Below, piece after piece: positions 1 through 64,000 of a stretch of 64,000 bases of DNA (its first letter is position 1; the number at the start of each line of letters is the position of its first letter). The translations under genes and the position numbers were made by a program. This stretch comes from Spirosoma endbachense (lineage in GTDB: Bacteria; Bacteroidota; Bacteroidia; Cytophagales; Spirosomataceae), in the NCBI RefSeq assembly GCF_010233585.1, contig NZ_CP045997.1, positions 9,522,461-9,586,460 of the forward strand, given 5' to 3'. The notes under the pieces were generated by a model. It did not search any database. It worked only from the letters and a program-made list of their open reading frames with translations, and had not been told where the DNA came from.

Positions 1-610
1 CCAATAAAAACGTTATTGGTACCGATGGTATTCGTTTTCCCTGTCTCGTAACCCAAAAAAGTATTGTTATTACCTGTATTGCTCAATCCACTACTTTTTC
101 CAATAAAGGTATTTTGATTGGCGCCCCCATTTGATGCCCCAGCTAACGAGCCTAAAAATGTATTTCCTCCTCCTGTTGTATTTCCTCCTCCTGCATCTGA
201 GCCTATAAAGGTATTATCACTCCCCTGTGTGCTAGAGTAACCAGCACCCGTTCCGAAGAAAGAGTTGTTACTACCTTGAGAATTAAAATAGCCCGTACGT
301 TGCCCAACAAATGCATTATTAAAACCGCTACCATTAGTATACCCAGCTTCTGAACCGATAAATGTATTATTATTACCAGTTGTATTGCTGTAGCCGGATC
401 CGTACCCAACAAATGAGTTCTTTTGTCCAGCTGTATTCTGATTACCGGCTGAAGCTCCCACAAATGCATTCTGTGTACCGTTCATATTCTGAATACCAGT
501 TCCACGCCCAATGAACAGGTTACTCGCACCACTCATATTTAAATTACCAGCACCTACGCCCACAAGTGTATTATCTGAGCCAGGTGTAGCTGAAGATGGG
601 GTTGTGGCGA
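1..610 (-). repeat. 51-bp coding tandem repeat
   Basis: The repeats of the edge gene are a degenerate 51-bp tandem array, at least eleven copies in this window. Codons for N-x-F-(I/V)-G are the most conserved and the spacer positions have diverged. The array runs off the left edge. Confidence 0.75.
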
Positions 611-683
611 CATAATTAGTTTGAGCCCAAGCCGTAATACTTGTTAAAACCCAAAGCGTCAGTGTGTGTATATTATTTTTCAT
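1..683 (-). CDS. Secreted 17-residue-repeat protein (tail-fibre/YadA-head-like), 3' end outside window
   Basis: The minus-strand frame is open from an ATG at 683 to the window edge, about 227 codons, so the C-terminus is missing. The first 20 residues form a signal peptide ending in AWA before QTNY. The rest is eleven full copies and one partial copy of a 17-residue unit with the pattern N-x-F-(I/V/L)-G-x-x-(A/S/T)-G-x-x-N-x-x-G-x, for example NNTFIGSEAGYTNGSGF. One copy is 16 residues. Such Asn/Gly repeats resemble the beta-roll heads of trimeric adhesins and the repeats before peptidase_S74 chaperone domains in Bacteroidota tail-fibre-like proteins. That class is inferred, and the C-terminal domain that would decide is not visible. 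It lies divergent from the beta-helix gene at 807, beside the polysaccharide locus, so a cell-surface role is likely. Confidence 0.8.
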   Translation of the reverse strand, partial: MKNNIHTLTLWVLTSITAWAQTNYVATTPSSATPGSDNTLVGVGAGNLNMSGASNLFIGRGTGIQNMNGTQNAFVGASAGNQNTAGQKNSFVGYGSGYSNTTGNNNTFIGSEAGYTNGSGFNNAFVGQRTGYFNSQGSNNSFFGTGAGYSSTQGSDNTFIGSDAGGGNTTGGGNTFLGSLAGASNGGANQNTFIGKSSGLSNTGNNNTFLGYETGKTNTIGTNNVFI

Positions 684-806
684 ATTCTGAATATTTTATC
701 CAAAAAAAATCAAATTATATATAAAAAGCAACAATTCATATAGGAGACAGGTTTATTTTACTTATCGTCACAATTAAGTACTTATTGTCCATAAAATACA
801 TATTAC

Positions 807-2435
807 ATGCCTATTAATGTAAAGGATGCTCAATTTGGAGCAATTGGTGATGGTGCTACCAATGATTCACCGGCTATTCAACGAGCTATTGACTATGCAA
901 AAACTCGTAGTGCGCCTGGTAGCCCAGCAACAATTTATCGTGTTACTGTTTATTTCCCGGCTGGTTATTATTATCTCGCCAGTCCAATCAACCTGACAAA
1001 TACTAATGGAATCTGGCTTACGGGTGATGGTGGTTCCTATTTGAATACTATCATTTTTGGTAGCACCGGAGGAGCTATTTTTGATTTCAGTGGCTCGTCT
1101 CTATCGGGTTGCGAGAATTTTTCCTTTTTAACATCAGATCGTAACAGTCGATCTACTATCGGCGTATTATTTGCTTTAACCAATAATGGTGGATTAAGTT
1201 GTGGTATCCGCCACTGTTATTTCGAAATGAATGATACACCTTCAGCCAATGGTGGGTTTGGCTCGATTGGTCTACTCAATATTCGTAGTGAAGAGTTTTT
1301 TATACACGAATGTCTAATTCGTGCAAATACGTCAGTAATCTTCTCTTATACAAGAGATCTATCAGAAACAGGGACAAGTTTCACGGTATCGAGTTCATTT
1401 CAGACGCTTTCGAGTGGAGTCGGATCAATGGGTGTAGTAGATATTACTGGTACATCATTACAAAATTATGAGAAGAGGCAACCAGCTATGGTGCTACTAG
1501 GGACTAATAGCCTCAATTTTCAGGGCTATATAAGTCGACTTACTGCCAGTGCAGGTACAAACGAAACTGCGATTCTATGCGTACGATACACCGTAAATTT
1601 GCGTATACTGGCTACCATCGAATCATTTTCGCGAGTTTTAAAAGCCATTCTGGGAGGTTTTGAGAACAATGAACTTAAAGTGGTTTTAGCGAATAACACG
1701 TCCCCAGCTACTGAGCTCATTGATGTTACAAATTGCGGAGTAAAAGGCTTTACATGTCAGATTAGCTTACCGAATCCTACTGAACGAAATCGACTTGTAA
1801 TGTACCATGCTCCTGTAGGTGGAGGAACACAAGTGGCTAACGGTTATTTGAATAATTCGGTAATTACTTGCACTGATATTACTGACAATCGCAATGTTAT
1901 TTCCCAGAACCTTCTTCGCCGTGCCGATAATGTGCAGTTTAATAGTGATCAGGCATTTGAAAAAAAAGGAGGGCGTATCCGACAACTTTTCACTAGTTTC
2001 ATTGCCATTGGCCAGACACCAACTGGCTCAACAACAGCTATTCTACGTTTTTCATTAGCTAGTCCTACGACCATTAACAATACAAACGGTGGTAGCTATC
2101 GTATCTGGATCGACGGAGTTGTAGAAGCGGGCTCTTATGGCACCCAGGCAGCTGCCACTCTATCTTTTCAAGCCCAATTGCTGGTCACACAAAGTTATAA
2201 TGGTTTGTTCAGCCCAACTTCAGTTACTGTTGTCATACTAGATAGAACAACGACTAATGCTGCTTATGTTGATATTGTTGGTATAACTGTCGATGTAGCT
2301 TTCGCGAATGGCATTGGCTCTGTTCTGTTGACTCCACGCACAATTGGTACGAGTTCTGGTGACCCTATTACATATAATGGATCGGCAGAGTTACAATCCA
2401 ATTTTCTGGCAAATGATTCTGTTATTTTTCGCTAA
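807..2435 (+). CDS. Pectate-lyase-3-type right-handed beta-helix protein
   Basis: A 542-residue protein. Its N-terminus (INVKDAQFGAIGDGATNDSP, then AIQRAID) and the segment VYFPAGYYYLASPINL are the signature of the Pectate_lyase_3 / glycosyl-hydrolase-28-like family (PF12708 type), found in polysaccharide lyases, epimerases and phage tailspikes. The middle is rich in short beta-strand-like stretches, as in a parallel beta-helix, and the last ~150 residues look like a separate beta-sandwich. An in-frame stop at 792-794 fixes the start at 807, and there is no signal peptide. No catalytic residues can be assigned by eye. It ends 22 bases from the convergent WcaI-like gene, so it may modify the polysaccharide made next door, or be tailspike-derived. 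Confidence 0.75.
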   Translation: MPINVKDAQFGAIGDGATNDSPAIQRAIDYAKTRSAPGSPATIYRVTVYFPAGYYYLASPINLTNTNGIWLTGDGGSYLNTIIFGSTGGAIFDFSGSSLSGCENFSFLTSDRNSRSTIGVLFALTNNGGLSCGIRHCYFEMNDTPSANGGFGSIGLLNIRSEEFFIHECLIRANTSVIFSYTRDLSETGTSFTVSSSFQTLSSGVGSMGVVDITGTSLQNYEKRQPAMVLLGTNSLNFQGYISRLTASAGTNETAILCVRYTVNLRILATIESFSRVLKAILGGFENNELKVVLANNTSPATELIDVTNCGVKGFTCQISLPNPTERNRLVMYHAPVGGGTQVANGYLNNSVITCTDITDNRNVISQNLLRRADNVQFNSDQAFEKKGGRIRQLFTSFIAIGQTPTGSTTAILRFSLASPTTINNTNGGSYRIWIDGVVEAGSYGTQAAATLSFQAQLLVTQSYNGLFSPTSVTVVILDRTTTNAAYVDIVGITVDVAFANGIGSVLLTPRTIGTSSGDPITYNGSAELQSNFLANDSVIFR

Positions 2436-2456
2436 GCATAAATAGGCTTATGGTCA

Positions 2457-3695
2457 TTACGAATAGCTATTTACTAATTTTGAAAGCATTGCTTCAAAAC
2501 GAGGGAGAATAGCTTGTTTGCTGAGATGATCTTCTGCATATTTTCGAGCGTTGAGCCGGTATTGATGTAATTGAGGAGAGCGAAGGGCTAGAAGAATTTC
2601 ATTGGCTAGCTTATCTGCTTGTTCGGGTTCAACTACCCATCCTAATTGATTATCAACAATAATATCTCTCAACGAGGTATTAGTGTCAGCAGAAACAATA
2701 GCACCACCACCTACAGATAGTATGTTTACAAACTTTGACGGCATAACCAAGTCAGATGTTGCCCGCTTTTGAATCACCAAATGAATATCTGCAATAGATA
2801 GCATGCGGGGCAACTCAGAATAAGGTATTGGAGCTAAAAAACGTATATTCTTTAGCATCTTCTGTTCTGCCTGTTCAACCAATTTTTTTCGGGCAACACC
2901 TTCACCCACAACCAAAATAGTTATGTCTGAATATTGGCTTAGCTGGGCTGCGACCTCGATCAAAATTTCCAGGCCTTGCTTTTCACCTATATTACCCGAG
3001 TAAAGCACTATTTTATCAGTTCCGCTGAATCCTAATTCAGTCCGTAAAGATTCCTGAGCTGGAATAGGGCGCATTGTATCTATATCTGTCCAATTCTCTA
3101 ACATAAAATAGTTAGCTGCAGGTGTTCCTTTAGAAAGGATATTACGTTTCATTCCTTCACTAATACTCGATACACATTCAGCATTACGCAATAAATATCG
3201 TTCTATGCTATCTAAGAAGCTGAGCAGCTGTTTATTTTTAATTAAACCTAAATTACGAGCGGCATCAACCTGCAAGTCCTGGATATGGAATACAAATGGC
3301 GTTTTTTTGAGCCGGCTAAATATATAAGGCACCCAGCCAGCCAGAAGTGGTGGACAAACGCCTATTAATACATCATATCGTCTAAATAATACCCTTAACC
3401 AATGCACTAATGAGTTGATTGCAAATGACAACTCATGTAAAATTCGAGTTTTCCCTGTTACGTGTTCGGGTACGTACAGTGGGGTCCGGAAAACAGACAG
3501 GTTGTCCGCTTTCTCGGTAAACCAACCTTTATGCCGATATTCACTCCTAACCTTCCACTCAGGATAGTATGGATGAGCTGTTATCACGTCAACATGGTGG
3601 CCCTGTTCTGCAAGCCACTTAGTGAGTTCACCATTAAAGCGCCCAGATCCAGCTACTTCAGGGGAATAGCTGATGCTATATAATAGAATACGCAT
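2457..3695 (-). CDS. GT4 glycosyltransferase, WcaI-like
   Basis: A 412-residue GT-B glycosyltransferase. The start MRILLYSISYSPEVAGSGRF and the segment WLAEQGHHVDVITAHPYYPEW are typical of WcaI, the colanic-acid fucosyl/glycosyltransferase family. The C-terminal half has the GT4 nucleotide-sugar domain with VLYSGNIGEKQGLEIL and the acidic region around ADIHLVIQ. It should transfer a sugar to the lipid-linked repeat unit at the inner face of the cytoplasmic membrane. It is the last gene of the minus-strand polysaccharide operon, 9 bases after the GT2 gene at 3705. The donor sugar cannot be read from sequence, though gmd upstream in the operon suggests a GDP-deoxysugar. Confidence 0.88.
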   Translation of the reverse strand: MRILLYSISYSPEVAGSGRFNGELTKWLAEQGHHVDVITAHPYYPEWKVRSEYRHKGWFTEKADNLSVFRTPLYVPEHVTGKTRILHELSFAINSLVHWLRVLFRRYDVLIGVCPPLLAGWVPYIFSRLKKTPFVFHIQDLQVDAARNLGLIKNKQLLSFLDSIERYLLRNAECVSSISEGMKRNILSKGTPAANYFMLENWTDIDTMRPIPAQESLRTELGFSGTDKIVLYSGNIGEKQGLEILIEVAAQLSQYSDITILVVGEGVARKKLVEQAEQKMLKNIRFLAPIPYSELPRMLSIADIHLVIQKRATSDLVMPSKFVNILSVGGGAIVSADTNTSLRDIIVDNQLGWVVEPEQADKLANEILLALRSPQLHQYRLNARKYAEDHLSKQAILPRFEAMLSKLVNSYS

Positions 3696-3704
3696 AATCT
3701 AGGT

Positions 3705-4445
3705 TTAAGCAATATTTGAAACTCGTTTTAGCAGAGCAATGGCTAAAAGAATTCTTCCAAAAAGTTTATGACCTAAGGGCTGCGGGCTACTAACAGTCAT
3801 TTCAGTAGGGCTGGCATTATTGGCATGCCTCCGAAAACAGGATAGTTTTTCAGGTATAAATACAACCCGGAAAAGAGAGTTTGCTAATAATCCTAACCAG
3901 ACATCCTGGTAAACTAAATAGCGAGTTGCCTCGTGCAATTCTTTGGGAAAGGGCAATGCCCGGTCAAGCAGAGTACGACGAAAGGCCATGCAATTCCCTA
4001 AGAAGGTATTTTTAACAAAATTTTTCAACAAGCCAGCATTTGAATGAAAGTGCTCGAAAAATGATCCCCCAAGTAGCTGGCCTTTTTCATCAATGAAATC
4101 ACAATCACTAACAACCAAATCGTGATTGTGCAAATAGGTCATCATTGTTTTTACTTTATTGAAGAACCAGACGTCATCCTGATCAGACAGGAAAATTATA
4201 TCACCAGTAGAATGATGCAAAGCATTCTCAAAATTCCGAGTTGCTGACCGAGAGGAATGGTTAGTTACTATGCGAATGCGGTTATCGGCAAATTGACGAA
4301 TAATTGTTAGCGTACTGTCCGTCGAGGCATCATCTGAAACAATTAATTCATCATCAAATCCCAATTGGGGAAGAATCGACTCAATTTGTTCTCGGATAAA
4401 TCGCTCCCCATTATAAGTAGCCATACAAACACTGATCCGGGTCAT
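3705..4445 (-). CDS. GT2 glycosyltransferase
   Basis: A 246-residue GT-A enzyme. The N-terminus ISVCMATYNGERFIREQIES and the acidic motifs SDDAST and LSDQDDVWF are typical of GT2 enzymes of the rhamnosyltransferase-like type: the first Asp pair binds the nucleotide and the QDD segment is the metal-binding DxD region. The C-terminal FRRHANNAS is also typical of this subgroup. Length is slightly short but complete. It is separated from the polymerase gene by one base, so translation is probably coupled. Acceptor and donor are unknown. Confidence 0.88.
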   Translation of the reverse strand: MTRISVCMATYNGERFIREQIESILPQLGFDDELIVSDDASTDSTLTIIRQFADNRIRIVTNHSSRSATRNFENALHHSTGDIIFLSDQDDVWFFNKVKTMMTYLHNHDLVVSDCDFIDEKGQLLGGSFFEHFHSNAGLLKNFVKNTFLGNCMAFRRTLLDRALPFPKELHEATRYLVYQDVWLGLLANSLFRVVFIPEKLSCFRRHANNASPTEMTVSSPQPLGHKLFGRILLAIALLKRVSNIA

Positions 4446-4446
4446 C

Positions 4447-5769
4447 TTATAAATTTAAATTATTTTTGTAGAATTTAAATAGAAATGGGCTTAATCGTAT
4501 AGTTAGTTTGCTAGTTAGCAAAAAACTAAGTACTATATAAGGTGGAATAACAAAGAATGCTAAATCAAACGATTGAGTAATGGCAAGATTAACATCGACA
4601 ATCAAAGCATAAGCCAAGTGGCAAAAACTACCCATATAAACAAAGTAGAAAGCACTGGTACGAGTAAGCGAAAAAAAATGCTTTCTAATTAGTGCATATA
4701 AATACCCCACCAGTAAGCTGTAAGGAAAGGCTAGCCAATAATAGAAATAGATACGCCCTTCAATATAAAATGGTGCATTAGGGCCAACTGTAACATTTGT
4801 TTGCACGTAACCTGGCGGGCGTAAATTATCAACCATTGTATTTCCAAGGGCTTCTTGGTAAGGCGCTAAGCGAAGGAAACCAAGAATTGGATTTACCAAA
4901 CGGGGGAAATAGTCCCAAAAGGAATAGTCAGCAAAATAATCGACATTAGCAGGCATATAAAAATACAAAACAGAATCAGCACTATATAATAGACGAGTTA
5001 TAAAAGCTAAAAAAGCCTCTTCATAACCATTGTTCTCCTTTATAAGCACCGTAAAAAAAATGCCCATAATACCCAAAAAAATTACTGGCAAATATCGTTG
5101 AAATTTTTTTAACGCATTTTTATTATAAGAGAATGCTGGGTGGTAAAGTACAATTCCTATTGAAATAATAACTTGCAAGAGTGCCGTCTTAGATCCGTCT
5201 AAAGTATGTAAAAGAATTACTATCAGTAAAAACAGTAAATCTATTTGTCTTTTTTTCAAAAAATACATAAATACAAGACCAGTGCTGACAAATGTACCAG
5301 TGCTCCAGTTTATTTTCCTAAATAAGCCAAATCCTTCCTGAAAATTAGCAATTTTCGATTGTGTTGGAGCGTCTGATAGTAAAGCGAAACCTTTATTATA
5401 TCCTATAATTATATTTGATAAAATGTAAACACCAAGTAGTGTATAAGTAATCCACCGAAGAAGTAATTGATCAGAAAATTCATAAACCTGTCCAGTTTGG
5501 TTTAGACCTGAATCTAAATAATTAGTTTTACGATATGCTATTGCAAAGCCTGCCCATAATGCAATTTGGCATCCAAAGAAGTGAAGAAGATCTTGTAATG
5601 TAGGAATAATTTGAATAGCTAAAACACTTGAAAAAGCAGTGGTAAAAATCCACATAAAAAGAGGATCTATTATCGAGTAAATATATTTATTATACAATAA
5701 TGCATACACAATAAATAGCGCAGTCGCCCAGCCAAAAAGAACAGGTAATATGCCAAAATTAATATCCAT
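4447..5769 (-). CDS. O-antigen/exopolysaccharide polymerase-like membrane protein (Wzy-like)
   Basis: A 440-residue integral membrane protein with about ten to twelve hydrophobic segments and one long hydrophilic loop between roughly residues 285 and 345 (around DYFADYSFWDYFPRLVN and NTMVDNLRPPGYV). That arrangement matches Wzy-type oligosaccharide-repeat polymerases, and its place inside a Wzx/Wzz locus supports the call. Wzy proteins have little sequence conservation, so the assignment rests on topology and context. The gene is very AT-rich compared with the core genes from 16.8 kb on. Confidence 0.7.
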   Translation of the reverse strand: MDINFGILPVLFGWATALFIVYALLYNKYIYSIIDPLFMWIFTTAFSSVLAIQIIPTLQDLLHFFGCQIALWAGFAIAYRKTNYLDSGLNQTGQVYEFSDQLLLRWITYTLLGVYILSNIIIGYNKGFALLSDAPTQSKIANFQEGFGLFRKINWSTGTFVSTGLVFMYFLKKRQIDLLFLLIVILLHTLDGSKTALLQVIISIGIVLYHPAFSYNKNALKKFQRYLPVIFLGIMGIFFTVLIKENNGYEEAFLAFITRLLYSADSVLYFYMPANVDYFADYSFWDYFPRLVNPILGFLRLAPYQEALGNTMVDNLRPPGYVQTNVTVGPNAPFYIEGRIYFYYWLAFPYSLLVGYLYALIRKHFFSLTRTSAFYFVYMGSFCHLAYALIVDVNLAITQSFDLAFFVIPPYIVLSFLLTSKLTIRLSPFLFKFYKNNLNL

Positions 5770-5872
5770 CTTTGTTTCTCGAGTTCGCCCTCTATATTAA
5801 AAACTACTAAACTTTATACAAGTTTGTGTATAAAATAGTGTGATCCTAATTTTTAGGCCCAACATCCAACTA

Positions 5873-6649
5873 TTACCCAAAGACTTTCTTGAGCCCCATG
5901 CTCAGCTTTGAAAGTTTATATCGTCTTAATATTGCACTCATACTACGCCTTAACCAAAAATAATTCATTGCCCAATGGCGGCCAATACCTTTAAAAAGTT
6001 GCTGGTGAATTTTCTGCATTTCTTTATAACCATGTTCCATCTGGTTTTCGCTGATACCATCGCCACCAAAATTACAAATGACAATATCCATTGCTTGATG
6101 AGGTATGCCTATCAATGCCAGTCTTAGATTAAATTCATAATCTGACGCTATTCGCATAGTTTCATTATACAATGAATTATTAAAAATATTTCTATCATAA
6201 AACATCCCTTGATGATGTACCTGATGGCGCATCCAGTAAGGCGATCCAAACATTGGTTGAAGCAAAGTTCCTTGTTTTATACACTCAACACTGCCAACAA
6301 CAACCTTGATATTATTTTTTATATTTTTAATTATTTCAGACACTTTCTGTAGTATATCGGGGCTACTTAGTGCATCGTCAGCGCCAATGAAATAAAGCCA
6401 TTTCCCAACTGATAGCTTTATACCTGCGTTTAAACCTGCGTACAAACCAATCCCCGGCAATACTCGTATTGTTTTATTGAGTATGGGGCTTTCATTAATA
6501 ATCTGTACTGTACGATCTTTACTGCCGCCATCTACAATAACTAATTCGTAGTCGGAGAAAGTTTGAGATTCAATACTTGCTAAGCAATGGCTTAATGTTT
6601 TTTCACCATTAAGTATTGTTATAATAATTGATATAAGGGGTTGATGCAT
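5873..6649 (-). CDS. GT2 glycosyltransferase
   Basis: A 258-residue GT-A enzyme. It starts LISIIITILNGEKTLSHCLA, carries LVIVDGGSKDRTVQIIN and the metal-binding region KWLYFIGADDAL. These are the hallmarks of the WcaE/WcaA-like GT2 group. The same layout (DGGS..DRT, then GIKLSVGKWLYF-GADD) is repeated in the next gene at 6803, so the pair are probably paralogues adding successive sugars. Donor and linkage are unknown. Confidence 0.87.
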   Translation of the reverse strand: MHQPLISIIITILNGEKTLSHCLASIESQTFSDYELVIVDGGSKDRTVQIINESPILNKTIRVLPGIGLYAGLNAGIKLSVGKWLYFIGADDALSSPDILQKVSEIIKNIKNNIKVVVGSVECIKQGTLLQPMFGSPYWMRHQVHHQGMFYDRNIFNNSLYNETMRIASDYEFNLRLALIGIPHQAMDIVICNFGGDGISENQMEHGYKEMQKIHQQLFKGIGRHWAMNYFWLRRSMSAILRRYKLSKLSMGLKKVFG

Positions 6650-6802
6650 TGGTTTTACTATAATAATGTCTATTTGGCAAACAAACTTTAAATAACTTGG
6701 TTCATAACAATAACGTAATGATTATATAAATCTATTGTTAAAAATATACACGACAAGCCTGCAAAATTTTAGATATAAAATATTATATATGATTGATGGT
6801 TA

Positions 6803-7537
6803 TTATACTCGATGGCCATAAATTAGGTATCTAATTTTTTTTTGGATATAGTAGAGTCTTAAAAAACAGGAAAGAAGCTTATTCTTCCATTTATTTTTTA
6901 TATATCGCGCCCGTACTTGATTTGTTTCTGTTAATGATTTTGATAATTCACTACTTGCTCCTCCTGTCGCACAATCTGCTACTATCATAGAAACATAACG
7001 TGTGTATGCTTTCTGTATATATAAACGTAAATGAACATCGTATTCAGATACTATCGTTAGTGACTTATCATAGCGAAAGTTGACAAATAATGATGAATTA
7101 TAAAATGCACTTTGATGATGTACAGTATTTTGGAAAATAGTTCTAGGACCCAAAAATGAGCGCATTCGATGTCCGTTATCAAACATTACATCACCGAATA
7201 CAATAGAGTATTTTGGGTCCAAATAAGGCTCTATTTGTTTTAGCACGTTAGGCCTTAGAGTATCATCTCCCCCTAGAAAATAAATCCATTTACCATTTGC
7301 TCTATCAATACCTTTATTCATAGCATCATAAATACCATTATCTGGCTCACTACACCATCCGGCAAGTTGGTGTTCATACTTACGTATGAGATCAATCGAG
7401 CCATCAGTGCTTCCACCATCAATAATCCAATATTCAACCAGGTTTTTGTCTTGACAAAGAACACTTTGAATCGTAGATTCTAATGTTGGACGAGCGTTAT
7501 AAACAACTGTAATTACAGATATAAGTGCATTTTTCAT
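6803..7537 (-). CDS. GT2 glycosyltransferase
   Basis: A 244-residue GT-A enzyme with ISVITVVYNARPTLESTIQS at the start, YWIIDGGSTDGSIDLIRKYE, then WCSEPDNGIYDAMNKGIDR and WIYFLGGDDTL. This is the common GT2 subfamily of Bacteroidota exopolysaccharide loci. It is related to the neighbour at 5873 and lies in the same operon, with AT-rich gaps of 105 to 153 bases around it. Substrate is unknown. Confidence 0.88.
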   Translation of the reverse strand: MKNALISVITVVYNARPTLESTIQSVLCQDKNLVEYWIIDGGSTDGSIDLIRKYEHQLAGWCSEPDNGIYDAMNKGIDRANGKWIYFLGGDDTLRPNVLKQIEPYLDPKYSIVFGDVMFDNGHRMRSFLGPRTIFQNTVHHQSAFYNSSLFVNFRYDKSLTIVSEYDVHLRLYIQKAYTRYVSMIVADCATGGASSELSKSLTETNQVRARYIKNKWKNKLLSCFLRLYYIQKKIRYLIYGHRV

Positions 7538-7642
7538 GGCAATGCCGCTTTTAGGCGTTATTTTCAGCCTGATATAATGTCAACCCAAAACTCTACATCT
7601 TAGGTCACTCATTCATTTTGGCACTATTTATAAAAGCTAAGA

Positions 7643-8746
7643 TTAGCTAATATTTTTGTAAAGACTAAGAGTTTCGGCAACTGTATGTTGCCAAGAGAAT
7701 TTAGTCAATTGCTTACGGCCTTTTTGAATTAATGTTTCACGCAGGTTGGAATCATTTACCAAACGCTCAACAGCGTATATAATAGAATCTGACATTGTAG
7801 GGTCTATATATAACGCAGCATCACCAGCCACTTCAGGTAATGAGCTCACATTACTAACCACACATGGACAGTCGCAGGCAAATGCTTCCAACACAGGAAT
7901 TCCAAAACCTTCGTATAGAGTAGGAAATATAAATGCAAGTGCCTTTTGATAAAGTATGGGCAAAGTTTGATCATTAATTGAACATTGTTCAACGAGGAGG
8001 TCAGCATTTAAGGATTGAATTAAAGCTCTTTCGGCCTTCGTAAACTCTCCTCCGCCCGCACATAAAAGCTTGATTTTATATTTTTTTAATACCGGATGAA
8101 TTGCCTTCAAAAAAAATATAAAATTTTTATACATACTTCGATTACCTACAAATAGCAAAAAAGAGGGCTCGGATATGCGACTAGATGGTTTAAGTGGCTC
8201 TGGCGACAATGAACTACCTAAATAAATTACATCTATTTTAGACGGGGCAATATTCAATAATTCGACTATATCATTCTTAGTGCTTTCAGAAATAGCAATG
8301 ATTCGGTCAGCACGATTAGCTAGAAGACGCTTTTGTTCTGTAATTACACCATTATAAGCTAATTCACTAAACTGAGTACCAAATTTTTCGTGAATCATAT
8401 CTAAAAATGTAACAACAAAGGGGCGTTTCTTTAAATAAGGCAGAAAATAAGGATCGTAATATGTTGCATGAAAAACATCATAAGGTTGCTGATTCAGCTT
8501 ATAAATAGTGTACTGTCGATTCAAGTAATATATTGACTGAAGTTTTTTCGGTATCCTAATATTTGCAAAAAATGGTCTTACCGCTATATTTGTTTCACGC
8601 AGATGGATATTATTTGAAACAAGAAGAGGCAAATAAGCGCTATTATCAGGAGTAGAATTAATACCCCTAATCAGTTCGGCATAATAGCGTGGTATACCAC
8701 CATATGTTAAAAGCGAGAAGGTCTGATGGTCAAAAAAAATTCTCAT
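7643..8746 (-). CDS. GT4 glycosyltransferase (mannosyltransferase-like)
   Basis: A 367-residue GT-B enzyme. The N-terminus MRIFFDHQTFSLLTYGGIPR with YYAELIRG is typical of GT4 members annotated as mannosyl- or glycosyltransferases. The C-terminal domain has FLLFVGNRSMYKNF and the sugar-nucleotide-binding segment FPTLYEGFGIPVLEAFACDC, where the EGFGIPVLEA signature carries the E-x7-E motif. Complete, in operon. It is a good candidate for GDP-mannose use given gmd in the same operon, but this is inference. Confidence 0.9.
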   Translation of the reverse strand: MRIFFDHQTFSLLTYGGIPRYYAELIRGINSTPDNSAYLPLLVSNNIHLRETNIAVRPFFANIRIPKKLQSIYYLNRQYTIYKLNQQPYDVFHATYYDPYFLPYLKKRPFVVTFLDMIHEKFGTQFSELAYNGVITEQKRLLANRADRIIAISESTKNDIVELLNIAPSKIDVIYLGSSLSPEPLKPSSRISEPSFLLFVGNRSMYKNFIFFLKAIHPVLKKYKIKLLCAGGGEFTKAERALIQSLNADLLVEQCSINDQTLPILYQKALAFIFPTLYEGFGIPVLEAFACDCPCVVSNVSSLPEVAGDAALYIDPTMSDSIIYAVERLVNDSNLRETLIQKGRKQLTKFSWQHTVAETLSLYKNIS

Positions 8747-8816
8747 GAATTTTATAGCCTATTTCCTATTAGCACATTGAACAATAATTTCTTATTGATA
8801 TACTTTTCAAGCTATT

Positions 8817-9770
8817 TCAGATACGTGCTTGACTGAAGAAGTTAATTTCAGATTCCCTTATCTTATTAAACAGGTCATTATCTTCCTTATGAAATGCACA
8901 AATATCACAATACATTAAACCTTTACGCCCTGTAAAAAAATAATTAATGTCTTCTAAAAGCCTTTTATCCTTCAAGTCAGCTGAAAGCATTAGCTCACCA
9001 TAATTTTCATAAATCAATATATTCTGATACCCATTTGTAGCAAGTGTATCAAAGATCGATATACCATCATCATTTTGTTGAGCTAAGAAAAAAGGGTCAT
9101 ATTCAAAAAAAACAACAGGTTTGGCAGCTTCTATGAAATCGATTGAACCTCTTAATATTTTATTATCAAAACCATCTGTATCAATTTTTAACATTTTTGA
9201 TAATTTAAATATCGGATTACCAGCCAATATAGAGGAAAGTTTTTTTATATGAATTGTATCCGCTTCTAATCCAGCTTGGCTTAAATGAGCCGTGCCACCC
9301 ACTTCTACAGATTTTGCTTTTAACTCCCCAGCGGTTTCCCCTACATATGTTTTAGATAGATACACATCTGCAAAGTTAGTAGCATTTTTATGAAGAATTG
9401 AAAAAAAGTAAGGATCTCCTTCAATACATAAGATAGGAAACGTTGCTTTACTACGCAAGAGAGCAACAGAGTCTCCTATATTTGCTCCAATATCGATAAA
9501 TTTCAAATCCGAATACTTTCGATTAACTTGCTCAGCAATTCGAGCTAAATTTGTCGAATAATAAGGTGATGATTTTATGATAAATGGCAATTCATGCGAA
9601 AAAGGTATATGTAATTTAAATTGGCCAACAAATGCCTCAACTAGAGGGTTCGTCTTTTTAATTTGATTAAATATAATGTTAATCAGTCGAACTTTCAATC
9701 GCCCCGACCATGTCTGAGTTTCCTGATTAAGTTTTCGATTATAGATTGCCTGAGCCGTTTTTAAATTCAT
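8817..9770 (-). CDS. FkbM family methyltransferase
   Basis: A 317-residue protein with the SAM-binding motif LKFIDIGANIGDSVALL near residues 93-109 and the FkbM signature SKMLKIDTDGFDNKILRG followed by KPVVFFEYDPFF. FkbM enzymes O-methylate sugars and other hydroxyls, so it probably caps or decorates a sugar of the repeat unit. The first ~85 residues are an extension before the Rossmann fold. It sits between a GT4 and another methyltransferase-like gene. Confidence 0.85.
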   Translation of the reverse strand: MNLKTAQAIYNRKLNQETQTWSGRLKVRLINIIFNQIKKTNPLVEAFVGQFKLHIPFSHELPFIIKSSPYYSTNLARIAEQVNRKYSDLKFIDIGANIGDSVALLRSKATFPILCIEGDPYFFSILHKNATNFADVYLSKTYVGETAGELKAKSVEVGGTAHLSQAGLEADTIHIKKLSSILAGNPIFKLSKMLKIDTDGFDNKILRGSIDFIEAAKPVVFFEYDPFFLAQQNDDGISIFDTLATNGYQNILIYENYGELMLSADLKDKRLLEDINYFFTGRKGLMYCDICAFHKEDNDLFNKIRESEINFFSQARI

Positions 9771-9822
9771 GTTGATCCGAAAAGCTTGCTTAAAATCAGC
9801 CTAATTAAATAAGGCGTTTATA

Positions 9823-10716
9823 CTAAATTGCTTCAATTAGACTAGTGCGTGTATTTACCACGGGTAAACCAGTAATTTCCTTTATCCTATTAACTTCACC
9901 AGCAAAAGTTAGTTTACCACTCTGGCTACGAGCTTGTCTGAATCGAGACTTTACAAAACCCTCTTCTGGAGACATGGGTTGGAATCCTTCTAGTAAGCTA
10001 TTTTTCAGAAAATAGGCATTATTACCGGCTTGATTACACCCAATAAGGGAATACCCTTTCTCATTTCCTAATTCACAAAGGGCCGACAAAGATGCACCAA
10101 AGTAAAGGCCTGAGTAATGTGCACTCATACAGCTAAAATCAGATTTATAAGGTATTGTAATAGCCCGTTCAGATCCAAATATACTATTGTACTCAACTAT
10201 TACGACATCAGCATCTACAACTGTAATTGCCTTCCAAACCCAATAATCATTACCGTCGATATCTATACTTAAAATTCCTACCTTTCCTGCAAATCCATTA
10301 TCTGCTAAAATCTGATTAATATTTTCGACCGTAATGAATGAATAAACAGCAGTCAAGTCATGACGCCAGTATATAGGATCATTCTTAATGTATGTAATGT
10401 TAGTTTGTGATCCGTCAATTACCAATCCCTGCCAATTATTATGCATTAGCAAAAAACGGGTGTTTGCTTCTTCATAGTTTTCAACGCCAAATTCTATGAA
10501 TTTATCATTAGAAAATGTTAGCTTATTAAGCAAAAATTGAATTATGCCATCATCACCAAACTGAGAAAATACTTTAAATTCAGCTTCTTGGAAAGATTTT
10601 AATGAACTGACATTCTTTGCAAGTACCGCACCAAGTAACAAGCGAGTTTCACTATTATCACTTTTGATACGACTTATCTCATAAAATAATTTCTTTATTT
10701 TCTTAATTAACGCCAT
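9823..10716 (-). CDS. Uncharacterised FkbM/SAM-methyltransferase-like protein
   Basis: A 297-residue soluble protein. Visible blocks are FSQFGDDGIIQFLLNKL, KFIEFGVENYEEANTRFLL, WQGLVIDGSQTNI and VGILSIDIDGNDYWVWKAI. The order, an acidic glycine-rich strand followed by S-I-D-I-D-G-N-D, parallels the FkbM methyltransferase layout (compare KIDTDGFD in the adjacent gene), but the classic GxGxxG SAM loop is replaced by EFGVEN. I know this as an unnamed family recurrent in polysaccharide loci. A sugar methyltransferase is a reasonable guess, not proven. It starts 8 bases after the end of the flippase gene. Confidence 0.6.
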   Translation of the reverse strand: MALIKKIKKLFYEISRIKSDNSETRLLLGAVLAKNVSSLKSFQEAEFKVFSQFGDDGIIQFLLNKLTFSNDKFIEFGVENYEEANTRFLLMHNNWQGLVIDGSQTNITYIKNDPIYWRHDLTAVYSFITVENINQILADNGFAGKVGILSIDIDGNDYWVWKAITVVDADVVIVEYNSIFGSERAITIPYKSDFSCMSAHYSGLYFGASLSALCELGNEKGYSLIGCNQAGNNAYFLKNSLLEGFQPMSPEEGFVKSRFRQARSQSGKLTFAGEVNRIKEITGLPVVNTRTSLIEAI

Positions 10717-10724
10717 AGCTTCAT

Positions 10725-12089
10725 TTAGTTAGCCCAGATACCATGAGCATTATTATTAATTAGTTTTTTAGACTGGATATATCCTATCAAGGCCGCAGGC
10801 AGTAAAGATATACAAGTAGACAATATAACTCCAGAGCTACCTAAATCTAATCCTTGACCTAAATAAATGGCTAGTGGAATATTTACCAGGCTGGCAAATA
10901 CTGAGCAAAAAAGTTGCAGATTGATTCGCCCTAATCCATTGGTCACCGTAACAGTGATATTATTCCAACAAATAATTACTACATTTAAGCCCATAATTAA
11001 ATTCAGTAAGATAGGTACCTTAACTCGATCTCCTACCCACATAATGCAAACCGGTTGTGCCACAATGATCATTATTATAACTAAAGCGAAAAAAAATAAC
11101 CACATTTTTTTCAAGTTAATATATGTTCGTTTCATCCATTCAGTATCATTTTTAACGGATGCCTCTGTAAATGCAGACCAGTAAGGCGCTATTAGAATAC
11201 TAAATATTGTATTGGCAGCATTAAAATATCTGAATGATACATTATAAGTTGCAACTTCGGAAGGGCCAAAAAGTTGAGTAATAATTAGGTTATCAGTATA
11301 AAAAAGTATAATAACCGCCATCTGAATAACAAAGAACTTATATCCTAGTGACAATAAGCTTTTTGCATATTTTACATTTGCTAACCGGAATGTAGGTTTG
11401 TATGCTTTTAGCCGTTTCCGATATAGAATAAAACCACTTACTAATAGTACCAAAATGGGGCTAAACGTAGTTACTATAGCCAGATATATCAGATCGCCTT
11501 TCGTAAAACACGTTAGTAAATATGTACCAATTAGTATTAAGGTATTGAATAAAAAATTAAATAAATTTACTACACCCGACTCTTGAAGTGCAAATAGCAC
11601 GTACGACAAAATATCAAGTACAAGCTTAATAGCAATGGCTATAGCCGTAATTAAGACTACATTTTGAAGTTGTTCGTTATCTATAGTTGTATTTAAAATT
11701 CGTTGCCAAGGTACGTACCGAAAAAGAAGTAGGAATATAACAATGAACGTTAATTGTAATACACCAAAGATAAAGTAAGCCGTGCTCACATAAGCTCGAG
11801 CCAATATCATCTCTCTCCTGGAGACCGCTTCTGAAAGTTTGTTACGCAGGCCATTTCCAATACCAATATCAAAAAAGGATATCATTGTAACAATTGAACT
11901 AATTGTCAACCAAGTCCCATATGTATCTTTACTTAGATAATCAATTGTCATTGGTACTAATAGCAATGAAATCAATACCCCCCCTCCCTTGACTCCCAGT
12001 CCTAAAACAGTATTAAATTGTGCTTTTCGGGTACGCGGGTGTCCATTTCGTATACGTTCACGAAGGTAATCAAGTGATATAGTTTTCAT
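10725..12089 (-). CDS. Polysaccharide flippase, Wzx-like (MATE/MVF superfamily)
   Basis: A 454-residue membrane protein with about twelve hydrophobic segments. The N-terminal GLGVKGGGVLISLLLVPMTI followed by YLSKDTYGTWLTISSIVTM is typical of Wzx/RfbX lipopolysaccharide flippases. It should move the undecaprenyl-linked repeat unit across the inner membrane for the Wzy-like polymerase at 4447. Its ATG overlaps the gmd stop codon in an ATGA, so the two are translationally coupled. Confidence 0.88.
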   Translation of the reverse strand: MKTISLDYLRERIRNGHPRTRKAQFNTVLGLGVKGGGVLISLLLVPMTIDYLSKDTYGTWLTISSIVTMISFFDIGIGNGLRNKLSEAVSRREMILARAYVSTAYFIFGVLQLTFIVIFLLLFRYVPWQRILNTTIDNEQLQNVVLITAIAIAIKLVLDILSYVLFALQESGVVNLFNFLFNTLILIGTYLLTCFTKGDLIYLAIVTTFSPILVLLVSGFILYRKRLKAYKPTFRLANVKYAKSLLSLGYKFFVIQMAVIILFYTDNLIITQLFGPSEVATYNVSFRYFNAANTIFSILIAPYWSAFTEASVKNDTEWMKRTYINLKKMWLFFFALVIIMIIVAQPVCIMWVGDRVKVPILLNLIMGLNVVIICWNNITVTVTNGLGRINLQLFCSVFASLVNIPLAIYLGQGLDLGSSGVILSTCISLLPAALIGYIQSKKLINNNAHGIWAN

Positions 12090-13084
12090 AGTTGCCTTGA
12101 TCTCTCCCCGCTTTCTGTCTCGCTCTGCATCTTATGTTCCACCATTAGCTGTGCAACATTCTCCATTCTATAGTTGGCCTTCCACCCTAACTGAAGCCAC
12201 GCTTTGGCTGGATTCGCATGACCTTCAGCAATATCAGTTGGGCGAAAAAATGATGAATCTATACGAACGTGTTCTTTCCATTCCAGACCAACGGTCCTGA
12301 ATACAACACTAATAAACTCACTGAGTTTATTAGTGTATCCTGTCGCAATAACATAATCACTAGGAAGGTTATGTTGAAGCATTTGCCACATAGCCTCTAC
12401 ATAATCTGGTGCCCATCCCCAATCACGAGCAATATCTATATTTCCAAGTGTCAGAATTTCACGACTACCTTTCGCAATACGACAAGCAGCTGCTACAATC
12501 TTTTGTGTAACAAATCGCTCAGGTCTTAGTGGCGATTCATGGTTAAATAAGATCCCAGTACTTGCAAATAATTGATAAGCCTCACGGTAATTTGCAACTT
12601 GCCAGAAAGCTGCTGCTTTTGCCACACCATAAGGACTACGTGGCCGAAATGGTGTAGTTTCATCGGCGGCTAAACTGCCTGTATCTCCAAAACATTCGCT
12701 GGAACCAGCGTTATAAAACTTTATTGGTAGATTACTAAATCTGATAGCTTCGAGCAAATTAAGCGTTCCAACACTAATACTTTCAAGTGTTTCAACAGGT
12801 TGCTCAAACGACAGACCTACGGAACTTTGCCCAGCCAAATTATATATCTCATCTGGCTTCACTTTCAACAATGTTTGGAGTACACTCCGGAAGTCGTTAA
12901 TACTAACGGATATCAATTGAATATCTTCTCGAATTCCTAATCGAACAAGATTATTAAAGGAGGCCATTTGAGCATCTCGAGAACCGCCAAAGACTTGATA
13001 GCCTTTATCTAGTAACAATTTAGCCAGATAAGCACCATCTTGGCCCGATATTCCACAGATTAAGGCTCTTTTCATGTAAATCAT
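12086..13084 (-). CDS. gmd: GDP-mannose 4,6-dehydratase
   Basis: A 332-residue extended short-chain dehydrogenase. The NAD(P)-binding loop GISGQDGAYL lies at residues 11-20, followed by YNLAGQSSVG (81-90), the catalytic SSE at 128-130 and YGVAK at 152-156 giving the Tyr/Lys pair. LFNHESPLRPERFVTQKI is the Gmd substrate segment. It converts GDP-mannose to GDP-4-keto-6-deoxymannose, precursor of GDP-fucose, GDP-rhamnose and GDP-perosamine. No partner reductase or epimerase is in the window. The start at 13084 overlaps the wzz-like stop (ATGA); an ATG four codons on (13075) is the alternative start. Confidence 0.93.
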   Translation of the reverse strand: MIYMKRALICGISGQDGAYLAKLLLDKGYQVFGGSRDAQMASFNNLVRLGIREDIQLISVSINDFRSVLQTLLKVKPDEIYNLAGQSSVGLSFEQPVETLESISVGTLNLLEAIRFSNLPIKFYNAGSSECFGDTGSLAADETTPFRPRSPYGVAKAAAFWQVANYREAYQLFASTGILFNHESPLRPERFVTQKIVAAACRIAKGSREILTLGNIDIARDWGWAPDYVEAMWQMLQHNLPSDYVIATGYTNKLSEFISVVFRTVGLEWKEHVRIDSSFFRPTDIAEGHANPAKAWLQLGWKANYRMENVAQLMVEHKMQSETESGERSRQL

Positions 13085-14175
13085 AGGGATTTAGTATTCA
13101 ATTGGATTCGTCGAATAAATGCCCCTATTATACTTACAATTCCTCCAACTATTCCGAAGCCTAGTATTATTAATGATCGCTTGGGAGCACTTTTACGTAA
13201 AGGTACAGTTGGCGGTTCCAAGATTTTAAAGACGGGCGTTTCGTCTTGTACTTTAATTTTAGCTTGCTCTAGTTGCTTAGACAATTCATTATAGACCGAT
13301 TGCTCAAGCAAAAAATCAGCCTGAAGCCTTTGTTCATCTATTTTAGCCGTATTCAGAAATACATTCCGATTACGATCTCTATAAGTTGATAAAATATATT
13401 CAGCTGTCTGATAACGGCTCTTTGCTTCATTAACTCTTTGTACCAGAAAAGTAACTTGTCTGCGAGCCTTTTCTGTCCGATAGGTAGTAATATAATTAGT
13501 TAAATACTCAAGTGATAAACGAGCTACTGTAGCTGCGACAACGGGATCTTGCACACTAGAGGTTAATGTTAATAGACCCGTTTTCTTGTCATACAACGCT
13601 GTTACAGTTTTCTGGATTACTTTAATTAATTCTTCCTGTTCCTTTGTGACTTGAATTGCTTGGCTGAAATTTCCTGGATCAAGTCTTTCGTCCTTGGTTA
13701 TTTCATCTTTTTTAGAAAACATGCCTGCAATTATTCCTATGAAACCACTAGCATTTATCTGATTTACAAATTTAGCTAATGACATTTTAGCCTGTAACTT
13801 TTGGGAATATACAGGTTGTTTTAACAGATATAATGCAAATGGAACGCTCTGTAATACATCTGGATAAACATCTGGACGAATTGCATCAACACCTCCTCCA
13901 GTAGCGCTATTGATATCAATACCAGCTAAACCAGCTAAAGATCCTAATCCACCTAATCCGCCACTTCTTGCCTGAATCTCTGGCATTACTGTAACTTGTG
14001 AAGTATAGATGTTGGATTTGCTGAAAGCGTACAATGCACCGACTGTAAAGCCAATTAGTGCACCTATTATTATTCGGCGTCTGCTATTTTTCAAAAAGCC
14101 TATAATATCGCTTAGCCGAATTTCTATTTCGTCATCATCAATGATTTCCTTTCTTTTAGTCTCTGTAACTGACAT
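13081..14175 (-). CDS. Wzz-type polysaccharide chain-length protein
   Basis: A 364-residue protein with the Wzz layout: a short cytosolic N-terminus, a first membrane segment at about residues 34-53 (IIIGALIGFTVGALYAFS), a periplasmic coiled region, and a C-terminal membrane helix (RSLIILGFGIVGGIVSIIGA) preceded by the Pro-rich ILEPPTVPLRKSAPKRS. No Walker kinase domain follows, so it is a co-polymerase without Wzc kinase activity. It should set chain length with the Wzy-like protein. A Gly-rich stretch (GGLGGLGSLAGLAGI) sits near residue 72. It overlaps gmd by four bases. Confidence 0.87.
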   Translation of the reverse strand: MSVTETKRKEIIDDDEIEIRLSDIIGFLKNSRRRIIIGALIGFTVGALYAFSKSNIYTSQVTVMPEIQARSGGLGGLGSLAGLAGIDINSATGGGVDAIRPDVYPDVLQSVPFALYLLKQPVYSQKLQAKMSLAKFVNQINASGFIGIIAGMFSKKDEITKDERLDPGNFSQAIQVTKEQEELIKVIQKTVTALYDKKTGLLTLTSSVQDPVVAATVARLSLEYLTNYITTYRTEKARRQVTFLVQRVNEAKSRYQTAEYILSTYRDRNRNVFLNTAKIDEQRLQADFLLEQSVYNELSKQLEQAKIKVQDETPVFKILEPPTVPLRKSAPKRSLIILGFGIVGGIVSIIGAFIRRIQLNTKSL

Positions 14176-14199
14176 GATTAATTGTGTAGAAGAAAGTAA

Positions 14200-16584
14200 T
14201 TAACGAAGAATGACATTGATAAGAGCAATTGAAACAGTAGCTAACAAGGAAAGAATCCCAATACGTTCTGCTGAGCTGAGTCGACCATTATCCAATGGCT
14301 TAAAGGGAACGATCACTGTTGAGCCGGGCTCAATAGTTGGTCTAGAAGCAAAAAACAAGAATTTATGTGTCCGGTCTTTACGTCCATTTGGATATACTAC
14401 ATATCCTTTACTTTTCCGGGCATTATCAGTATATCCCCCTGCCTCACTTATATAATCTTCAAATTTGTAATCAGCCTTAAAACTGACTGATGAAGGATTT
14501 AGTAAAGCGCCTTGAACGGAAACAATTTCTGATCGGCGGGGTATGAATAAGGTATCGCCATTTTGAAGCAGCAAGTTCTCTTCAGACCCAGGATCGTTAA
14601 GAATATTTCGCAAGTCATTTCCGACTACTTGTCCCATCCGTCGAAGTTGGGCACCAGCGATGTAGGCTTCGGGCTTTAAGCCGCCAACCCGTTTAATCAG
14701 ATCGCTAATGCGCTCCTCTCGGTTGTAGATAGCGTAATTACCGGGCTGCATCACTTCGCCATAGATCGTTACCTGTTTCTGCGCTTCATAATTAACCGAC
14801 GTTCGGACATAAACAATGTCGAAGGGTTGCAGTCGAAATTCGGGCGAGGTGCTTTCTATAGGAGTAATCTGCAAATTGCGATCAACTGAAAACCGGTATA
14901 TCTCCAGCATAGTAGTTCGAATACCCGCTGAGTCCTGCCGAATTCGTCGGGCGACTTCAACCAGATTTGGCTTGGCACCTTCCTGAAAACCACCCGCCTG
15001 GGCAATCAGATCGGCCACTGTCATATTATTCACAAAATCGACGGTATCAGGCTGATTAACAGCGCCTTCGATCGTTACATAATAGGGTTCCCGCAAATCC
15101 CGAATCGACAATACGGTCAGGCTGTCCTGACTTTGAAGTGGAATGTCGGCAATTTCTCCCCGCAAAAGCTTCCCCAAATCGAATGATAAATTCTCCCGAT
15201 CCATATCCGCTCGTTCCCGTATAATCGTGGCCCGGTTCGTGAAGGCATCCTTCCGTAGCCCTTCTCCCCGGCCAATCAATTGTTTCACTGTTTCCAGGCC
15301 CGGTTCAAGCGCATAATCGCCGGGGCGCATCACAGCTCCTGCCAGTTGAACCCGGTTTTCATAACGCTCAAGAATTTTTCCAACAAAATATTTATCACCC
15401 CGCTGCGGGATAAAACTAGCCAGCTGTTCTTCGGTAATTGTAACGATACGCCGTTCACGGGCCGTATTACGTCGAAGCGTGATCGACGCCTGATAGGCAT
15501 CGTCGGCAAAACCGCCCGCAAAGCCCAGGACTGTTTTTAGCGTTTCGCCGGGCAGTACTTCAAAAATAGCCGGTCTTCGTACCTGTCCTGTCAATTCAAC
15601 ATGCGTTTCGTAATCGGCGACCCGAATAACGTCCTGATCTTGTAGCCGTACATTGTCCCGTTGGTCGGCTCTCAGAATAAAATCATACAAGTCGACCGTA
15701 CGTATAACGCGATTACCCCGAATAATATTGATTTTTCGGAATGAGCCTGTTTCCGGATTAGGGCCTCCTGCCAGATAAAGGGCATTAAAAGCTGTTCCCA
15801 GCGATGAGATCGTATATGTACCCGGCCGAACGACCTCACCAACCAGTGTAACGCGAATACTACGAATATTGGTTAGCGTCACGTTGGCTGTTGTACCACT
15901 CCCCGATTGGCCAAGGCCTTGATAGCCTCCCTGCCTTAACCGGGCAATAATGCGTTGTTCTGCCTGTTCAATGGTGAGCCCCGCCACAAAGATGGCGGGT
16001 AGATTAGGCACCTTTACTGTGCCATCCGGCGTAACTTTCAACTGAAATTCACCAGTCGATGCTCCTGAAATATCAATTCTTATTTCATCATCCGGACCAA
16101 CCACATAGCTGCGAGGAGTAGCAATTCGCAGATTGGGTTCAAATGACAGTTTGGCATTTTCAAATAACGAGGCTCCAAATACCTGTAATTTTCGGCTTGT
16201 ATCCTTACGTACACCAGTGGTCACTGACGAATCAGTTCGCTGGGAAAGATCTGTCGGCAGTGTTCGTCCGGTTACAGTGCCCGTTTGCGTTTGAGGCTGT
16301 GATGTTCGCGTACGAAGGTCATTGATCCGCCTTCGCATTTTCGCTATATCATCCAGGGTATAGCCCTGCGACATAGCTGCCTGTTCGATCTGGGCTTCGC
16401 TTAAACCGCTGGCCTGTGCCCGCTTATAAAAATTCTGTACGTCTTCGTCACTGAGTTGATCAACACGCGAACGAGGAGCCTGGGCACTAGCCTGATACGT
16501 TCCTGTCAGTAGTAATAGTACTAAACCAATATAAAACGGTCCTATACGGTGGTTAAAACGTGACAATTTGTCGGTGGTACGCAT
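14200..16584 (-). CDS. Wza-like outer-membrane polysaccharide exporter with SLBB repeats
   Basis: Start chosen at the ATG at 16584 (794 residues), giving a signal peptide ending TYQASAQ; the longer frame begins with GTG at 16617. After a Gln/Thr-rich linker the Poly_export domain begins at YVVGPDDEIRIDISG and is followed by a series of SLBB units, recognisable as (V/L)xGxVxxPGxY...VxxLIxxAGG repeats, ending with a membrane-like segment ILSLLATVSIALINVIL. It forms the outer-membrane export channel for the polysaccharide. It is the first gene of the minus-strand operon. Most of the gene is GC-richer than the rest of the operon; the last ~120 codons are not. Confidence 0.9.
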   Translation of the reverse strand: MRTTDKLSRFNHRIGPFYIGLVLLLLTGTYQASAQAPRSRVDQLSDEDVQNFYKRAQASGLSEAQIEQAAMSQGYTLDDIAKMRRRINDLRTRTSQPQTQTGTVTGRTLPTDLSQRTDSSVTTGVRKDTSRKLQVFGASLFENAKLSFEPNLRIATPRSYVVGPDDEIRIDISGASTGEFQLKVTPDGTVKVPNLPAIFVAGLTIEQAEQRIIARLRQGGYQGLGQSGSGTTANVTLTNIRSIRVTLVGEVVRPGTYTISSLGTAFNALYLAGGPNPETGSFRKINIIRGNRVIRTVDLYDFILRADQRDNVRLQDQDVIRVADYETHVELTGQVRRPAIFEVLPGETLKTVLGFAGGFADDAYQASITLRRNTARERRIVTITEEQLASFIPQRGDKYFVGKILERYENRVQLAGAVMRPGDYALEPGLETVKQLIGRGEGLRKDAFTNRATIIRERADMDRENLSFDLGKLLRGEIADIPLQSQDSLTVLSIRDLREPYYVTIEGAVNQPDTVDFVNNMTVADLIAQAGGFQEGAKPNLVEVARRIRQDSAGIRTTMLEIYRFSVDRNLQITPIESTSPEFRLQPFDIVYVRTSVNYEAQKQVTIYGEVMQPGNYAIYNREERISDLIKRVGGLKPEAYIAGAQLRRMGQVVGNDLRNILNDPGSEENLLLQNGDTLFIPRRSEIVSVQGALLNPSSVSFKADYKFEDYISEAGGYTDNARKSKGYVVYPNGRKDRTHKFLFFASRPTIEPGSTVIVPFKPLDNGRLSSAERIGILSLLATVSIALINVILR

Positions 16585-16686
16585 GAACAGTGGCTGTTGG
16601 GCCAATATTTGATTCACAAAAGTAATAGATTCCTTTTAAAACATCATTCCCATACAATAAGGTGTATCTGACAATGTAACACTTAC

Positions 16687-16717
16687 CTTGTAGTCCCATT
16701 GTAATGCACTAAATTTG
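16687..16717 (+). promoter_or_regulatory. Candidate Bacteroidota-type promoter for secA
   Basis: TAAATTTG at 16710-16717 matches the Bacteroidota -7 box TAnnTTTG, with CTTG at 16687-16690 spaced 19 bases upstream as a -33 element. It would give a leader of about 85 bases to the secA ATG. Seen by eye only. Confidence 0.4.
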
Positions 16718-16809
16718 TGGAAAAATGGTGATCGGTGGTTAACAGCCAGCAGTGTCTATCTTACTGTCTGTTAACTATTGAACTATAGCCGATACTTATT
16801 TCTGAAAAT

Positions 16810-19800
16810 ATGATTAATCTGATAGCTAAATTTTTCGGTACCAAATCACAACGGGATATCAAGGAGTTGCTTCCTTACGTTGAGAAGGTCAATACCGAAT
16901 TTGCCCGGTTAAAAGACCTTTCCAATGACGAGTTGCGCCGGGTATCGGATGAGCTAAAAGCTCAGATCGCTGAGGAACTTGGCGGCATCGACAATCAACT
17001 GGCTGAACTTAGTGAGGCCGCAAGTCACCCCGATGTAGACGTAAACGAGAAGGAGCGCCTGTTTAACCAGATCGACAAACTCGAAGCAGATCGCAATGTC
17101 GAACTGGAACGGGTTCTGTTAGACATCCTGCCTCGTGCCTTTGCTGTTGTCAAAGAAACCGCCCGTCGGTTTACAGAAAACGAGCAGTTGACCGTAACCG
17201 TCAATGATTTTGATCGCGAGATCGCTTCCCGTAAGAAAAACGTCGTTATCGATGGCGATCAGGCCCATTGGGCTAATAGCTGGGATGCAGCCGGTAGCCC
17301 GATTAAATGGGACATGGTCCATTATGATGTCCAGATTATTGGTGGAGTTGTGCTTCATCAGGGTAAAATTGCTGAAATGGCCACTGGTGAAGGTAAAACC
17401 CTCGTGGCTACGTTCCCCGCTTTCCTGAATGGCCTCGCCGGACGGGGTGTGCATATCGTTACGGTCAATGACTATCTGGCCAAGCGTGACTCCGAATGGA
17501 TGGCTCCGCTTTTTGAATTCCACGGTCTTCGGGTTGATTGTATCGACAAACACCAGCCTAATTCAGTTGCTCGGAAGCATGCTTACCTGGCCGATATTAC
17601 TTACGGAACAAACAACGAATTTGGCTTCGATTACCTCCGCGATAACATGGCCCGCGAAACAGGTGAGCTGGTTCAGCGGAAGCACCATTACGCCATGGTG
17701 GATGAGGTTGACTCCGTGTTGATCGATGACGCCCGTACTCCGTTAATTATCAGTGGCCCGGTGCCCCGCGGTGATGAACAGGATTATATTGAACTGAAGC
17801 CTCGTGTAGCACGCTTGGTTGAGGCACAGCGCAAGTTAGTCTACGATTACTTGAACGATGCCAAGAAGAAAATTGCGGCTGGTGACGAAAAAGAAGGGGG
17901 ACTGTCGTTATTTCGGGCCTACCGTGGTTTGCCGAAACACAAACCGCTTATCAAGTTTTTGACCGAAACTGGCAACAAAGCACTGCTCCAGAAAACGGAA
18001 TCCATTTATCTGGCCGAAAATCAGAAACTGATGCCCGAAGCCGATGCGCCACTCTATTTCACCATCGACGAGCGGCATAACGGCATTGATCTAACCGAAA
18101 AAGGCATTGATTTTATTACGGGTTCGGGCGAAGATCCTAATTTCTTTATCCTGCCTGACCTTTCGATCGATCTGAATGCGATCGATAAAGACAGCGAATT
18201 TTCGGAACAGGAAAAAATTCTCCATAAAGAATCCGTCGTTCGTGATTACGCCGTCAAAACACAGCGCATTAATACCGTCAATCAATTGCTGAAAGCGTTC
18301 TGTTTATTTGAACGCGATACGGAATATGTCATCATGGACGGCAAAGTAAAAATCGTTGATGAACAGACGGGGCGGATTATGGAAGGTCGTCGGTGGTCGG
18401 ATGGCTTACACCAGGCGGTTGAAGCAAAAGAAAACGTAAAAGTTGAAGACGCTACGCAAACCTACGCAACGGTTACGCTCCAGAACTACTTCCGGATGTA
18501 TCACAAGCGGGCGGGTATGACGGGTACTGCCGAAACCGAAGCCTCTGAATTTTGGCAGATTTATAAAATGGATGTGGTCGTTATTCCAACGAACCGATCC
18601 ATTAGCCGGAAAGATGAAGAAGATAAAGTTTACCGCTCGGTCCGGGAAAAGTACAACGCGGTCGTCGATGAAATTACGAGTTTAGTTGAAAAAGGCAGAC
18701 CCGTTCTGGTAGGTACAACCTCAGTCGAAAACTCCGAGTTGTTAAGCCGTCTGCTAACGCTGCGTAAAATTCAGCACCAGGTCCTGAATGCCAAGTACCA
18801 CCAGCGCGAAGCCGAAATTGTGGCCACGGCTGGTTTACCGGGTACGGTAACGATTGCCACGAACATGGCCGGACGTGGTACGGATATTAAACTAACGCCC
18901 GATTCGCGGTCGTCAGGTGGGCTGGCCATTATTGGTACCGAACGGCACGAATCACGTCGGGTCGACCGGCAGTTGCGCGGTCGTTCAGGACGTCAGGGCG
19001 ATCCAGGTACGTCGCAATTCTTCGTATCGCTCGAAGATAGCCTGATGCGCCTGTTTGGTTCCGAACGGATTGCTAAAGTTATGGACCGAATGGGGCTGGA
19101 AGAAGGCGAAGTGATTCAGCATTCCATGATTACGAAGTCGATCGAGCGGGCGCAGAAGAAAGTCGAAGAAAATAACTTCGGAATTCGGAAGCGGTTGCTG
19201 GAATATGACGATGTCATGAATTATCAGCGGGAAGCTATTTATAAACGGCGTCGGAATGCCCTCTTTGGTGATCGGTTACCGCTCGATATTGCCAACACAA
19301 TGTATGACGTTGTGGAAGAAACCGTCAATAACGCCGAAGGCAATTACGAGGAAGTAAAGCTTCAGTTGTTAACCACACTCGGCGTTACGCCAGAGCTGAC
19401 AAGCGAAGAGTTTGGCCGGATGAAAAAACCCGACCAGATCCGGCGCTTGTATGACGAAGCCGAATCGCAATACCAGGCCAAGAACCACGCAATTGCCGAT
19501 AAGGCGTTGCCTGTATTGACCCAGGTGCTCAATGAGCAAGGTAGCCAGATCAAAAATATTGTGGTGCCATTTTCCGACGGTATTCATGAATTAACGGTTG
19601 TTGCCGATCTGCGGAAAGCTGTAGATTCGGGTGGACGAGAAATAGTGACGGAAATGGAAAAGGCCGTTACGCTGTCGGTGATTGACCAGGAATGGAAAGA
19701 GCACCTCCGCGAAATGGACGACCTGAAACAGTCGGTACAAAATGCTGTGTTCGAGCAAAAAGACCCTTTGCTGGTTTATAAATTCGAATCGGTGGAGTTG

Positions 19801-20208
19801 TTCAAGCGTTTCCTGAACAAGGTTAACTTCGATACGATCAGCTTCCTGACCAAAGCAGACATTCCGGCTCAGGAACCTGAAGAGGTACAGCAGGAAATTC
19901 GACAGGCTCCAGCTCAGCGTCGGCCCGAACCACAGCCGAAGCTACATACGAACATGGAGGACTTTGACGATGATCACCTCGCCACAGGTCCGGAAGAGTA
20001 TGCACGTCGAATGGCCGAAAACAACGCAATGGGCGCTGGCTCTCCGCCCATGCCCGCCGGACCACCTCGCCAACCGGCGCGGGTAGCCAAACTTGACCGT
20101 AATGCCCGCGTCAACGTTCAGTACGCTGATGGTTCGGTAAAACGCGATGTAAAATTCAAGACGGTTGAAAACGATGTCGTAAGCGGTAAAGCGATGCTCA
20201 TCGAATAA
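16810..20208 (+). CDS. secA: Preprotein translocase ATPase SecA
   Basis: A 1132-residue SecA, motor of Sec export at the inner membrane. Walker A MATGEGKT lies at residues 190-197 and the DEAD-like Walker B DEVD at 298-301, followed by SVLIDDARTPLIISG. The second motor domain has TNMAGRGTDIKL and GRSGRQGDPG. It is about 230 residues longer than E. coli SecA because of insertions typical of Bacteroidota. The C-terminus (VNVQYADGSVKRDVKFK and on) has no cysteines, so the SEC-C zinc motif is absent. It is monocistronic: its own candidate promoter upstream, strong terminator downstream. Confidence 0.98.
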   Translation: MINLIAKFFGTKSQRDIKELLPYVEKVNTEFARLKDLSNDELRRVSDELKAQIAEELGGIDNQLAELSEAASHPDVDVNEKERLFNQIDKLEADRNVELERVLLDILPRAFAVVKETARRFTENEQLTVTVNDFDREIASRKKNVVIDGDQAHWANSWDAAGSPIKWDMVHYDVQIIGGVVLHQGKIAEMATGEGKTLVATFPAFLNGLAGRGVHIVTVNDYLAKRDSEWMAPLFEFHGLRVDCIDKHQPNSVARKHAYLADITYGTNNEFGFDYLRDNMARETGELVQRKHHYAMVDEVDSVLIDDARTPLIISGPVPRGDEQDYIELKPRVARLVEAQRKLVYDYLNDAKKKIAAGDEKEGGLSLFRAYRGLPKHKPLIKFLTETGNKALLQKTESIYLAENQKLMPEADAPLYFTIDERHNGIDLTEKGIDFITGSGEDPNFFILPDLSIDLNAIDKDSEFSEQEKILHKESVVRDYAVKTQRINTVNQLLKAFCLFERDTEYVIMDGKVKIVDEQTGRIMEGRRWSDGLHQAVEAKENVKVEDATQTYATVTLQNYFRMYHKRAGMTGTAETEASEFWQIYKMDVVVIPTNRSISRKDEEDKVYRSVREKYNAVVDEITSLVEKGRPVLVGTTSVENSELLSRLLTLRKIQHQVLNAKYHQREAEIVATAGLPGTVTIATNMAGRGTDIKLTPDSRSSGGLAIIGTERHESRRVDRQLRGRSGRQGDPGTSQFFVSLEDSLMRLFGSERIAKVMDRMGLEEGEVIQHSMITKSIERAQKKVEENNFGIRKRLLEYDDVMNYQREAIYKRRRNALFGDRLPLDIANTMYDVVEETVNNAEGNYEEVKLQLLTTLGVTPELTSEEFGRMKKPDQIRRLYDEAESQYQAKNHAIADKALPVLTQVLNEQGSQIKNIVVPFSDGIHELTVVADLRKAVDSGGREIVTEMEKAVTLSVIDQEWKEHLREMDDLKQSVQNAVFEQKDPLLVYKFESVELFKRFLNKVNFDTISFLTKADIPAQEPEEVQQEIRQAPAQRRPEPQPKLHTNMEDFDDDHLATGPEEYARRMAENNAMGAGSPPMPAGPPRQPARVAKLDRNARVNVQYADGSVKRDVKFKTVENDVVSGKAMLIE

Positions 20209-20225
20209 CCAGATAAATTGTTGAT

Positions 20226-20263
20226 AAAACGCCCCCCGGATTGTATATTCGGGGGGCGTTTTT
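20226..20263 (+). terminator. secA terminator
   Basis: AAAACGCCCCCCG pairs with CGGGGGGCGTTTT around an 11-base loop and is followed by T residues, 18 bases after the secA stop. Confidence 0.9.
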
Positions 20264-20324
20264 GTAAGAAACCAATGCTTATACAGAATGCTTGTATAAA
20301 CGTAATGAGCCGTTTTCAAGGCAG

Positions 20325-21407
20325 ATGAAAAACGCATTATTGGGGCTGGTTTTAATCGGGCTATTCTCTTTTCTTCCTGCAGCTGCCCCAATTAGGCTCA
20401 GTTCTCAGTCGTTGCCCTTTACGCCAAAAGAGTTTTATATCGCGACAGTTACAGACCAGCGCCCAGAGCAGGGCCCAATTGCCCGACTGGCCCTCGTGTT
20501 CAACCAATCGGCTCAACCCGTTGACCTGGAAGATGGTGTGGCTTCACATTTTCGGCAGTTTATCAATCAGAACCTAAAGCAGAATCGCTCATTGCGGCCT
20601 ATTGCCATGCGAATTCGTCAGTGCAAAGTGAGCGAAACAGCCAATGGCAATCGCGTAACGGGCACGTTCACATTTGCCGCTGCCTTTGAGCTACTAGGTA
20701 AAGACGATTCTGGAAACGAAACCAGCACACGCCTGACCGAATATCGGGGAAGTGCCAATTATACCCGCCCCCTCAATCAGCTATCCGTGATCGAACCGAC
20801 CATTCGGCAAGCTTTGGTGGCATCGTTAAAAGGCCTGAACGACTACATGAACCGGGAAGCAGGCCAGAATGAAAAACTAGCCAAAAGTCTCAACGTCACG
20901 ATTATTGATGACTCACGCATCACAGATGACGATACGGTGCATTACAATCCTTCCCGTAAACTAACCTGGGCCGACTTTCAGGCCACACCACGTCAGGGCA
21001 GCCATTATGCAGCCGAAGTATTTACGAGCTTCGCTTATGAAGGTAAAAGCTCCGTGAAAGATGGCATTATTAATGTCAATCTGACGCTAAAAGGATATAT
21101 GCTCAAAAACTCGTCCTGGGGCAGACAGGGAGCACGCAATGCCTATTCACTAAACCATGAACAACGGCATTTCGACGTTGTCAAGATTATCGTTGAGCGC
21201 TTCAAACGTAAAATTCAGCCCGATAGCCTTACGCTGGACGATTATAACAGCATCATTCAATATCAGTTTATTGAATCGTTTCGGGAAATGAATCACATGC
21301 AGGAACAGTATGATGGCGAAACCAATCATGGTATCAATCAGGCAGCTCAGGAACGCTGGAATCAAAAGATTGACGCAGAACTACGTACTTTTGGGGTGAA
21401 GAAATGA
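20325..21407 (+). CDS. Secreted DUF922-like putative zinc protease
   Basis: Start chosen at the ATG at 20325 (360 residues), since the longer frame needs a TTG and would bury the signal peptide MKNALLGLVLIGLFSFLPAAA. The C-terminal half carries KLTWADFQATPRQGSHYAAE and LNHEQRHFDVVKIIVERFK, with the HExxH-type motif HEQRH at about residue 278. This matches the DUF922 family described as secreted Zn-dependent proteases. The N-terminal ~190 residues have no domain I recognise. No partner is obvious; secA upstream is separated by a terminator. Enzyme activity is inferred from the motif only. Confidence 0.75.
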   Translation: MKNALLGLVLIGLFSFLPAAAPIRLSSQSLPFTPKEFYIATVTDQRPEQGPIARLALVFNQSAQPVDLEDGVASHFRQFINQNLKQNRSLRPIAMRIRQCKVSETANGNRVTGTFTFAAAFELLGKDDSGNETSTRLTEYRGSANYTRPLNQLSVIEPTIRQALVASLKGLNDYMNREAGQNEKLAKSLNVTIIDDSRITDDDTVHYNPSRKLTWADFQATPRQGSHYAAEVFTSFAYEGKSSVKDGIINVNLTLKGYMLKNSSWGRQGARNAYSLNHEQRHFDVVKIIVERFKRKIQPDSLTLDDYNSIIQYQFIESFREMNHMQEQYDGETNHGINQAAQERWNQKIDAELRTFGVKK

Positions 21408-21499
21408 CTATTTCTGTTTAACGTCTACGCAGGAAAACAAATGAATCGCCTATTGCGGCTTGATTTGTGCATAAATACATTCTGCGATTCTGCTATTTC

Positions 21500-22627
21500 A
21501 TGAAGAAAGTCCGCATTCTGCACGTCAGTACGGCTCATCCCTCTCAGGACCCACGATTAGCCTATCGGGTCATTCCAAGTCTGGCTCCCCATTACGAATT
21601 AATTGCAGCCTTACCCCATGTATCTACTGGTTACAGACATGGGGTTAACTATTTGTGGCTTCCCAAGTTTCGGCGCGTATGGCTGCGAATCCTGTTTAGT
21701 CAACCCTTCGTGCTTTGGTATGCGCTATATACCCGACCGCAATTGCTTCATTTGTATGATCCTGAGCTATTGCCGCTTGCCCGATTTATACAGATTTTGT
21801 TAAGAATACCGGTTATTTATGAAGTCCACGAGAACCTTTATAAAAAGTCGCCTGAAAAGGCCCAGAATCAGGGGGCCATTGTGATGCAGTTATTCTACTG
21901 GTTCGATGCAATGGCCCAACGCCGGTTTTACCTCATTTTCACCGAACATGCCTATCTCGATACGTATCAGCATCCAGCGAACGCGCACGTCGTTATTTAT
22001 AATTATCCGCTCCTGTCTTTTTTAGAGAAATTTCGGCAACCGTATGATCCAGACCAGGAACAGCCAACTTTTTTTTATATCGGCTGGATGAGCGTCGAGC
22101 GGGCTTTCGATACGCTAGTGGCTGGATTAGCCATTCTGAAGAAAACGCATCCGAAATTTCAGGCTCATTTTTTCGGCGAACGAACCTTCACGAATAAAGA
22201 CCTGAACCAGTTCCCCGATTTTACGTCCATTCAGGACAACGTACATTTCTACGGCTATACCGATCAACAGCAGGCTCTTCCCTACGTCAGCCGGTCAACA
22301 GCGGGTTTTGCGTTGCTCAAAGCCGTTGGCGACTACCCGGACTCCTATACGACTAAAATGTTCGAATACATGGCTTTAGGACTACCAGTAATTACCTCCA
22401 ACTTTGCGCTCTATCGTCAAGTAGTCGAATACCATCAGTGCGGCTTTTGTATAGACCCTACTGACCCAAAGCAGTTGGCAGAGGCATTAACTTACCTCAT
22501 TAAACATCCCGATGAAAGTCGGGCGATGGGTGAACGGGGTCGGTTGGCTGTTAAAAATTACTACAATTGGGAATCAGAAGCGCAAAAATTACTAGGCTTT
22601 TACGAAACGGTCCTGAACCAGTCGTAG
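21500..22627 (+). CDS. GT4 family glycosyltransferase
   Basis: Start chosen at the ATG at 21500 (MKKVRILHVSTAHPSQDPRL, 375 residues); the frame extends 33 bases upstream to a GTG. A GT-B fold is indicated by the N-terminal HVSTAHPSQDPRL, the acceptor-side LLHLYDPELLPLAR and PVIYEVHEN, and the C-terminal KMFEYMALGLPVITSNFALY with the family's E-x-M-A-x-G-x-P motif. It stands alone on the plus strand, outside the polysaccharide operon, so its product may be a different glycan or lipid. Substrate unknown. Confidence 0.87.
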   Translation: MKKVRILHVSTAHPSQDPRLAYRVIPSLAPHYELIAALPHVSTGYRHGVNYLWLPKFRRVWLRILFSQPFVLWYALYTRPQLLHLYDPELLPLARFIQILLRIPVIYEVHENLYKKSPEKAQNQGAIVMQLFYWFDAMAQRRFYLIFTEHAYLDTYQHPANAHVVIYNYPLLSFLEKFRQPYDPDQEQPTFFYIGWMSVERAFDTLVAGLAILKKTHPKFQAHFFGERTFTNKDLNQFPDFTSIQDNVHFYGYTDQQQALPYVSRSTAGFALLKAVGDYPDSYTTKMFEYMALGLPVITSNFALYRQVVEYHQCGFCIDPTDPKQLAEALTYLIKHPDESRAMGERGRLAVKNYYNWESEAQKLLGFYETVLNQS

Positions 22628-23037
22628 GCTTTACTGGATTCACATTGGCTCAGCCGAACGCTCAGATTTGCGAAAACAATACCAGAACGGTTAACCACTC
22701 TATAAGGTTCTGATCTATTCAACATTCGCCATATAAACCATAAAGTGCCCTTTACTTCGTAGATTTGTAGCAAACTAATGATGGTTGGCCCGCAACAAGG
22801 GAGTCAGATGCAAATGAATAGCATCGAAAAGTAGTCTAAACAAAGTTGAGCATCGACACCTTAAAGTCCAGAATGGCATAATTATAGAGGGATTATGCCA
22901 GTAAAATAGAAAAATCTTATCACTTATCCCCCACATTATAGTATTGTTCTAATGTTGAATACCACGATTTCACGGAAGTATTTAACTTTCGATGTTAATT
23001 CGGGTTATGCCTGCATTAGCCTTACTTTTTTGACCTG
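22628..23037. other. 410-base intergenic region, no gene seen
   Basis: No convincing reading frame on either strand. TAGATTTG at about 22759-22766 fits the -7 box TAnnTTTG on the plus strand but has no clear -33 element and lies far from the KAS III start. A short T-run precedes the ATG at 23038. Confidence 0.5.
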
Positions 23038-23976
23038 ATGTATATTCATGCAGTAAGTCATTACCTCCCCACAGAGGTAGTCGGCAATGAACATTTTACG
23101 AGGCTAAATGGCCTTTCCAGCGATTGGATAATTGAGCGTACCGGCATTAAGGAGCGCCGTAAAGCGGCTCCCGGTGAGAATACAAATACCATGACAGTTG
23201 ATGTGGTTCGGCGGCTGATGCCCAAAGCCGACCTCTCGACTGTTGATTTGATTGTTGGGGCAACCTATACGCCTTACGATACGATCGTCTCACTGGCTCA
23301 CGAGGCTCAACATCTACTTGGCATTGCTGATATTCCGGTCGTATCGATCTCAACGGCCTGTTCGTCGTTACTCAATGCAATTGAGGTGGTAGAAGGTTAT
23401 TTTGCGCTCAACAAGGCGAGTCGCGCTCTGGTTATTGTGTCTGAACATAATACAGCCTACAATAACGAGAATGATACAATCTCCGGGCATTTATGGGGCG
23501 ACGGTGCCGCTGCACTACTGATTACGAAAGAGCGCCAGAGCGAAGGTGATTTTACGATCAAAGCCTTATTAACGGGCGGAGCGGCTCACACCTCCAAAGC
23601 GACCACGGCGGTTATGATGAAACCCATAGATGGAGGTGTTACAATGCCCTTCGGTCGCGATGTGTTCATCAATGCGTGTCAATATATGCCTAAGGCGACG
23701 TTACAGGTACTTGACCGTTGTGGCCTGACCCTCGCCGACGTTGATTATGTGCTTCCGCATCAGGCGAACCTACGTATTTCACGCAATGTGATGAATACGC
23801 TCGGCCTCCCGGAAGAAAAGCTTATCTCGAACATTCAGTACTACGGCAATACGGGTTGCGCCGGTTGCGCTATTGCGCTCTCGGAGCAATGGGACACGTT
23901 TCAGAAAGGCCAGCGCATTGCTGTAACCGTCTTTGGCGGTGGTTATTCATTCGGAGCAATGCTTATTGAAGTCTAG
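23038..23976 (+). CDS. 3-oxoacyl-ACP synthase III (FabH/KAS III family)
   Basis: A 312-residue thiolase-fold enzyme. The catalytic triad is visible: Cys108 in STACSS, His241 in LPHQANLRI and Asn271 in YYGNTG. The start region LSSDWIIERTGIKERR is the classic KAS III signature. The family condenses an acyl-CoA with malonyl-ACP to start fatty acid or related polyketide chains. The segment after the Asn is NTGCAGCA rather than the usual NTSAAS, which suggests a divergent paralogue rather than the housekeeping FabH (whose usual plsX and rpmF neighbours are absent). It stands alone and ends at a shared bidirectional terminator. Confidence 0.88.
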   Translation: MYIHAVSHYLPTEVVGNEHFTRLNGLSSDWIIERTGIKERRKAAPGENTNTMTVDVVRRLMPKADLSTVDLIVGATYTPYDTIVSLAHEAQHLLGIADIPVVSISTACSSLLNAIEVVEGYFALNKASRALVIVSEHNTAYNNENDTISGHLWGDGAAALLITKERQSEGDFTIKALLTGGAAHTSKATTAVMMKPIDGGVTMPFGRDVFINACQYMPKATLQVLDRCGLTLADVDYVLPHQANLRISRNVMNTLGLPEEKLISNIQYYGNTGCAGCAIALSEQWDTFQKGQRIAVTVFGGGYSFGAMLIEV

Positions 23977-23988
23977 CCTTATAAACGT

Positions 23989-24055
23989 AAAAAGGGAGTA
24001 GGATAATTAGTTGGTTCATAAGTAATGCTCCATCTAATTATCCTACTCCCTTTTT
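23989..24055. terminator. Bidirectional terminator between KAS III and M1 peptidase genes
   Basis: Perfect 22-bp arms beginning AAAAAGGGAGTAGG and ending CCTACTCCCTTTTT with a 23-base spacer. It has A/T runs on both sides, so it serves both convergent genes. Confidence 0.9.
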
Positions 24056-24065
24056 ATCTACTTAT

Positions 24066-26042
24066 CTATTGAGCTTCTGCCCGCCAGGTATTGTTCTTTT
24101 CATTGACATCCGGCAGTTTTTCATCCGGATCAAGAACAACCGTCTTCAATGGCGACGTCGAATTATATTTGAACGTCCAGGTCCCACCACGCTGCCAGAC
24201 TTCTATCGGCAGATTAACGCGGCCTTTCTTACCATTACTTTCTGTCACTTCAATGGTTGCAGGCATCGCAAATTTCTCCAGATTTTCGATCGAAATCAGC
24301 GAGCCTTTCTCGGCAGAACCATCTACGTACTTTACTTCCTTAATACCCTGGTCCAATTTCCAGGTCTCGTAGAAGAAACCACGCCAGAACCAGCCTAAAT
24401 CTTCGCCAGCACCATCTTCCATACTTCGGAAGAAATCATATGGTGTCGGGTGTTTGAACGCCCAACGGCTAACATAATTTTTAAACGCAAAGTCGAAGCG
24501 ATCCGGACCAAGTACAACCTCGCGCAGGAGTTTCAAGCCCATACCAGGCTTATAGTAGGCCAGAATACCCAGTGCACGCGCCTGCTGCACATCAGGAATG
24601 GTCATGATTGGCTCGGCCGGATAAAACAGAGCCGGAGCTATATCATGCATGGTGCCACGCTCCCGGTCATATTCACCTTTATTAAAGTTGGTCGTAGACA
24701 ATGTATTGATGAAGGTATTAAATCCTTCATCCATCCAGGGGAATTTCCGTTCATTATTGCCGACAATCATTGGGAACCAGTTATGCCCAAACTCATGGTC
24801 TGTAACGCCCCATAACCCATCCTTACGGCTTTTATGATCACAAAAAATAATACCCGGATACTCCATGCCGCCCACAATGCCAGCCACATTGGTTGCTACC
24901 GGATAGCTGAATTCATAGAGGTATTTGGAATAGAACTCCACACAACCTTTCACATACTCCGTAGAGCGGCCCCATGAATCGTTGGTAGCGCTTTCAACCG
25001 GATACACAGATTGAGCAAGAGCCGTTTTACCACTCGGCAGATTCATTTTTGCCGCATCCCATACGAACGCTTTCGATGAAGCCCAGGCAACATCGCGCGT
25101 GTTCTGACAACGGAATTTCCAGGTTAGTGTACCCGATTTCTTAGGGCGGGAATTCGCATCAGCTACTTCATCCTTACCGCGAATAATAACCGTTTTATCA
25201 CTCTGGTGAGCCTGCGCCAACCGTTTGATCTGGTCGGCGGTCAGTACATCGTTCGGATTCAGGAGTTCGCCCGAACCAACAACAATATGATCCCAGGGTA
25301 CAGTCACATTGTATTCATAATCGCCGTAATCGAGGTAAAACTCGCCCGCTCCCAGATAAGGCAGTACGTTCCAGCCTTCAATGTCATCGTAAACACACAT
25401 CCGTGGATACCACTGCGCGATTTCGTAAATGATACCATCTTTACGCTTCAGTTGCCCCATCCGGTCAGAACCGTATTCGGGGATTTTAAACGAATAGGCG
25501 ACTTTTACTTTCACCACATCGCCACCTGGTTTGACTGGCTCAGCCAATCGCACCTGCATCCGGGTGTCGGTAATCTCGTAAGGAACCGTTGCGAATTTAT
25601 TTTTTCCCTGATCAACAGTCACACTCGTGATGGAAAGGCCACCAGCAAAGCCCTGATTCCCAAATCGTCCGCCTGTTACGGGCGTTGTTTTAGAAGCCCT
25701 GGACGTATCGCTAAAAGCATTCTGGTCGAGTTGTAACCACAGATAGGCCAGCGTTTCGGGTGAGTTATTTTTATACGTAATCGTTACCTCACCGGTAATC
25801 GTATTTTGCTGATCATCGAGCGCAACGTTAATCTGATAGTCCGAGCGGTTCTGCCAGTAGCGAGGCCCAGGGGCACCACTGCCGGTTCTGTAGTCGTTGC
25901 CCGGCTGCATATTGAATAAGGGATGAAACAAAGCAAGAGGATCATATTTTGACCCCACTGCCGACGTTGACGACGGTGCGTTCTGAGCGAAAGAAATTAA
26001 GCTAAACGCCCATAGCCCCGCCCAAAGAGCGATTTTTTTCAT
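24066..26042 (-). CDS. Secreted M1 family zinc aminopeptidase
   Basis: A 658-residue protein with signal peptide [20 protein letters not shown]. The zinc motif HEFGH lies at about residues 416-420, with the downstream glutamate in [10 protein letters not shown], and [10 protein letters not shown] upstream is the M1 substrate-binding GxMEN-like segment (here GGMEYP). The N-terminal domain has the beta-sandwich of M1 enzymes ([20 protein letters not shown]). It is expected to be periplasmic or outer-membrane-associated and to trim peptides. It is in its own transcription unit facing the KAS III gene. Confidence 0.93.
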
Positions 26043-26116
26043 GAAGCAATTAAAAACAGATTTTATACAAATAACGTGATAAAGTAGTAAAACTGGATGA
26101 TCAGGTTTACCCGTAA

Positions 26117-26725
26117 TTAGAAAGATAGCCGTAAATCAAGACCATGATGAATCAATAGAAATACAAACAGGCCCACCCAAAGAATATCAACAAAATGCCA
26201 ATAGAGCGTAATAAGTCGGATTTTAAGCTGATTGGGCGGATTGACACTGTAAACAAACGAGTCGACGTAAGGCCGACGGCGTAACGCTTCAGCCAACGCA
26301 ATAACTAAAAAAATCAAGCCAATTAAAATATGCAGCAAGTGTATTCCGGAGATGATATAGACAAAACCGCCCGCCGGATTACCTTCTAATTTGATACCCG
26401 CTAAAATCATCTGTCGCCAGCCCCAGCCCTGAAGTAGTATAAACAAGGTTCCCAGCACCAGCGTCGTCGCAATATTTGTGCGGTAACTGCCAAATCGTTC
26501 GTGCCGAAACGCCTGTGTTGCGTTATTAAGCGTAAAGCTACTCAGGACGATTACTACTGTGCTGATTAAAAACACGTTGGGTAATTTCACATCGGCCCAG
26601 TCTGGTCCGGTTCGGCGGATAATATAGGTCACCAGAAGAATAGTGAAGAGCATGACGCTACTCGCAATTCCAAGCCAAACCATAAAGCGGAACGGCTCCC
26701 GCCGTTTCGTGATGAAATTACCCAT
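26117..26725 (-). CDS. Cytochrome c oxidase subunit III family protein
   Basis: A 202-residue membrane protein with five hydrophobic segments, the short form of heme-copper oxidase subunit [24 protein letters not shown] and [20 protein letters not shown] are the characteristic late helices of COX3. Subunits I and II are not nearby, so this is either a detached or an accessory copy. It lies between ispE and the M1 peptidase on the same strand with gaps of about 75-80 bases. Confidence 0.88.
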
Positions 26726-26807
26726 TGGTGAGCTTCGTGGTTTGTAGTTTAGGGTTAGACCTCAGTCAATATACTCCTGAACCAGAAACTACAGAACATA
26801 AACTGGT

Positions 26808-27614
26808 TTAAAGTCTTCCTTGCCAAACGCTGTAATCCGAAAATTGGTTTGGGACAAGAGGAGGGGCGTTAAAAATTCCATATACTGTCGAGCCGGAACC
26901 GCTCATACTGGCATAAACCGCTCCTGAATCATAGAGCTGTTGTTTGATTTCACTCAATACCGGATAGCTCGGAAACAGGCTGGTTTCAAAATCATTATGG
27001 ACCGTTTGCTGCCAGGTTTCAATCGGTTCCTGAAGGTGTTTCCGTAAGGATTGCTCAGGTTTGTGAGGGCGCACATTCGCATACGCTTCGGCGGTAGAAA
27101 TGGCTATGTTTGGGTAAACAAGCAGGATGTAATAGCCGCTTAGATCAAGGGCTATTTCTTCAAATACATCGCCTTTTTCGAGGCAATAAGCGGGTTTGTT
27201 TTCAATAAAAAACGCACAATCACTACCTAGTTTTCGGGCATAGGCCTGCAGGTGCGAACCGCTCAAGCCTAATTTAAACTGCTCGTTGAGGAGATTGAGC
27301 GCAAAAGCAGCATCGGCAGAACCGCCCCCTAAACCAGCCCCAATCGGAACAATTTTATGCAAATGCATCTGAACCGGCGGCAAGTCAAAATCAGCTTTTA
27401 CTAGCTCATAAGCACGAACGCAGAGATTTGCCGAAGTATTGCCGGGAATAGGGAGCCCGCTGCTGCTAAAACTAAAGCTCTCCGCCGAAATTACTTCCAG
27501 CATATCGGTCCATCCGACCGGATAAAAACAAGATTGAAGATTATGAAAACCATCGGTCCGTTTTTCGGTAATGAGCAGTCCGAGGTTTATTTTGGCGTTT
27601 GGAAAAGTAAGCAT
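26808..27614 (-). CDS. ispE: 4-diphosphocytidyl-2-C-methyl-D-erythritol kinase
   Basis: A 268-residue GHMP kinase. The N-terminus MLTFPNAKINLGLLITEKR with DGFHNLQS is diagnostic for IspE, the ATP loop VPIGAGLGGGSADAAFAL covers residues 89-106, and YASMSGSGSTVYGIF is the C-terminal glycine loop. It phosphorylates CDP-methylerythritol in the MEP isoprenoid pathway. Length matches the family's usual range of about 260-290. Its stop is 82 bases from the cox3-like start on the same strand. Confidence 0.95.
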   Translation of the reverse strand: MLTFPNAKINLGLLITEKRTDGFHNLQSCFYPVGWTDMLEVISAESFSFSSSGLPIPGNTSANLCVRAYELVKADFDLPPVQMHLHKIVPIGAGLGGGSADAAFALNLLNEQFKLGLSGSHLQAYARKLGSDCAFFIENKPAYCLEKGDVFEEIALDLSGYYILLVYPNIAISTAEAYANVRPHKPEQSLRKHLQEPIETWQQTVHNDFETSLFPSYPVLSEIKQQLYDSGAVYASMSGSGSTVYGIFNAPPLVPNQFSDYSVWQGRL

Positions 27615-27698
27615 TGACGCAAATGATGACGGGATACCAGTGCCGTTATGAACGATGAATGTACAATAGGTGCCTCATCATTCATAATTCATCACGCA

Positions 27699-30149
27699 TC
27701 ATTTTATTGACACCACCTTAAACTCTGTCCGGCGATTCCGCTGATGTTCGGCATCGGTGCAGATAACACCATCGGTACAGTTGTTCACTAACTGCGACTC
27801 ACCCATCCCAATAGCCACCATGCGCTTACGGCTAATTCCTCTCGAATTGAGGTAATTGGCAACGGCTTTAGCCCGTTCGGTCGATAGTATTTTGTTGTGA
27901 CCCGCATCGCCCCGGCTGTCGGTATGGGATCGAATTTCGATGACTAACGACGGATATTTACGCATCGTAGCGACCAGTCGATCTAATTCACGAGCCGCAT
28001 CCGGGCGGAGGCTGTACCGATCCAGATCGTAATAAATGTTATCAATCGTGACAACATCACCAACACTAAGCATGCGTAAATCAGCCGACAATTCCTTTGG
28101 TTTTGCCTTTTTGGGAAGCCGTTTGATTCGATTGGTATTTGTTCCAAACTCCGGTTTCGACGCAACCAGTGTATAATCACAGCCAGGGTCAAGATCGAAG
28201 CTATAACGTCCATCGGAGCCGGTCACGTATTCAAGCTGCGTACGATCACACTCGTTCCGGAGCCGGACCGTTACGCCCTCGATGGGTCGACGGTCGCGTT
28301 CACTTATTACGATTCCTGTAATTCGCGAACGCGTCAACGAAACAGGCCCTGCCGATGCATCCGGAATGGTATCCATAATCACCGTAGGTTTCATCATTGA
28401 TATCTCAAGCCGTGTAGGTTGATCGTCGGTTAGCGCGCGAGTCGTAAAACCAATCGTGCTGTTGATGTAGCCGTCGCGACTGGCCTGAAAAGTAAAATTA
28501 TTGTTTCCCTCCAGGCATATGCGCACCAGTCCGTTGCGGTCGGTTGTTATGGTCTGATCCGGACGGCCTTCGCCCTTCGCTTTCACCAGTACTGTAACGC
28601 TGTCTAAGGGTGCATCGGTGTTTGTATCGTACAGCCGAATCGTCAGGTCACGGCATCCAAAAAGTGAACTTTCCCGAACGAAACGATAGATATTATCATT
28701 GCCATCACGCCGGCTACTACTGAAGTACCCGCCACGCCGACCGGCGTCGGTAATCAGGCCAAAATCATCTTCAGCGGAGTTGATCGGTGCATCCAGATGC
28801 TCAACCGACTGTACTGTCGACGGATTGGCTAACGTGGCGAAAAAGACATCCAGAGCGCCAAGCCCACCACGACCATCAGACGAGAAATAGAGATTACCGG
28901 CATCGTCAACAAAGGGAAACAGTTCATTTCCTTTTGTATTCACGGTTTGCCCAAGATTAACCGGTCTTCCCCATTGGCCATTCAGGAAGCGGCTAACGTA
29001 AATATCCGTCCCCCCAAACCCGCCGGGCATATCTGACGCAAAGTAAAGGAACTGTTCATCTCGGCTCAGGGTTGGGTGACCAACCGAGTATTCATCGCTG
29101 TTAAAAGGCAGTTCTTCAACGTCGATCCAGATTCCATTTTGCTGGCGAGCTGTATAGAGTTTAAGTTTGTTAACCCCTTCATCGCTCTTTCCGGAGCGGC
29201 CTTCATTGTAGTTATTCCGCGTAAAAATAATGCGGGAACCATCTTTGGAGAAGGTTGCCGGCCCTTCGTGGTATTTGGTATTAATTGTTTTACTGAATCG
29301 TTGCCCGGAACTTGTAGATCGAACATCGTAACCCAATCCCTCTGTAATGTTGATGCTGGCATCAAAACCGGGCACCGTTCGTGAATCGTTGGCCGTTGGT
29401 CGCGTATATTCATCGCTACCCACCTGCCGTTCGTTTTTTATCCGCTCGTTTACCGGCTTACTGGTACTTCCATCGGCATTGATGATACTGGCTATTTTCA
29501 GGCTATTCCGATTCGGAACATAAAACAAATCCAGGTAACCAGCTCCTCCGCCATTCCCTTTGGTTTCAATAGCGGAGCCTCCTTTTTTACCAGATACATA
29601 TACCAATCCTTCCTGATAAAACGCCGGACTAAATTCTTCTCCTGCTGAATTCAGGGCCAGGTATTCTAATCGGTAACGGATCGCTTCTTTTCGACCACCT
29701 GAAATGGGAACATCACCGTCTGGCGTTACTGATGGTCGACGAGAGGGTGTATTTTCCCGTAATTGCAGGTATCGTTCATATTGTTTTTGCGATTCCTGAT
29801 ACTTTCCATTACTGGCCAGCGTCTGCGCAAACTGCAATAGTTGCTGTGGATCTTCATCCGTTCCGTTGGTCAGGGCCTCCCGATAATAGCGTTCGGCTTT
29901 CACGCCATCGCCAACCTGCTGATAAGCGTAAGCCAATTTCCCCTGCGCTGTGGCTTTCTGGGCAGTAGTAAGCTGGTCGCCCTGTTCTGACAGGATCTGC
30001 GTGTAGGCATCAATAGCGCGGCCATACGCTTTATAACTGAGCAGGCGTTCTGCCTGCCGTAATAACGAATCTGCCTGTGACCAGGCCGTTGTTGAACAGC
30101 CAAGCCATAGTAACACGCCCAAAATCAGCTTTACCCAACTTGTTCTCAT
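27699..30149 (-). CDS. TPR / beta-propeller / carboxypeptidase-regulatory / OmpA protein (PorE-like)
   Basis: Start chosen at the ATG at 30149 (816 residues) so that the signal peptide MRTSWVKLILGVLLWLGCS comes first; the longer frame adds 24 residues. Domains in order: TPR repeats (~residues 30-130, SYKAYGRAIDAYTQILSEQG), PD40/WD40-like propeller blades (ITFSKDGSRIIFTRNN-type and LSRDEQFLYFASDMPGGFGG), a carboxypeptidase-regulatory-like beta-sandwich (ITGIVISERDRRPIEGVTVR), and a C-terminal OmpA peptidoglycan-binding domain (IYYDLDRYSLRPDAARELDR, EIRSHTDSRG). This is the PorE architecture of the type IX secretion system, linking outer membrane and peptidoglycan. Several Bacteroidota paralogues share the order, so PorE itself is not certain. 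Confidence 0.85.
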   Translation of the reverse strand: MRTSWVKLILGVLLWLGCSTTAWSQADSLLRQAERLLSYKAYGRAIDAYTQILSEQGDQLTTAQKATAQGKLAYAYQQVGDGVKAERYYREALTNGTDEDPQQLLQFAQTLASNGKYQESQKQYERYLQLRENTPSRRPSVTPDGDVPISGGRKEAIRYRLEYLALNSAGEEFSPAFYQEGLVYVSGKKGGSAIETKGNGGGAGYLDLFYVPNRNSLKIASIINADGSTSKPVNERIKNERQVGSDEYTRPTANDSRTVPGFDASINITEGLGYDVRSTSSGQRFSKTINTKYHEGPATFSKDGSRIIFTRNNYNEGRSGKSDEGVNKLKLYTARQQNGIWIDVEELPFNSDEYSVGHPTLSRDEQFLYFASDMPGGFGGTDIYVSRFLNGQWGRPVNLGQTVNTKGNELFPFVDDAGNLYFSSDGRGGLGALDVFFATLANPSTVQSVEHLDAPINSAEDDFGLITDAGRRGGYFSSSRRDGNDNIYRFVRESSLFGCRDLTIRLYDTNTDAPLDSVTVLVKAKGEGRPDQTITTDRNGLVRICLEGNNNFTFQASRDGYINSTIGFTTRALTDDQPTRLEISMMKPTVIMDTIPDASAGPVSLTRSRITGIVISERDRRPIEGVTVRLRNECDRTQLEYVTGSDGRYSFDLDPGCDYTLVASKPEFGTNTNRIKRLPKKAKPKELSADLRMLSVGDVVTIDNIYYDLDRYSLRPDAARELDRLVATMRKYPSLVIEIRSHTDSRGDAGHNKILSTERAKAVANYLNSRGISRKRMVAIGMGESQLVNNCTDGVICTDAEHQRNRRTEFKVVSIK

Positions 30150-30264
30150 TGGTATCGTACTTACGTCCGGCAAAGCCGGTTCTGATCTATCAATTGGCAG
30201 ATTTACCGCCTTAAAGTTCACTTCTCAAAAATCAACGGGCCAGCGTCAAAAAACCTGACTTAGA

Positions 30265-31230
30265 TCAGCCCAGACTGTCAGCCAGACAGTACCTTTTCTT
30301 CCAGAAGCCAGTTGACTCCCTAGTAGGTAATGTTGTATCAGCTCCACGACCTGTGTAGGCCGGATTTGCCACTAATCCACTAGCCGCACGCACCTGTACT
30401 GGCTGTATTCCTGCATCCAAAGCAGTAAATACAGGGTCCAGATTATCAGAAATCTGTAGCTGTGTCAACGCACGTTTGCCATCATTCACCGCTGTTAATT
30501 GATATGTCAGTTCGACCAACCGCGCAGCACCTTCCACAATCCAAACTGGCTCACTTACTTTCTTACTTAAACCTACAATCGCCCGCGGAGCAACCGGAGC
30601 AACTACCGCAATTTGTGCTGAGGCACCTCCGCAAGGACCGCTCCCAACAAGGTCAGGCCTATTTAGGGTAAACGGATTAGCAACCAGTCCTTCTCCATTA
30701 CTCTGCAAGGCAGCCTGGGTAGCTGAGCTACCGAGCCTGCCTTGCAAACATACAACGCCTTTTAACCATTCCAGCGTGTCAAGGCGAATACCTGAGTTTA
30801 GGCGGTTGGTGCTAAATGCTTTTGACAAATCAGCCGTCTGGAAGGGGTAGCTATGCGTAAGTGTATGAGTTAAGGCGAACTTCTGGTTAAACGGCAGGAC
30901 GGTTATCGACTTAGCTTCTGAATTATCATTTCGGCAGGAGCCAATTTCACAAATAGCCCGAAACGTGGCCGTTATATAAGGAGTTACCGAATGAACCACT
31001 GCTTTGCCCCCATCAGACCAACGAGCATGCCCTGCGCAGCCCGTAGCCATCAGCGAGACAACTTCATTACGGCATATAGATTTGGCTGTACCTATGATAA
31101 GGGGTGGCTCTGGGTTTTGGCATGTATCAGCCAATGGATACATTCTGGCAACAGAATAATTTGTTACCATGATCCCCATAATCACCCACAAAATATTTTG
31201 TATAAATTTATTCAGTAGCCGTTTTGTCAT
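30265..31230 (-). pseudogene. Frameshifted relic of a secreted DUF11-type repeat protein
   Basis: The open frame is 321 residues: a signal-like N-terminus (IQNILWVIMGIMVTNYSVA), a Cys-rich Ig-like part (CAGHARWSDGGKAVV), then pieces of DUF11-like units (LTQLQISDNLDPVFTALDAG, SGLVANPAYTGRGADTTL). Right after DTTL, near base 30318, the frame turns into unlikely sequence (PTRESTGFWKKRYCLADSLG). Moving one base restores a family-like continuation (LLGSQLASGRKGTVWLTVWA, then DLSQVF) to a stop near 30255. An earlier unit (LVANPFTLNRPDLVG) also lacks its front half. So it seems a shrunken, frameshifted remnant; a sequencing error in the CCTACTA region is the alternative. Confidence 0.65.
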
Positions 31231-31517
31231 ACATCCTGCATAATATCAGTATAGTAGACGAATATCATGCCAAGCGCTGCTGAAAGTAACACATGAAGGG
31301 AAGTTGAGTAGTATTCAATTTAGATTCGACCACTTATTGTTCTAATGGCAAGGCGGATTCAGCTGATAAGTCCTTGTAAAAAGTAAGGCTCTAATTCCTC
31401 ACAAACCATGCCAACGTTATCAATCTTGTGCACCTAGAGAACTACAAAAAGCTACTAGACTTATAGAAAAATACTTTTTTAGTAACTTTTTACTCAACAA
31501 GTTTTACATAAACTCTG

Positions 31518-32915
31518 TTACGTTAACTCAAAAATCTGATCAACGCTATCAGGTAGTTCTCCCCGGTCGTGTGTAACAAACAAAATAGTCTTGTTGGGCA
31601 ACGAATCCAGCAACTGCCGGGCCAGTTGAATACGATGGGCGTCCATTGCCTGAAATGGCTCGTCAAGAATTAACACAGGTGCATTTTTGAGCAAGGCCCG
31701 CACCAGCAAGGCAAGCCGTTGTTCGCCGACAGATAAGGTTCCAAAAGCGCGATCTATTAACTGCACTATGCCAAAGTAGGACAATAGGCTATGTAAGTCG
31801 GTTTCAGCGTTGGCTGGCACACGGGCAGGAACGGTCAGGGTATCGGTCAGACCCGTAAAGGCAACCTGGGCAACGGTCAGATGCTGAGGAAAATATAAAT
31901 GTAGCTCAGGAGAAACAAAGCCTATCCGACGTTTAACATCCCAGATACTCTCGCCTTTACCCCGTCGATGCTCAAATACACGAACATCGTTTGCATAAGC
32001 CTGCGGATGATCCCCATATAGTAAGCTTAGCAATACCGATTTACCTGCCCCATTTCGCCCCATCAAAGCCCAGCGTTCATTCACTTTTACGGCCCAGTTG
32101 ATGGAATCCAGAATAACCCGATCACCATAACGCACACTAACATCGGTGAGTCGGAACGCTTCCGAAAAATCAGCAGGCTTTGCGGGGGTTTCCAAAGTAG
32201 GAAATGATGGATTCGTCGGAATCACTCCTGTCCAGACACTGTTTTGTTTAGGACCTGCTTCCACCATCCGTCCTTTTTCCAGCGCCAGTACATGGGTAAT
32301 AAAGGGAGGTAGCTGATCAGGTTCAGCTGCCACTACAAGCGTAAGTCCATGATGAATGAGATCGCCCAGCCAATGGCTCAAGTCCTGGCGAAAAGCAGCA
32401 TCAAGCCCCACAAAGGGATTATCGAGCAAGAGTAACTCAGTATGTTGTAACAATGCACGGCCAATTCGAGCTTTCCGGGTCTGCCCATTTGACAGTTTTA
32501 TGAATGCCGAATCAAGGAGAGGTTCAAGCCCGAGCCGTTGTACTAAAGCCGTATCTTCTACTGACCCAGAAAAGCGCAGATAGTCGCGTAATGTCAACGC
32601 GGGTTTTCCGCCATGAGAGTCACTCATGGTTGCGTGATAACGCTGCTGATAAAAATGTCCGCTATAGGAGAACTGCTGCGACTCTTCTTTGAACGAGACA
32701 AATGCAGCAAACTGTCTACGGATTAGCGTACCCGGTACGACTGGTAGTTGGCCAGCCAGTGCTTGCAGAAGTGTGGTTTTACCGCTGCCAGTGGGTCCAG
32801 TAATAGCCCAGCATTCGCCCGAGCGAATCGTTACGGTTAGCTCTGACAGGATAACCTTGCCAGATCTACTGACTGAAAAATTTTTTAACGCTATTAAATC
32901 GGTTTGAGTAGACAT
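31518..32915 (-). CDS. Twin ABC-domain ATPase (ModF/PhrA-like)
   Basis: A 465-residue protein made of two ABC ATPase domains and no membrane segments. The first has Walker A GPTGSGKTTLLQ and signature LSNGQTRKARIGRAL; the second has GRNGAGKSVLLS, signature LSVGEQRLALLVRAL and Walker B VLILDEPF. This matches E. coli ModF (also called PhrA) in size and layout. No permease or molybdate-binding protein lies beside it. Function of the family is poorly defined, so only the ATPase call is firm. Confidence 0.85.
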   Translation of the reverse strand: MSTQTDLIALKNFSVSRSGKVILSELTVTIRSGECWAITGPTGSGKTTLLQALAGQLPVVPGTLIRRQFAAFVSFKEESQQFSYSGHFYQQRYHATMSDSHGGKPALTLRDYLRFSGSVEDTALVQRLGLEPLLDSAFIKLSNGQTRKARIGRALLQHTELLLLDNPFVGLDAAFRQDLSHWLGDLIHHGLTLVVAAEPDQLPPFITHVLALEKGRMVEAGPKQNSVWTGVIPTNPSFPTLETPAKPADFSEAFRLTDVSVRYGDRVILDSINWAVKVNERWALMGRNGAGKSVLLSLLYGDHPQAYANDVRVFEHRRGKGESIWDVKRRIGFVSPELHLYFPQHLTVAQVAFTGLTDTLTVPARVPANAETDLHSLLSYFGIVQLIDRAFGTLSVGEQRLALLVRALLKNAPVLILDEPFQAMDAHRIQLARQLLDSLPNKTILFVTHDRGELPDSVDQIFELT

Positions 32916-32983
32916 GAAATAAGCCGGGAGAACAACTTCGCAAAGTTATCCACACGGCTTATTTCTTTACGTATTGCGCTCAA

Positions 32984-33508
32984 TTAATACGTCATAGAAG
33001 AGGGTCGAGTCGTTGTTGTCGACGACGGACGGCTGTTTGTACGGGTTGGCGGATTACCAGTCGTACCGCCATTTACACGGTCGGTCGTACCCATTGTTGG
33101 CTGGCTACCGGTAGTAGAACCGCTGTTCATCGTACCGGTTCCGGTTGAATAGGATCCAGACGTTGTACTACCTGTGCCTGTAGCTCCGGTGGTACCAGTC
33201 GTACCCGTACCGTATGTTGTTCCTGTATTTGTGGTGCCGGTATTTGTTGGTGGCTGGGTACCAGTCGTACCAGTACCATACGTTGTTCCGTTATTTATGG
33301 TACCCGTATTCGTAGGTGGCTGAGCCGTACCGGTTTGCGGCTGCGATTGGTAGGTCCCAGTATTTGTGCCCGTATTCTGACCGTTCGAATAAGTACCAGT
33401 GTTTGTCGTACCCGTCGTTCCGGTTGAACCCGTGTTCGTCGTCTGTGCTTGTGCATTAAGGGCCAGGCCGGCTGCCAGCATGAAACCCATCATTAGTATC
33501 TTTTTCAT
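32984..33508 (-). CDS. Thr/Gly/Asn-rich low-complexity secreted protein
   Basis: Start chosen at the ATG at 33508 (174 residues), giving the signal peptide MKKILMMGFMLAAGLALNAQAQ; the longer frame would put 18 residues in front. The mature part is almost entirely T, G, N, S, Q, Y and P, with two near-identical tandem units beginning PPTNTGT and containing GTTYGTGTTGT. No known domain, no cysteine. It ends near the start of the twin-ABC gene, with 68 bases between. Function unknown; surface or periplasmic filler, adhesin-like, is only a guess. Confidence 0.7.
   Translation of the reverse strand: MKKILMMGFMLAAGLALNAQAQTTNTGSTGTTGTTNTGTYSNGQNTGTNTGTYQSQPQTGTAQPPTNTGTINNGTTYGTGTTGTQPPTNTGTTNTGTTYGTGTTGTTGATGTGSTTSGSYSTGTGTMNSGSTTGSQPTMGTTDRVNGGTTGNPPTRTNSRPSSTTTTRPSSMTY
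33200..33340 (-). repeat. Tandem 66-bp coding repeat in the Thr/Gly-rich gene
   Basis: Two adjacent 22-codon units (PPTNTGTxNxGTTYGTGTTGT plus one) differ at a few codons. Shorter N/T-G-T repeats run through the rest of the gene. Confidence 0.6.
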
Positions 33509-33830
33509 AGTTGAGTTATATTGATTATCTCTTTTCACCTGATATTCTATAGTATAACTCAACTAATAAGGTGTTGTTTAACTTTTTTTAGTTTTTTTTC
33601 CTGTAAAAGTTAGGAAATCCGTGCTTTTACAGTTTGCAGAAAATAATATAAACTACTAATTATCAATAATTTACCTTCCATAAAGTCTAATAATCGCACT
33701 AAATTAACATAGATACGTAAAATCCTGAATCACTACGCTCTTATCAACAACTTTTCACGTCAACTACTTAATTCTATCCCAGGAATATCAATTGTAAAGG
33801 CTGCTTTGCGCCGAGCTAATCCGGGAAAGT
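33509..33830. other. 322-base AT-rich intergenic region, no gene seen
   Basis: Leader region of the Thr/Gly-rich gene and space behind the sigma-factor gene. It holds poly-T tracts around 33580-33600 but no convincing frame or hairpin. Confidence 0.5.
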
Positions 33831-34397
33831 TCAGCAGCATTCATAACGGACAATACCGATTTTTTTAAGTTTCACTTTCAATGAATTTTTAGCACGGACC
33901 AGTTGTGATTTGGAAGTACCTTCGGAAATATCCAGCAATTGAGCGATTTCGGGATGGTTATAACCATCCATGACATGCAACTTAAAGACCATCCGATAAC
34001 CATCGGGTAGTTCATGCACCAGTTTGGCTACTTCATCGGCCGATAAGCGGGCAAACGTGTCGCGATAATCATGTGTACTACATTCGAGTGCGGCTTCGCC
34101 TATATCGTCCAGACGATCTGTTTCATATCGTTGCTGCTGGTTCTTATGATAAGCATTGATAGCGGTATTAACCATTACCCGTTTCATCCAGTGAAGCATT
34201 CGTTCGGGTTGTTCAATGGTATGGAGTTGCTGAAAAATCCGGATAAATCCCTCCTGAAACATATCTTCGGCTTCAGGCCGATTGCGGGCATACCGACGAT
34301 GCAACCCCATCAGGCGCCCCTTGAATCGTTGATATAATACGGTTTGTGCACGAGGGTCATTCCGCTGACACGCCCGAAGAAGCTCCAAATCTGTCAT
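33831..34397 (-). CDS. ECF-type RNA polymerase sigma factor
   Basis: Start chosen at the ATG at 34397 (188 residues, MTDLELLRACQRNDPRAQTV); a TTG at 34454 would add 19 residues. Region 2 is visible at RNRPEAEDMFQEGFIRIFQQL and region 4 at HELPDGYRMVFKLHVMDGYN followed by HPEIAQLLDISEGTSKSQLV, the DNA-binding helix-turn-helix. It should direct RNA polymerase to a specific promoter set. No anti-sigma factor gene lies beside it. Confidence 0.9.
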   Translation of the reverse strand: MTDLELLRACQRNDPRAQTVLYQRFKGRLMGLHRRYARNRPEAEDMFQEGFIRIFQQLHTIEQPERMLHWMKRVMVNTAINAYHKNQQQRYETDRLDDIGEAALECSTHDYRDTFARLSADEVAKLVHELPDGYRMVFKLHVMDGYNHPEIAQLLDISEGTSKSQLVRAKNSLKVKLKKIGIVRYECC

Positions 34398-34522
34398 GAG
34401 TTTTCGATCAATAGCTTCCCATTTATAGTCAACCGAATCATTATGTGAAAACAATTCGTGGCGTTGTTACAACCAAACCCGACTACCTATGCTAAAAGCT
34501 TAAATGATCAAAATCATCAACT

Positions 34523-34565
34523 AAAAAAAGGGGGGTGAGCAACCCGTTGCCCACCCCCCTTTTTA
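34523..34565 (-). terminator. Terminator behind the GMC oxidoreductase gene
   Basis: GGGGGGTG-GCAAC pairs with GTTGC-CACCCCCC, flanked by A and T runs, 16 bases past the GMC stop. Confidence 0.85.
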
Positions 34566-34580
34566 TGAAAACGTACTTTA

Positions 34581-36299
34581 TTAGAGATTCCCCTTTTTCA
34601 TTTCTTTTACAGCGAAATCGGCAGCGCGAGCCGTTAGGGCCATGTATGTTAGCGAAGGATTCACACACGATGCTGATGTCATACAGGCTCCGTCGGTGTT
34701 AAACACGTTTTTAACCGTATGGATCTGATTGTGCGCGTTCAGGATCGACGTTTTTGGATCACGACCCATGCGGGCAGTACCCATTTCGTGAATGCCAATA
34801 CCCGGATGCTTCGACTCATCGTTGTATGGGGTCACGTTTTTAATACCAGCCGCTTCGAGCATTTCGGCCGCATCGTTCATCATGTCGATGCGCATTTTTT
34901 TCTCGTTTTCGCCGTAAGCCGCGTCAAACACAATCAGGGGCAGTCCCCATTTGTCTTTCTGATCGGGCGATAGCGTCATGCGGTTGTTCGGATCGGCAAT
35001 CATTTCACCGAAGCCGCCCAGGCTCATCGTCCATGGACCGGGTTTGGTCAGGCTGTCTTTGAAATCACCACCAAAACCTTCCATGCCATTTCCACGGCCC
35101 CAGCCACCCCGACCGGCACCACCCTGATAGCCAAAGCCACGAACATAATCGCGTTTGTCGCCAGCCCAGTTGCGGTAACGTGGTACATAAACTCCATTGG
35201 CCCGCCGACCATAATAATACTGATCCTCCATGCCATCAAACGTGCCAGCCGCTCCAACCGCCAGGTGGTGGTCCATAATGTTCCGGCCAAGCTGGTCAGA
35301 CTCATTACCCATTCCATTCGGGAACCGGTGCGACTTTGAGTTCATCAGAATCGACGTACTGGCAAATGCCGACGCATTCAGGAAGATAATCCGGGCATAA
35401 TACTCACGAACTTCTTTCGTATTCTGATCGATCACGCGAACACCGGTGGCCTTTCCTTTTTTCTCGTCATACAGGACTTCAGCCACAATCGAATCAGGAC
35501 GAAGCGTTAACCGGCCCGTTTTGACAGCGGCTGGCAACGTCGCCGACTGCGTGCTAAAATAAGCGCCATATGGACAGCCGCGCATACATTGGTTACGGAA
35601 TTGGCAGGCCGCCCGGCCCAGATCGTAATGCAGTTGTTTGGGTGCAGTCAGGTGAGCCGTGCGACCCATTGTAACCGTGCGGGCTGGGAAGGCTTTCTCA
35701 ATTTTCTTTTTCGCTTCCTTCTCCAGACAATTCATCTGCATGGGTGGCAGGTAATTACCATCCGGCAGAACATCAAGACCGTCTTTACTACCCGAAATAC
35801 CAGCGAAGGTTTCTACGTAATTATACCAGGGGGCAAGGTCTTCATAGCGGATAGGCCAGTCGACACCGATACCCTCTTTGGCATTCGCCATAAAGTCTTC
35901 TTTGTTCAACCGATAGCTCTGGCGTCCCCACATCAGGGAGCGGCCGCCTACGTGGTATCCCCGAATCCAGTCTACCTTCCGTTTTTCGAGGTATGGATTC
36001 TCTTTATCGTTCTCAAAAAAGTGACGCCATTCTTCATTGGCGGTATAGCCCGTACGCATGTTTGCCCAGTATTCTTCAGCAGCCATGGTTGTAATACGAC
36101 CCCGGTGCGGAAAATCCCACGGGTTATTGGTTGCGGTAGGATAGCCTTCAATGTGTTTCACATCGCGCCCGCGCTCCAGCATCAATACTTTCAGGCCTTT
36201 CTGGGTCAGCTCTTTAGCAGCCCAGCCTCCCGAAATACCTGACCCTACGACAATAGCGTCGTAAGTCATATCTTTTTTTGCGTCTATGTTAAGATTCAT
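34581..36299 (-). CDS. GMC family FAD oxidoreductase
   Basis: Start chosen at the ATG at 36299 (MNLNIDAKKDMTYDAIVVGS, 572 residues). The FAD-binding GxGxxG is in VVGSGISGGWAAKEL at about residues 16-30. GRNIMDHHLAVGA, the Cys-rich CQFRNQCMRGCPYGAYF, and the C-terminal GIHEMGTARMG with the active-site-type NPSLTYMALTARAADF are typical of the Bacteroidota GMC group related to gluconate and fructose dehydrogenases. It should oxidise a sugar or polyol with FAD. The gene downstream of its promoter region (36394) encodes the usual small partner, so the two probably form a complex. Confidence 0.93.
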   Translation of the reverse strand: MNLNIDAKKDMTYDAIVVGSGISGGWAAKELTQKGLKVLMLERGRDVKHIEGYPTATNNPWDFPHRGRITTMAAEEYWANMRTGYTANEEWRHFFENDKENPYLEKRKVDWIRGYHVGGRSLMWGRQSYRLNKEDFMANAKEGIGVDWPIRYEDLAPWYNYVETFAGISGSKDGLDVLPDGNYLPPMQMNCLEKEAKKKIEKAFPARTVTMGRTAHLTAPKQLHYDLGRAACQFRNQCMRGCPYGAYFSTQSATLPAAVKTGRLTLRPDSIVAEVLYDEKKGKATGVRVIDQNTKEVREYYARIIFLNASAFASTSILMNSKSHRFPNGMGNESDQLGRNIMDHHLAVGAAGTFDGMEDQYYYGRRANGVYVPRYRNWAGDKRDYVRGFGYQGGAGRGGWGRGNGMEGFGGDFKDSLTKPGPWTMSLGGFGEMIADPNNRMTLSPDQKDKWGLPLIVFDAAYGENEKKMRIDMMNDAAEMLEAAGIKNVTPYNDESKHPGIGIHEMGTARMGRDPKTSILNAHNQIHTVKNVFNTDGACMTSASCVNPSLTYMALTARAADFAVKEMKKGNL

Positions 36300-36302
36300 G
36301 AT

Positions 36303-36393
36303 TTTTAAATGGATAATGAATAATCGGGGTCGCCTGTAGGGGATAATGGAGAGACCTCCATTCAATTATTCATTGTGTATTATTCATTATACA
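36303..36393. repeat. AT-rich ATTCATT-type spacer repeat
   Basis: Between the two dehydrogenase genes lie words such as GATAATGAATAATC and, reversed, ATTCATTGTGTATTATTC. Similar words occur at 27650-27690 and in the 5' end of the gene at 44351. Confidence 0.4.
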
Positions 36394-37032
36394 TTAAATA
36401 GCCCAGGCCTTCTGGCCAGCTTTGAGCGGAACACAACCATCGTAACGGCCCGGAACGGCTACGTATTCAAGGGCTTGTGTGGCCCCAATTTCAGACGTAA
36501 AATAGCCCGTTAGGGTCAGATCTTTGAGAATTGTAAAGAAAGGCGTGTAGCGTTTCTTCGAGTCGGGCATTTGCAGGTCGGCCTGCGAATTTTCTACTTT
36601 CGCGGCTGCCTTTGCACTAGCCATTTGTGCGAGTTGTTGCTTGGCTTCTGCTTCGAGCTTTTTCACAACCTCAATACGTTGTGCAGGATCGAGCTGTACA
36701 AATGCTTTACCATAGGCATCCTGGCTCAATTTGTTTGTCTGGGTAAGGCCCTCCAGAAAACGCTGCTGATCCTCTGGTTTGTAGCAGTCTTTCAGTAGAA
36801 TATCAATGACTTCGTTCACCTTGGCGGCTTTAGCACCGGGGGTTGATGTCGTCGGAATAATGGTATCAGCCAGTTCAGCAACGGTCGCATCCTGATCGGC
36901 CGTAAAAAAGAGCGGCTTGCCCGTCAGGGCGCGTCGGGCAGCCGAAGCTTCGAGCGTTTCGGCCAATGCGGGCAACGTCATGGTTGCACCAGCCAACGCA
37001 GCTACCCGCATGAGGGCGTCTCTTCTGTTCAT
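36394..37032 (-). CDS. Gluconate 2-dehydrogenase subunit 3 family protein
   Basis: Start chosen at the ATG at 37032 (MNRRDALMRVAALAGATMTL, 212 residues), which starts with a twin-arginine-like signal peptide ending PALA. The body contains the family core (FFTADQDATVAELADTIIPT, then TPGAKAAKVNEVIDILLKDC). This family supplies the small Tat-exported subunit that escorts or anchors GMC dehydrogenases. It precedes the GMC gene in the same direction with 94 bases between, so the oxidoreductase is probably carried out by Tat through this subunit. Confidence 0.9.
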   Translation of the reverse strand: MNRRDALMRVAALAGATMTLPALAETLEASAARRALTGKPLFFTADQDATVAELADTIIPTTSTPGAKAAKVNEVIDILLKDCYKPEDQQRFLEGLTQTNKLSQDAYGKAFVQLDPAQRIEVVKKLEAEAKQQLAQMASAKAAAKVENSQADLQMPDSKKRYTPFFTILKDLTLTGYFTSEIGATQALEYVAVPGRYDGCVPLKAGQKAWAI

Positions 37033-37164
37033 GTGCTTAGAGCGAGTTAAACTTTCAAATAGAACGATGTAAGGAATTACAAATGTATAACAATCAAGGA
37101 ATGGATTGTGCAATTTATAGATACACTTTTAGAAGATCATATCAATTATAAAAATGATTTTCAG

Positions 37165-37216
37165 CTAAACGAAAACTCCCCAAACTTCATGTGAGGTCCG
37201 GGGAGTTTTCGTTTAG
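37165..37216. terminator. Strong hairpin terminator
   Basis: CTAAACGAAAACTCCCC pairs with GGGGAGTTTTCGTTTAG around 18 bases. It lies behind the M20 gene (minus) and in front of the subunit 3 gene, so it should separate the two units. Confidence 0.85.
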
Positions 37217-37349
37217 TCTTTATACCTACTGTACAAATCAATTAACGCTTGTCAATTAACCGATTACATGCTTCAAGAGTAAGCTTTCAACAGCCCGATT
37301 TTCGGTATAGACGGCGCCATGAAATGCGGATAAGTTTTCATCGTTTTGA

Positions 37350-38552
37350 TTACATTAGCTGCAATTCCTGCACGGCCAGCCAGCTCATCAGACCAGCCCC
37401 CGTTTCCAGGGCGGCTTCGTCAATGTCGAACGTTGGCGTATGCACACCGGAAACGATACCCCTTGCTTCGTTGCGGGTACCAAGCCGATAGAAACACGAG
37501 TCGACGACCTGCGAATAGAACGCAAAGTCCTCACCAGCCATCCATAGATCCAGATCAACGACATTTTCGGCGCCCATGTATTCGACGGCCTGCGCCCGTA
37601 CACGCCGGGTCAGCTCAGGGTGGTTTTTCAAATACGGATAGCCGTGAACAATTCTGAACTCACAGGAACCGCCCATCGCTTCGGCAATACCTTCGGCCAG
37701 TTTAACCATCCGGCGTTTGCCTTCGGCCCGCCACTCCTCGTTCATACACCGGAACGTACCTTCAATATTGACTTCGTTAGGAATGACATTGGTAACGCCA
37801 TCGGCAATAAACCGGCCAAACGATAATACGGACGGACTGGCGGGTGGACGGTTACGGCTGATGACCTGTTGCAGAGCTACAATGATGTGCGACGCAATCA
37901 GCACTGGATCAACGAGGTTATCGGGCATGGCAGCGTGGCCACCTTTCCCCCGAACGGTCAGGTAAAGTTCGTCGGTACTGGCCATATACATTCCTTCGCG
38001 GAAGCCAATTTTACCCACCGGAATATTCGGTGCAACGTGTTGGCCGAGCATACTCACCGGAGCCGGATTTTCCAGAACGCCTTCTTTAATCATCAACGAT
38101 GCTCCACCGGGTGCTTTTTCCTCACCGGGCTGAAAGACCAGCTTCACGGTTCCGTCGAACTGGTCCCGTAGCACATGCAGAATACGGGCTACACCGAGCA
38201 GGCTTGCCGTATGTGCATCGTGCCCACAAGCGTGCATGACCCCATCGACGGTCGATTTGTAGGGCACATTGTTCGCTTCATGAATAGGGAGCGCGTCCAT
38301 ATCGGCGCGCAGTCCAACCACTTTCGATGTAGACGAAGAACCATTGCCTGTTTTTCCCTCGATAATGGCCACTAAACCCGTATCGGCGACACCTTCCTGC
38401 GGAGTTATACCAATAGCTTTTAGCTGGTCGGCCACAAAACGCGCCGTATTGCGTTCGTGAAACGAAAGTTCGGGATGTGCGTGCAGATGGCGACGCGTCT
38501 GTACAATGTCAGCCGCATACTGCCGGGCGAGCGATTTGATTGATTCGAGCAT
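37350..38552 (-). CDS. M20 family amidohydrolase
   Basis: Start chosen at the ATG at 38552 (MLESIKSLARQYAADIVQTR, 400 residues); the frame extends to a TTG at 38567. The metal-binding motifs of M20D amidohydrolases are all present: RRHLHAHPELSFHE, LRADMDALPIHE, HACGHDAHTASL, FQPGEEKAPGGA and the C-terminal WMAGEDFAFY. The group includes N-acyl-amino-acid amidohydrolases and hippurate hydrolase. It has no signal peptide, so it is cytoplasmic. Substrate unknown. RDD gene follows 88 bases upstream in transcription. Confidence 0.93.
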   Translation of the reverse strand: MLESIKSLARQYAADIVQTRRHLHAHPELSFHERNTARFVADQLKAIGITPQEGVADTGLVAIIEGKTGNGSSSTSKVVGLRADMDALPIHEANNVPYKSTVDGVMHACGHDAHTASLLGVARILHVLRDQFDGTVKLVFQPGEEKAPGGASLMIKEGVLENPAPVSMLGQHVAPNIPVGKIGFREGMYMASTDELYLTVRGKGGHAAMPDNLVDPVLIASHIIVALQQVISRNRPPASPSVLSFGRFIADGVTNVIPNEVNIEGTFRCMNEEWRAEGKRRMVKLAEGIAEAMGGSCEFRIVHGYPYLKNHPELTRRVRAQAVEYMGAENVVDLDLWMAGEDFAFYSQVVDSCFYRLGTRNEARGIVSGVHTPTFDIDEAALETGAGLMSWLAVQELQLM

Positions 38553-38639
38553 AATTGTCTGGGCCAAACTTGAGTTTGGCCCGTTATTGAAGAGAATGGG
38601 CCCACTAGAACGGCCTGACGTAGCAATCTGGGCCAGACA

Positions 38640-39335
38640 TTACTGTGTTGTTATAAACTGATAATCGCTGACAACCGTTTCCAGAAAGGCCTGACTTGAC
38701 AATGAACTTTGAATCCCGGTAACTTCCTTGATCTTGTCGGCAGTACGAATCAATACATCGGTATCTCTCCGGCGCAGTGCTTCACGAACAATACCAATAT
38801 CACGGTCGCTCAGTAAACGAACATCGGGAAACTGAACGATATAATTTTCTGTCAATGGGTGAATCAGGATATCGTCTAATGAGACCGCTGGTTTAAGTTT
38901 AACAACGGTCGTTCCGGCTGCAATATCGCCCAGGCGTTGCCCTTTTCCATTAACAGCTATGGTAATAACCGGCACAATTCCGCCCACAAATAGCGCCGAC
39001 TCCACGATCCGGAGCAACCACCGAATCAGGTAAGCGCCTAAACCGGGCGGTGACCCATCGAGCATAACAACCCGGATACCCAGTGCCAGTTTACCGATAC
39101 TTCGTCCATTCAGAAACCATTCCGAAATCAGGTCATAGGCTACGACGGGCAGCATCGCAAAAACAACGTAAAAATTTCCCGTCCGAATCCCTAAGCGATT
39201 CGGTATCGTAACCATTAGCACAACCCAGCCAAATATAACCAGATAGTCGATCAGTGCGGCCAGAATCCGTTCACCAAGACTGGCCGGTTCGTATTCCAGT
39301 AAAACATTTTGGGAAGTGCGGATAGCAACAGCCAT
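38640..39335 (-). CDS. RDD family membrane protein
   Basis: Start chosen at the ATG at 39335 (MAVAIRTSQNVLLEYEPASL, 231 residues). The RDD signature is visible: LGERILAALIDYLVIFGWVV (Arg and Asp in the first helix), YDLISEWFLNGRSIGKLALGIRV, and GQRLGDIAAGTTVVKL. Two or three membrane segments and a soluble C-terminal tail of about 60 residues. RDD genes often neighbour SpoIIM, DUF4129 and MoxR genes, and here it is divergent from them with 170 bases between. Confidence 0.88.
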   Translation of the reverse strand: MAVAIRTSQNVLLEYEPASLGERILAALIDYLVIFGWVVLMVTIPNRLGIRTGNFYVVFAMLPVVAYDLISEWFLNGRSIGKLALGIRVVMLDGSPPGLGAYLIRWLLRIVESALFVGGIVPVITIAVNGKGQRLGDIAAGTTVVKLKPAVSLDDILIHPLTENYIVQFPDVRLLSDRDIGIVREALRRRDTDVLIRTADKIKEVTGIQSSLSSQAFLETVVSDYQFITTQ

Positions 39336-39505
39336 TATCAATGATTTGTCGTCAATAACCAGTAATCATCGGCAAATTACCGTTGACACGGGTGAATCGT
39401 CAAAATTAACAAGCTTTCTTTTGTTCTTAGTAAACAAATAACCAATTTTCACGATCTGCTACATTAGCCGATGAAATACTGGAACTAACAATCGATCAAC
39501 AACCT

Positions 39506-40465
39506 ATGCGTGAAGCCCTTTTCGTTAAACGCAACTCCGACAAGTGGCGCGACATCGAACAGAACTCAACGGCAAAGGCTGCCCGGCCAGATCCCGACGA
39601 ACTAACCGACCGCTTCGTTGAACTGACCGATGATCTGTCGTATGCCCGAACGTTTTACCCCGACTCTAACGTAACCCGTTACCTCAACGGATTAACTGCT
39701 CAAATGCACCGGGGGCTGATGCAAAACCGGCGCGATGATCGCGGCCGCTTTATCACCTTCTGGAAGTATGAGCTACCGCTGCTATTCCGGCAGTCGCATC
39801 GTTTGCTGGCCGTATCGGCGGCTATTTTCCTGGTGGCTGGCATCCTTGGCTGGGTATCGGCCGCCCACGACAACACCTTCGTTCGGTTGATTCTGGGTGA
39901 TCAGTACGTCAATATGACGCTCGAAAACATCAAGAAAGGTGATCCACTAGGCGTGTATAACAGTCACGGGCAGGCATCGATGTTTATTCAGATTACCCTC
40001 AATAACATTTACGTAGCTTTCCGTACATTTATATTCGGCTTGTTCGCATCGTTCGGAACGATGGCCATGCTGTTCTATAATGGTGTGATGCTTGGCGCTT
40101 TCCAGTATTTCTTCTATGAACGCGGGTTGCTGCTCGACTCAATCCTGAAAATCTGGATTCATGGTACGCTCGAAATCTCGGCGATCGTCATTGCGGGCTG
40201 TGCGGGCCTGACCGTAGGAAACAGTCTGCTGTTTCCGGGGACTTACTCGCGGCTGGAGTCGTTTAAACGGGGAATCAAGCAGGGGCTAAAAATCGCTATT
40301 GGGCTAGTGCCGATCTTCATTATGGCTGGCTTTCTGGAAAGCTTCATTACCCGGCTGACCTTATCACCCGTCATTAGCGGCAGCATTATTCTGGTTTCAG
40401 CCGCTTTTATTATCTGGTATTTTATCCTGTACCCTATTTCACTTAACCGCAACAGTCAGCCATGA
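39506..40465 (+). CDS. SpoIIM/DUF95-like membrane protein
   Basis: A 319-residue protein. After about 95 soluble residues it has five or so membrane segments and the Stage II sporulation protein M family features (YELPLLFRQSHRLLAVSAAI, NNIYVAFRTFIFGLFASFGT, then IWIHGTLEISAIVIAGCAGL with the HG-x-x-E motif). Non-sporulating bacteria use it in this gene cluster. It overlaps the next gene through ATGA and begins the plus-strand operon that runs to the DUF58 gene at 47668. Confidence 0.88.
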   Translation: MREALFVKRNSDKWRDIEQNSTAKAARPDPDELTDRFVELTDDLSYARTFYPDSNVTRYLNGLTAQMHRGLMQNRRDDRGRFITFWKYELPLLFRQSHRLLAVSAAIFLVAGILGWVSAAHDNTFVRLILGDQYVNMTLENIKKGDPLGVYNSHGQASMFIQITLNNIYVAFRTFIFGLFASFGTMAMLFYNGVMLGAFQYFFYERGLLLDSILKIWIHGTLEISAIVIAGCAGLTVGNSLLFPGTYSRLESFKRGIKQGLKIAIGLVPIFIMAGFLESFITRLTLSPVISGSIILVSAAFIIWYFILYPISLNRNSQP

Positions 40466-41352
40466 TTCAACTTTTTCTGCAGCGCGATTTTGGCAACAAG
40501 ATCAATGCAACGTTTCAGTACATTGGCGAGAACTTTCGTAGTCTGGGAATGGCCTTACTTTATATCGTTGGGCCGGTGGCGCTGGTGGCGGGAATTGCAA
40601 CCGGCATTCTCCAGTCAAATTTCCTGAAAATAGCGACAGAAGCAGGCAGCAATAAAAACCCGGACCCAATGGCCATGTTTCAGATGATGAGCCAGTTTGT
40701 ATCGCCTACATTCTGGCTGGTTATCCTTTTGAGCATCCTGGCCAATGTCGTTGTTATTCTCACGACCTACGCCCACATGAAGATTTATGCCCGAACGAAT
40801 GGGGCCCCAATTGGTGTACAAGAGGTTTGGAATGAAGTGCAGCCCGCCATTGGCCGTGCGATTATTATTTCGATCCTGAGTTCTATTGTCACCTTCGTTG
40901 GCTTCATGTTCTTTTTCATTCCGGGCATTTATGTAGCCGTTGTCTTATCGCTTTCTTTAGCTGTCACTTCATTTGAAGGCACCGATTTCGGAAAAACCTG
41001 GGAGCGTTGTTTCAAACTCATCCGGGATAAGTGGTGGTCTACGTTTGGGCTCATCATTGTGATGGGCATCATTGTCGGTATTGTAGGGCTCATTTTCGCC
41101 ATTCCAAGCGCCATCGTGGGTTTTCTTATTGGTGGCAAATTATTACCTGATGTTTCGGTTGTATGGCTCACACTAGCCAATGTGATTGCCCTCGTTGGCC
41201 GGACACTGCTGAATTCCATGCTCTACATCGCTATTGGTTTTCAATATACCAATCTGGTTGAAAGACAGGAGGGTCGTGGGCTGATTTCGGACATCGACTC
41301 TATTGGTACCAACCCCAGTCAACCCCGCTCAACGGATGAAGGTAGTTTTTAA
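40462..41352 (+). CDS. Polytopic membrane protein of the SpoIIM/DUF4129 cluster
   Basis: A 296-residue protein with about six hydrophobic segments (YIVGPVALVAGIATGIL, FWLVILLSILANVVVILTTY, IIISILSSIVTFVGFMFFFI). Its general pattern resembles the glycerophosphoryldiester-phosphodiesterase membrane domain / YciC type proteins common in these loci, but no signature residues can be pointed to. ATGA overlap with the SpoIIM-like gene and a 17-base overlap with the next gene show tight co-translation. Confidence 0.75.
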   Translation: MIQLFLQRDFGNKINATFQYIGENFRSLGMALLYIVGPVALVAGIATGILQSNFLKIATEAGSNKNPDPMAMFQMMSQFVSPTFWLVILLSILANVVVILTTYAHMKIYARTNGAPIGVQEVWNEVQPAIGRAIIISILSSIVTFVGFMFFFIPGIYVAVVLSLSLAVTSFEGTDFGKTWERCFKLIRDKWWSTFGLIIVMGIIVGIVGLIFAIPSAIVGFLIGGKLLPDVSVVWLTLANVIALVGRTLLNSMLYIAIGFQYTNLVERQEGRGLISDIDSIGTNPSQPRSTDEGSF

Positions 41353-42166
41353 GGTAGCCTGTTGGTTTTGGAGAAAAGGAGACCTGACAAGACTTTGGGC
41401 AATGGCGCTGGTTATGGCGCTTACCTGCACTTCGGTTTCGGTCTCCGCTCAGTCAGATAAACCGAAAAGCCAGTCGGTAGTGGCCCCTGATGATCGCTCG
41501 GCGGTTCATGTTCGGTACCCACTACCCGAAAAACTCCGTGAGTTTCAAACCGACCGTGACTACCAGTATGATCACGAAGCTCCTCCACCCGAAAATCCCG
41601 TAGCCCGTTTTATTAACTGGCTATACAAAAAGCTCATGGATTTTTTGACTAGTGAAGCTTATCAGAACATCTGGCAATACATCCTTCTGGTAGCCATAGC
41701 GGGCTTTGTTATTTATCTGCTAATGAAAGCCGAAGTACTTGGGTTTTTATTCCCCAAAAAGGCACAATCAACCGGCCTGGACTATGAGAATCTGGCAGAA
41801 AACATTCATGAGATCGATTTCAACGCGGCCATTGAGGAAGCCATCAGTCAGCGTAATCTCCGGCTGGCAGTGCGTCTTCTTTATTTACAAACGCTCAAAC
41901 ACCTGACCGATTCCGGCTTAATTGCTTATAAACCAGACAAGACCAATCGGCAGTATGTTTATGAACTGGCAACTACCCAATTTCAGCCTGATTTCGACCG
42001 ACTGACCCAGCAATTTGATTTTATCTGGTATGGCAACTTTCCGATCGATGCAAGTCGCTTTGAAGAGGTAAGGCAACAGTTTCAGGCCTTTAACCAGGCC
42101 GTTTCCCAACCGAATACTGTAAACCGCACGGGCGGACCCGTAGAAACCAACTTTGCGAAGACCTAA
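41336..42166 (+). CDS. DUF4129 domain protein
   Basis: Start chosen at the ATG at 41336 (MKVVFKVACWFWRKGDL, 276 residues). A signal-anchor-like segment ends at SVSVSAQ, and a second membrane helix spans IWQYILLVAIAGFVIYLLM. The C-terminal DUF4129 domain is recognised by NLRLAVRLLYLQTLKHLTDS, GLIAYKPDKTNRQYVYELA and FDFIWYGNFPIDASRFEEV. In other genomes the domain accompanies MoxR and DUF58, and sometimes transglutaminase modules. Its role is unknown; it is probably in the inner membrane with the domain inside. Confidence 0.85.
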   Translation: MKVVFKVACWFWRKGDLTRLWAMALVMALTCTSVSVSAQSDKPKSQSVVAPDDRSAVHVRYPLPEKLREFQTDRDYQYDHEAPPPENPVARFINWLYKKLMDFLTSEAYQNIWQYILLVAIAGFVIYLLMKAEVLGFLFPKKAQSTGLDYENLAENIHEIDFNAAIEEAISQRNLRLAVRLLYLQTLKHLTDSGLIAYKPDKTNRQYVYELATTQFQPDFDRLTQQFDFIWYGNFPIDASRFEEVRQQFQAFNQAVSQPNTVNRTGGPVETNFAKT

Positions 42167-43337
42167 CAAATATCTCCTTATCCTGCTCGCTACGGTAACG
42201 GCTTATGTGCTCTTTGAGTATTACCGGCCTAAGCCACTCGACTGGACGTCTACCTACGAAAACGACGACAAGATTCCGTTCGGGACAAAGGTATTATATG
42301 AGCTCCTGCCGGGTGTCATGCAGCAATCGAGTGTTAAAACGGTGCGTTTACCGGTTTACAATTTTCTGACCGAAACCAAACCAGCGGGGCGAAGTAATTA
42401 TATTGTCATCTGCCGGGATTTCAATGTTGACGGTAACGACCTGAAACAGCTTTTCCCTTATGTCCGGAATGGTAATACTGTTTTTATTTCAGCGTACGGT
42501 ATGCCCGATTCACTGGGCGCAGTTTTGGGCTTTAAAGCGGATGTGAAAGAACCCAGCGAAGCCGATTCGACGCTACGCCAGAACTTTGCCAATCCACAAT
42601 TAGTCAAATCCGGTGGTTATAATTTCTTCCACGACGACGGTCGAAATTTCCTGCTTATCCAGAAAGCTAAAAACATAACGGTGTTGGGGCGTAACGCCCG
42701 AAAAGAGCCTGTTTTTATTCGGATTCAGTACGGCAAGGGGCAATTTTTCATTCATAATTTGCCCCTTGCCTTTACGAATTATTATCTGTTGTCGCCCAAA
42801 ACGTCTGACTATGCGTTCAAAGCCCTCTCCTTTCTGCCTGCCCGACCAACGTATTGGGACGAGTATCAGAAACAGGGCCGTTTTGATGAAGAGCAGCAAT
42901 CTATCTTCCGCTATATTCGAAGTCAGCCAGCGTTGAACTGGGCGTATTATCTGGTCGTATTTGGGTTGATTTTCTACGCTATTTTTGCCGGAAAGCGTAC
43001 GCAACGCATCATCCCGGTTCTAGAGCCTCCTCAGAATACCTCGCTTGATTTTGTAAAAACAGTTGGACGGCTGTATTTTCAACAGGGGGATCACGATAAT
43101 CTGGCTCGCAAGAAAATTCAGTATTTTTTAACTGAACTTCGTGAACGATACGGCTTGAATACAACCGTTCTGGACAAAGAATTTACGGAAACGCTGGCCC
43201 AGAAAAGCGGCACCCCACTAAGCGAAACCGATGAACTGGTCAGGCTCCTGCGTAGTGCGCAGAAAAGCATTTCATTATCGGAATACGATTTATTGACGCT
43301 GAATGCAGCCATTGAACGATTTAAACACCTAATCTGA
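42153..43337 (+). CDS. DUF4350 domain protein
   Basis: A 394-residue protein that starts at a TTG (42153) overlapping the previous gene by 14 bases; no in-frame ATG lies near the N-terminus. One membrane helix at the N-terminus (KYLLILLATVTAYVLFEYY) and one near residue 275 (WAYYLVVFGLIFYAIFAG). The region between is the DUF4350 domain (DDKIPFGTKVLYELLPGVM, IVICRDFNVDGNDLKQLFPY), which resembles a Rossmann-like GATase fold. The rest is a cytosolic tail. It is always seen with MoxR/DUF58 genes; function unknown. Confidence 0.83.
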   Translation: MRRPNKYLLILLATVTAYVLFEYYRPKPLDWTSTYENDDKIPFGTKVLYELLPGVMQQSSVKTVRLPVYNFLTETKPAGRSNYIVICRDFNVDGNDLKQLFPYVRNGNTVFISAYGMPDSLGAVLGFKADVKEPSEADSTLRQNFANPQLVKSGGYNFFHDDGRNFLLIQKAKNITVLGRNARKEPVFIRIQYGKGQFFIHNLPLAFTNYYLLSPKTSDYAFKALSFLPARPTYWDEYQKQGRFDEEQQSIFRYIRSQPALNWAYYLVVFGLIFYAIFAGKRTQRIIPVLEPPQNTSLDFVKTVGRLYFQQGDHDNLARKKIQYFLTELRERYGLNTTVLDKEFTETLAQKSGTPLSETDELVRLLRSAQKSISLSEYDLLTLNAAIERFKHLI

Positions 43338-43372
43338 ATCCAATAGGCACCTGTGGGATTCAGAACTATTCT

Positions 43373-44347
43373 ATGGAAAATATACAAACGCGCATCGACC
43401 TTACTCCGCTCACCACCGCCATCGATGCCATTCGGGCTGAGGTCGGTAAAGTTATTGTGGGTCAGCAACAGACGATTGATTTGTTACTGACTGCCCTTCT
43501 GGCCGACGGCCATGTTCTGATCGAGGGCGTGCCCGGCGTGGCCAAAACACTGACTGCTAAATTACTGGCCAAAACGATGTCGGTAGGTTTCAGCCGGATT
43601 CAGTTTACGCCGGATCTGATGCCATCCGATGTACTGGGCACCTCCGTCTTCATGCCTAAAACGGGCGATTTCGTATTCAGGCAAGGCCCCATTTTTTCAA
43701 ACCTCGTCCTGATCGACGAAATCAACCGGGCACCTGCCAAAACCCAGGCCGCGCTTTTTGAGGTAATGGAGGAACGTCAGGTTACCAATGACGGAACTAC
43801 CTACTACCTCGAAGAACCCTTTATGGTGCTGGCCACTCAAAACCCTATTGAACAGGAAGGCACATACCGACTGCCCGAAGCTCAGCTAGACCGATTTCTG
43901 TTTAAGATTGTGGTTGGCTACCCGGATGCAGCCGCAGAAGTGGCTATTCTACGCGGTCATCATCTCCGCCGGAACCTCAGCGATGCACTGGATGCCATCA
44001 GTGCGGTTCTCACTGCCGATCAGTTGGCGATCTTACGAAGTCAGGTCCATCAGGTTCATGTTGAAGACAAACTATTTGACTACATCGCCCAGATTGTTCA
44101 GGCTACCCGTGCCAATAAATCGCTCTATCTTGGCGCATCACCCCGCGCATCAGTAGCCTTACTTAACAGCGCAAAAGCCCTGGCTACACTCCGGGGTCGT
44201 GACTTCATTACACCTGAAGATGTACAGGAGCTTTCGCCATCGGTTCTTCGGCATCGTATTTTACTCACCCCTGAACGGGAGATGGAAGGCGGTACCGCCG
44301 ATGAGGTTATTGCACAATTGGTGCAAAAGATTGATGTACCCCGATAG
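43373..44347 (+). CDS. MoxR family AAA+ ATPase
   Basis: A 324-residue AAA+ ATPase. Walker A is GVPGVAKT (about residues 58-65), Walker B LVLIDEINRAPAKTQAALFE, sensor 1 LATQNPIEQEGTYRLPEAQL, and the arginine-finger region DRFLFK. MoxR proteins act as chaperone-like remodelers, usually with a DUF58 partner. Here that partner is three genes downstream at 46307. The gene follows DUF4350 after 35 bases. Confidence 0.93.
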   Translation: MENIQTRIDLTPLTTAIDAIRAEVGKVIVGQQQTIDLLLTALLADGHVLIEGVPGVAKTLTAKLLAKTMSVGFSRIQFTPDLMPSDVLGTSVFMPKTGDFVFRQGPIFSNLVLIDEINRAPAKTQAALFEVMEERQVTNDGTTYYLEEPFMVLATQNPIEQEGTYRLPEAQLDRFLFKIVVGYPDAAAEVAILRGHHLRRNLSDALDAISAVLTADQLAILRSQVHQVHVEDKLFDYIAQIVQATRANKSLYLGASPRASVALLNSAKALATLRGRDFITPEDVQELSPSVLRHRILLTPEREMEGGTADEVIAQLVQKIDVPR

Positions 44348-44350
44348 GCA

Positions 44351-45496
44351 ATGAATACTGGATACTATACGATGAATAGGTATTCAATTTCATACGTTCG
44401 CAGAAGAAAAGGGAGGCTGTCGAGCCTTCATTGTGCCTTATTTATTCTTCATTTTTCATTTCTATCGGCCCAGACACTCACTCGTGAACAGCTAACCGGA
44501 ACGTGGGTTGGCGTACATACCGAATGGGATACCGATGCGTTATGTCCACTCCCAACCTATATCCGGCTAGATCCTGACAGCACGTATTTACTCGGTATGA
44601 CTGACGGTTCGGCAAAAGCCGTCACATCGACCTGGGCTATTCATGGCGATCAGGTACGATTGGATACGATTCATTTTGCACCACGGCTGGTCACGCTGAA
44701 AAATAATTTACTGCGAATTGGCCGAAACTATCCAATGGTTTTTCGCCGGTTTAAAGACATTCCACTCGATTCGGCTAACACCGCCTATCAATTAAGCGGC
44801 CACGTCTGGCAATCCGATAGTTTGCTACTCTATTGCTATGCCAATGGGAAAATCGCTTTAGAAAACCCGACATCCAAACAGCGTACTATTCATTTTTGGC
44901 GATTAGCCAGGTTCGGAACGTCCTTGTTTTTAATCGTACAAGGCAATCAATACACGCCTGATGGTAACTACAAATTCATATGGCAGCTAAGCAGTCTATC
45001 CCCAAAACAACTGCAGGCTATCGGCTGGAACAAAGAGGCTGTAGTCCAAAAAACATTCCGGTTGATCAGGAATCTGGCGCCCGGTGATTCCTGTCGGCCA
45101 ACTGGTTTTCAGTCCTGCACGAATTGCTTTATTCGTTCATTTTCAGAAATTGGCATCGGTCGAACTCCATCACGCTACAACCTTAGCCAGTTATTGAAAA
45201 AACACTACAGACCAGTTATTAACCATACCGGCCAATCGGGGTTGATTCATGTTCAGTTTGTTGTTAATTGCAGAGGTGAGCAAGGGATGTTTACCCTAAG
45301 CGGCTCAGACAATGACTACTGTCCCAAAACGTTCGATGCTCAGATTACCGATCAACTACTGGCTATCAGTAGAAATTACGTGGCTAGTGATCAGTTTTTG
45401 CGCGCTGACGACCAATCCGGCAATCGGCCGAATGATATCGCCGTTTCATTTACGGTTCGGTTGCAGGAGGGCCAACTAACTGACATTCTGCCATGA
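44351..45496 (+). CDS. Secreted protein with lipocalin-like and TonB-C-like parts
   Basis: A 381-residue protein of no family I can name. A hydrophobic stretch at residues 26-40 (LHCALFILHFSFLSA) is a probable signal sequence after a long basic N-terminus; a later start would cost it. Residues ~45-135 (LTGTWVGVHTEWDTDALCPL) resemble a lipocalin-like domain. The C-terminal 110 residues (GLIHVQFVVNCRGEQGMFTL with a following FDAQITDQLLAIS) look like a TonB C-terminal domain. It sits between moxR and DUF58 where no gene is usual, 3 bases after moxR, with ATGA overlap to the TPR gene. Confidence 0.6.
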   Translation: MNTGYYTMNRYSISYVRRRKGRLSSLHCALFILHFSFLSAQTLTREQLTGTWVGVHTEWDTDALCPLPTYIRLDPDSTYLLGMTDGSAKAVTSTWAIHGDQVRLDTIHFAPRLVTLKNNLLRIGRNYPMVFRRFKDIPLDSANTAYQLSGHVWQSDSLLLYCYANGKIALENPTSKQRTIHFWRLARFGTSLFLIVQGNQYTPDGNYKFIWQLSSLSPKQLQAIGWNKEAVVQKTFRLIRNLAPGDSCRPTGFQSCTNCFIRSFSEIGIGRTPSRYNLSQLLKKHYRPVINHTGQSGLIHVQFVVNCRGEQGMFTLSGSDNDYCPKTFDAQITDQLLAISRNYVASDQFLRADDQSGNRPNDIAVSFTVRLQEGQLTDILP

Positions 45497-46302
45497 AATC
45501 GTTTCGTATCTTCATACTTTTAGTCCCAATTGTTTCCTATGCACAAAATGGGGAGCGCTTTTTAACGTCCTGCCAGTCGATGCTGGCCACGAACCGAACG
45601 GTTCAGCTATCTCTTTTTCCGCCTACCAAGCGAGATACGTTCGGACTGGATACCCTTTCGTCAACCCCTCAGAATTATCATCGCCGGGCTATGTATTACC
45701 TTTGGCAGCACGACTACGAACAGGCTACTGACTGGTTGGAGAAAGCGGCTGCTTTATACCCGAAAGCACATGGCTCTGTTGGTGAAACGTACCTGAATCA
45801 ATTGCACGACTATGGCCGTGCATTACAGCATCTCGGCGCATACGATGCCTTAACGCCCACCTTCGACGATATAATCCATAACAATCCGGTTAGCTATTTA
45901 CTCGGGCTGGCCCACCGTAATCTTGGCGATTATAGCAAAGCCGTTCAACTGTTTTGTATTGGTATCGATTCGCTTTCGATCAGGCATGGCGCGGAATGGG
46001 TCAACTATCGGCACTTTGTGAGCCGGGCAGTGAGTTACATTGCCCTTCAACAACCCGAAAAGGCATTGAGAGATCTGGACAGTGCTCTAAAAAATTTCAA
46101 TCGAAGCGCACTCGCGCAATACCATCGAGGACGAGCTTTGCTTCAATTGAATAGAAAAGCCGAAGCACGAACTGCTTTTCAGGATGCCTCTTTTTTCTTC
46201 AAAGCCCTTCGCGCCGAGCGAAAAGGCGATTATCAGGAAGACGATTTTAACCCGCTTTACGAACCGGAAATTGACGAAGCTCTTTCCAACCTGAAACCTT
46301 AA
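45493..46302 (+). CDS. Secreted TPR protein
   Basis: A 269-residue protein with signal peptide MKSFRIFILLVPIVSYAQ. TPR units run from about residue 55 to 240 (AMYYLWQHDYEQATDWLEKA, LGLAHRNLGDYSKAVQLFCI, AVSYIALQQPEKALRDLDSA, GRALLQLNRKAEARTAFQDA). It likely acts in the periplasm as a binding scaffold. It overlaps the preceding gene through ATGA and lies 4 bases before DUF58, so it belongs to the same operon. Confidence 0.8.
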   Translation: MKSFRIFILLVPIVSYAQNGERFLTSCQSMLATNRTVQLSLFPPTKRDTFGLDTLSSTPQNYHRRAMYYLWQHDYEQATDWLEKAAALYPKAHGSVGETYLNQLHDYGRALQHLGAYDALTPTFDDIIHNNPVSYLLGLAHRNLGDYSKAVQLFCIGIDSLSIRHGAEWVNYRHFVSRAVSYIALQQPEKALRDLDSALKNFNRSALAQYHRGRALLQLNRKAEARTAFQDASFFFKALRAERKGDYQEDDFNPLYEPEIDEALSNLKP

Positions 46303-46306
46303 CGCC

Positions 46307-47668
46307 TTGAAATTAATCCGCCCTCTTTTCGTCGCTACGCATCTGTGGTTTGCTCTGATAGCCTTCGTGTTATTATTTGTAGCCGCTTATGCCTTCCCAA
46401 TCCTGTTTCCACTCATACAGATCGCTTTCGTCATATTTCTTGTTCTGATCGGGCTGGATTACTGGCTCCTGTTTCGGAGAAAGAACCGGACTAACGGATC
46501 AGCGTTTTTCGCCCGTCGCGAAATACCCGACCGACTATCGAATGGCGACGAAAATCCACTGACCATCTATCTGGAAAATCAGTATTCATTTCAGGTCGAT
46601 GTCGAGATAATCGACGAAATTCCGTATCAGTTTCAACGGCGCGACGTGTTATTTAAAGCCCGGCTAAATCCGCGCGAAACACAGGCAATCCGGTATGAGC
46701 TCAGGCCAACACGCCGTGGAGAATACAGCTTTGGGTCTGTTAACGTTTTTGTGCTGACCCCGCTGGGCTTGTTGAAGCGTCGCTATCAGTTCGGACAGGG
46801 GAAGATGGTTGCCGTATACCCATCCTTTTTGCAGATGCGCCAATACGAGTTGCTGGCGGCAACCAATCGCCTGAATGAAGTAGGGATCAAGCGAATTCGA
46901 CGGATTGGCCATAGTATGGAATTTGAGCAGGTGCGCCCCTATTCGACTGGCGACGATGTTCGTACGGTCAACTGGAAGGCAACCGCCCGACGCACCGACT
47001 CTCAGGGCGCATCACTAATGATTAATGCTTATCAGGACGAGCGCTCCCAACCCGTTTACTGCCTGATCGATAAGGGTCGTGTCATGCAATCGCCCTTTGA
47101 CGGTTTAACCCTGCTCGATTACGCCATCAATGCCAGTCTGGTGTTAAGCAATATTGCTCTGCTCAAGCAGGATCGGGCCGGTATTCTGACCTTCTCCGAT
47201 CATGTGGGCCAATTGCTGCCCGCCGACCGTCGTACGGGCCATATGCTGAAGATTCTGGAATTACTCTACCGCCAGAAGACACGCTTTCTGGAAACCGATT
47301 ATGAGAGTCTGTATACCAGCGTTCGAAGTCATATTCGCCAGCGGAGCCTGCTTTTGTTATTTACCAACTTCGAAACGGTTAGCGCTATGCATCGACAATT
47401 GCCCTACCTGCGTCGGCTAGCCAAGGATCATCTGTTGCTGATCATTTTCTTTGAAAACACGGAGCTTCGTAGTCTGCTCGACCAACCCGCAACTGACACT
47501 GAACAGATTTATCTCAAAACTATTGGGGAGAAGTTTGCTTACGAGAAAAATCAGATCGTGAAAGAATTAACCCAATACGGTATTCAAACCATTCTGACAG
47601 CGCCCCAAAATCTGACGGCCAACACCGTAAACAAGTATCTGGAACTGAAAGCAAGAGGAATGATTTAA
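46307..47668 (+). CDS. DUF58 domain membrane protein
   Basis: A 453-residue protein starting at a TTG (46307). Two membrane segments cover residues ~12-50 (FALIAFVLLFVAAYAFPILF and LIQIAFVIFLVLIGLDYWLL). The DUF58 motif RPYSTGDDVRTVNWKATARR lies near residue 205, followed by a von-Willebrand-A-like fold with PVYCLIDKGRVMQ. It is the partner of MoxR ATPases. It ends the operon and overlaps a convergent small gene by four bases. Confidence 0.92.
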   Translation: MKLIRPLFVATHLWFALIAFVLLFVAAYAFPILFPLIQIAFVIFLVLIGLDYWLLFRRKNRTNGSAFFARREIPDRLSNGDENPLTIYLENQYSFQVDVEIIDEIPYQFQRRDVLFKARLNPRETQAIRYELRPTRRGEYSFGSVNVFVLTPLGLLKRRYQFGQGKMVAVYPSFLQMRQYELLAATNRLNEVGIKRIRRIGHSMEFEQVRPYSTGDDVRTVNWKATARRTDSQGASLMINAYQDERSQPVYCLIDKGRVMQSPFDGLTLLDYAINASLVLSNIALLKQDRAGILTFSDHVGQLLPADRRTGHMLKILELLYRQKTRFLETDYESLYTSVRSHIRQRSLLLLFTNFETVSAMHRQLPYLRRLAKDHLLLIIFFENTELRSLLDQPATDTEQIYLKTIGEKFAYEKNQIVKELTQYGIQTILTAPQNLTANTVNKYLELKARGMI

Positions 47669-47883
47669 TTATCGCCCAAACTACCCTTCACTGATTCGTA
47701 ATCCGATTTCAATCGGCCCATTTCTTTGGCCAGAAACGTTTGTAATTGTCGGTTAAACTCCGCTTTCTCGTCTTCTGACAAGGATGTATAGAGATCTTTC
47801 AACTCCTGATTAATGGCCGCTCGTTCGGCATCGTCAGCCGCATTGATGGATCGGTAATGGTATTTTCTAAAATCGTACTCCAT
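47665..47883 (-). CDS. Small acidic helical protein, unknown
   Basis: A 72-residue protein beginning MEYDFRKYHYRSINAADDAE and then forming heptad-like helices (ELKDLYTSLSEDEKAEFNRQ). Codon use looks like that of its neighbours, and its 5-base distance from the Uma2 gene upstream suggests co-transcription. No known family. Confidence 0.7.
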   Translation of the reverse strand: MEYDFRKYHYRSINAADDAERAAINQELKDLYTSLSEDEKAEFNRQLQTFLAKEMGRLKSDYESVKGSLGDN

Positions 47884-47888
47884 TGGTT

Positions 47889-48512
47889 TTACGCTTCGGG
47901 CAGATTGGCAAAAATTTCTTTCAGTTGAACCTGGAACCCGTCAATATTAATCGGTTCGTCGGCTAAAGCATACACTGTTTCTATCCAGACATTAACTCGC
48001 TCAGTGCGCCGACAGACGATCACTTCGTGGTCAAAAGGATCAATGAACACTATTTCCTGCACAGTATCCATTTTTTCATACTTACGACGCTTATCGCCTA
48101 AATCATAATCACTTGTCGATTCGGAGAGAACCTCTATAATTAAGTATGGATTAGTAATAATTGACCGGGATTGCTCCTGATAGATTGGGTTTCCTTTAAT
48201 GACGACTAAATCACCGTTATAGTTTCCCTTTCGGTCATCTTTTCGGATTCCAGCATTGCTACCAGCTGCATAAAACGGCTTACCCAAATAATATCCAGAG
48301 AGCAAGTACCCTAATCGAACAACTAAAATCTCATGAATAATTGTTACTAATCCCATTACAAAAATTTGCCCATTATGATACTCGGCCCGATAGTCAGTTT
48401 CGGTCAGAAAATCCTCAAACTCCTCCCACGATGCCGGTATAGCAACTGACTTACCAGCTGCCAGTATAGCCATTTGCTCATCACTTAATCGTACTTTCTC
48501 GATAGCCTGCAT
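47889..48512 (-). CDS. Uma2 family PD-(D/E)xK protein
   Basis: A 207-residue protein of the Uma2/DUF820 group, restriction-endonuclease-like fold. WEEFEDFLTETDYRAEYHNG opens the domain and the catalytic-type residues are in NYNGDLVVIKGNP and YLIIEVLSESTSDYDLGDKR with KYEKMDTVQEIVFIDPFDHE. The group is abundant in cyanobacteria and Cytophagales, often in many copies, and its function is not established. The small gene at 47665 follows it. Confidence 0.88.
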   Translation of the reverse strand: MQAIEKVRLSDEQMAILAAGKSVAIPASWEEFEDFLTETDYRAEYHNGQIFVMGLVTIIHEILVVRLGYLLSGYYLGKPFYAAGSNAGIRKDDRKGNYNGDLVVIKGNPIYQEQSRSIITNPYLIIEVLSESTSDYDLGDKRRKYEKMDTVQEIVFIDPFDHEVIVCRRTERVNVWIETVYALADEPINIDGFQVQLKEIFANLPEA

Positions 48513-48556
48513 ACGATCATTCTCTTTTTGTAAAGATACAACAAGCCTTATAAATC

Positions 48557-48586
48557 AAGAAGCCCTCTCATCTGAAAGGGCTTCTT
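48557..48586 (-). terminator. Hairpin behind tatC
   Basis: AAGAAGCCCT pairs with AGGGCTTCTT around a 10-base loop, 20 bases past the tatC stop. Confidence 0.75.
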
Positions 48587-48606
48587 ACATGGTTTTTAAG
48601 TCAGCA

Positions 48607-49461
48607 CTATTTTTCCAGCTCCCGTTGCTCTTTCAAGCGGGCACGTTCAACAGAGCCCGACACGAGAATACTAACCTCATATAAGCCAGCCAGCGGCAAG
48701 GCTACCAAAACCTGGCTATATATGTCAGGCGATGGCGTGATAATACCAGCCACAACCAGAATAACAATCCAGGCATGGCGCCGGTACGATCGCATGAACT
48801 TTGGCGTCAGAACACCTACTTTTGACAGAACATAGGCGACAATTGGCATCTGGAACATCAATGCGCACCCTAATGAAAGCGTTACAAGAACGCCAACATA
48901 AGACGTGACATCGAATTGGTTCTTAATCTGAGGGCTGATCTGGTAATTGGCCAGGAAATTAATGGCCAACGGTGAAACGATGTAGTAGCCGAAGAATAAG
49001 CCCATCAGAAACAGCATCGAGACATAAAAAACAGCTCCACGGGCAGCCCGCTTCTCAACCGATTTCAAGCCAGGTTTAATAAACCGCCACAACTCCCAGA
49101 ATGCATACGGGAAAGCAAAACAAAGTCCTATGATAAGGGACGAAGTTAAAGCCATTGTGAACGGATCGGCCATACCAAGAGCCTGCAATGTAAAATCCAG
49201 CTTTCTGACGCACAAATCGGCATAACCTGTCATATCAGACAGCTTACACATCATCCGGTATGTCCAAAAATCTGCCCGAGATGGTGCCAGAACTACTTTC
49301 TCAAAAATGTCCTGGATAAAGACAAAGGCGATAATCGCAAAGACAAAGATGGACCCAACGGCTCGTATAATGTGCCAGCGTAGCTCTTCCAGGTGATCCA
49401 GAAAAGACATTTCTTTGCCTTCGGATTCGATTTCTTCGTCGGTCAGTTGATCGAGTGGCAT
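48607..49461 (-). CDS. tatC: Sec-independent protein translocase TatC
   Basis: A 284-residue inner-membrane protein with six membrane segments. MSFLDHLEELRWHIIRAVGS is the canonical TatC N-terminus (F-x-x-H-x-x-E-L-R) and the segment SLGCALMFQMPIVAYVLSKV is the conserved fourth/fifth helix region. It receives twin-arginine substrates. TatA/B are not adjacent. The subunit 3 protein at 36394 has a twin-arginine-like signal and may be one of its clients. Confidence 0.95.
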   Translation of the reverse strand: MPLDQLTDEEIESEGKEMSFLDHLEELRWHIIRAVGSIFVFAIIAFVFIQDIFEKVVLAPSRADFWTYRMMCKLSDMTGYADLCVRKLDFTLQALGMADPFTMALTSSLIIGLCFAFPYAFWELWRFIKPGLKSVEKRAARGAVFYVSMLFLMGLFFGYYIVSPLAINFLANYQISPQIKNQFDVTSYVGVLVTLSLGCALMFQMPIVAYVLSKVGVLTPKFMRSYRRHAWIVILVVAGIITPSPDIYSQVLVALPLAGLYEVSILVSGSVERARLKEQRELEK

Positions 49462-49473
49462 TGCTATAAAGAG

Positions 49474-49556
49474 TGAAAGGGTGAAAGAGCGAAAGAGTGG
49501 TAAAGATTAGCGGTATACTGGATGCGCTCTTTCACTCTTTTACTCTTTCGCTCTTT
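49474..49556. repeat. Hairpin-forming GAGCGAAAGAGTG repeat (copy 1)
   Basis: Left arm words AGAGTGAAAGGGTGAAAGAG and CGAAAGAGTGG mirror right arm CTCTTTCACTCTTTTACTC and TTTCGCTCTTT. The same words recur after the ABC-F gene at 62638. It lies between tatC and glyA. Confidence 0.7.
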
Positions 49557-49565
49557 AATTATTAA

Positions 49566-50855
49566 CTAACTTTTATAAAGTGGAAATGCTTTCATCCACT
49601 CATTAATTTCTTCTTTAACGGTCGCCAGGGTGGCATTGTCGTCGTGGTTCATTAGAACCTTGTCGATATATACGACGATTTGCTCCATGTCCGATTCTTT
49701 CAGGCCCCGAGTCGTCATGGCCGCCGTACCAACGCGGATACCCGACGTAACCATCGGCGATTTGTCGTCGAACGGAACCATGTTTTTGTTGATCGTGATA
49801 TCGGCTTTTATCAATGTATTTTCGGCCAGTTTACCCGTCAACCCTTTCGAACGCAAGTCAATCAGCATCAGGTGATTATCTGTTCCGCCCGAGATAATTT
49901 CATACCCACGGCTCAGGAATGCATTGGCCATCGCCTGAGCATTGGCTTTTACCTGAACAGCATAATCGTAGAAATCGTCGGTGAGGGCTTCGCCAAAGGC
50001 AACCGCTTTAGCAGCAATAATATGTTCAAGCGGGCCACCCTGCGTTCCTGGGAATACGCCGGAATCCAGCAGCGACGACATCAACCGAAGTTCTCCCTTT
50101 TGTGTTTTGATACCAAACGGATTTTCAAAATCATTCCGCATCATGATCATGCCCCCACGTGTACCACGCAACGTTTTGTGCGTTGTTGTCGTGACAATGT
50201 GCGAATGAGCCAGCGGATCGTTCAGCAATCCTTTCGCAATCAGACCAGCCGGGTGCGAAACATCGGCCAGTAACAACGCACCAACTTCATCGGCGATGGC
50301 CCGCAAACGAGCATAATCCCAGTCGCGACTGTAAGCAGATGCGCCACAGATCAGCATTTTAGGCTTTTCACGCTTGGCTGTTTCTTCAACGATGTCATAG
50401 TTGATAACACCGGTTTCTCTTTCTACACCGTAGAATGTAGGACGGAAGTATTTACCCGAAATATTAACGGGCGAACCATGTGTCAGGTGACCACCATGCG
50501 AAAGGTCAAAGCCAAGAATCGTATCACCGGGCTTCAGGGCAGCCAGAAATACGGCTGTATTGGCCTGGGCACCGGAGTGGGGCTGTACGTTGACCCAGGT
50601 TGCTCCGAAAAGTTCTTTCGCGCGATCGATGGCAATCTGCTCAATTTGGTCAACTACTTCACAGCCACCATAATACCGCTTTCCGGGTAAGCCTTCAGCA
50701 TATTTGTTAGTCAGTACGCTCCCGGCCGCTTCCATAACGGCGGGTGATACGAAATTTTCAGATGCAATTAGTTCAATACCAGACTCCTGTCGGTGTTGTT
50801 CTTTGGCAATCAGGTCAAATACCTGGGTATCGCGGGTGGTGGTAACGGTAGTCAT
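49566..50855 (-). CDS. glyA: Serine hydroxymethyltransferase
   Basis: A 429-residue PLP enzyme. [20 protein letters not shown] holds the PLP lysine, [20 protein letters not shown] and [20 protein letters not shown] are GlyA signatures, and [15 protein letters not shown] follows. It interconverts serine and glycine and produces methylene-tetrahydrofolate. Length and start ([20 protein letters not shown]) are normal. It faces tatC in the same direction across the hairpin repeat at 49474. Confidence 0.98.
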
Positions 50856-50941
50856 GCTTCGAGCGGTTTGTTCGTCCGGTTATTTCAATGTCTGGCTGCA
50901 AAAACGTTAAACTAATAGGCAACCAAACAAGCAATTAGATA

Positions 50942-50949
50942 CAAAGGTA
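50942..50949 (-). promoter_or_regulatory. Candidate -7 box for glyA
   Basis: Minus-strand TACCTTTG (CAAAGGTA on the plus strand) matches TAnnTTTG, 87 bases upstream of the glyA ATG. The same word appears before two other genes here. No clear -33 element. Confidence 0.4.
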
Positions 50950-51146
50950 CGGCGGAAAACGGTAGGATGGGAAGGAGATTTTTAGACTCAGTTAAACTAC
51001 GATTAAATATAGTTTCTGTAGCTGAAACTACCTCTATTTTCCTGTTTTTCACTAAACCTTCGATCACAACATTTATCCTATTGAAAAAATGGAATATAGC
51101 CCCCAGTCATTGATACTGGCGGTTCATGACTCTTAAACGTAACGCT

Positions 51147-51452
51147 ATGAAAACGATGATAAATCAATTGAAAGCCCTGTTTATCATAGGAATGCTGTTT
51201 CCTGCCTTGTTTACAGCCTGTACCGCTACGGCAACTACGCAGGGCCCTCCGCCAACTCGGGTTGAAGTTATCCCCAGAGCTCCTTCTGGCCGCCATGTCT
51301 GGATACCAGGCCATTACGTCCGTCGGGGACGGAATTATGCCTGGGTCAATGGTTATTATCGGGTAGCCCCGGCTCGTTATTCGGCCTGGACACCCGGACA
51401 ATGGCGCCAAACTCGCCGTGGACCTGTTTGGGTTGAAGGTCATTGGCGATAA
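51147..51452 (+). CDS. YXWGXW-like lipoprotein
   Basis: Start chosen at the ATG at 51147 (MKTMINQLKALFIIGMLFPA, 101 residues). A lipoprotein signal with FTAC gives lipid-modified Cys at about residue 25. The mature part is a run of W-x-P-G-x-(W/Y) repeats: HVWIPGHYVRRGRNYAWVNG, WTPGQWRQ, VWVEGHW. This is the YXWGXW family of small outer-membrane lipoproteins of unknown role. It stands alone. Confidence 0.85.
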   Translation: MKTMINQLKALFIIGMLFPALFTACTATATTQGPPPTRVEVIPRAPSGRHVWIPGHYVRRGRNYAWVNGYYRVAPARYSAWTPGQWRQTRRGPVWVEGHWR

Positions 51453-51505
51453 ACTGCTCTAAAAGTAGGCTCAAGCTAAACGGGCAGTGGCCTTTTAGCT
51501 TGAGC

Positions 51506-52375
51506 CTACTTCTGCTTGGCCAAGGTTTGGTATCGAAAAGGGGTCATACCGGTATACAATTTAAACTGCCGGTGAAAATGAGAACTATTATTAAAGCCAC
51601 ACTCCATTCCTACCTGCCCAATGCTCATATCAACGTCGGTGAGAAGTTTTCGAGCATGACCAATTCGCAGTTCGTTGAGGTATTCAACAAACGACTTCCT
51701 CGTCCGCTTCTTAAAATAACGGCAAAATGCCGCCGATGCCATCCCCGCTATCGACGCAATCTGCTCGACCCGTATTTCTTCACGAAAGTTTGCCAGCATA
51801 AACTCCAGAACCCGCTTCATGCGCTCAGTTTCAGCTGCGCTGGGGGCTAATTGGTAACCATCACTAGCCAGCAAAATGGCGTCTCGATCTTCGGCTAATT
51901 GATCAAGAATTTCCAATAAACCAAGCAATTGCAGCAAACCTGTACGTTCTGGTAGCAACTCCATCTGCGCTCGCACTGCATCGCTGCCAGACGGGCTAAA
52001 GCGTAGGCCATACCGGGATCGTTCGAGGAGATGGCGTATTGCGCTGGCTTCCGGTACACTAGCCAATCCCTGTTGGGTAAATTCACCTGAAAACTGAATA
52101 ACAATCGATTCAGACTGACGGTCAAAACCGGCCTGATAAAAATCGTCATCATTGCGCCAGAAGTGAGGTAAGTCGGGCCCTAACAATACCAGATCGCCAG
52201 CTTCGAACGGTTCAACATGATCACCAACAAATCGGCGTCCGTAACTTTTAACAATATAGGTCAGCTCATACTCCGGATGGTAATGCCAGGGCGCATCGAA
52301 GTAGGGCAATCGAAACCGCCGAACCAATAATGAGCTCTGTTCGCCAAAGGTTAGTTTTTCAAATAAAGCCTTCAT
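51506..52375 (-). CDS. AraC family transcriptional regulator
   Basis: A 289-residue protein with an N-terminal cupin-type effector domain (DAPWHYHPEYELTYIVKSYG with the HxH fold) and a C-terminal AraC pair of helix-turn-helix motifs (VEQIASIAGMASAAFCRYFK, then IGQVGMECGFNNSSHFHRQF). It is divergent from the phytanoyl-CoA dioxygenase-like gene with 163 bases between, so it most likely controls that gene and itself. The ligand is unknown, possibly a sugar. Confidence 0.93.
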   Translation of the reverse strand: MKALFEKLTFGEQSSLLVRRFRLPYFDAPWHYHPEYELTYIVKSYGRRFVGDHVEPFEAGDLVLLGPDLPHFWRNDDDFYQAGFDRQSESIVIQFSGEFTQQGLASVPEASAIRHLLERSRYGLRFSPSGSDAVRAQMELLPERTGLLQLLGLLEILDQLAEDRDAILLASDGYQLAPSAAETERMKRVLEFMLANFREEIRVEQIASIAGMASAAFCRYFKKRTRKSFVEYLNELRIGHARKLLTDVDMSIGQVGMECGFNNSSHFHRQFKLYTGMTPFRYQTLAKQK

Positions 52376-52479
52376 TAAATACCCTATTTTAACACAGCCA
52401 GTAATCTTTATCGATTAATACGGTCAAAATTAAATACAAATAAGTAAAAACAGTGGTATTTCTTTTATTGGTTATAGGA

Positions 52480-52487
52480 TAATTTTG
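52480..52487 (+). promoter_or_regulatory. Candidate -7 box for the PhyH-like gene
   Basis: TAATTTTG matches TAnnTTTG and lies 51 bases before the ATG at 52539. A fitting -33 element was not seen. Confidence 0.3.
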
Positions 52488-52538
52488 TAGAGCAATTACA
52501 CGCTGGTAACTCATCTACTCTCCTACCCTTGTTCGTAT

Positions 52539-53372
52539 ATGGAAGCTACAATCGACAAAAAAATAGCACTTCAGGAGCTGAATACGCCGTACGAAGTCAG
52601 TCAGGAAGCCATCGATTTTTACAGAAAAAACGGCTATGTCAAGCTAAAGCAAGTACTTAGCCCTGCCGTTCTGGACTATTACGGCGATATCATCACCGAT
52701 CTGGTTTTTCGGCTTAATACCCTCATTAAGCCGATGGAAGAGCGTACAACCTACGAGCGGGCCTTTCTCCAGATTATGAACCTTTGGCTTGAGGATGAAC
52801 GGGCAAAAGAATTTGTTTTCTCCAAACGACTGGCAAAAATAGCGACCGACCTGATGGGCGTTCAGGGTGTTCGGATTTATCATGATCAGGCCCTTTACAA
52901 AGAGCCTTCGGGGGGTATTACACCCTGGCATGCCGACCAGTTCTACTGGCCATTGGCGTCGCCCAACACTGTAACGGTCTGGATTCCATTGCAGGCAACC
53001 CCGATGGAAATGGGACCGCTCGCTTTTGCCGAAGGAAGCCAGTGCGTAGAAATTGGTCGTGATGTAGAAATCAGCGATGAAAGCGAAAAAATTCTGGCCG
53101 ATGAACTACAGAAGCTTAATTTTAATGTACATGACACGCCGTTTGAGCTTGGCGAAGTGAGTTACCATGCTGGCTGGACGTTTCATCGCGCAGGGCCAAA
53201 CGTTTCGGATCGACCACGTAAGGTGATGACCATGATCTATATGGATCAGGGTCAGACGATTATGCAGCCACGAAATGAGTTCCAGGTAGCCGACCATGCC
53301 AAATGGCTCAATAATGTTCCGGTCGGCAGCCAACCACAGGATGAGCTAAATCCTGTATTATTCAGCTACTAA
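52539..53372 (+). CDS. Phytanoyl-CoA dioxygenase family protein
   Basis: A 277-residue non-heme Fe(II)/2-oxoglutarate oxygenase. ITPWHADQFYWPL has the iron-binding HxD, and YHAGWTFHRAGPN has the second His with the nearby Arg for 2-oxoglutarate. It hydroxylates a small molecule, substrate not readable. It is transcribed divergently from the AraC regulator and ends in a good terminator, so it is its own unit. Confidence 0.9.
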   Translation: MEATIDKKIALQELNTPYEVSQEAIDFYRKNGYVKLKQVLSPAVLDYYGDIITDLVFRLNTLIKPMEERTTYERAFLQIMNLWLEDERAKEFVFSKRLAKIATDLMGVQGVRIYHDQALYKEPSGGITPWHADQFYWPLASPNTVTVWIPLQATPMEMGPLAFAEGSQCVEIGRDVEISDESEKILADELQKLNFNVHDTPFELGEVSYHAGWTFHRAGPNVSDRPRKVMTMIYMDQGQTIMQPRNEFQVADHAKWLNNVPVGSQPQDELNPVLFSY

Positions 53373-53397
53373 CTAGTGCTTTTCCGACTTTATAAAG

Positions 53398-53424
53398 AAA
53401 CCCTGGCATCTGCCGGGGTTTTCT
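53398..53424 (+). terminator. Terminator behind the PhyH-like gene
   Basis: AAACCCTGGCA pairs with TGCCGGGGTTT, two-base loop, T-rich end, 25 bases after the stop. It lies before the ATG chosen for the DsbD-like gene. Confidence 0.8.
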
Positions 53425-53504
53425 GTTACATCAAGGACAAAAAAATGGAAATATTTTTGCAGTATTTCTGTTGTTCTTGCAAACCATCACTTACCCAAAG
53501 CGGT

Positions 53505-55601
53505 ATGAAATCATTTTTCGCACTCGTTGTGTGGCTGTTGCTGCCTCTTGCTACGTTTGCCCAGATCATTAAACCAGCAACATGGACCTATAAACCGGCG
53601 AAGTCCTCGGTCAAAGTTGGTGAAATAGTTGAACTACGGTTTACAGCTACTATTCAGGCTGGTTATCACGTCTTCTCGTCGGACATAAATCCTAAAATGG
53701 ATGGTGGGCCACTGCCAACAGCCTTTACGTTTACCCCCAACGCTACTTATGAATTGGTTGGGAAAGTTAAGCCAACCAGTAAGGTAGAAACTAAATATGA
53801 GGAGGTGTTTGAGGGCGATGTGTATTTAATGCACGGCCCGGCTCAGTTTGTTCAGAAGGTAAAAATCCTGAAAGAAAATCCAGTTATTACCGGTAATATT
53901 GATTATCAAGTCTGTACGGATAGAGATGGTCAATGCATACCCGGTAATGAAGACTTTTCCATTAGCGGCCTGGTTGTTTCCCCGCCAACCACTGCATCAA
54001 CAGCAGTAGCCTCGGTTCCCCAGACGGCATCGGTTGCAACACCGCCAACCTCTCAAACTACCGTTGCGGCCACGACACCAGCACCCGCTCTGACCGCAAC
54101 AGAAGCATCTGCCTCAATTGAGCCAATAGTCAAAGAAGCTTTAAAAGAACCGGAACAGGCCCTGGAAGAATCTGCTACTGCATCGGGCGGATCGTTGTGG
54201 GGATTTATGCTGGCCGCTTTTTTGTCTGGCCTGGTTGCCCTCTTAACGCCCTGTGTTTTCCCGATTATTCCGGCAACGGTTAGCTTCTTTACCAATCAGC
54301 AGGGTGGCCAATGGAAAGCGCTCTTATACGGTGCCTTCATTATTGGAATCTACGTACTGGTCGGCACGGTTGTTTCACGGGTTAACGGGCCCGCCTTTGC
54401 TAATTTCGTTAGTACGCACTGGCTGCCGAACATCCTGTTCTTTGCCATATTTTTTGTATTCGGACTATCATTTCTGGGGCTCTTTGAGATCGTGCTGCCG
54501 AATTCGCTGATTAACAAAGCCGATGAGCGGTCGGAAAAGGGCGGCATTGCTGGTATTTTCTTTATGGCTTTTACGCTCGTACTGGTGTCGTTTTCCTGCA
54601 CGGGTCCGATTGTCGGTAGTTTACTGGTAGCCTCGGCAGGCGGTGAAGTCATTAAGCCGATTCTGGGCATGGCGGCCTTTTCGTCGGCTTTTGCCGTACC
54701 GTTTACATTGTTTGCGGCTTTCCCACAATGGCTCAAAAACTTACCCCGGTCAGGTGGATGGCTCAACTCGGTTAAGGTTGTGCTTGGCTTCCTGGAATTG
54801 GCACTGGCCTTAAAATTCCTGAGTGTTGCCGATCAGGTTTATCACTGGCATTTACTCGATCGTGAAGTGTTCCTATCCCTTTGGGTCGTTATTTTCGCAC
54901 TGATTGGGTTCTATTTTCTGGGAAAACTTCGGCTCCCACACGACAGTGAGGTGAAATACATCAGCGTTCAGAAGCTTTTGCTGGCAATTGTCACGTTCTC
55001 TTTCGTGGTTTACATGATTCCGGGTTTGTGGGGAGCGCCATTGAAAGCACTATCGGGCTACTTACCTCCCGAAACATCGCAGGATTTTAACATCAGCCAG
55101 CAATCAGCAGGCAGTCAAGAGTCGGCAAACGCAATTTCCGAGCGTATCAAATATGCAAACCTATTTCATTTTCCGCGTGGGTTGCAGGGTTTCTTTGACT
55201 ATAAACAGGGATTGGCATACGCCAAAAAACTGAACAAGCCCGTCTTTATTGACTTCACAGGACATGGTTGTGTGAACTGTCGCGAGATGGAAGCCCGCGT
55301 CTGGTCAGATCCCGCCGTTATGTCGCGGCTTCAAAATGATTTCGTCTTGATTGCCCTCTATGTGGACGATAAAACCGAACTACCTGAGTCAGAGTGGTAC
55401 ACCTCAACGTACGATCAGAAGGTTAAGAAAACGATTGGCGGGCAAAATGCTGACTTACAGATCACGAAATACAACAACAATGCACAGCCACATTACTGCC
55501 TCGTTAACAGCGACGGAAAGTTACTGGTAGCACCAAAGAACTACGACCGAAGCGTCGAAAACTTCGTCGCTTTTCTGGAATCCGGCAAGGCTAAGTTTTA
55601 G
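53505..55601 (+). CDS. DsbD-like thiol:disulfide interchange protein
   Basis: Start chosen at the ATG at 53505 (MKSFFALVVWLLLPLATFAQ, signal peptide, 698 residues); the longer frame runs through the upstream terminator. Order: N-terminal DsbD-like domain with CTDRDGQC, a Thr/Ala/Pro linker, about eight membrane helices with LLTPCVFPIIPATVSFF and SFSCTGPIVGSLLVA carrying the redox Cys pair, and a C-terminal thioredoxin domain with GHGCVNCREME (CVNC). It transfers electrons from cytoplasmic thioredoxin to periplasmic proteins. Monocistronic. Confidence 0.93.
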   Translation: MKSFFALVVWLLLPLATFAQIIKPATWTYKPAKSSVKVGEIVELRFTATIQAGYHVFSSDINPKMDGGPLPTAFTFTPNATYELVGKVKPTSKVETKYEEVFEGDVYLMHGPAQFVQKVKILKENPVITGNIDYQVCTDRDGQCIPGNEDFSISGLVVSPPTTASTAVASVPQTASVATPPTSQTTVAATTPAPALTATEASASIEPIVKEALKEPEQALEESATASGGSLWGFMLAAFLSGLVALLTPCVFPIIPATVSFFTNQQGGQWKALLYGAFIIGIYVLVGTVVSRVNGPAFANFVSTHWLPNILFFAIFFVFGLSFLGLFEIVLPNSLINKADERSEKGGIAGIFFMAFTLVLVSFSCTGPIVGSLLVASAGGEVIKPILGMAAFSSAFAVPFTLFAAFPQWLKNLPRSGGWLNSVKVVLGFLELALALKFLSVADQVYHWHLLDREVFLSLWVVIFALIGFYFLGKLRLPHDSEVKYISVQKLLLAIVTFSFVVYMIPGLWGAPLKALSGYLPPETSQDFNISQQSAGSQESANAISERIKYANLFHFPRGLQGFFDYKQGLAYAKKLNKPVFIDFTGHGCVNCREMEARVWSDPAVMSRLQNDFVLIALYVDDKTELPESEWYTSTYDQKVKKTIGGQNADLQITKYNNNAQPHYCLVNSDGKLLVAPKNYDRSVENFVAFLESGKAKF

Positions 55602-55614
55602 TATTTCTCCTCAA

Positions 55615-55657
55615 CAACAAAAAAGGGCTGCCGAATTTCGGCAGCCCTTTTTTGTTG
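55615..55657. terminator. Bidirectional terminator between dsbD-like and desaturase genes
   Basis: Perfect 20-bp arms (CAACAAAAAAGGGCTGCCGA and its complement) with a three-base loop, A and T runs at the two sides. Confidence 0.92.
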
Positions 55658-55677
55658 TATGTTGTAGGTAAAGCGGA

Positions 55678-56709
55678 TTAAGCAGTGACTTTAGCAGGAT
55701 AATCCTGCGTTTGTACAATTTCTAAATCAGGCTTAGACTGGTCGGCAATGGTTACCCGCCCACGTTCCTTACGGACAATCCGCGAGTAAAGTGAAATCTC
55801 CTGATCGAAGAGGAACCGGAAAAATAACCGAACGAAAGACGTATGGTATTTCAGGGTATCGTAGTATTCGGGAGCTGACTTCTTAATATCCGGGAGTTTG
55901 TTCCAGGGAATCGAAGGGAAGTCATGGTGTTCGTTATGAAAGCCTACGTTTAGATTAGGCCCATTAAGTCTACCATAGTAACTGTAGGTCTCCTGTTCTT
56001 TATCAAGCGTTAAGTAGTGTTCCTGAATCCAGCGGGCCCCAAGTGGGTGAAAGCCAACAGAAAAGAACAGGCAAAGGCCAAGGAATATTAGTGCTTTCCA
56101 GCCAAACAAGACAACTATTAACGCATCGAAGGCAATCTGAACGATCATATTTGCTGCAACCCACTTGTCGATAACGGCCAGCTCGCGGCAACGAATCGTC
56201 CGAATACCCTGAAAAATAGGAAAAAGGAGTAGCCAGATCGCCTTACCAATCGCGTAGTTATTAATGAGTTTGGCTTCATACCAGTCTGGTAAATCAGCAT
56301 CTAACTCATGAACGCCCTGAAACGCGTGGTGCTTAATGTGGAAATTTTTAAAGGACAGTGCGGTCGGAAATACGGTCGGTAAGTTAGCAAAAATGGCTGC
56401 CCACATATTAGCCGAAGGTTTCCGGAAGATCAGGTTATGGGCTGCTTCATGAATGCAGACAAACAGCGTATGGGCTGGAAACGCGCCAATGAACCAGGCG
56501 GCCGCTACAACGACCCACCAGGATTGATCACGAACAAGATAGGCCATACCCGTCATTAGCGTAACACAACCCAGAATAACCCAGAATGTCGCTGGATTTT
56601 TCTGGCCAATAAGCTTTTTAATTTCGGGATGCGATTTCAGGATTTGCCGCGTACGAATACGGTGCGGTTCGGTAGTATTTGATCGGACAAAATCTGTGAA
56701 TGTTGCCAT
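55678..56709 (-). CDS. Fatty acid desaturase, sphingolipid delta-4-desaturase-like
   Basis: Start chosen at the ATG at 56709 (MATFTDFVRSNTTEPHRIRT, 343 residues); the frame reaches a TTG at 56730. Three di-iron His boxes are present: HEAAH, HIKHH and HNEHH, the third within NVGFHNEHHDFPSIPWNKLP. The N-terminus (RTRQILKSHPEIKKLIG), GFHPLGARWIQEHY, and ETYSYYGRLN match from memory the layout of eukaryotic dihydroceramide delta-4 desaturase (DES1: RREILAKYPEIKSLM, GLHPISGHFIAEHY, ETYSYYGPLN, YHNEHHDFPNIP). Four hydrophobic segments fit a membrane desaturase. It may introduce a double bond in a sphingoid or fatty acyl chain. The substrate is inference. Confidence 0.88.
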   Translation of the reverse strand: MATFTDFVRSNTTEPHRIRTRQILKSHPEIKKLIGQKNPATFWVILGCVTLMTGMAYLVRDQSWWVVVAAAWFIGAFPAHTLFVCIHEAAHNLIFRKPSANMWAAIFANLPTVFPTALSFKNFHIKHHAFQGVHELDADLPDWYEAKLINNYAIGKAIWLLLFPIFQGIRTIRCRELAVIDKWVAANMIVQIAFDALIVVLFGWKALIFLGLCLFFSVGFHPLGARWIQEHYLTLDKEQETYSYYGRLNGPNLNVGFHNEHHDFPSIPWNKLPDIKKSAPEYYDTLKYHTSFVRLFFRFLFDQEISLYSRIVRKERGRVTIADQSKPDLEIVQTQDYPAKVTA

Positions 56710-56969
56710 AAGTAAAGCGTCGCCGTACAATTCGGTGAATAACGAACGGTAAATTTAACAAATTTTCGGATTGTATAGACTCCTGCCCGTTCCGTTACCC
56801 AGATAATCTTTATTTCGAATCAACTTAAATTCGTCTTACTCTATTACCTAAAAGGGCTGTACACTACCCACGAAAAGCTAATTATCTACTAGCCAACTTT
56901 TTACGTAAGGTGTATTGAGTCGTTTTTTTCTTATTAACGCTAAATTTCGATTTAAATTAGCCAAAATAA
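56710..56969. other. AT-rich intergenic region, no gene seen
   Basis: Leader of the desaturase gene. No convincing reading frame or -7 box was seen. Confidence 0.5.
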
Positions 56970-56970
56970 A

Positions 56971-57010
56971 AGAGCCGCGTCTTCTCATTGAGCAGAGATC
57001 GCGGCCCTTC
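56971..57010 (-). terminator. Hairpin behind the 58-residue membrane gene
   Basis: GCCGCGTCT pairs with AGA-CGCGGC around an AT-rich loop, about 30 bases past the stop at 57040. Confidence 0.65.
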
Positions 57011-57039
57011 TTAATCGATTTATCAGTATAAATTCGATA

Positions 57040-57216
57040 TTAGTCCATTGATGGTTGGGGTTCATTCTGTGGCAATATATCTGCCTTAATCTGCTCAATC
57101 ACCCGTTCAATCATTTGGGCAGCCCCACGAAGGGCTCCGAAAATAATACATAACGGCAAAATGATGGGCAGAAAGAAAACCCATTGAAAGATCATGTACA
57201 AACGAAATTTTCTCAT
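57040..57216 (-). CDS. Small membrane protein, 58 residues, unknown
   Basis: An ATG at 57216 opens a 58-codon frame ending TAA at 57040. The protein starts MRKFRLYMIFQWVFFLPIIL, then PLCIIFGALRGAAQ, one hydrophobic helix, followed by an amphipathic segment and a Pro-rich tail QNEPQPSMD. It is flanked downstream by a hairpin terminator, which supports a real gene. No known family. It is too short to classify. Confidence 0.6.
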   Translation of the reverse strand: MRKFRLYMIFQWVFFLPIILPLCIIFGALRGAAQMIERVIEQIKADILPQNEPQPSMD

Positions 57217-57570
57217 CGGCTCGGCTAGTGATTTATTAGATTAAGTTAACGGTTTTTTCTATTAGTAAAAAAGAGAATGTCGATTGTTTTCACCACCTTC
57301 CATCCATAATCAAAATTAAACTTGTATTAATACAAAAACAAGTTATTTGTAAAAAAGTTCGATGAAATTAGATCCACGTGATTGAGCAGACTCATAAAAT
57401 CGTTGTCACCTGTGTACCCATTTTACTTATTATCAATTTTGATGCCAAAAAAAATAACATAAAATTGATAATACGCTAATTAACAATAAAATAGAATTGA
57501 CCCCTCATTTATACTCTATATTTTACTTTTAACCCAAACTTATTTCGTTATCCAGATCATTTTCTTACAA
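57217..57570. other. AT-rich intergenic region, no gene seen
   Basis: About 350 bases of low GC upstream of the small membrane gene. No frame over 30 codons was convincing. Confidence 0.5.
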
Positions 57571-57611
57571 AATAAAGCAGCTCGGAGAATCTCTCCGAGC
57601 TGCTTTATTTT
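57571..57611 (-). terminator. Terminator behind the aminotransferase gene
   Basis: Perfect 18-bp arms (AATAAAGCAGCTCGGAGA and its complement) around ATC, 18 bases past the stop. Confidence 0.92.
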
Positions 57612-57628
57612 GGTGTTATCTATTTCGT

Positions 57629-58846
57629 TTATTTCAATGTTGCCACAGCATCTTTAATCCGCTGTACGGCCTCAGCGAGTGACTCGTCGGAAGCAGCTGT
57701 CGAAATTCGAAGACAATTCGGCGCTCCAAAACCAGAACCCGCAACGGTTGCTACATGAGCAGTAGTCAATAACCACCCGGCAAAATCATCAGAGTTTTCG
57801 ATGGCCGTTGTGCCATCTGACTTACCGTAATAATAGCTGATATCCGGAAATGCGTAGAAAGCTCCTTCGGGTACATTTGTACGGAACCCAGGCACTTCCT
57901 TCAATAATTTTACGACCAAATCGCGACGACGATGGTAGGCTTTGGTCATTTCAAACGATGGCTCCAGGGTGCCTGTCAAAGCAGCGACACTAGCTTTCTG
58001 AGCTATTGAGTTCGTACCCGACGTAACCTGGCCCTGTAGTTTTTCAACGCCATCGGCGATCCATTTAGCGGCCCCAATGTAGCCGATACGCCATCCCGTC
58101 ATGGCAAAGCCCTTGGCAACACCATTGACAGTGATAACCCGCTCAGCAATTGCAGGAATCGAGCCAATACTAAAATGACCTTCCGGCGTAAAGTTGATGT
58201 ATTCGTAAATTTCGTCGGCCAGCACATAAATGTTATCGTGACGAGCTACAACATCGGCAATAGCACGCAGCTCGGCTTCCGAATAAATCGAACCGGTCGG
58301 GTTGTTGGGCGATGCATACATCACGATCTTGGTCCGGTCGGTAATGGCAGCTTCGAACTGTTCGGGGGTTACTTTAAAATTATTTTCGAACGAACCGTCA
58401 ACGACAACCGCCTTCCCTTCGGCCAGCTTCACCATTTCGGAGTAGCTAACCCAGTATGGAGAGAAAATAATTACTTCGTCGCCTGGATTGATCAACACCT
58501 GAATCACATTCGCCAACGAGTGCTTGGCACCGGTCGAAACAACGATATTTTCGGGTTTCCAGTCAATATTATTGTCGCGCTTGAACTTATCAGCAATGGC
58601 TTTGCGAAGATCAGGGTAGCCAGCAACGGGCGAATAGCCATGAAAACCATCATCAATGGCTTTTTTAGCCGCTTCGCAGATGTGTTGGGGCGTTTTAAAA
58701 TCTGGCTCCCCAACGCTCAGGCTAATTACTTTGTGGCCCTGAGCGGCCAGTTCACGGGCTTTTTTGGTCATCGCCAGCGTGGACGACTCCTCCAGCGCGT
58801 TGATGCGGTCGGCTAACAAACTCACGGTGTCAAGCGTGGCAGACAT
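57629..58846 (-). CDS. Class I/II PLP aminotransferase (aspartate aminotransferase-like)
   Basis: A 405-residue fold-type I enzyme. The PLP lysine is in TVNGVAKGFAMTGWRIGYIG, ASPNNPTGSIYSEAELRAIA carries the conserved N-P-T-G, and LADEIYEYINF the Asp that binds the pyridine nitrogen. It resembles the AspB-type aspartate aminotransferases of Bacteroidota. Substrate range cannot be read. It ends in a perfect hairpin terminator and starts 80 bases from folK's stop on the same strand. Confidence 0.94.
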   Translation of the reverse strand: MSATLDTVSLLADRINALEESSTLAMTKKARELAAQGHKVISLSVGEPDFKTPQHICEAAKKAIDDGFHGYSPVAGYPDLRKAIADKFKRDNNIDWKPENIVVSTGAKHSLANVIQVLINPGDEVIIFSPYWVSYSEMVKLAEGKAVVVDGSFENNFKVTPEQFEAAITDRTKIVMYASPNNPTGSIYSEAELRAIADVVARHDNIYVLADEIYEYINFTPEGHFSIGSIPAIAERVITVNGVAKGFAMTGWRIGYIGAAKWIADGVEKLQGQVTSGTNSIAQKASVAALTGTLEPSFEMTKAYHRRRDLVVKLLKEVPGFRTNVPEGAFYAFPDISYYYGKSDGTTAIENSDDFAGWLLTTAHVATVAGSGFGAPNCLRISTAASDESLAEAVQRIKDAVATLK

Positions 58847-58888
58847 AATCGGTGGTGATTTTTTAAGAAAATTACAACAAACTGACTA

Positions 58889-58896
58889 CAAAGGTA
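58889..58896 (-). promoter_or_regulatory. Candidate -7 box for the aminotransferase gene
   Basis: Minus-strand TACCTTTG, 43 bases before the ATG at 58846, in the same GTACCTTTGTAG context as at glyA and the ABC-F gene. Confidence 0.45.
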
Positions 58897-58925
58897 CTAT
58901 GTTTTCAGTGGAGAGGAGGTATTTT

Positions 58926-59408
58926 TCAGAAATTAAAAATTATTACCTCACCCTCATCCATACATTCGTCCAGCAACTCATCTATTGTTTTTTGTAACAC
59001 TGGATGAACAAAATCCGGTGCGATCTCGGCCAGTGGTACAAGTGTGAACCGTCGTACGTGCAGATACGGATGCGGAACCGTTAGGGTTTCCGTTTGCACT
59101 ATCTGTTGCCCGTAAAACAAGATGTCAATATCAATAACTCGGGCACCCCACTTTTCGAACCGCACGCGACCAAGCTCCTGCTCAATAGCCTGTGTCTGTT
59201 CAAGCAGTTCCTGTGGTTCCAGTTTAGTATCAACAGCCAGCACCTGATTCAGATAGGCCGGTTGGTCCGTTACACCCCAGGGAGCTGTTTCGTACAAACT
59301 CGACTGTTGTAGTAACGACCCAATACGTTTCACGATCAGATCACCGGCCCGATTCAGCGTCTGGACACGGTCGCCAAGATTTGCGCCGAGAAGGAGAAAA
59401 GTTTTCAA
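58926..59408 (-). CDS. folK: HPPK, folate biosynthesis
   Basis: A 160-residue 2-amino-4-hydroxy-6-hydroxymethyldihydropteridine pyrophosphokinase. FLLLGANLGDRVQTLNRAGD is the N-terminal signature, GRVRFEKWGARVIDIDILFY and PHPYLHVRRFTLVPLAEIAP hold the catalytic Asp pair and the pterin contacts. The only usable start is a TTG at 59408. It makes the pyrophosphorylated pterin for folate. A long inverted repeat lies just upstream. Confidence 0.93.
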   Translation of the reverse strand: MKTFLLLGANLGDRVQTLNRAGDLIVKRIGSLLQQSSLYETAPWGVTDQPAYLNQVLAVDTKLEPQELLEQTQAIEQELGRVRFEKWGARVIDIDILFYGQQIVQTETLTVPHPYLHVRRFTLVPLAEIAPDFVHPVLQKTIDELLDECMDEGEVIIFNF

Positions 59409-59422
59409 TGAGAAAATGGGTT

Positions 59423-59494
59423 AGGGCTTTCGCTCAGAAGCGTGCCACTGATGTTACTTGTGATAACCGTGGTACGCTTCTGAGCGAAAGTCCT
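59423..59494. repeat. 26-bp near-perfect inverted repeat
   Basis: Arms at 59423-59448 and 59469-59494 are reverse complements except at two positions, both of which could form G-U pairs. The core is TTTCGCTCAGAAGCG. The 20-base loop contains a further GTTA/TAAC pair. It lies in the folK leader between the SUMF1-domain gene terminator and folK. Confidence 0.8.
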
Positions 59495-59503
59495 ATGAGT
59501 AAG

Positions 59504-59548
59504 AAAACGGATGGGTGAATGAAGATGCCTTTCACTCATCCGTTTTTT
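59504..59548 (-). terminator. Terminator behind the SUMF1-domain gene
   Basis: AAAACGGATGGGTGAA pairs with TTCACTCATCCGTTTT (one wobble), with A/T runs. Confidence 0.85.
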
Positions 59549-59553
59549 AGTCT

Positions 59554-60567
59554 TTAATAATCTTTGATTGGTTTGATATCGTAATATGCCTTGATTTCTT
59601 CCTCGCTTGGCGTTTTGGCCGGACGAACGAACCGGAAGCCTACGAACGAAGCGGACGTTAGCCACCAGTCTGATTTTGGGCTTTGCGGGTCAAGTACTTT
59701 CCAGGCCGGAGCCGACGGTGTCCGGGCTGCCGACCGCAACACAGTCGGGTCATCGTCCCAGGAGCCACCCCGCACCGAGTTTGGATAAAGGGTCGTCGTT
59801 GGTGCGTAAGGTTCCTTTACGGTTCCTTTTGCCACCGATGCGTAATAATCTTCAATGTATTGATCCTGAGTCCATTCCATTACATTGCCATGCATGTCAT
59901 AGAGCCCAAACGAGTTTGGTTTCTTGGTTCCAACTTTTTTATAGCCGCCACCACTATTACCATTAAAAACTGCGTATTCACCTAATTTCTTCACATCGCT
60001 TCCGAATGAATAGGCCAATGTAGCATTCTTATCATTTCCCCGGCAGGCATATTCCCATTCAGCTTCCGTTGGCAGGCGATAAAAAACACCCGTCTTGGCA
60101 TAAAGCCACGCGCAGAATTTTATGGCTGCATATTGCGTCATATTAATAGCCGGATAGCCCGAACGACCCATGCCGAACGACATATCGACATAGGGTGGGC
60201 TGGGCCGTGTGGTAGCGTCTGTTTTGGCAAGGTTTGCGTCAGTCTGCGTGTATTTGGCAGCCATTTCCTTCTCCATGTTGGTGAAGGCAAACAAGTCATA
60301 AAGATCCCAGGTCACTTCATATTTACCCATATAAAACGGCTCAATCACCACGCTATGCTGTGGACTTTCGTCAGGTTTATGACCTTTTTCTGAGGGCAGA
60401 CTACCCATTAGAAATTTACCGCCCGGAATGGCTACCAGGGCATAGGTCTGGTCGCTACCCGGAATAACCTGTGTGTACGATTTAAAAGTGGTAGTCGTTT
60501 GTGCAGTTGTATGAACTACCGAACCAATGGCAATGGCAATGGCTACACTGAGATGTTTCAGATGCAT
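59554..60567 (-). CDS. Secreted SUMF1/FGE-domain protein without catalytic cysteines
   Basis: A 337-residue protein with signal peptide MHLKHLSVAIAIAIGSVVHTTAQ. The FGE-sulfatase domain is clear: VAIPGGKFLMGSLPSEKGHK, YRLPTEAEWEYACRG, FGLYDMHGNVMEWTQDQY and NSVRGGSWDDDPTVLRSAAR then GFRFVRP. The two catalytic cysteines of formylglycine-generating enzymes should follow GGS; here the sequence is WDDDPTVLRS, and the only cysteines are two elsewhere. So it is not an active FGE. Gliding and T9SS proteins GldK/GldJ share the fold, which makes a structural role possible. Confidence 0.88.
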   Translation of the reverse strand: MHLKHLSVAIAIAIGSVVHTTAQTTTTFKSYTQVIPGSDQTYALVAIPGGKFLMGSLPSEKGHKPDESPQHSVVIEPFYMGKYEVTWDLYDLFAFTNMEKEMAAKYTQTDANLAKTDATTRPSPPYVDMSFGMGRSGYPAINMTQYAAIKFCAWLYAKTGVFYRLPTEAEWEYACRGNDKNATLAYSFGSDVKKLGEYAVFNGNSGGGYKKVGTKKPNSFGLYDMHGNVMEWTQDQYIEDYYASVAKGTVKEPYAPTTTLYPNSVRGGSWDDDPTVLRSAARTPSAPAWKVLDPQSPKSDWWLTSASFVGFRFVRPAKTPSEEEIKAYYDIKPIKDY

Positions 60568-60628
60568 TGTTGGTTATAAGGAAAGGATTCTCGTTGGTCT
60601 GTAAAAGTACGAACGATTTTCTTTCTTG

Positions 60629-60636
60629 TACCTTTG
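60629..60636 (+). promoter_or_regulatory. Candidate -7 box for the ABC-F gene
   Basis: TACCTTTG in the context TTGTACCTTTGTAG, 102 bases before the ATG at 60739. Confidence 0.4.
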
Positions 60637-60738
60637 TAGTGATAGATAGACGTTGGTCGACCAGGCGAACCATCTAAACGAATTAAACGGATAAACGAGT
60701 TGACCCGTTATCTGACCTGATTGATGCAAGCATAACTA

Positions 60739-62637
60739 ATGAATTACCTTTCAGCCGAAAACTTAACAAAATCATACGGCGACCGTATGCTGTTCCGTAA
60801 CCTGACATTTGGGGTGAACCGGGGCGACAAGGTTGCTATTGTCGGAGCCAATGGCTCTGGGAAAACAACGCTACTTTCGATTCTGGCCGGGTCTATGCCG
60901 CCCGATTCGGGTATAGTCAGCCATCGGAAAGACATCAGCATCGGTTACCTTGATCAGCAACCTGATCTCAATGATGCACTGACCGTGATGGAAGTAGTCC
61001 TGGCGGGCGAAAGTGCACAGCTCGATGCCGTTCGGGCTTATGAACACGCGCTTGCCCACGACGACCATGCGGCTCTCGAACGGGCCATGTCGGATATGGA
61101 AAAGCTGGAGGCCTGGGATTACGAAGCCCAAATCCGGCAAATTCTGGGCGAACTGGGTATTCAGGACGTTGAGCAGTCAGTTGGGTCGCTGTCGGGCGGG
61201 CAACGCAAACGGGTTGCACTGGCCCGCGTGCTGATTCAAAACCCCGACCTGCTCATTCTGGACGAGCCAACCAACCACCTCGATCTGGAAGCGATCGAAT
61301 ACCTCGAAAACTTCCTGAACACGAACAATGGTACGCTGCTGATGGTCTCTCACGACCGCTATTTTCTGGATCGGGTCTGCAACCAGATTGCCGAGTTAGA
61401 TAGTGGGCAGCTTTATACCTACAAGGGCGATTACGCCTATTTTCTGGAGAAGAAAGACGAACGTGAAACAGCAGCTGCCTCTGAACTGGCGAAAGATCGC
61501 AACACGTTCCGGCGCGAGCTGGAATGGATGCGTCGGCAACCCAAGGCGCGCGGAACGAAAGCGCAATATCGAATCGATGCGTTTGACGAACTGAAGGAAA
61601 AAACCAGCGGCAAACGGAACGATGGCGAACTTGATCTGAATCTACGCACATCCCGATTGGGCAGTAAGATCCTTGAGGTAGAGAATCTTAGTAAACGTTT
61701 TGGGGAGAAAGTACTGCTCGATCATTTTACCTACACCTTCAAACGGTCCGACCGAGTGGGGCTGATCGGGAAAAATGGAATGGGTAAAACCACACTGATG
61801 AACATGCTAACCGGTCAGTTGCGTCCTGATTCGGGGAAGATCACAACGGGTGGTACGGTCAAGTTCGGGTACTATACCCAAACCGAGCTGGATCTCCCCG
61901 AAAGTCAGCGTGTGATCGACGTCGTGCAGGATGTAGCCGAAGTCATGAAGCTGGCCAATGGCGATACTATTACGGCCAGTCAATTGCTGACTCGATTCCT
62001 CTTTGACCGATCGAAACAGTATGATTATGTTGCCAAACTAAGCGGTGGCGAAAAACGTCGGTTGCAGCTTCTGCTCGTGTTGGTGCAGAATCCGAATTTT
62101 TTGATTCTTGATGAGCCAACGAATGACCTCGACATTACGACACTCAACGTACTGGAAGATTTTCTGCTTAATTTCTCCGGGTGCGTTCTGATCGTTACGC
62201 ACGACCGGTACTTCATGGACCGACTTGTTGAGCACGTTTTTGTGATGGAAGGGGCTGGTAAAGTCCGTGACTTTCCGGGGAACTATACCGATTATCGGGA
62301 GTGGCGCGACTCCCAGCCGAAGAGCGCTTCACAAAATGATAAACCAGCGGCATCGGTACCGAAGAACCAAACGCCCGCGCCCGTGGTTTCATCCGCGACG
62401 GTCGATGGCAACACGAATGGCGCCCGGAAGAAACTGTCATTCAAGGAAATCCGCGAATATGAAACGCTCGAAAAAGAAATTGAGTCGCTGGAGCAACGGA
62501 AGGTCGAAGTTATTGGTCTGCTTAATACAGGTGGGCATCACGAGCAGTTAACGGCCTGGGCGCGGGAAATCGAAGAAATTGACCAAAGCATTGCTGAAAA
62601 ATCGGACCGCTGGCTTGAGTTGGCGGAATATATTTAA
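60739..62637 (+). CDS. ABC-F family ATPase (Uup-like)
   Basis: A 632-residue protein with two ABC domains and no membrane segments. Walker A motifs are GANGSGKT (residues 36-43) and GKNGMGKT (about 344-351); signatures LSGGQRKRVALARV and LSGGEKRRLQLLLV; Walker B LLILDEPTNHLDLEA and FLILDEPTNDLDITT. The linker between domains and the C-terminal coiled coil (EIREYETLEKEIESLEQRKV) are as in Uup. ABC-F proteins act on ribosomes or DNA. It is not a transporter. Confidence 0.94.
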   Translation: MNYLSAENLTKSYGDRMLFRNLTFGVNRGDKVAIVGANGSGKTTLLSILAGSMPPDSGIVSHRKDISIGYLDQQPDLNDALTVMEVVLAGESAQLDAVRAYEHALAHDDHAALERAMSDMEKLEAWDYEAQIRQILGELGIQDVEQSVGSLSGGQRKRVALARVLIQNPDLLILDEPTNHLDLEAIEYLENFLNTNNGTLLMVSHDRYFLDRVCNQIAELDSGQLYTYKGDYAYFLEKKDERETAAASELAKDRNTFRRELEWMRRQPKARGTKAQYRIDAFDELKEKTSGKRNDGELDLNLRTSRLGSKILEVENLSKRFGEKVLLDHFTYTFKRSDRVGLIGKNGMGKTTLMNMLTGQLRPDSGKITTGGTVKFGYYTQTELDLPESQRVIDVVQDVAEVMKLANGDTITASQLLTRFLFDRSKQYDYVAKLSGGEKRRLQLLLVLVQNPNFLILDEPTNDLDITTLNVLEDFLLNFSGCVLIVTHDRYFMDRLVEHVFVMEGAGKVRDFPGNYTDYREWRDSQPKSASQNDKPAASVPKNQTPAPVVSSATVDGNTNGARKKLSFKEIREYETLEKEIESLEQRKVEVIGLLNTGGHHEQLTAWAREIEEIDQSIAEKSDRWLELAEYI

Positions 62638-62734
62638 AGAGCGAAAGAGTGAATGAGCGAAAGAGTGGCTACGCTACGCTTTCACCGTTTCGGCGGCAGT
62701 TTCTTTTACTCTTTCACTCTTTCACTCGTTAAGC
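62638..62734. repeat. Hairpin-forming GAGCGAAAGAGTG repeat (copy 2)
   Basis: Begins AGAGCGAAAGAGTGAATGAG and GCGAAAGAGTGG, ends TTTTACTCTTTCACTC and TTTCACTCG. Same words as the tatC-glyA spacer, here between the ABC-F and DedA genes. Confidence 0.65.
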
Positions 62735-63376
62735 ATGAACCAGATCGTTGAGTTTTTTCAATACCTGCTTAATTCAGAAGAAATCATCCGAACGGGTGGC
62801 TTAGTGCTGATTACGCTGATTATCTTCGTTGAGAACGGAATTATCTTCGGCTTCTTTCTGCCGGGCGATTACCTGCTGTTCTTATCGGGTGTGTTTGCAG
62901 GAACGAAAATCCTGAATGTTCCGCTGTGGATACTCTTACTCTGTATTTTTAGTGCCGCTGTTCTGGGTTCCTTAACGGGCTACCTGACGGGCTACTATTT
63001 TGGTGCCCGGATCAAAAATCGTCCGGATTCGCTCTTTTTCAAGCAAAAATACATCGACGATACGCGGGCTGCTTTTATTCGTTACGGTAACGGAGCACTT
63101 ATTGTTGCTCGTTTTTTACCCGTTGTCCGCACTTTTGCGCCGATTTTGGCCGGACTCATTCATATGCCCTCCCGGTTTTTTATCCTCTACAACATCATTG
63201 GTGCTTCCATTTGGGTCCTAACCCTTGTGGGCGGGGGCTTTTATTTCGGAGAGCGGTTTCCGTGGATCATCAATTATGTCCACTGGATTATCATTTTCTT
63301 TTTGGCTATCACGACATACACCGTTGTCCGCGGATACCTTAATGCCCGTAAGGAAAAACAGGCGGAAGAGGTGTAA
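62735..63376 (+). CDS. DedA family membrane protein
   Basis: A 213-residue membrane protein. The DedA (SNARE-associated/VTT domain) signatures ENGIIFGFFLPGDYLLFLSG, LGSLTGYLTGYYFGARIK and RFLPVVRTFAPILAGLIHM, with the key Arg in FLPVVRTFAP, are clear. The family has been linked to membrane-lipid scrambling. It follows the ABC-F gene by 97 bases, with the repeat between. Confidence 0.93.
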   Translation: MNQIVEFFQYLLNSEEIIRTGGLVLITLIIFVENGIIFGFFLPGDYLLFLSGVFAGTKILNVPLWILLLCIFSAAVLGSLTGYLTGYYFGARIKNRPDSLFFKQKYIDDTRAAFIRYGNGALIVARFLPVVRTFAPILAGLIHMPSRFFILYNIIGASIWVLTLVGGGFYFGERFPWIINYVHWIIIFFLAITTYTVVRGYLNARKEKQAEEV

Positions 63377-63399
63377 AACTTTCATTCATTAGCTTCCCA

Positions 63400-63561
63400 T
63401 TAACTCGCGGTTTCAAATGGGTCCTCGTAAACAATCGGTTGGTCTCGTAGAGGAAATCGTCCTTTACAGTCGTTGGGCTTCGGCAAAAAGTCTGCTAAGG
63501 GGTCGTCTACGATCACTTCAATTTGATCACCCTTTTCATCCTTTATAAATCAAGATTTCAT
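63400..63561 (-). pseudogene. Nonsense-interrupted small gene
   Basis: Minus-strand frame: ATG at 63561 gives MKS, then TGA, then an unbroken 49 residues (FIKDEKGDQIEVIVDDPLAD, FLPKPNDCKGRFPLR and on) to TAA at 63400. The charged, gene-like composition after the TGA, in frame with the ATG, suggests a small gene broken by a stop, or a sequencing error. The KDEKGDQIEVIV stretch is reminiscent of antitoxin-like N-termini; I am not certain. Confidence 0.45.
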
Positions 63562-63575
63562 AGTAGCTACTAGTA

Positions 63576-63664
63576 GTCGGCCAATTTAAACCTATAAGGT
63601 TTTTGAAACCGCATCAGCGGCCCGGCGCATCGGCGGCCCGGCTTATAGGTTTAAATTGGCCGAC
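63576..63664. repeat. Perfect 23-bp inverted repeat with GC-rich tandem spacer
   Basis: Arms at 63576-63598 and 63642-63664 are exact reverse complements (core GGCCAATTTAAACC). The spacer holds two tandem 16-bp copies, GCATCAGCGGCCCGGC and GCATCGGCGGCCCGGC (63611-63642). No target-site duplication flanks it. Confidence 0.85.
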
Positions 63665-63756
63665 CACATTCATGACTATTCCGCATAAAATACAAATCAG
63701 AATAGTACTATTTTTTGTTCTAAAATTATAAATTTTTGTTCGTTTGTATTATTATG

Positions 63757-63857
63757 TTACACTTTATGTGGCTCTTTCCGCTTATCTTCATCGACGCCAT
63801 CTGCAATACCAACTAAAGCATTTCTGATAAAATTCGTCAATTCTATTGCAAAAAGTA
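63757..63857 (-). pseudogene. Short gene fragment
   Basis: After an in-frame stop, the minus-strand frame reads FAIELTNFIRNALVGIADGV then DEDKRKEPHKV and a TAA at 63757. It looks like the beginning of a helical protein, with no ATG and an early end. Fragment or relic, unknown family. Confidence 0.35.
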
Positions 63858-63882
63858 ATGGCTACTGTCTTAGTAACTGATG

Positions 63883-64000
63883 TTACGCCAACTCCATTTG
63901 TGGATGTTGGCTGAGTTGATTTTTGAGGACGGCCAGTTCCGCAAAAGCCGCTTGCAGGGCTTTGAGGTATAACCGCCCTTTCAAGGCAAAATGATTGGTA
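63883..64000 (-). CDS. C-terminal end of an unknown gene, cut by the window edge
   Basis: A minus-strand frame open from the window edge to TAA at 63883-63885: 38 residues beginning TNHFALKGRLYLKALQAAFA and ending NQLSQHPQMELA. The composition is that of a helical C-terminus. Origin cannot be judged from so little. Confidence 0.5.
   Translation of the reverse strand, partial: TNHFALKGRLYLKALQAAFAELAVLKNQLSQHPQMELA

Follow-up and report, generated by a model that had tools for sequence, protein, structure and literature searches.

In this work, we analyzed a window of 64,000 nucleotides from Spirosoma endbachense, in which a DES-family desaturase gene lies on the minus strand at 55678..56709. 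The open reading frame runs from an ATG at 56709 to the end of the stop codon at 55678 and encodes 343 amino acids; starting from an alternative in-frame TTG upstream (56730), the product would have 350. Two Pfam domains were found above their cut-offs, namely FA_desaturase (PF00487; 88.2 bits against 29.7) and Lipid_DES (PF08557; 49.2 bits against 23). The latter covers an N-terminal stretch at 56602..56697 of the minus strand (residues 5-36). This is the only PF08557 match across the 10.33-Mb one-contig genome, and the gene is single copy by ORF and Pfam evidence. Three His boxes follow on the same strand: HEAAH (56437..56451, residues 87-91), HIKHH (56326..56340, residues 124-128), and HNEHH (55924..55938, residues 258-262). 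Their histidines, including H87 and H91, are invariant in an alignment of nine bacterial and two animal sequences, as are E240, T241, and S243-G246 of the segment ETYSYYG (55972..55992, minus strand, residues 240-246). A preliminary description of this DNA had named this reading frame, the three His boxes, and the segments RTRQILKSHPEIKKLIG, ETYSYYG, and NEHHDFPSIP; the frame is real, and all of these elements are present in its translation. The structure model obtained for this membrane protein has a mean pLDDT of 83.8. In Foldseek, two matches reached E <= 1e-3, both of them chains of a chloroplast motor complex; AlkB, an alkane monooxygenase, came next at E 1.6e-3, with stearoyl-CoA desaturase as a weak match (E 0.046). 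These matches suit a putative membrane di-iron fold but are not proof of it, and by sequence no related solved structure was found at E <= 1.

Downstream, the desaturase gene faces a convergent dsbD-like gene, and between the two lies a 20-pair hairpin followed by T-rich sequence (55615..55657). Judged by stem length, this hairpin is probably a terminator common to both genes; terminator-like sites numbered 3, against 2.5 expected. A second 20-pair hairpin was observed at 57568-57612; it lies upstream of the desaturase, in a gap of 0.9 kb, and adjoins an aminotransferase-like gene. Past the dsbD-like gene are a PhyH dioxygenase gene and a divergent AraC-type regulator gene; within 52539-55601, the PhyH-family gene ends four bases before the frame of the dsbD-like ORF. 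Among the 582 DES loci confirmed in genome contigs, 80 were listed, and in these together with the window the block on the dsbD side (dsbD-like, PhyH, and AraC-type) is common to 11 loci, the window included. By eye, neither serine palmitoyltransferase (SPT) nor SulA was recognised near the desaturase in the 28 most shared neighbour clusters of the 80 loci and the window, and one cluster (15 loci) resembles PlsC-type acyltransferases. We recognised no lipid gene next to the desaturase, and no RNA family exceeded the threshold within 52000-60000. The surroundings thus give the desaturase no link to a lipid pathway.

In blastp, four sphingolipid delta-4 desaturases from animals and plants matched the protein with 38-41% identity (E 2e-72 to 3e-84), whereas the remaining four PF00487 proteins encoded in its genome gave E values of 1.4e-4, 0.33, 0.74, and 6.4, with 20% identity at best. 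We also built a tree of 73 rows (56 bacterial DES, eight animal, seven plant, and two outgroup), in which the desaturase is one of 19 Bacteroidota rows in a starred set (support 100/100). Animal DES1/DEGS1 and their plant counterparts have the same Lipid_DES and FA_desaturase domains, equally placed His boxes, and the ETYSYYG and NEHHDFP segments; unlike them, the bacterial protein sits in a bacterial-only clade, and its own genome has no SPT over the cut-off. By these sequence criteria, the desaturase is a member of the sphingolipid delta-4 desaturase (DES) family. The resemblance to DES1 rather than to ordinary acyl desaturases that had been proposed in the preliminary description is thus borne out by Pfam, tree, and blastp, and placement among acyl-lipid or acyl-CoA desaturases, for which we looked, was not found. 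An identity as an ordinary acyl desaturase was rejected, the protein being far closer to DES than to the other PF00487 proteins of its genome. Every model in the NCBIfam scan scored below its curated cut-off; the candidates rejected in this way include CrtW ketolase (38.9 bits against 350) and a DesA-type desaturase (18.8 bits against 500).

Proteins of this kind are common. A protein database search returned 6,658 matches at E <= 1e-3, and the 120 of these that were listed carry both domains, are 62-91% identical to the desaturase, and are in many cases labelled sphingolipid delta-4 desaturase. PF08557 was found in 41 of 392 Bacteroidota genomes sampled. The expectation that such an enzyme would be rare in bacteria must therefore be tempered, at least for this phylum. 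No viral homologue was confirmed in the viral contigs searched. The best-aligning proteins of other Spirosoma genomes are 83-90% identical to the desaturase, and the gene is under constraint in the Spirosoma group, with pN of 0.067-0.112 and pS of 0.755-0.888 in 11 comparisons (we give pN and pS and no dN/dS ratios because synonymous sites are saturated). In JGI and UniRef, the Bacteroidota proteins that bear the label sphingolipid delta-4 desaturase or sphingolipid 4-desaturase/C4-monooxygenase belong to the same family and show no difference from it at the gene level. The desaturase is thus a genuine and already labelled family member, and it is the assumed substrate that is doubtful.

The first enzyme of long-chain-base synthesis is informative in this respect. 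That no sphingoid synthesis gene lies in the window had been pointed out in the preliminary description, and this part of it extends to the whole genome, in which no SPT exceeds the NCBIfam cut-off (the model may miss an SPT of another kind); what the genome does hold is a SulA-type cysteate acyltransferase. The SPT model NF047600 has five matches genome-wide, the best at 344.8 bits against a cut-off of 640. One of these (L002) passes two NCBIfam cut-offs as a glycine C-acetyltransferase, another (L005) lies beside a bioD-like ORF and fits BioF best, below the cut-off, and the fifth (L006) is weak at 78 bits. The two that remain (L003 and L004) are SulA-like and exceed no NCBIfam cut-off. L003 scores 593 bits with SulA (7U7H), 567 with a cysteate acyltransferase (28EH), and 232 with SPT (3A2B), and it is 84-92% identical to the SulA proteins of Spirosoma and close genomes that head its match list. 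According to PMC9304779, Lys281 of SulA, which is Ala in Spt, may tell sulfonolipid synthases from sphingolipid synthases. This column is Lys in all 31 SulA-like loci read, L003 included, and Ala in 11/11 SPT loci, with L062 unreadable; in the named DES-bearing genomes, it is Lys in 30/30 SulA loci read and Ala in the 11 readable of 12 SPT loci. L004 has Arg at this position.

Other features of these two loci were also observed. Short-chain dehydrogenase, diacylglycerol-kinase-like, and MaoC-like proteins, which are possible lipid genes, are encoded within about 5 kb of L003 (L175, G000:C1:3486000-3502000). The short-chain dehydrogenase, about 3 kb away, is a candidate 3-ketocapnine reductase only loosely, its superfamily being large. 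L004 lies on the plus strand at 7604-8812 of L176 (G000:C1:9263000-9279000), beside a Rep3 initiator, a DUF5712 protein, a TraG/VirD4-type coupling protein, and a transposase-like pair, and with such neighbours it looks like mobile-element cargo. In Spirosoma spitsbergense, a second copy is 45% identical to L004.

Taking family and genome together, we propose that the enzyme introduces a delta-4 double bond into an N-acylated long-chain base, which is probably capnine in this organism, and so yields delta-4 sulfonolipids; to this reading we assign a probability of roughly 0.45. The reaction, the bond position, and the substrate are all inferred. As a membrane di-iron enzyme of the DES family, the protein would most likely dehydrogenate the long-chain base at C4-C5, removing two hydrogens and leaving a trans-4 double bond in the N-acylated lipid. 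The base would probably be capnine, which the SulA-type enzyme encoded elsewhere in the genome would form from cysteate, and the predicted product is not a ceramide but a sulfonolipid with delta-4 unsaturation. The simplest account that keeps the chemistry of the family is that the desaturase acts on whichever base the cell makes, and the evidence points to capnine. A 4-ene is known from flavocristamide A. The SulA/CapB sulfonolipid pathway (PMC9304779; PMC10191378) resembles this genome in having a SulA-type enzyme with Lys, but differs in that its description, in the passages of these papers that we consulted, has no desaturase step.

To place this reading in a wider frame, we examined the occurrence of DES, SPT, and SulA in a class sample of 197 genomes, with L003 as the query for the SulA type (E <= 1e-90) and E <= 1e-150 for SPT. 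The SulA type was found in 174 genomes, SPT in 14 (13 over the cut-off), and DES in 13. With kinship ignored, SPT occurs in five of the 13 DES genomes against 9/184 others (Fisher p 0.0008), and the association holds by genus (4/9 vs 6/110, p 0.003, kinship again ignored); the corresponding counts for SulA, likewise uncorrected for kinship, are 12/13 and 162/184 (p 0.54). At these thresholds, one genome with DES (G539) lacks both synthases. The association of DES with SPT is in keeping with a family that acts on ceramide and leans against capnine as a general rule.

We also searched the genomes of 50 of the 80 listed DES loci for both synthases; the 30 left out are metagenome assemblies for the most part, along with some isolates of Hymenobacter and Mucilaginibacter. 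An SPT (E <= 1e-120) was present in 14/50 of these DES-bearing genomes (12 over the cut-off): nine Mucilaginibacter, two Ferruginibacter, two Saprospiraceae, and one Xanthocytophaga (472 bits). The SulA type was present in 49/50, the exception being one Mucilaginibacter with SPT. The remaining 36, some of which are MAGs, have SulA and no SPT match at E <= 1e-120: 16 from Spirosoma, Fibrisoma, and Fibrella (16/16), nine from Pseudarcicella, Aquirufa, Arcicella, Sandaracinomonas, and Flectobacillus, and 11 from Hymenobacter. In Spirosoma telluris, the SulA reading contains stops. The single Flectobacillus genome searched, apparently a small MAG, has no SPT match. From its conservation throughout the Spirosoma group, the desaturase gene works there without any SPT found. 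SulA also occurs in genomes that have SPT (7/14 in the class sample and 13/14 among the named DES genomes), which fits poorly with the possible mutual exclusivity of sphingolipids and sulfonolipids suggested in PMC10191378.

The counts above bear on a second explanation, the one in the preliminary description, by which the protein is a dihydroceramide delta-4 desaturase with a ceramide-type product, and sphinganine would come from a route that escaped our search, such as L003 or L004 acting on serine. Family identity, the association of DES with SPT in the class sample, and the Arg of L004, which is neither the diagnostic Lys nor Ala, are in its favor. A further point is that no column of the DES alignment separates 11 SulA-only genomes from nine SPT genomes (threshold 10/11 and 8/9), from which either the enzyme ignores the head group or the substrate is identical in both groups. 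Flectobacillus major, whose relative of the desaturase is 69% identical, is reported to produce sphingolipids; both this and the lack of a separating column count for ceramide and against capnine. These points are set against a genome without SPT over the cut-off, against the 36/50 DES genomes without a match, and against an L003 that is SulA-like with Lys. Moreover, a search of the 196 other class genomes gave no relative of L004 at E <= 1e-125, so that L004 cannot account for a lineage-wide pattern. As stated, the dihydroceramide substrate is therefore unsupported, and we regard this explanation as rather unlikely.

An improbable alternative is that the protein is a C4-hydroxylase, or a mixed desaturase/hydroxylase like animal DES2, and yields 4-hydroxy bases. 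DES2/DEGS2, a delta-4 desaturase/C4-monooxygenase, is a close relative with the same domains, and the desaturase is about equally similar to it (41% in blastp, shark row) and to DES1 (38%). However, the second place of His box 3 is Asn in the desaturase, in the animal DES1 rows, and in all 56 bacterial DES rows, and Met or Val in three DES2 rows. The choice of Asn or Met here presumably bears on whether the DES1 or the DES2 reaction is carried out; if this role is right, the Asn leans toward desaturation over hydroxylation. It is similarly improbable that the enzyme is a desaturase or hydroxylase of another lipid (a membrane-lipid acyl chain or a carotenoid) sharing only descent with DES, for which the 36-42% identity to eukaryotic enzymes in aligned rows and the best NCBIfam names (CrtW carotenoid ketolase and fatty acid desaturases, none of them anywhere near its cut-off) could be cited, against a Lipid_DES domain over its cut-off, full-length similarity to DES, and next to none to the other desaturases of the genome.

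Should the substrate be capnine, a whole set of genomes carries a wrong label, as the public labels speak of sphingolipid desaturases and leave out the context of SulA without SPT, and delta-4 sulfonolipids gain a candidate gene. We further consider, somewhat more tentatively than for the S. endbachense enzyme itself, that Spirosoma, the Flectobacillus group, and Hymenobacter have turned a DES enzyme to sulfonolipids and make delta-4-unsaturated N-acylcapnines of the flavocristamide A type, such that the C4 double bond of animal ceramides would also mark bacterial signal lipids to which choanoflagellates respond. The sulfonolipid RIF-1 acts on a choanoflagellate (PMC3463246), and Flectobacillus major is a rosette inducer in a table of that paper, the activity there being shown for a sulfonolipid of another genus. 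With capnine as the substrate, such structural cues from Bacteroidota to the relatives of animals could be approached genetically. A ceramide substrate would instead require these lineages to have an SPT that current models miss, and either outcome is informative.

The DES tree also raises the question of where eukaryotic DES came from. The clade of the desaturase differs from eukaryotic DES, whose nearest neighbour is another, small bacterial set: animal and plant DES group at 97/92 and are joined to the bacterial rows L007-L011 at 100/99, although the tree program warned of long branches meeting at this point. The root is unusable, as the two outgroups are too distant and their branches are at the program limit (length 10). 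When nine long rows were dropped (seven bacterial and both outgroups), a quick tree placed the eukaryotes on one side (89, unstarred) and the other bacteria together (100). L007-L011 form a small DES group from another part of the phylum, and L007 is 45-51% identical to animal and plant DES; it lies on a single contig of 3.75 Mb, so contamination is unlikely.
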